Part shown: piece by piece, positions 1-37,926 of the stretch
Layout: each line of letters opens with the position of its first letter
Position numbering within the stretch: position 1 is the first letter of the stretch
Source: Arcobacteraceae bacterium
Lineage (GTDB): Bacteria > Campylobacterota > Campylobacteria > Campylobacterales > Arcobacteraceae
Assembly: GCA_029934475.1 (NCBI GenBank)
Contig: JAOZMC010000012.1
Span: 1-37,926 of the forward strand
Length of the DNA: 37,926 nucleotides
Reading direction: 5' to 3'
Program-made: the position numbers and the translations under genes
Notes under the pieces: generated by a model
The model's input: the letters and a program-made list of their open reading frames with translations, nothing else
Told to the model about the DNA's origin: nothing
The model's database searches: none

Positions 1-24
1 AATCCGACTTGAGTTAAGTATGCA

Positions 25-46
25 TTCCCAACGAGGACGTTGGGAA
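25..46. repeat. REP-like perfect hairpin
   Basis: TTCCCAACG (25-33) is followed by the loop AGGA and then CGTTGGGAA (38-46), a perfect 9-bp stem. It is continued by CGAGG. The arrangement CATTCCC...GGGAACGAG resembles the repetitive extragenic palindromes scattered through many bacterial genomes, some mobilised by REP-associated tyrosine transposases. That assignment comes from general resemblance. A related but decayed sequence lies at 22811-22830. Confidence 0.6.
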
Positions 47-132
47 CGAGGTGAAGATATTTTGCGGTTTTTATCTGCTTTGAGATTGTGTGTTGATTTG
101 TTTGAGATTATGGGTTATGGTAATTTTCATGT

Positions 133-203
133 TTGGCCCCAAGCCAGAAAAGCTAGGCGGTTCGCAAGCCAAATATCTGCGATAAGTGCTTCGGGGTTCC
201 GAA
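133..203. repeat. Degenerate TTGGCCCC / TTCGGGGTTCCGAA unit (long copy)
   Basis: TTGGCCCC at 133-140 and TTCGGGGTTCCGAA at 190-203 share their ends with the compact copy at 272-300. Here they are separated by about 50 bases of AT-richer sequence. The right end is itself a small hairpin, TTCGG-GGTT-CCGAA. No coding capacity is visible. Confidence 0.4.
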
Positions 204-271
204 AGTAGTGTTAAGTTGCAGTAGTTTAAATGTTTGGTTGTGTTATTTTATGTTTGAAGTGATTTGTATGA

Positions 272-300
272 TTGGCCCCGAATAAATTCGGGGTTCTGAA
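272..300. repeat. Compact CCCCGAAT/ATTCGGGG hairpin repeat
   Basis: TTGGCCCCGAAT is followed by AA and ATTCGGGG, so 276-283 pairs with 286-293 (realistically 7 bp around a 4-base loop). It continues into TTCTGAA. This is the short form of the unit at 133-203, and a further degenerate GGGTTCCGAGA follows at 347-357. It could fold as RNA or DNA, but no flanking T-tract supports a terminator. Confidence 0.45.
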
Positions 301-308
301 TAGGTTGG

Positions 309-345
309 CAACATTCAAAATCAAATATTCAAAATTCAACAGTCT
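309..345. repeat. 37-bp direct repeat, copy 1
   Basis: This AT-rich 37-mer begins CAACATTCAAAAT and ends CAACAGTCT. It matches the segment at 373-409 at 35 of 37 positions. Internally it is built from two ATTCAAAAT-type sub-repeats. Copies start 64 bases apart. No terminal inverted repeats are visible. Confidence 0.65.
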
Positions 346-372
346 AGGGTTCCGAGATGTTTGCCAAACATC

Positions 373-409
373 CAACATTCAAAATTAAATATTCAAAATT
401 AAACAGTCT
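373..409. repeat. 37-bp direct repeat, copy 2
   Basis: Second copy of the 309-345 unit, differing at two positions (C to T and C to A). The spacer between copies contains GGGTTCCGAGATG, so the repeat may be part of a larger composite intergenic element. Two copies with a 27-base spacer do not make a CRISPR array. Confidence 0.65.
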
Positions 410-432
410 GCCTCTAAAGACAGAACACAGAT

Positions 433-459
433 GATAGCTATGCTTCTGCGTAAGCTATC
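433..459 (-). terminator. Weak stem-loop at the 3' end of the radical SAM gene
   Basis: GATAGCT (433-439) and AGCTATC (453-459) form a 7-bp stem around a 13-base loop, touching the stop codon at 459-461. On the minus strand it is followed only by a T-poor stretch (ATCTGTGTTCTGTCTTT). It is a poor intrinsic terminator, though it is the only candidate at the end of this long operon. Confidence 0.25.
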
Positions 460-1403
460 TAATACACCATCCCATGACTGCTCAACACTTGCCTCAGGCT
501 GTTTATACTCGAGTGTTTGTCGGCACACCATATAGGAGCTACTACATCATGAACTCCTGCTGTGATCCGTTGTGTTATCAAGTTTGCTGGGTGCTGTGAT
601 ATAGCATAGACTATCATATCACTATAATCTTTTTGTGATATAGGGGTAAATCTACCTGCCTTGTAGTCCAGATATAGTTTGGTATTTTTGGTCACATATA
701 GTGGGTGGTATTTGATACTATCTATTCCCATATCTATAGTCGCCCTCACAGAGTTTTGCATCATCTGTTTTGTCTCGCCTGGCAAACCAAAGATAAGATG
801 AGCACAAACAGATAGTCCCATAGCTTTGGTCTTTTTGATAGTAGCTTGTATATTTGCAAAGTCATGTCCGCGGTTGATTTTTTGCAAAGTTTCATCGTAT
901 ATACTTTGCACTCCATATTCCAAAGTTATCTCTGCTGTTTTGTTGATAGATACCAAAAACTCCAGCACCTCATCGCTGATACTATCTGTTCGTGTGCCTA
1001 TGCTCAACCCCACCACACCATCCAATCTCAAAGCCTCCAGACACAAGGTCTTTATAGTCTCTAGTGGTGCATAAGTGTTTGTAAATGATTGTAGATATAT
1101 GATGTATTTTTGGGTTTTGAACTTTTTGTTTAGTCTGATTTTGGTGCTTTTGTATTGTGCTTTTAGCTGTGCTATTTGCTCTTTAAGTATAGGGTTATCG
1201 CTATTTGGAGATAGTTTGACAGCTGTGTCTGTGCTAGATAAATTTGGCGAAAAAGATTCGTTTTGACAAAAGCTGCAACCACCTTTTGCTACAGTTCCAT
1301 CTATATTTGGACATGTAAATCCAGATAGATTTATAGGTATTTTATATACTGTTTGACCATATTTTTGTCTGTAGTGCCTACCTATCGTCTCTATCTGTCT
1401 CAC
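459..1403 (-). CDS. YhcC/TIGR01212-type radical SAM protein
   Basis: 314 residues. Cys31, Cys43 and Cys46, in CPNIDGTVAKGGCSFC, form the 4Fe-4S/SAM site typical of the YhcC (TIGR01212) radical SAM group. The Elp3-like barrel is recognisable from GLSIGTRTDS, LEYGVQS and HLIFGLPGET. The reaction of this group is not well established in what I know; a role in RNA or cofactor modification is only a guess. It is the last gene of the dksA-like-to-purF unit and starts 10 bases after the purF stop, so co-transcription is likely. Length and motifs are intact. Bases 1-458 beyond it have no gene. Confidence 0.9.
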   Translation of the reverse strand: MRQIETIGRHYRQKYGQTVYKIPINLSGFTCPNIDGTVAKGGCSFCQNESFSPNLSSTDTAVKLSPNSDNPILKEQIAQLKAQYKSTKIRLNKKFKTQKYIIYLQSFTNTYAPLETIKTLCLEALRLDGVVGLSIGTRTDSISDEVLEFLVSINKTAEITLEYGVQSIYDETLQKINRGHDFANIQATIKKTKAMGLSVCAHLIFGLPGETKQMMQNSVRATIDMGIDSIKYHPLYVTKNTKLYLDYKAGRFTPISQKDYSDMIVYAISQHPANLITQRITAGVHDVVAPIWCADKHSSINSLRQVLSSHGMVY

Positions 1404-1413
1404 TTGTTTCTGG

Positions 1414-2760
1414 CTAATCTATAAAATAATCGCCATCAAAACTGACTAAAGAGTAGTTTCTATCTCGTCCTATGGCATCTTTGAGCTCATCTATGCTTAG
1501 ATAGGACAAACTATCTGCTCCTATGTAGCTACATACCTCTTCTGGAGTTTTAGTAGCATGGATAAGCTCCTCTTTGGTAGGCGTGTCTATACCATAAAAG
1601 CACGGATATTTTATCATAGGCGACGCCACACGAAAATGTATCTGCGATGCTCCTGCATTTCTTAGCATTTTTATAATAGTTTTGCTAGTCGTGCCACGAA
1701 CCAAACTATCATCGACTACTATGATAGACTTGCCTTGTATCAACGACTTCATAGGACTTAGCTTCATCTTGACTTTGATATTTCGCATATTTTGAGTAGG
1801 TTCTATAAATGTCCTACCTATATAGTGATTTCGGATAATCCCTAGCTCAAATGGTATGCCACTTTGTATAGCGTATCCTAGAGCCGCCGGCACTCCACTA
1901 TCTGGCACCGGTATCACCATATCTGCTTTTATGTCGTCTTTTTTTGCTAGCAACCTGCCCATAGCTTTTCTTGTGTTATATACCGACTTGCCATCTATCA
2001 TACTATCTGGTCTGGCAAAATAGATATACTCAAAAGCACACGGTCTGTAGTCTATATCTTCAAAGAGCTGTATAGTCTCTATATCGTTGTTTTTGCTACT
2101 AAATATGAGCATCTCGCCGGGGTTTATATCTCGCACAAATGTAGCATCTACTATATCAAAACAGCAAGTCTCGCTAGCTACTATATAGCCGCCTGTTTTT
2201 AGTTGTCCTAAACTAAGCGGTCGCACTCCGTATTTGTCTCGCACTACAAAAAGTTTGCTACGGCTTTGGATTATGAAGTTATAAGCCCCTTTGAGTTTTT
2301 TGGTCGATTTGATAATCCTATCTTTTAACTTGTTTTCACTTGATTTGGCTATGAGGTGTATCATATTTTCTGTATCCATAGATGTCTGAAATATCGACCC
2401 CTCTTCTATAAGTCTGTTTCGTACATAATCCTTGTTAGTTAGGTTGCCATTGTGCACTATAGATATCTCGCCTAGCTTGTATTTTGCATGGATAGGCTGT
2501 GTGTCTGCTACACTATCTTTGCCTGCTGTTGAGTATCTGTTGTGTCCTATGGCTATGTTGCCTTTGAGAGTTTCAAAAGATTTTTCGTTAAACACATCTC
2601 GCACAAATCCTCTGTTTTTGATAGTCCATATTTTTTTGCAATCATCACCACCACTACTTATACCACTAGCCTCGTGACCTCTATGTTGCATTGCAAAAAG
2701 TGCCATAGAAGTAAGCTTCGCTGCATCGCTGTTGCCGTAGATACCTACTATCGCACACAT
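1414..2760 (-). CDS. purF: Amidophosphoribosyltransferase
   Basis: 448 residues. It catalyses the first committed step of purine synthesis, making phosphoribosylamine from PRPP and glutamine. Cys2, exposed after removal of Met1 (MCAIVGIYGN), is the glutaminase nucleophile, so the protein has no propeptide. HRGHEASGI, HNRYSTAG and HNGNLTN mark the N-terminal glutamine amidotransferase domain. VVDDSLVRGTTSK (about 348-360) is the PRPP-binding loop of the C-terminal phosphoribosyltransferase domain. It starts 3 bases after the dapB stop and has no strong ribosome binding site, which suggests coupling to dapB. Purine synthesis beside lysine synthesis is a matter of operon convenience rather than one pathway. 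Confidence 0.96.
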   Translation of the reverse strand: MCAIVGIYGNSDAAKLTSMALFAMQHRGHEASGISSGGDDCKKIWTIKNRGFVRDVFNEKSFETLKGNIAIGHNRYSTAGKDSVADTQPIHAKYKLGEISIVHNGNLTNKDYVRNRLIEEGSIFQTSMDTENMIHLIAKSSENKLKDRIIKSTKKLKGAYNFIIQSRSKLFVVRDKYGVRPLSLGQLKTGGYIVASETCCFDIVDATFVRDINPGEMLIFSSKNNDIETIQLFEDIDYRPCAFEYIYFARPDSMIDGKSVYNTRKAMGRLLAKKDDIKADMVIPVPDSGVPAALGYAIQSGIPFELGIIRNHYIGRTFIEPTQNMRNIKVKMKLSPMKSLIQGKSIIVVDDSLVRGTTSKTIIKMLRNAGASQIHFRVASPMIKYPCFYGIDTPTKEELIHATKTPEEVCSYIGADSLSYLSIDELKDAIGRDRNYSLVSFDGDYFID

Positions 2761-2763
2761 ATA

Positions 2764-3537
2764 TTATATACCCAAACAGTCATTTATAGTATATAGTCCA
2801 GGTTCTTTGCCTACAAGCCACTTCGCTGCTTTGATAGCTCCTTTGCTAAATGTTTGCCGGCTTGTAGCTGTATGGTTTAGCTCTATGTATTCGCCATCGT
2901 TATAAAACCCTACAGTATGTCGCCCTACTATATCGCCACCTCTTAGACTCATCACGGCTATCTCATCTTTGGTTCTAGCTCCTATATCACCATCTCTTCC
3001 AGATATTCGCACCGCATCTAGGTCTAGTCCTCTAGCGGTGCTAGCAGTTTCACCCAAAGTCAAAGCAGTGCCGCTAGGGCTGTCTATCTTGTGTTTGTGG
3101 TGTTGTTCTACTATCTCACAGTCAAAGTTGCTTAGAGCTTTTGAAGCTGTAGATACTAGAGAGTTTAGCACCGCTATACCCATACTCATATTTGATGCAT
3201 ACAGCACTGGTGCTATCTTTGATGCTTCTAGTAGTAGATTTTTTTGATGTTCGTCGAAACCTGTCGTAGCTACGACTAGTGGTGTCTTTGATTTGTGCTT
3301 GATGACACTGTCAAAAAGCGATGCTGTAGCCATAGGACTAGAAAAATCTATGACAATATCACTACAATCAACCAATATATCTATCTCATTTGTGATGACA
3401 GCTCCGTCTGGTAGCTCTTTTTTTAGTTCGTCAAACACATGCACACATGCTATAGTCATATCTTTTTCATCTGCTATATCATCTATGAGCAAGCTACCAA
3501 CCCTACCTGTGCTACCTAGCAAACCTACTTTTATCAT
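2764..3537 (-). CDS. dapB: 4-hydroxy-tetrahydrodipicolinate reductase
   Basis: 257 residues. It performs the NAD(P)H-dependent reduction in the diaminopimelate/lysine pathway and so feeds peptidoglycan and protein synthesis. The N-terminal Rossmann motif GSTGRVG is at 8-14. The family signature EQHHKHKIDSPSGTA (about 144-158) carries the catalytic His pair, the Lys and the substrate-binding SGT. Length is typical. The ATG directly follows the adk stop codon, with AAAGG inside the adk end serving as ribosome binding site. No defects seen. Confidence 0.96.
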   Translation of the reverse strand: MIKVGLLGSTGRVGSLLIDDIADEKDMTIACVHVFDELKKELPDGAVITNEIDILVDCSDIVIDFSSPMATASLFDSVIKHKSKTPLVVATTGFDEHQKNLLLEASKIAPVLYASNMSMGIAVLNSLVSTASKALSNFDCEIVEQHHKHKIDSPSGTALTLGETASTARGLDLDAVRISGRDGDIGARTKDEIAVMSLRGGDIVGRHTVGFYNDGEYIELNHTATSRQTFSKGAIKAAKWLVGKEPGLYTINDCLGI

Positions 3538-4104
3538 CTATACACCTTTTATAAATTTTGTCATCTCTTGGACTACTTCAGCTATAGACCCCTCACCGCT
3601 TATCTTTTTAAGTAGGTTTTTTTCGTCATAAAATTTTTGTATATCGCCTAGCGGGTCTGTATATACTTTCATCCTGTTGTTAAACACTTCTACACTGTCA
3701 TCTTCGCCTCTAGCTCGTCCTAGCACTCTGTCACAAGCTGTCTCTTCGCTCACCACTACTTCCACGACCGCTTGAAGCTTGACACTGCTTTGAGATTGCA
3801 AATACTCATCTAGCTTTGTCATCTGCTCTACACTTCGTGGATAGCCATCTATGATGACCATGTCTGTGGGTGCTTTGTCTATAGCGGTCGTGATAGTTTT
3901 GATGACTATCTCTATAGGGACCAAGTTGCCCTTTTTGACATAGCTATCTATGATCTTCCCGAGCTGACTATTGGTAGCTATCTGTTCTCTAAACATATCT
4001 CCAGTGCTGTAGTGAGTGATATTTTCTTCGTTTTGAGCGATTTGTTCCGCATCTGTCGTCTTGCCACTTCCGGGGGCACCTATTATCAAAAAAAGTTTTT
4101 TCAT
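3538..4104 (-). CDS. adk: Adenylate kinase
   Basis: 188 residues. It interconverts ATP plus AMP with two ADP. The P-loop GAPGSGKTT lies at 9-17, followed by STGDMFR (AMP site), GYPRS and the RVLGRARGEDD LID start. The LID is short and lacks a zinc Cys4 cluster, giving the compact form common in Campylobacterota. The start overlaps the dus stop by 4 bases (ATGA) and the stop abuts the dapB start. This tight packing makes translational coupling likely. Confidence 0.95.
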   Translation of the reverse strand: MKKLFLIIGAPGSGKTTDAEQIAQNEENITHYSTGDMFREQIATNSQLGKIIDSYVKKGNLVPIEIVIKTITTAIDKAPTDMVIIDGYPRSVEQMTKLDEYLQSQSSVKLQAVVEVVVSEETACDRVLGRARGEDDSVEVFNNRMKVYTDPLGDIQKFYDEKNLLKKISGEGSIAEVVQEMTKFIKGV

Positions 4105-5051
4105 GTTTGTTCCTTAAAAAATTGTTCAACGATAGCTTTCATCTTGTCGTTGTCGTTTGTTTGGTTGGCTTGCTGTCTAAATACTGCCGAACCATCGTAT
4201 CCTTTTGAGTAGCTGTGTAGGTATTTTCTAAACAACACAGTAGCATACTCTCCATAAAGCTCTATCATATTATCAAAATGTTTTAAAATTATCGTCTGTT
4301 TTTGTGCTTTTGTGACAATCTTTGTATCGTTTTTGATCTGATAAAATATCCACGGTGCCACGACCGCCCCTCTGCCTATCATCAAACCATCTGCTCTCGT
4401 GATATCCAAAACCTTTTTGGCTATGCTATGACTAGTAATATCACCGTTTGCTATTATCGGAATATTTGATAGCTGTTTCATGAGGGCTATATGATCATAA
4501 TCCACTTTTGACTTGTAGCCACCTGCCTTTGTCCTACCATGCACAGATACAAAATCAGCCCCACCGTTTTGACAAGCTTTGATGATATCTGCTCCTATCT
4601 TGCTATCTATCCCTATCCTGGTTTTAGCCGATAGATATGTTTTGTTGGAGTGTTTTTTGATAGTTGCTAACATATTTTCTAGCTTTGGCAAATCTTCTAA
4701 AAGTCGCGAACCGCTACCATGATGAAACACTTTTTTCGCAGGGCAACCACAGTTTAGATCTATACCGTCTATACCGGGTATATCGTTGAGTATAGTGACT
4801 GCTTGTCGTATTTTCTCTATCTTGTTGCCTGCTATTTGCACTATATATGGTGTCTCGTTTTTTGCTTTTTTTATCATCTTTACTGTTTTTTTCGAGTTTT
4901 GTATCAAAGCATCACTACTTATCATCTCGCTTATAGTCACATCCACTTCAAGCTGCTTGACCACATGCCGAAATGCCATATCTGTATAGCCGGCCAGTGG
5001 AGCAAGAGCTAGCACTGGTTCGTCGCTTTTGAGTTTTTGCATCAAATTCAT
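4101..5051 (-). CDS. tRNA dihydrouridine synthase, DusB-like
   Basis: 316 residues. It is a flavoenzyme that reduces uridine to dihydrouridine in tRNA. APLAGYTDMAFR (FMN-binding barrel start), the catalytic-Cys motif DLNCGCPAKKV, KTRIG, VHGRTK and ANGDI are all present and in family order. The best fit is the bacterial DusB subgroup, but the exact tRNA position modified cannot be read from sequence. It overlaps the upstream membrane-protein gene and adk by 4 bases each. From memory, the same three neighbours (dus, membrane protein, DksA-like) occur together in Campylobacter. Confidence 0.92.
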   Translation of the reverse strand: MNLMQKLKSDEPVLALAPLAGYTDMAFRHVVKQLEVDVTISEMISSDALIQNSKKTVKMIKKAKNETPYIVQIAGNKIEKIRQAVTILNDIPGIDGIDLNCGCPAKKVFHHGSGSRLLEDLPKLENMLATIKKHSNKTYLSAKTRIGIDSKIGADIIKACQNGGADFVSVHGRTKAGGYKSKVDYDHIALMKQLSNIPIIANGDITSHSIAKKVLDITRADGLMIGRGAVVAPWIFYQIKNDTKIVTKAQKQTIILKHFDNMIELYGEYATVLFRKYLHSYSKGYDGSAVFRQQANQTNDNDKMKAIVEQFFKEQT

Positions 5052-6061
5052 GAAAAAAGATTGTTATAAGTATAATACTTTCCTGCTTCTTTGAGCTGGA
5101 TTAGGGCTTTGAACTTTAAATACTCCTCTTTTTTACTGTTTGCCAATATCTCTCTCACATCGTCTATCATACCTAGCTCGAAAAGCACTAGCAGATATGC
5201 TTCAATCGAGTTTTCATCTATTGTAAAAAACTTCTCAAATAGTGAAGAAAGTTGTTCTGGTGCCATTTTGTTTAGATATATTTTAGCTATTTTTTTGTAT
5301 TCTTTGCTAGATAGTTTCATGTCTGCTACCATCTGTATGACTTGGTCGTTGTCAAATATCAGTTCTTTTGATTCGTTTGAGTTTGTCTCAAGCAAAGCAA
5401 ACAACATATCTGTATCCAACTTAATATCTTTTAGTGATAATTTTATCTGTCCTATTTTGTTGTCGTTTAGCAACTTCATAAATGCTATTTTTATCTGTGT
5501 ATCGCTATAGTTTACTGGCTTTTTTATGATAGTCGTAGCATAGTTTTCGTCTTGTGTGATTTTGTTTTGGTCATTTTGCTCCAGCACTATAGCATCTGTG
5601 TTTAGGTTAAACTCTTTGAGATTTTCATGTTTGCTGTTTTGGATATTGTTTAGAGCAACTATGAGCGAGTTTATAGTCTGGCTTGGTGTGTCTGCATTGT
5701 CTTTGTCGTTTGTTATATGTAGTTTTGATAGGACACCGGCTATATTGCTCATATGCATATTTGTGGGCTTCACCTCTTGAGTGCTACCAGAGAGCTTGTG
5801 TTTGATAAGCTGTATTAGCTTTGCTTCGTCATTTTTGATAGCATTTGTATTTATCACTGACTTGATCCAATAAAATATCAGGTGTGCCACAGTAGCTAAA
5901 AACAACAAAACAACAGGCGATACAATCCATACAACCATAGGAAACTCTTGAAAGTATCCAAACATCACTAGCTTGTAACTCTCCAATCCCAAACTCACAA
6001 CAACCGCCATCAAGACTGCAATATACAACAATCCAAAAATCAAATATTTTTTGACACCCAT
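5048..6061 (-). CDS. Conserved two-TM membrane protein of unknown function
   Basis: 337 residues from the chosen ATG at 6059-6061. That start has a clean AAGGAG about 7 bases upstream and follows the DksA-like stop with no real overlap. An upstream in-frame ATG at 6088 would overlap that gene by 26 bases and is less likely. Two transmembrane segments (about 6-26 and 41-66) are followed by a roughly 270-residue hydrophilic, helix-rich cytoplasmic domain with no motif I recognise. The last third (KLSSKEYKKIAKIYL, EAYLLVLFELGMIDDVREIL) looks like alpha-helical repeats. It appears equivalent to a Campylobacter gene in the same place between the DksA-like and dus genes. Function unknown. Confidence 0.85.
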   Translation of the reverse strand: MGVKKYLIFGLLYIAVLMAVVVSLGLESYKLVMFGYFQEFPMVVWIVSPVVLLFLATVAHLIFYWIKSVINTNAIKNDEAKLIQLIKHKLSGSTQEVKPTNMHMSNIAGVLSKLHITNDKDNADTPSQTINSLIVALNNIQNSKHENLKEFNLNTDAIVLEQNDQNKITQDENYATTIIKKPVNYSDTQIKIAFMKLLNDNKIGQIKLSLKDIKLDTDMLFALLETNSNESKELIFDNDQVIQMVADMKLSSKEYKKIAKIYLNKMAPEQLSSLFEKFFTIDENSIEAYLLVLFELGMIDDVREILANSKKEEYLKFKALIQLKEAGKYYTYNNLFS

Positions 6062-6062
6062 A

Positions 6063-6425
6063 CTATTTCTCCTTATTCTCTTTTTCATAAATCTCTCTAC
6101 ATACTATGCAGTATTTTGCATATGGTTTGGCTTTGAGTCTGTTATAATCAATAGCCTCATCGCACATCTCACACAAGCCGTATTCGCCTTTTTCTATCTG
6201 TTCTAGTGAATACAGCACCTCTTTTAACTCGCACGATAGTCTAGTCAAAACCAGCTCTTCGTTGAAAGTATCAAAGCTAAGCTCCGCAAAATCTAGATCA
6301 TCTTTGCACTCTTGGGTTTTTAGTTCGTCTATCGATATCTGCCCATCATTTAGAAAGTCTATCAGCGTTTGTTTTCTTTGTTCTAGTATCTCTTTGAGTC
6401 TTAATATCTCGTTTTTTCTAGGCAT
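6063..6425 (-). CDS. DksA/TraR-family C4 zinc-finger regulator
   Basis: 120 residues, shorter than E. coli DksA. Cys85, Cys88, Cys106 and Cys109 form the C4 zinc finger (CEMC ... CIVC). The N-terminal half is a predicted coiled coil whose tip carries Asp42, Asp45 and Ala47, matching the DxxDxA tip that in DksA reaches the RNA polymerase active centre. It may therefore modulate transcription, with or without ppGpp; this is inferred from the family. It is first in its operon, with a strong promoter and a small stem-loop in the leader. The ribosome binding site is an unusual run of five G. Confidence 0.9.
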   Translation of the reverse strand: MPRKNEILRLKEILEQRKQTLIDFLNDGQISIDELKTQECKDDLDFAELSFDTFNEELVLTRLSCELKEVLYSLEQIEKGEYGLCEMCDEAIDYNRLKAKPYAKYCIVCREIYEKENKEK

Positions 6426-6438
6426 AAACCCCCTTTTT

Positions 6439-6455
6439 ATATAGAAAATCTATAT
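6439..6455 (-). promoter_or_regulatory. Small stem-loop in the dksA-like leader
   Basis: ATATAGA (439-445 of this kilobase), AAA, TCTATAT (449-455) form a 7-bp inverted repeat. It lies between the predicted transcription start near 6458 and the GGGGG ribosome binding site. It could be an RNA hairpin close to the 5' end or a protein-binding site. AT-rich palindromes arise easily by chance. Confidence 0.35.
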
Positions 6456-6464
6456 TTGTCCACT

Positions 6465-6470
6465 ATTATA
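6465..6470 (-). promoter_or_regulatory. -10 box of the dksA-like operon
   Basis: A perfect TATAAT on the minus strand, preceded by TTTTATTTTTTTGCGA. The T-tract and the lack of a clear -35 match the sigma-70 promoters of Campylobacterota. It gives a leader of about 30-35 bases. It lies in the 79-base gap between the mrdA stop and the dksA-like start. Confidence 0.75.
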
Positions 6471-6504
6471 TCGCAAAAAAATAAAACTAACTCAATTTTC
6501 TATG

Positions 6505-8286
6505 CTATTTGATATATCCCATCTCTCTCATTTTGTTGTATATTTGAGTGACATATGGCCCACAAGCACCACCTCCGTGCCCACCGTGTTCTAGTAGCAC
6601 AGTGACTACATACTGCGGATTGTCGTATGGTGCATAGGTAGTCAGCCATGCATGCGACCTTTTGTAGTATTTTAGATCTTTTTCTCGTATCCTCGTGATA
6701 GTCTTTTGTGATATAGATGCCACTTGAGCTGTGCCAGTTTTACCTGCTATTTTTACATCTGTGTTTATGCCTCTTTTTGCTGTGCCTTTTTCATGTTGGA
6801 CGACATCTATCATACCTTGTCGTATCAGTCTTAACTGCTTTTTTGAAGCATTTATATCTTTGGATAGGATTTTTTTGTCTTTATTTAGTCTAGGCGTCAA
6901 TAGTTTTCCATATGCTAGAGAGGCTGTATATCTGGCTATCTGTAGTGGTGTGGTCAGGACATCGCCTTGACCTATAGAGGCATTGACTGTCTCGCCTAGA
7001 TACCACTGTTTTTTGTATTTTTTCATCTTCCATTGTTTGTCTGGATTTATACCTACAAATTCTCTAGGCAAATCTATACCTGTCTTTTGACCGAAACCAA
7101 ACATCCTTAGGTTTTTTGCCATGTTGTTAATACCCGATATCAAACTACCCTCATAATAAAACAGATCACAGCTTTCTCGTATAGCTTTTCTGGTGTCTAC
7201 TTTTTTGTGTCCGCTATGCTTCCAGCACCTAAATTTTCTTTTTCCTACTATTATGCTGCCGTTGCATTTAACTTCATGATTTGCTGTTTTTGGATTGTTT
7301 AAAAACCCTATGGAGTGAGCCATCTTTATGACAGAACCAGGTGGATACAATCCGTGTATAATCTTGTTTGTAAATGGCTTGTCTGGATTGTTTATCATGT
7401 CGTTCCATTGGTCATGACTTATACCATTTACAAACATATTTGGATTGTATTCTGGATAGCTTCCAGCAGATAGTATCTCGCCATTTTTTATATTCATCAC
7501 CACCACAGCGCCACTTAGAGCAGGCTCGTCTTTGGCTGTATTGTTTTTATCAAACAAGGAGCTGATGTATTTTTGTAGCTCTATATCTATAGATATTTTG
7601 ATATTTTTGCTAGCTGGCTTGCTATATGAAAGCACTTGAACTTCTTTGTTCATGGCATTGACCACTACTCTCTTGACACCTATATCACCCTTGAGTTGTT
7701 TGTCATAAAACTTTTCCAATCCGTTTTTGCCTATAGTTTTGTAGTGTCTATTTCGTCTGTCGCTTTTTATGTCTTTGTTGCTTATTTTGCCGATATATCC
7801 TATGATATGCGATGCTATTTTGCCATATGGATAAAATCTTTTGTTAGCTGGTGCTATCTTAAAATCATCGTTTGAGTTGAAAACTGTGTAGTGCTGAAAA
7901 AACTCTTCGTATGGTATATAGTTGATAACTTCTATATAGTTGTGATTGTATGGAGAGTCATTTTTTTTGTATAATTTTTTTGTTTCATTTATATCTATAT
8001 TGGCAAATCTTTCCTGTATCATACCAAAAAGCTTATCTAGCTTGTGCTGGTCTCTTATATGTGGGGCTATAGATACTGTAAAGCCTAGGTTGTTTATAGC
8101 GAGGGGGTTGTTGTTTCTGTCTGCTATCACTCCGCGGACTGGCGAGTCAAATATAGTTTTGGTGCGATTTTTTTTTGACAAGGCTGTGTATTTTGTATTT
8201 GACAACACACTTATATAAAAAACTTTAAATATTATAAACAAGATTGATAGACATATAAATATAAAAAGTGTTTTGTATCGTATCAT
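6505..8286 (-). CDS. mrdA: Penicillin-binding protein 2 (elongation transpeptidase)
   Basis: 593 residues. It is the rod-elongation D,D-transpeptidase that cross-links peptidoglycan in the periplasm. One N-terminal transmembrane helix (about 7-26) is followed by the PBP dimerisation domain (SPVRGVIADRNNNPLA). The transpeptidase domain carries the active-site tetrad Ser318-Val-Ile-Lys321, Ser372-Cys-Asp374 and Lys516-Thr-Gly518. HAWLTTYAPYDNPQYVV near the end is also typical. The start overlaps the preceding small membrane gene by 4 bases. It ends the rpmH-to-mrdA unit. In C. jejuni, as I recall, the pbp gene also follows a small membrane protein but not mnmE. Confidence 0.95.
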   Translation of the reverse strand: MIRYKTLFIFICLSILFIIFKVFYISVLSNTKYTALSKKNRTKTIFDSPVRGVIADRNNNPLAINNLGFTVSIAPHIRDQHKLDKLFGMIQERFANIDINETKKLYKKNDSPYNHNYIEVINYIPYEEFFQHYTVFNSNDDFKIAPANKRFYPYGKIASHIIGYIGKISNKDIKSDRRNRHYKTIGKNGLEKFYDKQLKGDIGVKRVVVNAMNKEVQVLSYSKPASKNIKISIDIELQKYISSLFDKNNTAKDEPALSGAVVVMNIKNGEILSAGSYPEYNPNMFVNGISHDQWNDMINNPDKPFTNKIIHGLYPPGSVIKMAHSIGFLNNPKTANHEVKCNGSIIVGKRKFRCWKHSGHKKVDTRKAIRESCDLFYYEGSLISGINNMAKNLRMFGFGQKTGIDLPREFVGINPDKQWKMKKYKKQWYLGETVNASIGQGDVLTTPLQIARYTASLAYGKLLTPRLNKDKKILSKDINASKKQLRLIRQGMIDVVQHEKGTAKRGINTDVKIAGKTGTAQVASISQKTITRIREKDLKYYKRSHAWLTTYAPYDNPQYVVTVLLEHGGHGGGACGPYVTQIYNKMREMGYIK

Positions 8287-8741
8287 AGTCTTGCTTTGTT
8301 GTTTTTTAACAATATTGTAAACAGGAACACAATGGATAAATCTATAGCTAGATTGACTGCTATGTTTTGAAACACTTGCTTGTCTATATCAAAATGAAAA
8401 AATAAAAAACCTATAAAAAATGGATAAAATATCAATACAGGCAAAACTATAGAATCATGAGCAATCTTTATGTGTCTTCTTATAAATTTCATAATATATC
8501 TATCTACTATATAATACAAAATAGACAAAGAGAAAAGAACAAAACCAAAATGTATCTCTATTGTTATATTGAGGACAAGACTATACAGATGCATACTCTT
8601 TTTGCCAAAAGTTTGTAGATATACAAAAAATGCAAATCCCGCCAAAAACACAGGGTATCCGTGGTATAGCGATGCTGTATTGACAATATATATCAACACT
8701 ATATAAAAGATTATTTGTAAGTACTTATAACTATCCATCAT
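8283..8741 (-). CDS. Small integral membrane protein, MreD-like by position
   Basis: 152 residues, almost entirely hydrophobic, with about five transmembrane segments separated by short basic loops (IMKFIRRHIKIAH in the middle). Sequence alone does not identify a family. The location directly before, and overlapping, the PBP2 gene is where MreD or an MreD-like protein is expected, so a role in the elongation complex is plausible. It overlaps the mnmE stop by 4 bases and the mrdA start by 4 bases. The function call is inference from context. Confidence 0.8.
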   Translation of the reverse strand: MMDSYKYLQIIFYIVLIYIVNTASLYHGYPVFLAGFAFFVYLQTFGKKSMHLYSLVLNITIEIHFGFVLFSLSILYYIVDRYIMKFIRRHIKIAHDSIVLPVLIFYPFFIGFLFFHFDIDKQVFQNIAVNLAIDLSIVFLFTILLKNNKARL

Positions 8742-10072
8742 TTACCCAGACAAAACTCGCCAAACATCACATCGAGCATCTGGTCGTGGCTGTATGGCTC
8801 TGTGATACTTGATATATTTTTCAAAGCTTCGTTTAACTCAAAGCTTAGTAGCTCCATATCGTTTGAGCTAGATGATTTTTGACTAGATACAATATTTGCC
8901 AGACACTTTTTTGTAGCTTCTATCTGTCTGCTTGATACCAAACTCAACTGAGACGAGTCAAAACTTTGTGTCAATATCTCTTGTAGCTTGTCTATAAACT
9001 TGTCTGCGTTTTTTTCTACACTCATGGCTATATGGTTGCCTATCTTATCCTTGTCAAGTTTATTTTTAAGGTCTATTTTGTTGAGTATCTTTATGACTAT
9101 TTTATCTGTATTTTTTACTAGATTTAGTATGTATTTGTCATCATCATCCAGCTTTGAAGAGTTGTCAAACATAGCGACTACTATATCGCTATTTGCAAAA
9201 GTTTGTTTAGTCATCTTTATACCTTTGGCTTCTATATCGTTGGTGGTTTGTCTTATACCTGCCGTGTCGCTTATGTGGACTATATTGTCGCCTATTTTTA
9301 TAGCTTTGGTTATAGTGTCTCTAGTGGTGCCGGGTTCATTTGAGACTATGACCGCATTTTCACACAGCAGAGCATTTAGAAACGAACTCTTGCCGACATT
9401 TGGTTTGCCTATGATAGATATGTAAAAGCCTTGCATTAACCCATCTTTTTGAGTGCTGTTTTGCAAAAGTTTTGTCATAGAGTTTTTTAGAACTTCTAGC
9501 TTGTCCTCTATCTGTCTAGTAGTGCTATCATCTATAGGTTCATCACCATAATCGATACCCACTTCTATAAAAGCTAGCACCTCTACAAGACTGGCTTTGT
9601 TTTGTCTCACGAACTCTGCTAGCTCTCCACTTATCTGTCTCGATAGCACTTTGACTGCACTTTCGCTTTGGGCTTTTATGATATTTGATACCGCTTGGAC
9701 TTGGCTTAGATCCATCTTGCCATTTATGTAGGCTCTCTTGCTAAACTCACCGGGCATAGCTAGAGATACATCAAGTCCTAGCACAGTTTTTAGCACCATA
9801 TTTGCTACTATCAATCCACCGTGGCACTGAAACTCTACGACATCTTCACCAGTATAAGAGTGCGGAGCTTGAAAATATATCACCACAGCTTCATCTAGTA
9901 GCTCGTCGTTTGAGTCAAAAAGTTTGCATAAAGTGGCATATCGTGGGACTAGAGAGGATTTTTTGGTGATCTGTTTCGCTACTTGCAAAGCTTTGTCGCC
10001 ACTTACTCTCACTATAGACACAGCCCCAATCGCTTTGGGGGTTGATATAGCTACTATAGTATCATAGCACAT
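8738..10072 (-). CDS. mnmE: tRNA modification GTPase MnmE
   Basis: 444 residues. With MnmG it installs the carboxymethylaminomethyl group at U34 of tRNAs reading purine-ending codons. The N-terminal tetrahydrofolate-binding domain (MPGEFSKRAYINGKMDLSQ) is followed by a GTPase domain with GKPNVGKSS at 222-230, EPGTTRD, DTAG at 269-272 and NKID. The C-terminal Cys-Leu-Gly-Lys ends the protein as the family requires. The start overlaps the jag stop by 11 bases. Complete and typical in length. MnmG is not in the window. Confidence 0.96.
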   Translation of the reverse strand: MCYDTIVAISTPKAIGAVSIVRVSGDKALQVAKQITKKSSLVPRYATLCKLFDSNDELLDEAVVIYFQAPHSYTGEDVVEFQCHGGLIVANMVLKTVLGLDVSLAMPGEFSKRAYINGKMDLSQVQAVSNIIKAQSESAVKVLSRQISGELAEFVRQNKASLVEVLAFIEVGIDYGDEPIDDSTTRQIEDKLEVLKNSMTKLLQNSTQKDGLMQGFYISIIGKPNVGKSSFLNALLCENAVIVSNEPGTTRDTITKAIKIGDNIVHISDTAGIRQTTNDIEAKGIKMTKQTFANSDIVVAMFDNSSKLDDDDKYILNLVKNTDKIVIKILNKIDLKNKLDKDKIGNHIAMSVEKNADKFIDKLQEILTQSFDSSQLSLVSSRQIEATKKCLANIVSSQKSSSSNDMELLSFELNEALKNISSITEPYSHDQMLDVMFGEFCLGK

Positions 10073-10943
10073 CTTGCCTATCGTCTATCTTTATAGTTTT
10101 TCTACCCTTTTGGGTCTCTTCAAATATCAGTTGTCTATCTGGAAACTTATGCTGTATCAAGTCCACTGCTATGCGCAAGTATTGTCCCGACAGCTCCACT
10201 GTAGTGCCGTAGCCATATCCTGTCACATCTTCATAAAATTTTTCTAGTAGTTGGGCTACTTTGTGTTGTTTGTTTTGAAGATATTGTAGTATCTCTAGCC
10301 TTGAGTCTAGGTTGTATTTTCTTTTGAGCCAACTGTTTAACATAAAAGAAAGAGAATCATACCTAAATCCTTTTGTGCCTATAACTATCTTTGCGTCGTC
10401 TCCTATTAATTTTATATACACAGTGTGGTCGTCTGTCTTGTGTAGCTTGTCAATACTTATATCTAGACAATAGATAGAAAAAAGTTTATCTAGCTTTGGT
10501 CGTATATCTTTTGTGTCGTCATCCTCTATCACTTTGTATTTTATCTGTGGTTCTTTGTCGACAAACTCTAGTGGTGGGCGGCTGTCTGTATCTTTGTTGT
10601 CCTGTCTTGTTGTCTGTCGTATAGGTCGTGTGTGCTGTCGTGCTGTCTCTTGTGGGAGATCTAGTGGTGGTGTATAGGCTTGGCTAGGCTGTGTGAGTTG
10701 TGGCTCTTGTGTCGCTGTTGTCTGTGTGTCTGTATCGCTTTGTGGTGTGGGCTGTGGTTTGTCTGGCTGTGGTTCGTCTGGTAGATGGACTTTGAGTATC
10801 GCACCTTTTTTCATCATACCCAATATACCAGCAGAGTGTGTCTGTAGCACCTCTATATCTAGCTTTGATATAGGTATATCTATATCTTGTGAAATCTGTT
10901 TGTATGCATCATCTAAAGTATCTGCTTTAAATATTTTTGTCAT
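10062..10943 (-). CDS. jag: Jag/KhpB-like RNA-binding protein
   Basis: 293 residues. An N-terminal Jag domain (about 1-52, ending in GILGMMKKGAILKV) is followed by a long Pro/Gln/Thr-rich linker (about 55-125) and a KH-type RNA-binding domain with the loop IGTKG (about 188-192). The C-terminal part ends at IDDRQDVL. A full R3H motif is not obvious. Family members bind RNA and affect cell division and elongation in other bacteria. It sits directly downstream of yidC, overlapping it by 4 bases, the usual position. The unusually biased linker is probably disordered. Confidence 0.88.
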   Translation of the reverse strand: MTKIFKADTLDDAYKQISQDIDIPISKLDIEVLQTHSAGILGMMKKGAILKVHLPDEPQPDKPQPTPQSDTDTQTTATQEPQLTQPSQAYTPPLDLPQETARQHTRPIRQTTRQDNKDTDSRPPLEFVDKEPQIKYKVIEDDDTKDIRPKLDKLFSIYCLDISIDKLHKTDDHTVYIKLIGDDAKIVIGTKGFRYDSLSFMLNSWLKRKYNLDSRLEILQYLQNKQHKVAQLLEKFYEDVTGYGYGTTVELSGQYLRIAVDLIQHKFPDRQLIFEETQKGRKTIKIDDRQDVL

Positions 10944-12565
10944 TTTTTATCCTTTTTTATCTTGTGTGATAGATGTTCCTCGTGTCGCTGTATCTTGTTT
11001 TTGGCAAACAGTCTGTTGATATAATACTGCTGACCTATAGTGAAAAGGTTGTTTATAAACCAATACAGAGTAAGTCCGGCAGGAAACCACAAGAAGAAAA
11101 ATGTAAATATGACAGGCAAAAACTGAAACAATTTTTTCTGCATCTCGTCTTGTATTTGGTTTGGAGTGATTTTTTGTTGAATATACATGGTAGCACCCAT
11201 AAGTATAGGTAGCACATACCACGGATCCATCACTGCTAAGTCATCTATCCACAGTATCCACGGAGAGCCTTTGAGTTCTATAGAGTTCAAAAGCACACGA
11301 TATATGGCAAAAAATACAGGTATCTGTAGCAAGATAGGAAAGCACCCACCCATAGGATTGACTCCCTCTTTTTTGTAAAACTCCATCATCTTTGCACCGC
11401 TTTTTTGTTTGTCGTCTTTGTATTTTTCTTGTATCTCTTTGATCTTTGGTGCAAACTCTTTGAGCTTATTCATAGAGACCATACCTTTGTAAGCTAGCGG
11501 ATATAGCACGAGCTTTATCATCACTGTCACCAGCACGATAGTCCAGCCCCAGTTGCCTATAAATCCAAAAAAGTATTTAAGTATCAAAAACATAGGCTTC
11601 GCTATAAAGGTAAACCACCCGTATTCTATAGCATCTGTCAAGCTGTCGTTTAGTGCTTTTAATGTTTCGTATTCTTTGGGACCCATATATCCGCTTAAAC
11701 TTATTTTGTCTTTGATATGGATAAAAACTTGCGGATTGTTCTGTGTATCTGGCATAAGCGATAACTTGAGACTATCTTTAAAATTGAACAATATAGTAGC
11801 ATAATACCTATCAAAAGCACTGGCAAACTTCACACCTTCGTATGTTTGAGTGGTATCTAAATCTTCATCTTCTATCAAAGTTGTCGTGTCGTCTCCTAGC
11901 TTTAGCAACACTCCGTGGTCTGCATACATATCTGCTAGCACATCAGGACGAAATCCAGTAGTAGCAAAAAACTCCGCCGTGTTTGATGAACTTATAGTTA
12001 TATCATAGTGTCCATCTGGATAAAACGTCATCTCTTTGGTTATAGTAGTTTTCGACAAAGTTTGTGTCAGTGTCAGTGTTTGTGGCGAAGTGGTAGCATC
12101 TACTTTGCTACTAGATGGGACTACTGCTATCTTAAATGCTTCGTCATTTATGGTTCTATCGCTAAATCTTAGCTCAAGTGGTTTTAGGCTGTCTGGATTA
12201 AATAGTCGTATAGCTTTGCCATCTTCATCTATATATTGGGATTGTTTCAAAACTACTTGTGATATTCGCCCTAAGTTGTCTATAACTATTTTGCTCTTTT
12301 TTGTCTCTATTGTTGCTACTATATCTGCCGATGACACATCTGTAGCTTGTGGTGCGCTCACCGTAGTAGTCGGTGCATTTGTCGTGGTTTGGACTTTGGG
12401 GGCTTGTGTCTTCGCCTGTGCTTTGGCTTGTTTACTTGTCTGTGCTTTGCTACTGTCTGCTGCTACTTTGGGCTGTATATAAAAATAGTCAAATGCTATA
12501 AAAAAAGCAAATGATAGCACCATAGCTATGAGAAGTCGTTTTTGTTTGTCGTCTTTGTTTGTCAT
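10940..12565 (-). CDS. yidC: Membrane protein insertase YidC
   Basis: 541 residues. It inserts proteins into the inner membrane, alone or with SecYEG. There is one N-terminal transmembrane helix (about 11-30) and then a low-complexity Ala/Thr/Gln linker (about 35-75). The large periplasmic beta domain and the conserved five-helix insertase core follow, with recognisable GWTIVLVTVMIKLVLYP, MGGCFPILLQIPVFFAIYRVL and FFLWFPAGLTLYW. The tail is strongly basic. Start and stop overlap yidD and jag by 4 bases each, consistent with coupled translation. Confidence 0.96.
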   Translation of the reverse strand: MTNKDDKQKRLLIAMVLSFAFFIAFDYFYIQPKVAADSSKAQTSKQAKAQAKTQAPKVQTTTNAPTTTVSAPQATDVSSADIVATIETKKSKIVIDNLGRISQVVLKQSQYIDEDGKAIRLFNPDSLKPLELRFSDRTINDEAFKIAVVPSSSKVDATTSPQTLTLTQTLSKTTITKEMTFYPDGHYDITISSSNTAEFFATTGFRPDVLADMYADHGVLLKLGDDTTTLIEDEDLDTTQTYEGVKFASAFDRYYATILFNFKDSLKLSLMPDTQNNPQVFIHIKDKISLSGYMGPKEYETLKALNDSLTDAIEYGWFTFIAKPMFLILKYFFGFIGNWGWTIVLVTVMIKLVLYPLAYKGMVSMNKLKEFAPKIKEIQEKYKDDKQKSGAKMMEFYKKEGVNPMGGCFPILLQIPVFFAIYRVLLNSIELKGSPWILWIDDLAVMDPWYVLPILMGATMYIQQKITPNQIQDEMQKKLFQFLPVIFTFFFLWFPAGLTLYWFINNLFTIGQQYYINRLFAKNKIQRHEEHLSHKIKKDKK

Positions 12566-12879
12566 ATTGTATTCCTAATCGTAATATATCTGTCTTTTTT
12601 GTTTGTCTCAACAAACCAATACTTCACATTTATCTTGCCATATTTTATATGGTTGAACTTTTTGTGAACTATAGGATAGTCAAATCCACCCTTGAAAAGC
12701 TGGTTGCATCTCAATATTCTAAAGCACGACAGCACTAGTGCTTTGTCTAGGCGGTTGTGCGATAGCTGGTCTATAGCATAAGCCGAACAAGTAGGATGAA
12801 ACCTACAAGACCCATAAGAGATCACAGACAGAAACTTCCTGTAGAAGTTTATGGTCCATATCAACATCCTATTTGCCAT
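12562..12879 (-). CDS. yidD: Membrane protein insertion efficiency factor YidD
   Basis: 105 residues. It is a small membrane-associated protein thought to assist YidC-dependent insertion. The family core is clear: FYRKFLS, CRFHPTCSAYA and a conserved Cys in FRILRCNQLFKGGFDYP. The C-terminal roughly 35 residues after the core are extra relative to short family members. It overlaps rnpA by 11 bases. An in-frame ATG 12 bases further in is a possible alternative start. Confidence 0.92.
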   Translation of the reverse strand: MANRMLIWTINFYRKFLSVISYGSCRFHPTCSAYAIDQLSHNRLDKALVLSCFRILRCNQLFKGGFDYPIVHKKFNHIKYGKINVKYWFVETNKKDRYITIRNTI

Positions 12880-13174
12880 GAAGTTTCCTCATCGCTACTA
12901 TAAACTGTTGGTCAAGTTCTGCTGGACTTGTGTCGTTTATATCTTTTTTTGCTACAAACAGACACAGACCAGCAGCTAGAGATTGTTTATGTTTTTGCAC
13001 CATCGCCCTTAGGCGTCTTTTCGCTCTGTTTCTACACACAGCATCGCCTACTTTTTTTGAAGCTACAAACCCTACTTGAAGTCTAGTTTGCTTGACAAAA
13101 AAGTATATGAAACTGGATGTATGAAACTTTTGTTTGCTAGCATACAAGCGGTTAAACTCCTTTTTGGCTCGCAC
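12869..13174 (-). CDS. rnpA: RNase P protein component
   Basis: 101 residues from GTG at 13172-13174. It assists the RNase P RNA in maturing tRNA 5' ends. The basic helix RNRAKRRLR is the family signature, preceded by VGFVASKKVGDAV. The start is uncertain. The frame stays open upstream to a stop at 13223-13225 and encodes [10 protein letters not shown], which continues the typical RnpA N-terminus (HRVRAKKEF). A longer protein starting at ATT 13199-13201, overlapping rpmH by 13 bases, is therefore likely. GTG 13174 has no good ribosome binding site. Confidence 0.9.
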   Translation of the reverse strand: MRAKKEFNRLYASKQKFHTSSFIYFFVKQTRLQVGFVASKKVGDAVCRNRAKRRLRAMVQKHKQSLAAGLCLFVAKKDINDTSPAELDQQFIVAMRKLHGK

Positions 13175-13188
13175 TCGGTGGGCTTTAT

Positions 13189-13323
13189 CTAGACAGCTAA
13201 TCTCTTTCTGCCTTTTGCTCGTCTAGCATTCAACACTCTTCTGCCGTTTTTGGTCTTCATACGAAGTCTAAATCCGTGTGTTCTTTTCCTTGGTGTGTTG
13301 TGTGGTTGATATGTTCTTTTCAT
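13189..13323 (-). CDS. rpmH: Ribosomal protein bL34
   Basis: 44 residues, beginning [19 protein letters not shown] and ending [11 protein letters not shown], which is unmistakable bL34. Two tandem ATG codons occur at 13324-13326 and 13321-13323. The AGGAG at 13328-13332 is too close to the first, so the second is chosen, giving the canonical N-terminus. It is the first gene of the rpmH-rnpA-yidD-yidC-jag-mnmE-membrane protein-mrdA unit and has its own promoter just upstream. Confidence 0.97.
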
Positions 13324-13344
13324 CATTCTCCTTTTTTAAACTAC

Positions 13345-13350
13345 ATTTTA
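13345..13350 (-). promoter_or_regulatory. -10 box of the rpmH operon
   Basis: Minus-strand TAAAAT within TTTTTTAGATAAAATG. The predicted start lies about 15 bases before the rpmH ATG. It is embedded in the left arm of a 21-bp inverted repeat whose right arm holds the hemB promoter, so the two divergent promoters are near mirror images. Confidence 0.65.
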
Positions 13351-13401
13351 TCTAAAAAATATAAATTTAACTCAAATACCGATAATTTTATATTTTTTAG
13401 A

Positions 13402-13407
13402 TACAAT
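13402..13407 (+). promoter_or_regulatory. -10 box of hemB
   Basis: TACAAT preceded by ATTTTTTAGA. A start near 13413-13415 leaves only about 11 bases before the hemB ATG, so the ribosome binding site AAAGGA sits almost at the 5' end of the message. Confidence 0.65.
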
Positions 13408-13424
13408 TGTCCCAAAGGAAAACT

Positions 13425-14396
13425 ATGTTTAGACGATTTAGAAGACTAAGAACACACAAAACGATACGAGATATGACGACACAGACAAGACTACACAAAG
13501 ATGACTTCGTGTATCCGCTGTTTGTCAAAGAGGGCAAATTTGACAAGATAGAAGTCCTGTCTATGCCCGGAGTGTATCAGATGGATATAGAGACTATAGT
13601 CAGCGAAGTCGCACAGCTAGTAGATATAGGTATAAAAGCGGTGCTGCTGTTTGGCATACCAGACCACAAAGATGAGATAGGCTCAGAGTGTATGAGCGAC
13701 AACTCTCTCATTGCAAGGACTATCATAGCTATCAAAAAGAAGTTTCCAGATATCTATGTTATCACTGATTTGTGTTTTTGTGAATATACATCGCACGGGC
13801 ATTGTGGAGTGTTGGATGAAACTACAGGAGCAGTAGACAACGACAAAACTTTACTCAACTCCTCGACACAAGCTTTGGTACATGTCAAAGCAGGAGCAGA
13901 TATGATAGCCCCTAGCGGTATGATGGACGGTATCGTAGCTACACTTCGGCATACCTTAGACACACACGGCTACACAGATATACCTATCATGAGTTATAGC
14001 ACCAAGTTTGCTAGTGCCTTTTATGGACCATTTCGTGATGTAGCCCAAAGCTCTCCAGACAAAGGCGACAGAAAATCATATCAGATGAGCGTAGCAAACC
14101 GCCTGGAAGCTATAGAGGAGTCACTAGAAGACGAAGCTCAAGGTGCCGATATGCTCATGGTCAAACCAGCTCTTAGTTTCCTAGATATCATAAGAGATAT
14201 AAAAAACAGCACCAACCTACCTATAGTAGCATACAATGTCAGCGGAGAGTATGCCATGCTGAAGTTAGCAGGAGCAAAGGGGCTTTTAGATTATGACAAA
14301 GTGATGTTTGAAACTCTACTATCTATGAAGAGAGCAGGTGCTAGTATTATCATCACATATCATGCCAAAGAGATATGTAGGTTGTTAGACAGATGA
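13425..14396 (+). CDS. hemB: Delta-aminolevulinic acid dehydratase (porphobilinogen synthase)
   Basis: 323 residues from ATG 13425. The upstream TTG in the same frame is not used because AAAGGA lies between it and this ATG, and the family begins FRRxRRLR. It condenses two 5-aminolevulinate molecules to porphobilinogen in haem synthesis. Schiff-base lysines are Lys194 (SYSTKFASAFYGPF) and Lys247 (MLMVKPALS). Cys117, Cys119 and Cys127 in CFCEYTSHGHCG form the zinc site of the zinc-dependent class. Its ATGA stop/start overlap couples it to the next membrane-protein gene. Complete and typical in length. Confidence 0.97.
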   Translation: MFRRFRRLRTHKTIRDMTTQTRLHKDDFVYPLFVKEGKFDKIEVLSMPGVYQMDIETIVSEVAQLVDIGIKAVLLFGIPDHKDEIGSECMSDNSLIARTIIAIKKKFPDIYVITDLCFCEYTSHGHCGVLDETTGAVDNDKTLLNSSTQALVHVKAGADMIAPSGMMDGIVATLRHTLDTHGYTDIPIMSYSTKFASAFYGPFRDVAQSSPDKGDRKSYQMSVANRLEAIEESLEDEAQGADMLMVKPALSFLDIIRDIKNSTNLPIVAYNVSGEYAMLKLAGAKGLLDYDKVMFETLLSMKRAGASIIITYHAKEICRLLDR

Positions 14397-15133
14397 GAAA
14401 AACCCAAGGTGAGATCCTAGCCCTATCATTTCGAGAGTTGTTTAGCAAGTCTATGCTAAAGCTGGCATTTTTGCCATTTATTATCATCATGGTGCTGTTT
14501 TATGCTCTGTTTTTCTACTTTATGAGTGATGTGAGTTTCAGCGGTGGCACTGGACTTGCGAGCGTTGATTATCTACTAGAGATATCTGCCGTGGCATGGA
14601 TATTGACAGCATTTGCCTATATATTTGGAATATTTGCTCTATATTGGGTCGGTATATTTTTCGCCGTGATTTTAGCAGGATTTTTCACACCATATATAAT
14701 CGCCCATCTACAGCGAAAACACTACAGCCACATAGACATAGCAGGTGGCTACGGCACTATCACAAACAGTTTGCTGTTTTTACTTAAAACTACTTTGGTG
14801 ATGCTATTTTGGTTTTTGGTGCTTGTGCCTTTGTATTTCATACCTGTGGTCAATGTGGTGGCTATTAACTTGCCATTTTACTATTTTTTTCACAAGATGT
14901 TGCACTTTGATGTAGCATCAAATATGCTAAGCAAAGAGCGACACATAGTCATCAAACACAGGCACGGCACTAGCTTTAGGTTCTATTCGTTGTTTTTGTA
15001 TCTGTTGTCTATGATACCGTTTGTGGTGCTTGTGTTGCCTGTGTTTTATATACTTTATCTAGCTATAAATTATTTTGAATATGTTGTAGTTTCAAAAGAC
15101 CACAATCCACACCAACCACACCAAATATCATAA
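14393..15133 (+). CDS. EI24/CysZ-like integral membrane protein
   Basis: 246 residues with four to six hydrophobic segments, e.g. LAFLPFIIIMVLFYALFFYF (about 25-44), a long pair around 60-100, and two near 125-155 and 205-230. The layout (N-terminal FRELFSKSMLKLAFLPF, mid SGGTGL, ITNSLLFLLKTTLVMLFWFLV) resembles the EI24 domain proteins related to CysZ that Campylobacterota carry next to hemB. Sulfate transport is not assured; the molecular role is unknown. The start overlaps hemB by 4 bases. No partner genes suggest a substrate. Confidence 0.82.
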   Translation: MRKTQGEILALSFRELFSKSMLKLAFLPFIIIMVLFYALFFYFMSDVSFSGGTGLASVDYLLEISAVAWILTAFAYIFGIFALYWVGIFFAVILAGFFTPYIIAHLQRKHYSHIDIAGGYGTITNSLLFLLKTTLVMLFWFLVLVPLYFIPVVNVVAINLPFYYFFHKMLHFDVASNMLSKERHIVIKHRHGTSFRFYSLFLYLLSMIPFVVLVLPVFYILYLAINYFEYVVVSKDHNPHQPHQIS

Positions 15134-15215
15134 TATTTTTGATAACTTTTTTTGTATATTTATAAATTTATCACTACATAATGTCCAAAACAAACATCAT
15201 ATAAGATTATTTGGA

Positions 15216-15221
15216 TAAAAT
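15216..15221 (+). promoter_or_regulatory. -10 box of secA
   Basis: TAAAAT preceded by AAGATTATTTGGA. It gives a leader of roughly 34 A-rich bases with TAAGGA at 15251-15256 just before the secA ATG. No -35 is evident. It lies in the 127-base gap between the EI24-like gene and secA, which otherwise shows no structure. Confidence 0.6.
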
Positions 15222-15260
15222 AACAAAATAAAACAACAAACAACAAAACTAAGGAAAATT

Positions 15261-17873
15261 ATGATCAAAAAATTAGTGTCAATATTTGGCACAAGAAACG
15301 ACAAACAACTCAAACTATACGGCAAGATAGTCTCACAGATCAACGCCCTAGAACCACAATACGAAAAGCAAAGCGATGACGAACTCAAACAAAGCTTCGC
15401 CAAACTCAAAGAGGAGCTAAAAGATGGCAAAAAAACCCAAGACGAAATTCTCAACGATGTGTTTGCCATAGTTCGTGAGAGTAGCAAAAGAGTTTTAAAT
15501 ATGAGACATTATGATGTTCAGCTTATAGGTGGTTTGGTGCTAAACGACGGCAAGATAGCAGAGATGAAGACAGGCGAGGGCAAGACTCTTGTGGCTACTT
15601 TGCCTGTAGTGCTAAATGCCATGAGCGGTGAGCCAGTGCATATAGTCACGGTAAATGACTATCTAGCTAGTAGAGATGCTATAGAGCTAGAGCCTTTGTA
15701 TGCTTTTCTAGGCTTCACAGTAGGAGCAATAGTTGGCAACATAGATGACCATGAGGAAAGAAAAGCTCAATACGATGCCGATATTACGTACGGCACCAAC
15801 AACGAATATGGATTTGACTACTTACGAGATAATATGACAGAAAGTCTCACAGATAAGATACAGCGAGGACACAACTTTGCTATAGTTGACGAAGTAGACT
15901 CTATACTTATAGATGAAGCTAGGTCGCCACTTATCATCTCTGGAGCTAGTGGAGCAAAAAATGAACACTACACACTAGCAGATAAGATAGCCAAAGATAT
16001 GATAAAAGGTGAGATGATAGAGCCAAAATCGGCAGATGAGCCTACTATCACCACTGGTGACTTTGTATTAGATGAAAAAAACAGAAATGTCATGATCACA
16101 GACCAAGGCATAGAAAAAGCGGAAAAAGCCTTTGGTGTAGATAGTATGTATTCTATAGAAAATGCAGTGCTATCGCACAACATAGACCAAGCTATCAAGG
16201 CAAACTATCTATTTGCTAAAGATGTGGATTATATCATAAGAGACAAAAAAATACTCATAGTAGATGAATTTACAGGACGAGTGAGTGAGGGCAGACGGTT
16301 TAGCGAGGGATTGCACCAAGCACTTGAAGCCAAAGAGGGTGTAGTGATACAAAAAGAGTCTCAAACTCTAGCTGATATTACATTTCAAAACTATTTTAGG
16401 TTATACACCAAGCTATCTGGTATGACAGGCACAGCACAGACAGAAGCAGCGGAATTTTCACAGATATACAACCTAGATGTGGTATCTATACCTACAAATG
16501 TCCCAGTAAACAGACAGGACAAAAATGACCTGATATTTCGAACAGAACAGGAGAAGTTTGAAGCGGTGGCTATGAAGATAAAGGAGCTAAACAAAAAAGG
16601 TCAGCCAGTGCTAGTGGGGACCGGCTCTATAGAAAAGTCCGAGCTACTACACGACCACTTGACCAAAGCAAAGATCAAACACACAGTGCTAAATGCCAAA
16701 CAACACAAAAAGGAAGGCGAGATCATAGAAGAAGCAGGACTCAAAGGCTCTGTAACTATCGCTACAAATATGGCAGGACGAGGGGTGGATATCAAACTAC
16801 CAGCTGAGTGTCTGGCACTAGGCGGACTGGCGATACTAGGCACAGAGAGACACGAAAGTCGTCGTATAGACAACCAGCTACGAGGACGAGCAGGACGACA
16901 AGGCGATGTCGGCAGTAGCCAGTTTTTTCTATCACTAGAGGACAATCTACTCCGTATATTTGGCAGCGACAAAATATCGTCTGTCATGGGCAAACTGGGC
17001 TTAAAAGATGGCGAACATATAGAGTCAGGTATGGTCACTAGGTCAGTAGAGGGAGCCCAAAAAAAGGTAGAAGCTATGCACTTTGAGAGCAGAAAGCACC
17101 TGCTAGAGTATGACGATGTAGCCAACAAACAGCGACAGACGATATATCAATACCGCGACAACTTGCTAGATGATGACTACGATATAGGCTCAAAGATAGC
17201 CGAAAACTTCAGCTGGTATGTCGGCAACTTGCTAAACGATGCAAATATATTAGATGGTATGCCAGCAGAAGAGTTTGACATAGAGCTACTAAAAACCAAA
17301 CTCAAAGAAGATTTGTCTATAGATATAAACACAGAAAATCTAGCAGATATGGATGTGGAGGCTATACATGAGTTTGTGCTAAGCCATATGAGCGAGCCAT
17401 ATCACAAAAAGTTTGAGAAGATCACGCCAGAACAAAAAAGCGAAGTAGAACGACTGATGTATCTACAAGTGCTAGATAACTATTGGCGAGAGCATCTGTA
17501 TGCTATAGATACGCTAAAGACGGGTATAGGATTGCGAAGCTACAACCAAAAAGACCCACTAGTAGAATACAAAAAAGAGAGCTACGAGATGTTTATAGAG
17601 CTTGTCAATTCTATCAAGCATGAGATAGTGCGAGTGCTCTTTTCTGTGAGAATACGAGACAAAGAACAAGAAGAGATAGAAAAACTCAAACAAAAGATGG
17701 CACAAGAGGAAAAAGCCAAAGAGAAACAATACATCAAAGGCGACAGCACCGCACAGCCAACTATAGAAAAAAAGGTGCCAAGAAACTCTCCGTGTCCTTG
17801 TGGAAGTGGCAAAAAATACAAACAATGCTGTGGTATAAGCGGACCAAAAAAAGGCGACTTAGCAAAAGTATGA
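15261..17873 (+). CDS. secA: Preprotein translocase ATPase SecA
   Basis: 870 residues. It drives export of unfolded proteins through SecYEG. Walker [10 protein letters not shown] lies at 102-110, with [15 protein letters not shown] (Walker B region) and [12 protein letters not shown] and [14 protein letters not shown] in the second motor domain. The C-terminal zinc motif [13 protein letters not shown] (Cys845, 847, 856, 857) would bind SecB or ribosome. Length is standard. The stop overlaps the lolC-type start (ATGA), so protein export and lipoprotein release are translationally linked; I recall the same pair in Campylobacter. Confidence 0.98.
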
Positions 17874-19078
17874 ACAACCGCCTTGTAAACTTCATAGTCA
17901 AAAAATACCTAAAATGGGACAAAACGAACCCATATATAAGTATCAGTGCTATACTGGCTTTTGTAGGGGTGAGTGTAGGGGTGATGGTGCTTATCATCTC
18001 TATGGCTATCATGAACGGCACAGCAAAAGAGTTTGCCAAGAAGCTGTTTACTATGAACTATCCGCTGACTATCTATCCTGTAGTTGATGGCACAGTGGAC
18101 AAAAAATTGCTACAAATATTGGAAAAGAGATATCCTAAACTCAAGTTTTCGCCATACCTCAAAACTCAAGCTATCTTGCAAAACGGCGAAAAGATGAGTG
18201 GCGGTATAGTATATGCTGTAGATATGCATAGAGAAAAAAAGATCAACAAGATATTTGCCAAAGCAGTCAAAAACCAAAGAGTGAAAAAGTTTGATACTAT
18301 TGTAGGCAAAGGTATAGAAGAGAGCTTGGGCATATTTGACAAAAATGAAAAGATTGTGTTTTTCTTCTCAACTGTCTCACCTACTGGACTATCACAGATG
18401 CCAAAGGTCAAACGATTTCGCCATATAAAAAGCTTCAAATCTGGACTAAATGCCTATGACAATGCCTATATATATGTGACGATAGATGCTTTGCGGTTGG
18501 TGCTAGGCAAGATTGACAACACATATGATGGCATACATGTATATAGCAAGACACCATTTAAAGACAAGAAAATCATACTCAAAGATTTCAAAGACCAAGG
18601 AGTCGGAGTAGTAGGCTGGTGGCAACAAAACGGCAATCTGTTTTCAGCTATGGAGATGGAAAAAAAGGCACTACTAGTGGTGCTCATGCTCATAGTCCTC
18701 ATAGCATCGCTAAATATCATAAGCTCACTTCTCATGACAGTGATGAGTAGGCGAAAAGAGATAGCACTGCTCATAAGTCAAGGTGCTAGCAAAAAAGAGA
18801 TCAAGACTATATTTCTACGACTTGGCACTATCATAGGTTTTGGTGGTATAGTTATAGGCACAGCTCTAGGTTTTGGTGGTATGTATCTGCTAGAAAACTA
18901 CGATATTATATCGCTACCTGCCGATGTATATGGCACTACCAAGCTACCGCTGGACCTATCCAACACTGATCTAGCTATCATACTTTTTGGGTCATCTATA
19001 GTAGTATATCTATCTGCTTTGTATCCATCTATGAGAGCTGGCAACTTAGATATCATAGATATACTTAAAAATGAATAA
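17870..19078 (+). CDS. lolC: LolC/LolE-type lipoprotein-releasing permease
   Basis: 402 residues from the ATG overlapping the secA stop. A longer frame from 17792 runs inside secA and is rejected. It has an N-terminal transmembrane helix ([28 protein letters not shown] region, about 20-47), a large periplasmic MacB-like domain, and three C-terminal helices of the FtsX type ([60 protein letters not shown]). It should extract outer-membrane lipoproteins for LolA together with a LolD ATPase, which is not in this window. Many Campylobacterota have one LolC/E-type protein. Confidence 0.92.
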
Positions 19079-19105
19079 CAAAAACATAAAAAACAGGAGA
19101 GAGCG

Positions 19106-19939
19106 ATGAGAGTATTTTTGATCTGTCTGTCGCTATCGTGTGTCCTGTCTGCTAGAGTCAATATAGTCGTGACTATACCTCCACAGGTTACATTTGTAGA
19201 AGCGATAGGCGGACAACATGTCCATGTGTCGCTCATGGTACAGCCAGGCAACTCTCCACATACTTATGAGCCTAAACCATCGCAGATGAGAGATATAGCA
19301 GTGGCAGATATCTATATGACTATGGGTGTGGAGTTTGAAAATATATGGCTAGACAAACTCAAAACTCAAAACAAAAATATGAAAGTAGCAGATATATCCA
19401 AAGGCATAGTGAGATATCCTATACTACAGCACAAACACACAGACCATACCACAAAGCTAGACACTCATATATGGACCAGCCCACAAAATGTGCAAAAGAT
19501 TATCAAAAATATCTTCAATATGCTAGTAGTCATAGACCCCACCAACAAGAGCTACTACGAGAAAAATTATAGCAACTACACAAAACATATCGCCAAAACC
19601 CATGGCGATATAATATCTATACTTAAAGAGACACCGCCCAAAAGCCGATTTGTAGTATTTCATCCTGCTTGGGGATATTTCGCTAGACAATACAATTTAA
19701 CTCAAGTGCCTATAGAAGTGCAAGGCAAAAGCCCCAAGCCAAGAGCGGTGCTAAACTTGATAAAAGAAGCGAAAAAGCAAAAGACAAAAGCCATATTTAC
19801 CGCTCCTGAATTTTCTACCAAGATAGCCAGACAGATAGCACACGAGCTAGATATACCAGTGATACCTATAAGTCCGCTAGAGCCTGGGTGGTCGCAAAAT
19901 CTTATCAAGTTTGCCACAGTTATAGGAGGGTCAAACTAG
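19106..19939 (+). CDS. znuA: Zinc ABC transporter substrate-binding protein
   Basis: 277 residues. The N-terminal signal peptide is MRVFLICLSLSCVLSA, with cleavage likely after Ala16. It belongs to the ZnuA/TroA class of periplasmic metal binders. Candidate ligands are His52 (PGNSPHTYEP), His121 (LDTHIW) and His186 (VFHPAWGYFA). The His-rich loop is short (about His109-His114), far smaller than in E. coli ZnuA. Manganese is a possible alternative substrate, but three His ligands favour zinc. It has GGAGAGAG before the ATG, lies 27 bases after lolC and directly abuts the ATPase gene. Confidence 0.9.
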   Translation: MRVFLICLSLSCVLSARVNIVVTIPPQVTFVEAIGGQHVHVSLMVQPGNSPHTYEPKPSQMRDIAVADIYMTMGVEFENIWLDKLKTQNKNMKVADISKGIVRYPILQHKHTDHTTKLDTHIWTSPQNVQKIIKNIFNMLVVIDPTNKSYYEKNYSNYTKHIAKTHGDIISILKETPPKSRFVVFHPAWGYFARQYNLTQVPIEVQGKSPKPRAVLNLIKEAKKQKTKAIFTAPEFSTKIARQIAHELDIPVIPISPLEPGWSQNLIKFATVIGGSN

Positions 19940-20725
19940 ATGTCTGTGCTAGATATAAGAGGTTTGTCGTTTGCCTACGAAGAGCAACTAGTCCTAGAAA
20001 ATATAGATTTGTGTGTCTATGAAAAGGACTTTCTAGCTATCATAGGACCAAACGGCGGAGGCAAATCCACACTTCTAAAAATCATATTGGGTATAAACCA
20101 GACGACCAAAGGCGATATACGAGTATTTGGTCAGCCTATATCAAAAAATTTATCGCATATAGGCTATGTGCCACAAAACACAAATATAAACACAAACTTT
20201 CCTATCAAAGTCATAGAAGTAGTCCTCATGGGACACACCACAGACGAGACAAACAGACCAGCACATACAAACTTTTTCAAAAAACTTTTTCGTATAGGCT
20301 ACGACAAAGAGGAGCTAGCGTGTGCTAAAAGAGCCTTGAGACAAGTAGGTATGGAGGAGTTTGCCTACCAAAAGATAGGCACTCTGTCTGGCGGACAAAG
20401 ACAGCGAGTCATGATAGCTAGGGCATTGTGTTCTAGGCCGTCTGTCTTGCTACTAGACGAGCCAACTGCTAGTATAGACACATACGGACAAAAACAGATA
20501 TATGAGCTACTCAAACAACTCAACAAAACTATCACGATAATTGTCGTCAGTCACGATATATCTGTCATAGTGGGTTATGCTACAAAAGTAGCACATATAA
20601 ACAAAACTTTAAACTTCCACGATATATCACAATCCCAGCGACCACACATAGATGGTGAGCATTTTTGTGAAGTTGAGATGCTAGAGCTTCTGGGCTCAAA
20701 GCACAAAAAGGAGTGCGGGTGTTAG
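19940..20725 (+). CDS. znuC: Zinc ABC transporter ATP-binding protein
   Basis: 261 residues. Walker A GPNGGGKST is at 36-44, the ABC signature LSGGQRQR at 149-156, Walker B LLLDEP at 170-175 and the switch His in VVSHD. It powers import of metal delivered by the neighbouring binding protein. The ATG directly follows the znuA TAG. The C-terminal tail holds Cys and His residues (HIDGEHFCEVEML, KHKKECGC), which might sense or bind metal; that is speculation. Confidence 0.93.
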   Translation: MSVLDIRGLSFAYEEQLVLENIDLCVYEKDFLAIIGPNGGGKSTLLKIILGINQTTKGDIRVFGQPISKNLSHIGYVPQNTNINTNFPIKVIEVVLMGHTTDETNRPAHTNFFKKLFRIGYDKEELACAKRALRQVGMEEFAYQKIGTLSGGQRQRVMIARALCSRPSVLLLDEPTASIDTYGQKQIYELLKQLNKTITIIVVSHDISVIVGYATKVAHINKTLNFHDISQSQRPHIDGEHFCEVEMLELLGSKHKKECGC

Positions 20726-21558
20726 AGGTTTTGTCGTTTGAATTTATACAAAATGCTATCACCGCAGGAGTTTTGGTCAGTATAGCTAGTGGTATCATAG
20801 GTTCGCTAATAGTAGTAAATCGTATGGTGTTTTTAGCTGGTGGCATAGCACACACATCGTATGGTGGCATAGGGTTGGCTGTCTATTTTGGCTTTCCTGT
20901 ATTTTTGGGGGCATCTGTATTTGCTGTGGGGGCCGCTGTGTTGATGGCAGTAGCCACTCTAAACCAACGAGACAAGATAGATACTTTTGTAGGGTTGATA
21001 TGGGCTGTGGGTATGGCTGTGGGTATAGTGTTTGTAGATATGACTCCTGGGTACAATGTAGATCTCATGAGCTATCTCTTTGGCTCAATACTAGCAGTAA
21101 GCTACACAGATATATCATATATGTCGGCACTTCTAGCAGTGATTGTGCTCTTGGTCGTGGTATTTTATAGACAGATACTAGCTGTCTCTTATGATAGCGA
21201 ATATGCAAAACTACGAGGCATAGATGTGCGGTCGTTTTATATTCTTATATTGGTCATGTCAGCACTGACTGTGGTCATCGCCATAAAAATAGTAGGGCTG
21301 ATATTGGTCATAGCTTTGCTGACTATACCTGTGTATATAGCAGAGAAGCTCTCTAGCTCTTTGTCTGTGATGATGGCAGTATCTGGTGTGCTATCTGCTC
21401 TGTTTACATTTTTGGGATTGTGGCTATCATACAGCTATGATATCACAAGTGGGGCGAGTATTATACTGGTGAGTGCTTTTTCGCTTTTGTTGTTTGTGCT
21501 TGTCAGAAAACTAAACTCACTGAAAAATAGCAAATTGTACACTCCTCTCAAAGATTAA
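20713..21558 (+). CDS. znuB: Zinc ABC transporter permease
   Basis: 281 residues from a GTG overlapping znuC by 13 bases. A second GTG two codons further is equally possible. Seven or eight transmembrane segments of the ABC-3 family are visible. LAGGIAHTSYGGIGLAVYFG is the conserved loop contacting the ATPase, and YDSEYAKLRGID, GLILVIALLTIPVYIA and SYSYDITSGASIIL are further family landmarks. Together with znuA and znuC it makes a complete importer. No Zur-like operator is seen upstream of znuA. Confidence 0.92.
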   Translation: MRVLEVLSFEFIQNAITAGVLVSIASGIIGSLIVVNRMVFLAGGIAHTSYGGIGLAVYFGFPVFLGASVFAVGAAVLMAVATLNQRDKIDTFVGLIWAVGMAVGIVFVDMTPGYNVDLMSYLFGSILAVSYTDISYMSALLAVIVLLVVVFYRQILAVSYDSEYAKLRGIDVRSFYILILVMSALTVVIAIKIVGLILVIALLTIPVYIAEKLSSSLSVMMAVSGVLSALFTFLGLWLSYSYDITSGASIILVSAFSLLLFVLVRKLNSLKNSKLYTPLKD

Positions 21559-21586
21559 GAAAAAAATATTATAAAAGGTAGATTAG

Positions 21587-21637
21587 ATGATAGAGATAAA
21601 AATTGTTTCAAACCGGTCTTATAAATACGGACACTAA
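21587..21637 (+). CDS. Possible 16-codon leader ORF before cmoB
   Basis: ATG at 21587 has AAAAGG 8 bases upstream, a better ribosome binding site than any in front of cmoB. It encodes MIEIKIVSNRSYKYGH and stops 7 bases before the cmoB ATG, in another frame. It could couple translation into cmoB, could be a regulatory leader, or could be chance. Confidence 0.25.
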   Translation: MIEIKIVSNRSYKYGH

Positions 21638-21644
21638 CTCAAAG

Positions 21645-22562
21645 ATGAAAAACGACAACATAGAGACGATAAAAGCAAAGAAAAACGAAGCTTTCAACTG
21701 GAAAAATATCCGACCCATATATGAAGCGGTGCAAAAGGTCAAGAAGCTCAACATAGCAGATATAAAAGTATCTCTAGGCGACACAGTCCAGATACAAACA
21801 ACACAAGATATATCTACACAAGACAAACAAACTATCCAAAAAGCCCTAGCTCTGCTGATACCGTGGCGGAAAGGTCCGTTTGAGATATTTGATATAGATA
21901 TCCAGACAGAGTGGCGAAGCTATATCAAATACGATATACTAAGACCACACTTTGACCTTAAAGATAAAGTTGTAGCAGATATAGGGTGCAACAACGGCTA
22001 CTATATGTTCAAGATGACCAGCGACAAACCTCGCAAACTCGTAGGATTTGACCCATCGGCTTTGTGCAAACTCCAGTTTGATATGATGAACCACTTTATC
22101 AAAAGTGACATAAAATTTGAGCTACTAGGAGTAGAACATCTACAAGCCTACAACCACAAGTTTGATATGATATTTATGCTAGGAGTTTTGTATCATAGAG
22201 CTGACCCTATAGGCACACTAAAACAACTGAAAAACGCTCTGCTTCCACGAGGCGAAGTCATATTGGATACATTTATCATAGATGGCGACGGCGATATGTG
22301 CCTGACACCACAGAGCAGATATGCTATGATACCAAATATATATTTTGTTCCTACCGTTAAAGCTTTGACCAACTGGCTAGGTCGTGCTGGATTTATAGAT
22401 ATACAGGTGCTAAATATCTCACAGACAACTACACATGAGCAGCGAACAACCAAGTGGACTTTTGATCAAAGTTTGGCAAACTTCCTAGACCCCCACGACC
22501 ACAACCGCACAATAGAGGGCTATCCTGCTCCAAAGAGAGCTTATATCAAGGCTAGAGTGTGA
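21645..22562 (+). CDS. cmoB: tRNA U34 carboxymethyltransferase
   Basis: 305 residues from ATG 21645. A TTG at 21603 in frame is rejected because the family N-terminus aligns from about here. CmoB uses carboxy-SAM made by CmoA to form 5-carboxymethoxyuridine at tRNA wobble U34. WRKGPF (74-79), TEWRSYIKYDIL, the SAM site VADIGCNNGYYMFKM (about 110-124), FMLGVLYHRADP, PNIYFVPTV and EGYPAPKRAYIKARV are family hallmarks. It lies 86 bases after znuB. A possible weak promoter (TATTAT near 21570) lies in the gap. CmoA is not in the window. Confidence 0.94.
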   Translation: MKNDNIETIKAKKNEAFNWKNIRPIYEAVQKVKKLNIADIKVSLGDTVQIQTTQDISTQDKQTIQKALALLIPWRKGPFEIFDIDIQTEWRSYIKYDILRPHFDLKDKVVADIGCNNGYYMFKMTSDKPRKLVGFDPSALCKLQFDMMNHFIKSDIKFELLGVEHLQAYNHKFDMIFMLGVLYHRADPIGTLKQLKNALLPRGEVILDTFIIDGDGDMCLTPQSRYAMIPNIYFVPTVKALTNWLGRAGFIDIQVLNISQTTTHEQRTTKWTFDQSLANFLDPHDHNRTIEGYPAPKRAYIKARV

Positions 22563-22617
22563 AAGTTAAGTTTTTTGTGGTATTATCGTGGCTATTAGGA
22601 GCTTGTCATGATGGTAT

Positions 22618-22749
22618 TTATGACAGTGAAGCATGTCTCTTGTAGTGTTGTCCTAGATATGCCATCAAAGACAAATCTATAGCTATGGTTATGGCAAATA
22701 TCACTTTGAGCCAACCTGTTTCTTCTTTTGCCTTGTCTAGTTGTGGCAT
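22618..22749 (-). CDS. Small single-TM protein, apparently truncated
   Basis: 43 codons beginning MPQLDKAKEETGWLKVIF, then a hydrophobic helix ITIAIDLSLMAYL and the tail GQHYKRHASLS. The start (acidic/basic helix, then GWLKV and a membrane helix) resembles a family of small proteins of about 65-75 residues with two membrane helices that I recall from many bacteria. Here the second helix is missing. In the +1 frame just past the stop, CHKYHHDKLLIATII is encoded up to a stop at 22566-22568, so a frameshift or deletion is possible. A good -10 box lies 17 bases upstream; the ribosome binding site is weak (AAAG). Function unknown. Confidence 0.55.
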   Translation of the reverse strand: MPQLDKAKEETGWLKVIFAITIAIDLSLMAYLGQHYKRHASLS

Positions 22750-22766
22750 ATATTTTCTTTGGTATT

Positions 22767-22772
22767 ATTGTA
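22767..22772 (-). promoter_or_regulatory. -10 box of the small membrane protein gene
   Basis: Minus-strand TACAAT in GGATACAAT, preceded by TTAAGTT 8 bases upstream of the hexamer. It shares this upstream box and spacing with the nuoK and ilvB promoters, which supports real transcription of the 43-codon gene. Confidence 0.55.
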
Positions 22773-22810
22773 TCCAAATAAACTTAAACAAACCAAGAAA
22801 TATAAAATAT

Positions 22811-22830
22811 ACCTCGCTCCCAAGCTGGAG
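22811..22830. repeat. Decayed REP-like sequence
   Basis: Read on the minus strand it gives CTCCAGCTTGGGAGCGAGGT. This shares TTGGGAnCGAGGT with the right half of the perfect hairpin at 25-46. The pairing arm is lost. It looks like a solitary, degraded member of the same or a related repeat family. Confidence 0.35.
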
Positions 22831-22871
22831 AGGATGTGTGCTTAATATTTGTGTTGCTTTTTATAGAAAGT

Positions 22872-22886
22872 TTGGACTTTGTCCAA
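22872..22886 (-). terminator. Weak hairpin after typA
   Basis: TTGGAC-TTT-GTCCAA, a 6-bp stem with a 3-base loop, 40-54 bases past the typA stop. On the minus strand it is followed by ACTTTCTATAAAA, a poor T-tract. It is a possible but weak terminator. Confidence 0.25.
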
Positions 22887-22925
22887 TCACCACGGCTACT
22901 TTTGCCAAAACTTCAGACCTCTACC

Positions 22926-24740
22926 CTAAGCATTTTTGACTTTTTTGGCTTCTCGTTTTCTCATACTGGCATTTAGCTCTTTTTTTCGTATTCTTATAGT
23001 TTTGGGTGTTATCTCCACTAGCTCATCGTCCTCTATCCACTCCAGTGCCAACTCAAGGTTCATGATCTTCGCTGGTATCAGCTTGATAGCCTCGTCTGCT
23101 CCGCTACTTCTCACATTTGACTGCTGTTTGGCTTTGACTGGGTTTACATCTAGGTCATTTTCTCTGGAGTGTTCGCCTACTATCATACCGCTGTATACTT
23201 TCTCTTGTGGTCCTATAAACATAGCTCCTCTGTCTTGTAGGTTAAAGATAGAATAAGCTACCGCTTCACCTTGTTCCATAGAGACTAAAGCTCCGTTTTT
23301 ACGACTTACTACCATACCGCTATATGCTCTAAACTCCAAAAATGAGTGGTTCATCACTCCCTCGCCTTTGGTATCGGTCAAAAATTCGTTTCTATATCCT
23401 ATAAGCCCTCGTGCTGGTATCTCAAACTCTACTCTGGTTTGACCGTTGCCCATGGGTATCATATTTGACATTACTGCTTTTCGTTTGCCCAAAGTCTCTA
23501 TCACTTGTCCGCTAAACTCATCTGGTATATCACATACAAGATGTTCAAACGGCTCCATACGGACACCATCTACCTCCTTGGTGATAACTTCTGGTCTAGA
23601 TATGCTAAACTCATACCCCTCTCGTCTCATATTTTCTGCCAATATAGTGATCTGTAGTTCGCCTCTGCCACTTACTTCAAATGCCGAGTCGCCCTTTGGT
23701 TCGCAGTTCATAGCTATATTTGTAGTCATCTCAGCTTCTAGCCTCTCTTGGAGTTTGTTGCTAGTGACATATTTGCCCTCTGTGCCACTAAGTGGTGAGT
23801 TATTGACCGCAAAGGTTACACTCAAAGTAGGCTCCTCTATGTGCATAGGGTCTAGTGGCATAGGATTGCTTATATCACACAAACTATCACCCACGTCTAT
23901 AGTCTCAAACCCTGCTACTGCTACTATATCGCCGTGTCCTGCTTCTTTTATATCTAGTTTTTCAAGACCTTTAAATCCTATAAGCTTGGACACTCTGCCT
24001 TTGAGTTGTTCGCCATCTGCTTTGACTAGCAGGACTGTTTCGTTTAGCTTTATGGTGCCGTTAAATATCCTAGCTATACCTATCTTGCCTATGAAATTGT
24101 CATAGCCTAGTGTAAATACTTGTAGCTGTAGTCCGTTGTCATCGCTACCGCTAGGAGCTGGCACCTCTTCTAGTATCATATCAAGTAGTGGTATCATATC
24201 TTTGTTTTCATCCTCTAGGTTGATTTTCGCATAGCCGTTTTTCGCAGCCGCATATATGACTGGAAACTCAAGTTGGTTTTCATCTGCTCCCATCTGGTCA
24301 AACAGGTCAAACACTTCATCTACTACTTTATCTGGCTGTGCCGCATCTTTGTCTATCTTGTTTACTACTACTATAGGTCTGTGTCCTAGTTGCAAAGCCT
24401 TTTTGACTACAAACTTGGTCTGTGGCATGACTCCCTCTTGGGCATCTACTAGCAACAACACAGAGTCAACCATCTTCAAAACTCTCTCCACCTCACCACC
24501 AAAGTCAGCATGTCCGGGTGTGTCTATGATATTTATTCGTGTCTGCTTATAGTCTATAGCTGTATTTTTGGCAAGTATAGTGATGCCTCGCTCCTTTTCT
24601 ATATCGTTGCTATCCATCATCCGCTCTTCTAGTTCTTCTCGCTCACCAAAAGTGCCTGACTGCTTGAGTAGCTCATCTACCAAAGTTGTCTTGCCGTGGT
24701 CTACATGTGCTATGACTGCTATGTTTCGTATATCTCTCAT
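22926..24740 (-). CDS. typA: Ribosome-associated GTPase TypA/BipA
   Basis: 604 residues. It is an EF-G-like translational GTPase implicated in ribosome assembly and stress or cold adaptation. G1 AHVDHGKTT is at 11-19, with [13 protein letters not shown] and NKIDK as the further G motifs. The C-terminal half shows [19 protein letters not shown] and the TypA-specific tail with [17 protein letters not shown]. Length is as expected. It has its own promoter with a leader of about 27 bases and AAGGA before the ATG, so it is probably monocistronic. Confidence 0.97.
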
Positions 24741-24772
24741 CTATTTTCCTTGTTTTGTTTGTTTGTTTTGGC

Positions 24773-24778
24773 ATTGTA
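24773..24778 (-). promoter_or_regulatory. -10 box of typA
   Basis: Minus-strand TACAAT in TATTTAGATACAATG. It lies in the 49-base gap after the lipoprotein stop codon. No -35 is evident; TTTTAAAAC lies upstream. Confidence 0.65.
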
Positions 24779-24789
24779 TCTAAATAGTT

Positions 24790-25281
24790 TTAAAACTGCT
24801 CGTATTTTATAGAAGTTGTCAAATTTTCATCTAGTTTTGTCCAAGTTATATTTATATCATCTGTTATCGTGATATTTAAGTCAGCTTTTGCCACCTCTAT
24901 CATATAGTAGTCTGCCCAGTTGTTTTTGATAGGCAAAGTGTCATATACAGTGCTGTTTTTGTCTAGGACAGTTTGGTTTAGATCTTTGTGTCCGTTGATA
25001 TCTAGCCTGTATGCTTTTGTGTCGTTGCTATCTACTATATAAAATCCTATAGCAAAGTGTAGCACGCCATCGTCCCATTTTTTGGCAGTTTGATTTAGAT
25101 ATGTAGATATCATAAATGCCTTTATATTGTCGTTTTTCTCTTTTATATCTGCTTTTTGGGTATTTTGTATGAGGCTTTGATAATCTTTTGTAGAGTTAAA
25201 CAGATAGTTTACAAAGCTGTTTTGAGAGCTACATGCCATAAATGATACAGATAAAAGCAGCACAACGATATATTTTGTCAT
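24790..25281 (-). CDS. Predicted lipoprotein of unknown function
   Basis: 163 residues. MTKYIVVLLLSVSFMAC is a lipoprotein signal with lipobox FMAC; Cys17 would be lipidated and Ser at +2 predicts the outer membrane. The mature domain has alternating polar/hydrophobic strands (LHFAIGFYIVDSNDTKAYRLDI, ADLNITITDDINITWTKLD), suggesting a small beta-rich fold. I recognise no family with certainty. It starts 6 bases after the thrC stop and so shares that transcript. It is followed by the typA promoter. Confidence 0.85.
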   Translation of the reverse strand: MTKYIVVLLLSVSFMACSSQNSFVNYLFNSTKDYQSLIQNTQKADIKEKNDNIKAFMISTYLNQTAKKWDDGVLHFAIGFYIVDSNDTKAYRLDINGHKDLNQTVLDKNSTVYDTLPIKNNWADYYMIEVAKADLNITITDDINITWTKLDENLTTSIKYEQF

Positions 25282-25287
25282 ATCGTA

Positions 25288-26760
25288 TCACACAAACTTG
25301 ATGATATGTTTGTCTATATCCTCTGGGTCTATGATATCTTTGTGTAAAATCTCTTTTCTCCATAGGTTGCTTATATTTTCTGTAGTTGTTTCGTTTGTGA
25401 TAGTAGATATTATGTCTATCGACTCTTTGTCTGTGTATCGTATATCATCATTTTGGATAGCATTTAGCACCGTAGGAGCAAACTTCGACCACTGTGCTGT
25501 GCTAGATATAACTATGGTTTTGTCTGTTTGGAACTGCTGGACTGCCTTGATACATGTCGCCGTGTGTGGGTCCATCAAGTAGCCGTCCTCGTAGTAGGTT
25601 TTCATAGTTTTTTTGGCAAAATTGTCATCGCAATATGTTGCTTTGAAAACTTTTTGTATTTTTTGTTTTTCGTCATTTGTAAGTTCAAATATCTTGTGGG
25701 TGTTTAGATTTTCCATAAGCTCTTTTGTCCTACTACTACCAAACATATCATATATCACTCTCTCTATATTTGATGACTTGAGTATATCCATAGCTGGAGA
25801 GGTTGTTTTGACTATTTGTCTGTCTCTTATATCGTATATACCATCGTTTATAAATTGGGTCAATATGTTGTTTTGGTTTGATGCTATAAGTATATGGTCT
25901 ATGGGTAGTCCCATCTTTTTGGCATAATACGCTCCTAGAGCATTGCCAAAGTTGCCAGATGGTATGCATAGGTCTATTTTGTCGCCTTGTGATATCTGCT
26001 TAGCTTTGACAAGCTGGATATAGCTGTGTATATGATAGATGATCTGAAATATTATCCTACCAAAGTTTACACTGTTTGCTGCTGTCAAGTTTGTGTCGGT
26101 TTTGTCTAGCTTTTGTTTAAAGTCCTCACACTCTAGTAGTCGCTTGAGAGCGGTTTGAGCATCGTCAAATGTGCCGTTTATCCCTATCACTTTGAGATTG
26201 CTACCTGCTTGTGTAGTCATCTGTAGTCGCTGGACATCGCTAGTGCCTTTGTGTGGATATAGGCAGACTACTTTTATGTTTGCTTTCTCTTTGAAGCTAT
26301 CTAGTGCAGCGGGTCCAGTGTCGCCAGATGTCGCTACTAATATGAGCTGTTTTTGGTCTGTTTTTTGGACAAGTGCTGCTAATATTGAACCAAACGGCTG
26401 TATAGCCATATCTTTAAATGCTCTAGTAGGTCCTCTATACAATTCACATGCGAAAAGTTTCTCGCCTATCTTTACTACAGGCACTGGGTTTGCAGGGTCG
26501 TCAAAGTTGTCATAGAGGTTCAAAGCTGTATCTATATCTGCCTCATGTATATCTATATCAAAACTATTTAAGATATATTTCGCTAACTCTTTGTAGCTTT
26601 TGTCTTGGAACTTTGATGCAAAATCAGTAGGCAACATAGGCAAACTTGTTGGGGCATATAGCCCACCATAGTTTGCCATGGGGTTGAGTATTGCCTCGCT
26701 AAAGCAAACTTCATTTTGACCATCGACTATATCGCCTCTAGTAGATACAAACTGTATCAA
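25288..26760 (-). CDS. thrC: Threonine synthase
   Basis: 490 residues. It is a PLP enzyme converting O-phosphohomoserine to threonine. The PLP lysine is Lys116 in [11 protein letters not shown]. The phosphate-binding SGDTGPAAL and the later [21 protein letters not shown] are typical, as is the N-terminal FVSTRGD. Its start overlaps the nuoN stop by 4 bases, so it sits at the tail of the nuoK-L-M-N transcript. This is an odd partnership with respiratory genes and may be positional only. Complete. Confidence 0.95.
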
Positions 26761-28238
26761 AAGCCGCTCGTCGTGACATAATAGTTGATAAGCTCAAGAA
26801 GTGGATCAACAAACAACACAGATATAGTCGTGACTATAGCAGATATACCTATGACAGCTTTTAAAGTAGTGTTTGCATTGCCCATGAGGACTATCTCGGC
26901 ATCTTCTATATTCTCTTTGAGAAACATATAGACGATAAGTTTGAGATAATAATAGACAGCGATAGCAGAGTTCATCGCCATGATGATAGCCAACACTAAC
27001 TCACCGCCACTTATAGTAGCACCTATGAGATACATCTTGCCCCAAAACAGACTAAACGGAGGCACACCAGCAAGTGATAGCATAAACAGCCCCATGATAC
27101 TAGCCGCTACAGGAGAGGTCTTGACAAGTCCTGCAAACTTCTCATATGGATTGCCACTTCCAAACTTTTTGTCTCTTTTTCGTCTATGCACCCACAATAT
27201 AGCAAATGCTCCTATGTTTGTAAAAAGAAACAAAAACCAATACAGAAACAATCCATTGGTAGCCTGTGTCGTGCCTACAAGCACAGCTGACAGAGCAAAT
27301 CCTGCATGTGATATAGATGAGTATGCGAGCATTCTTTTGATATCAGTTTGCACCAGAGCTATCATATTTGGCACAGTCATAGTCACTACCACCAAAGCAT
27401 ATAACAAATAATATACAAATTCGTTTTCTACCAGTATAAACACTTCGAAAAATCGCAAAACAACTACAAAACCAGCTATCTTTGGCACGATAGACAAAAA
27501 TCCAGCCAGAGCAGCACTAGAGCCTTCGTATACATCAGGAGCCCATATATGAAAAGGCACAAGCGATAGTTTGAAGCCCAAAGCAGCCGTGATAAACACC
27601 ACTCCTAGTAGTATGTATGGATATGAGTCAAAGTTAGTAGATACAAATATCTCTGCCATCTTGCCTAGCTCCACTGTGCCAGTCGTAGCATATAGCACCA
27701 TAGAACCAAAAGCGAAAAATGCCGTAGCTAGCGCACCTATGGTGAAGTATTTTATCGCCGCCTCTATAGCTTGAGATCGGTTATGCATAGCGATGATAAC
27801 ATACACCGCCATAGATGCTGTCTCTAGGCCTACAAATATAAGTATCAAGCTATCGCTACTGACCATAAACTGAAAACCAGCTATCATAAACAAAAACAGA
27901 GCAAAATATTCAGGGTATCTGTATTCGTGAAATCTCGACTGAGACATAGCAAGGATGATAAACAGTCCAGAACCAACCAATATAATAATCTGCGACAACA
28001 GCGATATGCCATCGACTAACATGAGGTCAAAAAACCCACGAGGATTGCCTGTATATGTCAGCACAACTGCTAAGTCTATTAGCAAAAACAGTATAGTCAT
28101 CATGATATAAAATGACTTATGAAGTTTGTCGGTAAACAGGTCTATGACCAATATAGTCAATGCTCCAAATATGGCTACTACCATAGGCATGATGGTCGGT
28201 ATGTTTAACTCTGCGAGTGATATAGATATAGGTGTCAT
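26757..28238 (-). CDS. nuoN: NADH-quinone oxidoreductase subunit N
   Basis: 493 residues with about 14 transmembrane helices. It is an antiporter-like, proton-pumping subunit of the complex I membrane arm. [31 protein letters not shown] contains the key Glu and Lys of the family (TM5), and [19 protein letters not shown] and [13 protein letters not shown] are further conserved parts. Start and stop overlap nuoM and thrC by 4 bases. Length is typical for the phylum. It needs the hydrophilic arm encoded elsewhere. Confidence 0.95.
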
Positions 28239-29761
28239 GGTCTTTTCTCCCCTATTGTATTGAAGTTTGCTATCTTTGCCTTGGTCGTAGGCTCTACAGC
28301 TTTTATATACATCTCTTGAACCAATTGATTGACCGAGTTGTTTACTGGCTGCAGTATAGGTTTGGGATATATACCTAGATATATCACCACAAACACCAGT
28401 GGCACGAGAGCAAACAGCTCTCTACCTTTGATATCTTGTAGCTTTTGATTTAGCGGATTTGTCAATGCCCCAAAAAATGTCTTTTTGTATAAAACCAACA
28501 TATATATAGCTCCAAGTATGATAGTAAGTCCAGCTATGACTGTGATAGTAGGACTGACTACAAAAAATCCAAGCAACGATAGAAATTCGCCTACGAAACC
28601 GATAGTCAGTGGAAGTCCTACAGATGCCATAAGCATGACAGCAAATATCACAGCAAATACAGGCATAGAGTTTGCTAGTCCGCCAAATTCGCTCATCATC
28701 TTTGTGCCTCGCCTTTCATACAGCATACCAACTAGCATAAACAATGCCCCCGATACTACACCATGTGATATCATGAGAAACAATGCCCCACCGATACCCT
28801 CTGTGTTCATAGCAAATATACCCAGTATGATAACTCCCATATGTGATACAGAGGAGTATGCTATGACCTGTTTGATATCCTCTTGAGCATATGCTACCAT
28901 GGCGGTATATACTATAGCCACTATAGCTAGTATAGCCATAGGTATCATAAATGCCACTGCTGCATCTGGAAACAACGGCAACGAAAATCTCACGAAACCA
29001 TATGTGCCCATCTTGAGAAGCACGGCAGCTAGTATAGCAGAGCCTATAGTCGGTGCTTGTCCGTGTGCATATGGTAGCCAAGTATGAAACGGCACCATAG
29101 GCACTTTGATAGCAAATCCAGCAAAAAAAGCCAAAAACAGCCAAAGCTGCATATCGTATGGCACATGCATATTCCAGTCAAGTATATTGAAGCTCCATGT
29201 CCCTGTGTATTGATAGTAGATATATGCCATAAACAGCATACCTACTAGCATAAGCAATGAACCAGCAAAGGTATAAAGAAAAAACTTAATAGAAGCATAT
29301 ATACGAAGTTTGCCGCCCCATGCACCTATGATATATAGCATAGGCACGAGCGAGAGCTCCCAAAACACATAAAAGAGTATTGCATCTAGCGATAGAAATA
29401 CACCTATCATAGTCATCTCTAAAAATAGCACGGTTAGCACAAGGTTTTTGAGATCTCGCTTTTCGCTCAATCCTATGAGAGATATCATCGTCATAAATGT
29501 AGTCATGATGACTAGAAACAACGATATACCATCTATGCCTATGTTGTAGCTTATGCCTAGCTGTGATATGATAGGCACAAACATAGTAAACTGCATGCCG
29601 GCATCTGTGATGTCAAACATGCTCCACATATAGACCGATAGCAAAAACTCCACCACCACTACCATGATACCATAGGCTCGTATAGAGTTTTTATCTACTA
29701 CAAACCCCATAATAGCAGCCACCGCTGGAAAAAATATAAGTATTGTAAGTATATGTTCCAT
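28235..29761 (-). CDS. nuoM: NADH-quinone oxidoreductase subunit M
   Basis: 508 residues with about 14 helices. It is an antiporter-like proton-pumping subunit. [14 protein letters not shown] carries the TM5 glutamate, [21 protein letters not shown]-type sequence (here [13 protein letters not shown]) follows, and [18 protein letters not shown] and [16 protein letters not shown] are conserved. It starts 3 bases after the nuoL stop and overlaps nuoN by 4 bases. No defects. Confidence 0.96.
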
Positions 29762-29764
29762 CTT

Positions 29765-31705
29765 TTACCCCTTTTCCAAAAAATTTAAATAGATAACTAC
29801 AAACGACAAAAATATCACTAAACCAAACACCATCCACTTCAATGTTGTGGATAGGTTGGATGAGTGCATGACTCTGGAGCTTTCGCCACCTTTGTATATA
29901 GTCGTAGCTATCGTATCTACTATAGCATCTATGACTTTCATATCTATCATGTGAAAACAAAACCTAGAAGCTCTAAGGTATGGCTGCAGGATAAATCGGT
30001 CTATGATATGTGGCATATAGTATTGGTTGGCTAAAGTTTTATAACAAAATCTATCTTGGAACTTATCGCTAAAATATTTGCCTCGCTTGACAAACACAAA
30101 CACAGCGACCCCTATACCGCTCAATGCTACAAATGATGTCACTGCTATGAGAATATTTATAGTCATAGGTGATGCATGTATATCTAGTGCCGGCAAAGTG
30201 TTGGTAACCATAGCTACATAACTATCTTTGAAAAATCCAGATACCATAGCTAGTATAGCCAAAGGCACCATAGATGCTATCACAAACGGATATGTCTCGT
30301 GTGGATGAACCTCTTCTTTGTCGTAGTTTTCTTCTCCAAAAAACAGATACATGATCAGCCTAAAGCTATAAAATGCAGTAAGCCCAGCCGTGATCCATAG
30401 CACCGTCCATAGCACATAACTATGTGTGCCAAATGCCACTTCAAGTATCAAGTCTTTTGAGAAAAACCCTGCAAACGGATATATACCTGCTAGAGCTACT
30501 GAAGCTATGATCATGATAGTAGCCGTCCATTTCATATGTTTGTATAGTCCGCCTAGTTTTTTGATATTTATCTCGTCGTTGGTAGCATGCATGACATTGC
30601 CCGCACCCAAAAACAGCACCGACTTGAAAAAGGCATGTGTAGCTAGATGAAACAGTGCCACCCAATACGCTCCCAAACCAGCTGCTACAAACATATATCC
30701 TAGCTGTGACAATGTAGAGTATGCTATGATTTTCTTCATATTGGTAGCCACGAGTGCCATAGTCGCCGCACCAAATGCTACAAAAGCACCCAAGCTAGCT
30801 ATTACATATCCCACTTCAGGCACTACAGTAAATATCTCGTTTGCTCTGACTACTAGATATACACCAGCGGTGACCATAGTCGCCGCATGTATGAGTGCCG
30901 ATACAGGTGTAGGTCCTTCCATAGCATTTGCTAGCCATGTGTTAAACGGAAACTGTGCCGACTTACCCATAGCTCCTATAAAAAGTGTAGATGCTATCAG
31001 CACCACTGTTAAACTATCTAGCTGTGATATCTTGTCAAACACTATGTCGTATTGCAAACTGCCTATGTTCCAATATATGAGAAATATACCTACTAGCATA
31101 CCTAGATCTGCTACACGGTTCATGATAAATGCTTCGTTTGCCGCATATGATGGCGATATAGAAGAGTGTGGCGATAAAGTTGAGTATGGAGAGTTGTATA
31201 TATCGTTAGTTTTTACAATATCCCGCTTGTGATACCAAAATCCTATGAGAAGCCAAGAGCAAAGTCCCACGCCCTCCCAGCCTATAAATAGTCCAGCGAA
31301 GTTGTCTGACATGACCAATATCATCATAGAAAACACAAAAGCACTAAGATATGAGAAAAATCGGTTGAAACTTTTGTCATGATCCATATATCCTATAGAG
31401 TGTATATGCACCATAGTTGATACGATAGTCACTACCACCATCATGACGACACTGACATGATCAACTACAAATCCAAACGGTATGTTAAGATTGCCTATGA
31501 CTATCCAGTCCATCAGCTTCACATGGACTATGTCGCTAGTGTTAAATATATAAAACATAAGTATCAACGATGCTATCATAGATACACCCAACAACACAGA
31601 TGTGACTACACCTGTAAGTAAAGTTTTTTTGCTATTGCCAAAAGCACCAGCAAACAGCGAGCCTACAAGAGGAGCAAAAAGTGCTATGTATAGGTATTTT
31701 TCCAT
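29765..31705 (-). CDS. nuoL: NADH-quinone oxidoreductase subunit L
   Basis: 646 residues. It is the distal antiporter-like subunit with the long lateral helix at its C-terminus. GWEGVGLCSWLLIGFWY holds the TM5 glutamate, with AQFPFNTWL, EGPTPVSALIHAATMVTAGVYL and KKIIAYSTLSQLGYMF in order. An unusual segment at about residues 161-184, between FWYHK and SYAANEAFIMNR, contains SPYSTL-SPHSSI-SPSYAA, three imperfect hexapeptide repeats. Relatives as I recall them have only a few residues here. It starts 2 bases after nuoK and ends 3 bases before nuoM. Confidence 0.96.
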   Translation of the reverse strand: MEKYLYIALFAPLVGSLFAGAFGNSKKTLLTGVVTSVLLGVSMIASLILMFYIFNTSDIVHVKLMDWIVIGNLNIPFGFVVDHVSVVMMVVVTIVSTMVHIHSIGYMDHDKSFNRFFSYLSAFVFSMMILVMSDNFAGLFIGWEGVGLCSWLLIGFWYHKRDIVKTNDIYNSPYSTLSPHSSISPSYAANEAFIMNRVADLGMLVGIFLIYWNIGSLQYDIVFDKISQLDSLTVVLIASTLFIGAMGKSAQFPFNTWLANAMEGPTPVSALIHAATMVTAGVYLVVRANEIFTVVPEVGYVIASLGAFVAFGAATMALVATNMKKIIAYSTLSQLGYMFVAAGLGAYWVALFHLATHAFFKSVLFLGAGNVMHATNDEINIKKLGGLYKHMKWTATIMIIASVALAGIYPFAGFFSKDLILEVAFGTHSYVLWTVLWITAGLTAFYSFRLIMYLFFGEENYDKEEVHPHETYPFVIASMVPLAILAMVSGFFKDSYVAMVTNTLPALDIHASPMTINILIAVTSFVALSGIGVAVFVFVKRGKYFSDKFQDRFCYKTLANQYYMPHIIDRFILQPYLRASRFCFHMIDMKVIDAIVDTIATTIYKGGESSRVMHSSNLSTTLKWMVFGLVIFLSFVVIYLNFLEKG

Positions 31706-31707
31706 GA

Positions 31708-32013
31708 TTATCCTTTCATACTTTGTAGGCTATCTAAGTTAATAGTGTTGTTTCGTTTGTGCCATAGTATCAGTAGTCCCAGACCTACTGCCACTTCACT
31801 AGCAGCGATAGCTATGATAAAAAACGCAAACATCTGCCCTGTCAAGTCGCCGTGAAATTTGGATATAGCAACTAGCCCTATATTTACTGCATTTAGCATA
31901 ATCTCTGTGGCAAAAAACAGCATGATGAGGTTTTTTCGCCTTATCACTCCTATCATACCTATGATAAATATAATAGTGCTTATCACTAAGTAGTCATTTA
32001 AAGTCAAACTCAT
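31708..32013 (-). CDS. nuoK: NADH-quinone oxidoreductase subunit K
   Basis: 101 residues with three transmembrane helices. It is the small membrane subunit of complex I. RRKNLIMLFFATEIMLNAVNIGLVAIS carries the conserved first Glu, and AIAASEVAVGLGLLI the second. It is first in the nuoK-L-M-N-thrC-lipoprotein unit, with AAGGAG before the ATG and its own promoter. nuoJ, which normally precedes it, is absent: upstream lies gltX. Confidence 0.95.
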   Translation of the reverse strand: MSLTLNDYLVISTIIFIIGMIGVIRRKNLIMLFFATEIMLNAVNIGLVAISKFHGDLTGQMFAFFIIAIAASEVAVGLGLLILWHKRNNTINLDSLQSMKG

Positions 32014-32043
32014 ATTTTAGCTCCTTGTGTTGTCAATTTTGAT

Positions 32044-32049
32044 ATTTTA
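32044..32049 (-). promoter_or_regulatory. -10 box of the nuoK operon
   Basis: Minus-strand TAAAAT in TGATAAAAT, with TTAAGTT 8 bases upstream, in the 71-base gap after gltX. The leader is about 25 bases. This supports nuoKLMN being a separate transcription unit rather than the tail of a larger nuo operon. Confidence 0.55.
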
Positions 32050-32084
32050 TCATATATAACTTAATTTTACCTACGAAAACTGTT

Positions 32085-33491
32085 TTAAGCTTCAAAATTG
32101 TGGGCTACTGCTTTTTGTATCCTGTCTATAGTTTCATCTACACCCAATATATATATCATATCATATACCGCCGGAGCTGTAGTCTTGCCAGTCAATGCCA
32201 GGCGAATAGGCTGAAAGATTTGTGGAAATTTTAGGTCATTTTCTACAATAAATGGCTTCGTGATAGCTTCTATATCTTGTGCTGTGTTTATACTCTCTTT
32301 GTGATCCTTTAGCAGTTGCACAAAACTCTTTAACATATCTGCTGTGCTATCTTTTATAAACTTTTTGACCCCTTTTGGTTCGTACTCTTTTGGGCTATTT
32401 AATATATCTTTGACTGATTGTCGCAGTTGTGTCGTGGTGCTTGCTCTTTGTTTGCATAGGTCTATGAGGGCTGTTTTGTTTTTGAAGTTTTCTATATTTG
32501 TGCCTAAACTTTTTAGTTCATCTACTAGCCTATCTGTGTCGCTGTGCTTGATATAGTGTGAGTTTAGCCAAAGCAACTTCTCTTCGTTGAACGATGAGCT
32601 AGAGCTGTTTATATTTTTTGGGTCAAACAACTCTATCATCTCATCTATCGTAAATATCTCTTGGTCGCCATGAGACCAGCCCAACCGAACCAAAAAGTTT
32701 AGCAGTGCTTCTGGCAATATCCCCTGTCTCTTGTAGTCCATCACATCTACGGCACCGTCTCTTTTTGATAACTTTTTGCCGTTTTTGTTGTGTATCATAG
32801 GTATATGAGCAAACTTAGGTATATCAAAGCCCATCGCTTCATATATGACGATCTGCTTGGGTGTGTTGCTCAAGTGATCGTCTCCTCGTATCACATCGCT
32901 TATGCCCATAGTAGCATCGTCTATAGCTACGACAAAATTGTATGTAGCCTCGCCACTGTCTCTAGCTATGATAAAGTCATCTACTTCGCCAGCTTGGAAA
33001 CTCACATCTCCTTTGACTACATCATGCACGACTATTTGCCCTGTTTTTGGTGCTTTTATACGAACTACTGGCTTGATATCTTTTGGAATAGGTGGCAGGA
33101 CTTTGCCTAGCTGTGGTCTCCATGTCTCATCATAACGAAAAGTTTGTTTGCGTTGTCGTGCTTGTTCTCTATCGTGGGCTAACTGCTCTTTGGTTTTGTA
33201 GCAGTAGTATGCTTTGCCGCTATCTAGTAGCTGATCTATATATTTTTGGTAAATATCGGCTCTGCCACTTTGAAATACAACTTCGCCATCATACTGCAAA
33301 CCTACCCAACTAAAGGCATCAAATATAGCCTCTAGTGCCGTCTCGTTGTGTCGTTTTTGGTCTGTGTCTTCTATCCTTAGGCGAAACTCTCCGCCGTTTT
33401 TCCTAGCCCACAAGTAGCTATATAAAGCAGTTCTCAAACCGCCTATATGTAGGTATCCTGTAGGACTTGGGGCAAATCTAGTAGCTATCAT
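32085..33491 (-). CDS. gltX: Glutamyl-tRNA synthetase, GltX1 type
   Basis: 468 residues. It charges tRNA-Glu. The HIGH-type motif is PSPTGYLHIGG (about 8-18) and the KMSKS-type motif is KKLSKRDGA (about 239-247); RIEDTD and IRGDDHLSNTPKQI are also present. Campylobacterota usually have two GltX proteins. This one resembles the canonical GltX1 of Helicobacter rather than GltX2, the tRNA-Gln-misacylating form, judging by recalled sequence similarity. Its start overlaps the ilvH stop by 4 bases, so it is in the ilvB-ilvH transcript. Confidence 0.95.
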   Translation of the reverse strand: MIATRFAPSPTGYLHIGGLRTALYSYLWARKNGGEFRLRIEDTDQKRHNETALEAIFDAFSWVGLQYDGEVVFQSGRADIYQKYIDQLLDSGKAYYCYKTKEQLAHDREQARQRKQTFRYDETWRPQLGKVLPPIPKDIKPVVRIKAPKTGQIVVHDVVKGDVSFQAGEVDDFIIARDSGEATYNFVVAIDDATMGISDVIRGDDHLSNTPKQIVIYEAMGFDIPKFAHIPMIHNKNGKKLSKRDGAVDVMDYKRQGILPEALLNFLVRLGWSHGDQEIFTIDEMIELFDPKNINSSSSSFNEEKLLWLNSHYIKHSDTDRLVDELKSLGTNIENFKNKTALIDLCKQRASTTTQLRQSVKDILNSPKEYEPKGVKKFIKDSTADMLKSFVQLLKDHKESINTAQDIEAITKPFIVENDLKFPQIFQPIRLALTGKTTAPAVYDMIYILGVDETIDRIQKAVAHNFEA

Positions 33492-33985
33492 CTCTCCATA
33501 GCTACCACACCGCTTCGCACTATCTCTAGTGGATTGTATTTTTGCATAATTTTGATAAAACTCATGATCCTGTGTGGTTCATCTGTCGCACTGACTACCA
33601 CGGCATCATCGGTCGCATGCAATATACTACCATGATAAGCTCTCGATAACACATCTATATCACTTAGGTTTTTATCAAGCGGTATCTTGATAAGCACCGT
33701 GTCTTTTTCTATAGCGTTTTTGTGTTCTGTTACTGTCTTGACCGGCACGAGTTTGTTGAGCTGTTTGACTATCTGGTCTATCGTCCTACTCTTGCCGTTG
33801 GTAACTATAGTCACTCTAGAATACTCACTCTCCAAGATAGGAGCCACCGTCAAGCTGTCTATGTTGTATCCACGAGCCGAAAACAGATCCACTATGCGAC
33901 TCAACACAGAGTCGCGATTGACTACTATTATCGATAGCACTTCTCTTTTGTCAACGCTATTATAAAAATCTGTAAAACTACTCAT
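33488..33985 (-). CDS. ilvH: Acetolactate synthase regulatory subunit
   Basis: 165 residues. The N-terminal ACT domain LSIIVVNRDSVLSRIVDLFSARGYNIDSL (about 16-45) binds valine for feedback inhibition. The C-terminal domain carries ELVLIKIP-type sequence (here DTVLIKIPLDK). It partners with the large subunit encoded immediately upstream, overlapping it by 8 bases, which favours stoichiometric co-translation. Complete. Confidence 0.95.
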   Translation of the reverse strand: MSSFTDFYNSVDKREVLSIIVVNRDSVLSRIVDLFSARGYNIDSLTVAPILESEYSRVTIVTNGKSRTIDQIVKQLNKLVPVKTVTEHKNAIEKDTVLIKIPLDKNLSDIDVLSRAYHGSILHATDDAVVVSATDEPHRIMSFIKIMQKYNPLEIVRSGVVAMER

Positions 33986-35675
33986 GTTTATCTCCTTTTA
34001 AAAGTATCATCTCATCTAGCGAATGACCGTTTGGCACCATAGGTAGAACATTTTCATCTTTGCATACCACTACATCTATGATAGCTGGTTTACCTGACTT
34101 TATAGCATCGCTAAGTGCTTCATCAAACTGCTGTTTGGTAGTAACTCTATATCCTACACCGCCCATGCTTTGTGCTAGTAGCACAAAATCCGCTTGATAC
34201 TCTATCACCGTCTCGGCATATCGTCTATCATAAAAAAATGTCTGCCACTGTCGCACCATACCTAGTCGGCTGTTGTTTAAAACTATATTTATGATAGGCA
34301 GGTCGTATTGTGAGCATGTCAGTAGCTCTTGGATATTCATCATGATACTACCATCACCAGAGAAATTTACCGATATTTTATCCATATTGGCTCGCTTAAC
34401 TCCCATAGCATATGGTAGTCCCACGCCCATAGTTCCTAGCCCACCACTAGTCATAAACTGTCGCGGATAGGAAAATGGATAAAACTGTGCCGCCCACATC
34501 TGGTGCTGACCTACATCTGTAGATATCAAAGCGCGGTCTCCTAGCTTTTTGCCTGTCTGTTCTATGACCCACTGTGGCTTGATAAGATCATCACTGTCCA
34601 TATATCGCAACGGCTCTTTTGCTCTATAGCTGTGAAGTTTATCTATCCAACTAGTATAGTCGTTGAACTTATAATCACCGACTATATCTAGTATCTGTCT
34701 CATGACTATCTTTAGATCACCTACGATAGGATAGTTTGGCTTGACTATCTTGCCTATAGTTGCTGGGTCTATATCTATATGCACCACATGAGCATTTTTG
34801 GCAAACAGATCAAGCCTGCCTGTAACTCTGTCGTCAAACCTGGCACCTAGACACACTATCATATCGGTCTCGCTCATAGCCATATTTGCCGCATATTCGC
34901 CGTGCATACCTAGCATACCAAACAGAAGTTTGTCATCGTGTGGCATCACACCTCTAGCCATGATAGTCTCTACTACAGGTATATTTGTCTGTCGCACAAA
35001 CTGTCGCACATCTTTGTAGCAGTCGCTTAGCACCACTCCACCACCTATATATACTACAGGTCGTTTGGACTTAGCTATATGGCTCATGGCACTTTTGATC
35101 TGTCTTGTGTTGCCTTTGGTAGTTGGCTTATATGTAGGCAGTGGGAAATCTTGTTTGTAGTTAAACGGTGCGCTCATAGCTGATACATCTTTGGGTAGAT
35201 CTATCAGCACTGGTCCGGGTCTGCCAGTTCTTGCTATATGAAAAGATATTTTCAAAACTCTATTTAAATCGTTGATATCGTTTACTAAAAAGTTGTGTTT
35301 GGTGCATGACCTACTGATACCCACTGCATCTATCTCTTGAAAAGCATCTGTGCCTATGACTATAGTCGGCACTTGACCGCTGATAACTACCATAGGTATG
35401 CTATCTGTGTATGCTGTAGCCAAACCTGTCACGGCATTTGTAAATCCGGGACCAGAAGTGACTATAGCCACGCCTACTTTGCCACTACTTCTAGCATATG
35501 CATCTGCCGCATGGACGGCACCTTGTTCGTGTTTGGTCAGTATATGTTGAAAATCATCCTGCTTGTATATCTCATCGTATACATTCATGATAGCACCTCC
35601 AGGGAAGCCAAACACCACTTCCACACCCTCCAAAGCCAATGCCTTGGTGACCATCTGTGAGCCTGTCATAGTCAT
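33978..35675 (-). CDS. ilvB: Acetolactate synthase large subunit
   Basis: 565 residues. It is a thiamine-diphosphate enzyme making acetolactate or acetohydroxybutyrate for valine, leucine and isoleucine. The catalytic Glu50 is in TKHEQGAVHAADAYAR, with VTSGPGFTNAVTGLATAY following. The TPP/Mg motif runs from GDGS (440-443) to NN (467-468). The ATG at 35673-35675 has AGGAG 6 bases upstream and follows a short leader. With only about 20 leader bases there is no room for a peptide attenuator. It heads the ilvB-ilvH-gltX unit. Confidence 0.96.
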   Translation of the reverse strand: MTMTGSQMVTKALALEGVEVVFGFPGGAIMNVYDEIYKQDDFQHILTKHEQGAVHAADAYARSSGKVGVAIVTSGPGFTNAVTGLATAYTDSIPMVVISGQVPTIVIGTDAFQEIDAVGISRSCTKHNFLVNDINDLNRVLKISFHIARTGRPGPVLIDLPKDVSAMSAPFNYKQDFPLPTYKPTTKGNTRQIKSAMSHIAKSKRPVVYIGGGVVLSDCYKDVRQFVRQTNIPVVETIMARGVMPHDDKLLFGMLGMHGEYAANMAMSETDMIVCLGARFDDRVTGRLDLFAKNAHVVHIDIDPATIGKIVKPNYPIVGDLKIVMRQILDIVGDYKFNDYTSWIDKLHSYRAKEPLRYMDSDDLIKPQWVIEQTGKKLGDRALISTDVGQHQMWAAQFYPFSYPRQFMTSGGLGTMGVGLPYAMGVKRANMDKISVNFSGDGSIMMNIQELLTCSQYDLPIINIVLNNSRLGMVRQWQTFFYDRRYAETVIEYQADFVLLAQSMGGVGYRVTTKQQFDEALSDAIKSGKPAIIDVVVCKDENVLPMVPNGHSLDEMILLKGDKHE

Positions 35676-35701
35676 ATTGTCTCCTTTTGTGTTTTTTTGG
35701 T

Positions 35702-35707
35702 ATTGTA
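35702..35707 (-). promoter_or_regulatory. -10 box of the ilvB operon
   Basis: Minus-strand TACAAT in AAGATACAAT, with TTAAGTT 8 bases upstream of the hexamer, exactly as at nuoK and the small membrane protein gene. It lies in the 74-base gap after the porin-like gene. Confidence 0.65.
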
Positions 35708-35749
35708 TCTTATGAAACTTAATCTAACTATAGAGGTGCCATTTGCTTG

Positions 35750-37303
35750 CTAAAACTTATACACTCCAAATACTCTAGTGAGTTGTTGAAACACTTCCAC
35801 ATCATATTCATCATCTGCTAGCTTTCTATCTGTCTCTACATCCAATGCCTCCAAAGATACTCCATATGAAAAGCTATCGCCTATGGTGCTTGTGAAATAT
35901 GTGAAAAATTTATATCCTTCTCCCACTATACCCAAGCCCGCACCTAGAGCTGTATTTTTGTCTTTGTCAAAATATCTTGCTGTATGTATGGCTGGCAGCT
36001 GGTATTTGACTGGTTCTCTATAAACATCATTGTAGCTAATATCTTCATCTTCGTTCGTCAAAGCAAAGTTTTGTTTCATTCTTCTTTTGTTTTCGCTACC
36101 TATTATATCTTCGCCTACATTCAAAACTATAAAATTGGTTTGCCACTTTTTGCTGTTGTAGTCAAAACCTATTGCCATCCAGTTTCGCCACACTGGCACA
36201 AAATTTCTGCCTCCGTTTTCGTTGACTATCCAGTGTAGAAAATCTCGTCTCTCACCTGTAGCTATGTCATAATTATTTAAGTCCATAGGATCAAACTCTA
36301 TAGTGTCTTTTTGTTGTGTTGCTTCTATCTTCCAAGTCCATCTGTTTTTGGGGATTGCTAGCTCAAAGCCAGTCGCCTTGACTTTTCTCACTATATAGCG
36401 TTCATCATAGTCTAAATCTTGGTCAGGTCGCTCTCTATCTTTCAATACCAAATACTCCAGCTCCGTGTAGCCATCTTCCCAACCATCATAATACAGCACC
36501 CCAAATGTGAAGCTGTCGCCAAAGTATGTGGCCTTTATGGCTTTTTGTGGTTCATCATCTTTGTCTGGCTGGTCTATCTCTTGTCGTCCATCATTGGTAT
36601 ATATAACATCCCTGTCAAATAGCTCTTGTAGTAGTGGGTCTCTTGTAATTTGTGGAAAATAGTATGTAGATAACTTTATCTTTGATGTAGGATATAAGTT
36701 TAGCACCACACTATCTTGTGGCAGTCTGTTTTGTGCCTTTAGCAGACCGACTGTCCTAGCCGAATAGTCAGTAGGCAACAGCATATCCATAGGTGAGAGA
36801 AGCTCAAACTGCCCCCACACTATGACCTGCCGACCTATACTAATATCGGCATATTTTCCCATATCTAAGTTGATATATGCTTCTCTCAAGTCGCTAGATG
36901 AGTGAGTTTCTTTCACTGTTTTGCTAGATGGCAAGTTTGCTGGAGCATTGTCTCTTCGCACTAGCTTTTTTTCAAAGTTCAAGTGAGTATATCTGTATTC
37001 TAGTTTGAGCCGTATAAACTCATAAAACAGATCTTCATATCGTAGCACCATGGCGACTGATGTTTTTTTGGTGTTTGAGTTTGTAGAGTATATCGCTCCT
37101 ATCTCTCCTGAGATCACCTTTTCTAGGTATGTAGAGGTTTGTCTCTCTTTGTTTCGTCCAAAATCCACCTTTTCATCTATAGTCAAAGACTCCTGCTGTC
37201 TGCCATCGTCAAATCTGACATCATCTACAGACAGCGACTCTATAGCTACCATATTTGTAGCTATGACCGACACAGCTATGAGAAGTTTATTTATATTTGT
37301 CAT
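35750..37303 (-). CDS. Large outer-membrane beta-barrel protein, unknown substrate
   Basis: 517 residues. The N-terminus MTNINKLLIAVSVIATNMVA is a likely signal peptide. The mature part is rich in alternating strands with aromatic girdles and ends in Phe (FGVYKF), the outer-membrane barrel signature. The segment DISIGRQVIVWGQFELLSPMD resembles the GRQ..WG... motif of DUF1302-type barrels, but I cannot assign the family firmly. Charged, Asp/Glu-rich loops (e.g. around 245-260) should face outward. It starts 17 bases after the next barrel gene upstream with no clear ribosome binding site, so the two probably share a transcript. Confidence 0.8.
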   Translation of the reverse strand: MTNINKLLIAVSVIATNMVAIESLSVDDVRFDDGRQQESLTIDEKVDFGRNKERQTSTYLEKVISGEIGAIYSTNSNTKKTSVAMVLRYEDLFYEFIRLKLEYRYTHLNFEKKLVRRDNAPANLPSSKTVKETHSSSDLREAYINLDMGKYADISIGRQVIVWGQFELLSPMDMLLPTDYSARTVGLLKAQNRLPQDSVVLNLYPTSKIKLSTYYFPQITRDPLLQELFDRDVIYTNDGRQEIDQPDKDDEPQKAIKATYFGDSFTFGVLYYDGWEDGYTELEYLVLKDRERPDQDLDYDERYIVRKVKATGFELAIPKNRWTWKIEATQQKDTIEFDPMDLNNYDIATGERRDFLHWIVNENGGRNFVPVWRNWMAIGFDYNSKKWQTNFIVLNVGEDIIGSENKRRMKQNFALTNEDEDISYNDVYREPVKYQLPAIHTARYFDKDKNTALGAGLGIVGEGYKFFTYFTSTIGDSFSYGVSLEALDVETDRKLADDEYDVEVFQQLTRVFGVYKF

Positions 37304-37320
37304 ATTTGACTATATTTTGG

Positions 37321-37926
37321 TTAAAACTGGTATCGGATACCTGCCTGCAAAGCTGTAGTCAAGTCATAACTAAACTCAAAGTCATCACCATCATCATCTG
37401 TGACAGTGAAGTCTCCGTATTTGATAAATCTTATCATACCTACTATAGTCAAGTTTTTGTTGAGTTGTTTTTCTACTCCTCCGCTTATATGAAAGCTAGT
37501 AGCCTTTTCGTCTAGTTCGTCTTCATCTTCGTATTTGGTGCTACCCAGTCCGCCACCTACTACACCAGACATTTGCTTGTCTATCTTTATGAGCTTATAC
37601 GCACTCAAAAATATCGTTGTCATTTTTGAATATTCGCCATCTTCTACATCTATATCCATTGTTTGATTGATAGCTCCGGTAAGTTCCTGTTTGGTGCTAT
37701 CTTTGTCGTTTTTGTGTGTGAGATACTCTGCCTCAAACTTCATACCTATATCTTGTTTTTTGAAGCCTACGAGAGCAGAAACACCCAAAGCACTTTTTGA
37801 CTTAGTTATATTTTTTACATGCATAGGTGCACCGCCCCACGCCATATCAAACTCAAAAGTTCTATCTCCCAACATCACATAGGCTAAGTTTCCACCTATA
37901 TATACACCATCTTTGGTTTTCTCTGT
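37321..37926 (-). CDS. Outer-membrane beta-barrel protein, N-terminus beyond window
   Basis: The frame is open to the last base, giving 201 visible residues with the start missing. The visible beginning TEKTKDGVYIGGNLAYVML is a typical first strand of a small OmpW/OmpA-like beta-barrel, not a start. An internal GTG at 37878 is therefore not the real start. The protein ends AGIRYQF with the terminal Phe of barrels. Acidic extracellular loops (KYEDEDELDEK, TVTDDDGDDFEF) stand out and could bind cations. Function unknown. Confidence 0.8.
   Translation of the reverse strand, partial: TEKTKDGVYIGGNLAYVMLGDRTFEFDMAWGGAPMHVKNITKSKSALGVSALVGFKKQDIGMKFEAEYLTHKNDKDSTKQELTGAINQTMDIDVEDGEYSKMTTIFLSAYKLIKIDKQMSGVVGGGLGSTKYEDEDELDEKATSFHISGGVEKQLNKNLTIVGMIRFIKYGDFTVTDDDGDDFEFSYDLTTALQAGIRYQF

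Follow-up and report, generated by a model that had tools for sequence, protein, structure and literature searches.

In their general description, REP-type palindromic repeats are dispersed, intergenic, hairpin-forming units. One side of the locus described here resembles this class, while its coding part resembles an unnamed pair of small membrane-protein genes, the first encoding two helices and the second encoding one. This two-helix/one-helix pair is without a curated family in searches of Pfam, NCBIfam, PHROGs and PADLOC, and nothing resembling it appeared in the titles and abstract openings covered by a literature search.

We analyzed a window of 37,926 nucleotides (contig JAOZMC010000012.1 of an Arcobacteraceae bacterium), in which a short open reading frame (ORF) lies between the converging genes cmoB and typA. 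We consider it likely that this ORF is a decaying, internally deleted remnant of the unnamed operon, in which the two-helix gene is closely coupled to the one-helix gene. The locus comprises the following features:

Ending at 22562, plus strand: cmoB
22563-22925: cmoB-typA intergenic gap, 363 bp
22559-22586, plus strand: promoter-like site from a simple sigma70 scan
22566..22620, plus strand: remnant of the start of a gene for a 77-aa membrane protein (MMVF gene), with promoter region, ribosome site and first codons
22597-22601, plus strand: ribosome site AGGAG of the MMVF remnant
From 22608, plus strand: first codons ATGATGGTATTT of the MMVF remnant
22621..22638: putative join between the two gene fragments, placed where both alignments stop
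22749..22618, minus strand: 43-codon ORF, sequence MPQLDKAKEETGWLKVIFAITIAIDLSLMAYLGQHYKRHASLS; codons 1 to ~37 are the family front half (helix 1), the last few codons an unrelated tail
22767..22787, minus strand: promoter-like TTAAGTT ... TTTGGATACAAT, ending 17 nt before the ATG of the ORF
22787-22781, minus strand: TTAAGTT, upstream of the ORF
22778-22767: TTTGGATACAAT, upstream of the ORF
22774-22767, minus strand: GATACAAT, upstream of the ORF
22812..22921, typA side of the gap: REP-like dispersed repeats, a GCTCCCAAGC... segment plus a 41-42-bp hairpin unit
22872..22886, minus strand: hairpin TTGGACAAAGTCCAA after typA, a weak terminator-like site inside the repeat (1 versus 0.6 in shuffles)
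22926-24740, minus strand: typA

The initial annotation had described a 43-codon gene in the cmoB-typA gap with one clear membrane helix, preceded by TTAAGTT and a second motif, and each of these points held on the minus strand. The ORF has a single hydrophobic stretch, whose best 19-residue mean hydropathy is 1.96, starting at residue 14, and both motifs lie ahead of it on its own strand. The motif TTTGGATACAAT occurs exactly 15 times across the 1.52-Mb genome, compared to 3 times for a reversed control pattern; within the window, TTTNGATACAAT with at most one mismatch gave 7 matches where 1.7 were expected, and one of the 7 lies 32 nt ahead of the typA ATG. A simple sigma70 scan of positions 22400-23100 (2 sites versus 1.4 expected, both elsewhere) did not list the promoter of the ORF. 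The upstream motif is probably a real promoter. The ribosome site appears weak by eye (CCAAAGAAAATAT). The window contained no tRNA or tmRNA, and an Rfam search of 22400-23100 gave a single chance-level match (E 1.9).

The front half of the ORF had been likened to a family of two-helix small proteins, and the searches bear this out. Among 60 related genomes, the 43-residue query found a match at E ≤ 10 in 7, source genome included, the best ones beyond the source genome having E-values of 4.5e-10 and 1.7e-9. A scan with a small alignment over one genome per GTDB species returned 109 relatives, and we kept the 80 best. Of these best 80, 69 encode 70 to 80 residues, and 11 (L053, L056, L057, L061, L072, L078, L085, L086, L090, L101 and L103) are truncated, shifted or otherwise altered, a fraction that is not an unbiased rate, because the scan requires a conserved N terminus. 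Frameshifted copies with a recognisable second half were seen at L078, L085, L086 and L103, as well as on contig C22 of the source genome (G000) and on contig C9 of the congener G002. In intact relatives, the C-terminal part consists of a strongly hydrophobic second helix and a charged ...L(E/K)DL-like tail. For an alignment of 30 members, AlphaFold2 predicted a hairpin of two long helices (residues 3-35 and 41-74) with a mean pLDDT of 95; comparing this model with PDB folds gave 303 matches at E ≤ 10 and none at E ≤ 0.001.

The intact two-helix protein, about 75 aa long, is encoded directly upstream of a one-helix partner ORF of about 30 aa. Defining a partner as an ORF of 22-50 codons that has a hydrophobic stretch and an ATG between -8 and +60 bases relative to the stop, we found one at 67 of 68 intact copies, versus 24 of 1188 random control places in the same loci (68 rather than 69 copies were tested because one sequence ended too early). 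The sole miss, L081, has a similar ORF with a GTG start. At 46 of the 67, the partner ATG begins at the last base of the two-helix stop codon, an overlap that would fit translational coupling. The nearest upstream ORF runs in the same direction in 63 of the 77 loci having one, as it does for the window copy, but these loci are not independent, since many Poribacteria loci share neighbours.

Of 398 genomes sampled across the order, 75 (source genome included) had matches at E ≤ 0.001, with 11 in G093 and 8 in G289, although chance may account for a few of the weakest, which sit in long frames, and a single copy can yield two matches. Relatives were also found in records titled Thiosymbion, Poribacteria, Nitrosomonas and others, the taxon being taken from the title of the metagenome-assembled genome. 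In 11 of the 80 loci, the fetched flanks held an additional, often divergent family member (E ≤ 0.001), which indicates that these genes tend to cluster. One such island (L079 1-5845; DZAX01000031.1) carries at least 4 family members and other small two-helix/one-helix-like pairs, along with two types of palindromic repeat, GGTGTCAGGCACTC (20 placements, some of which overlap) and GGGGTCAGACCCC (6 placements).

Database searches with individual proteins were largely blank. The window ORF had no match in Pfam or NCBIfam and one at E 0.22 in PHROGs; the submitted relatives, the partner and the MMVF protein gave Pfam and NCBIfam matches below curated cut-offs only and weak PHROGs matches only, and PADLOC returned nothing for six proteins, among them neither the partner nor the window ORF. 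An origin from a phage or plasmid was considered and found no support: one Poribacteria relative, used as the query, had no match in phage records and 1 partial match in plasmid records, and of 11 IMG/VR stretches that fit the pattern, none was confirmed, confirmation being made with the short window ORF.

To establish what the window copy retains, we ran profiles built from the 69 intact two-helix proteins and, by a looser rule of choice, from 72 partner ORFs against the six-frame open stretches of at least 10 residues in the window. The N-half profile matched the ORF at E 9.7e-18, and the match ended at about codon 37, which corresponds to the hairpin turn. The C-half profile had no match up to E 10 on the minus strand of the gap; its sole reported segment in the gap lay on the plus strand (22710-22778, E 1.2). 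The partner profile had no match in the gap up to E 10. Compared to intact pairs (e.g., JAEMQC010000087.1 in L024 and QMKX01000001.1 in L096), the window copy thus has the helix-1 sequence in common, including the D5/K8/E9/G12/L14/K15 pattern, whereas it lacks helix 2, the C-terminal tail and the partner gene. At residue 11 the ORF has Thr instead of the Ile seen in 68 of the 69 intact relatives. Among its first 37 residues, 8 are rare ones with a family frequency below 5% (family median 2), although 13 of the 69 intact members carry 8 or more. The Thr11 and the rare residues argue against a function of the window ORF. Of the description "truncated or frameshifted", the truncation stands and the frameshift does not, as the back half is absent from the gap; put differently, homologues exist for the front half and none was found for the proposed back half.

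The DNA that had been read as the back half in the next frame (CHKYHHDKLLIATII) turned out to have a different identity, namely the antisense of the promoter region and first codons of a gene on the opposite strand. Positions 22566-22620 align with G000:C22:11149-11202 at 50 of 55 identical bases (91%, one gap; E 2.5e-14), and on C22 the matching DNA covers the start of an open 77-aa frame, MMVFTTMFVSV..., from its promoter region through the ribosome site into the first codons. The MMVF protein had a match at E ≤ 1 in 17 of 100 related genomes, source genome included, the best one outside the source genome (E 0.004) having internal stops. The stretch 22563-22625 also folds better than most shuffled versions (z -2.95; 2 of 200 shuffles as good), but a regulatory RNA hairpin was rejected here, because a gene start shared with C22 explains the segment better.

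On C22, the MMVF frame lies just beyond, and convergent to, a broken copy of the two-helix family and its partner. This two-helix gene is frameshifted (N half E 8.5e-4, C half E 6.9e-8), the one-helix partner is recognisable (E 5.9e-5), and the partner and MMVF frames are open; an earlier reading of this copy as a 3' half only proved wrong, since the 5' part is present in other frames. Directly upstream of the frameshifted gene (L107 1814-2462) lie fragments that we take to be similar to a broken IS3-type transposase. In both the C22 island and the window, what is left of a two-helix gene thus adjoins the start of an MMVF gene, with the two oriented alike, whereas the C22 copy is frameshifted instead of cut, belongs to a different subfamily, and keeps open partner and MMVF frames. 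The C22 layout may not be ancestral, given the difference in subfamily and the fact that the related copy on C9 of G002, itself frameshifted, has no adjoining MMVF gene.

Absence of the frame from close relatives, which the initial annotation had named as counting against the gene, is what we observed: an orthologous copy was found in none of the three congeners G001, G002 and G003 (drafts, 94-99% complete), in all of which cmoB and typA lie on different contigs. At E ≤ 0.001, with congener matches above E 0.01 not counted as copies, the source genome has two family copies, both broken, G002 has one intact and one broken, and G001 and G003 have none; a weak match on C7 of G001 (E 0.004) was discarded, as the open frame that starts there is longer and different. 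Also in G001, a 37-base stretch resembling the typA tail (33 of 37 identical) starts 1 base after the cmoB stop, and the order is again convergent, although the match is weak as protein (14 residues, E 0.16). It suggests that the two genes formerly met at their 3' ends, with none of what now fills the gap. An intact cmoB-typA adjacency in G001 with a gap of 7 bp (a distance counted from where the cmoB alignment ends) was considered and is wrong: the 14-codon typA 3'-end-like stretch lies beside cmoB on C58 (L013 2505-2546), and the complete typA lies on C20.

The typA side of the gap (22812-22921) is filled by repeats with many partial copies in the source genome and further ones in G001 and G002; in G001, typA is followed by several related repeat units up to the contig end. 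Being dispersed, intergenic and hairpin-forming palindromic units, they are like the REP-type class as generally described, and we regard them as candidate members. The ~42-bp unit has constant ends and a central hairpin stem that varies between units while staying largely self-complementary, with copies at 22859-22921 of the window, on contigs C3, C14, C32, C33, C56, C63 and C65 of G000, and at L168 1-300.

With its back half and partner gene gone, the window ORF is most likely genetic debris. As the window fragments share the order and orientation of C22, we suggest that about 0.4 kb was deleted from within an island of similar layout, in which the two-helix gene would have been followed by the one-helix gene and then by the convergent MMVF gene. 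Such a deletion would have fused the two-helix gene, at around codon 37, with the MMVF gene, at around codon 5-10, and the repeat-rich cmoB-typA junction may have been rearranged in the source lineage. The ORF is probably still transcribed and would yield a one-helix peptide of 43 residues that has no conserved role, while the plus-strand promoter of the MMVF remnant, together with read-through from cmoB, could produce RNA antisense to it. Broken or altered copies are common in general, as seen at 11 of the 80 loci, for both copies in the source genome and for one of two in G002. Two observations can be set against decay: the frame of helix 1 is undamaged with promoter-like sequence in place, which would not necessarily be expected of an old pseudogene; and the cut falls just after helix 1 as modeled for an intact relative (3-35), a position that a working one-helix protein would require.

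These same observations (the open frame, the promoter-like sequence and a cut near the hairpin turn) favor a functional one-helix derivative, a peptide that would be made, inserted into the membrane, and act alone or bind full-length relatives or other membrane proteins. A natural deletion form of this kind exists at L101 (JAMOQV010000224.1), a 42-aa, one-helix version close in length to the window copy, in which helix 2 is missing in frame. L101, however, retains both the conserved tail at its C terminus and a partner ORF downstream, and the window copy has neither; furthermore, the source genome yielded no full-length relative, its only other copy (E ≤ 0.001) being frameshifted, and the congeners lack an orthologous copy. 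We therefore regard a functional derivative as unlikely, and as less likely than the decaying remnant.

An assembly artefact, with the contig misjoined at the repeat beside typA, seems very improbable. Copies of the repeat do sit at or near the ends of contigs C3, C14, C55, C56, C63 and C65 of this draft, and typA and cmoB are on separate contigs in all three congeners, but the typA-tail-like bases beside cmoB in G001 point to a former adjacency, weak as they are as protein, and even if the contig were misjoined at the repeat, cmoB would still have the truncated ORF and the MMVF fragment beside it. A frameshifted but otherwise complete gene has next to no chance of being correct and was dropped: the family does include frameshifted copies with a recognisable second half, but here the C-half profile is blank on the minus strand of the gap and the MMVF gene start explains most of the DNA.

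A broader idea, which we hold to be very doubtful, is that the intact copies represent an undescribed operon of two tiny coupled membrane proteins that spreads horizontally and acts as a selfish or conflict module, with the window copy being a naturally evolved one-helix form that interferes with later-acquired full-length relatives. If true, copies of the module would be constantly gained and broken, sometimes clustering as divergent paralogues among palindromic repeats. The broken copies themselves suggest a fast turnover of the family. Overall, the widespread, unnamed family, with its near-constant gene pairing (67 of 68), is of more interest than the window ORF, and small coupled gene pairs such as these are easily missed by annotation.
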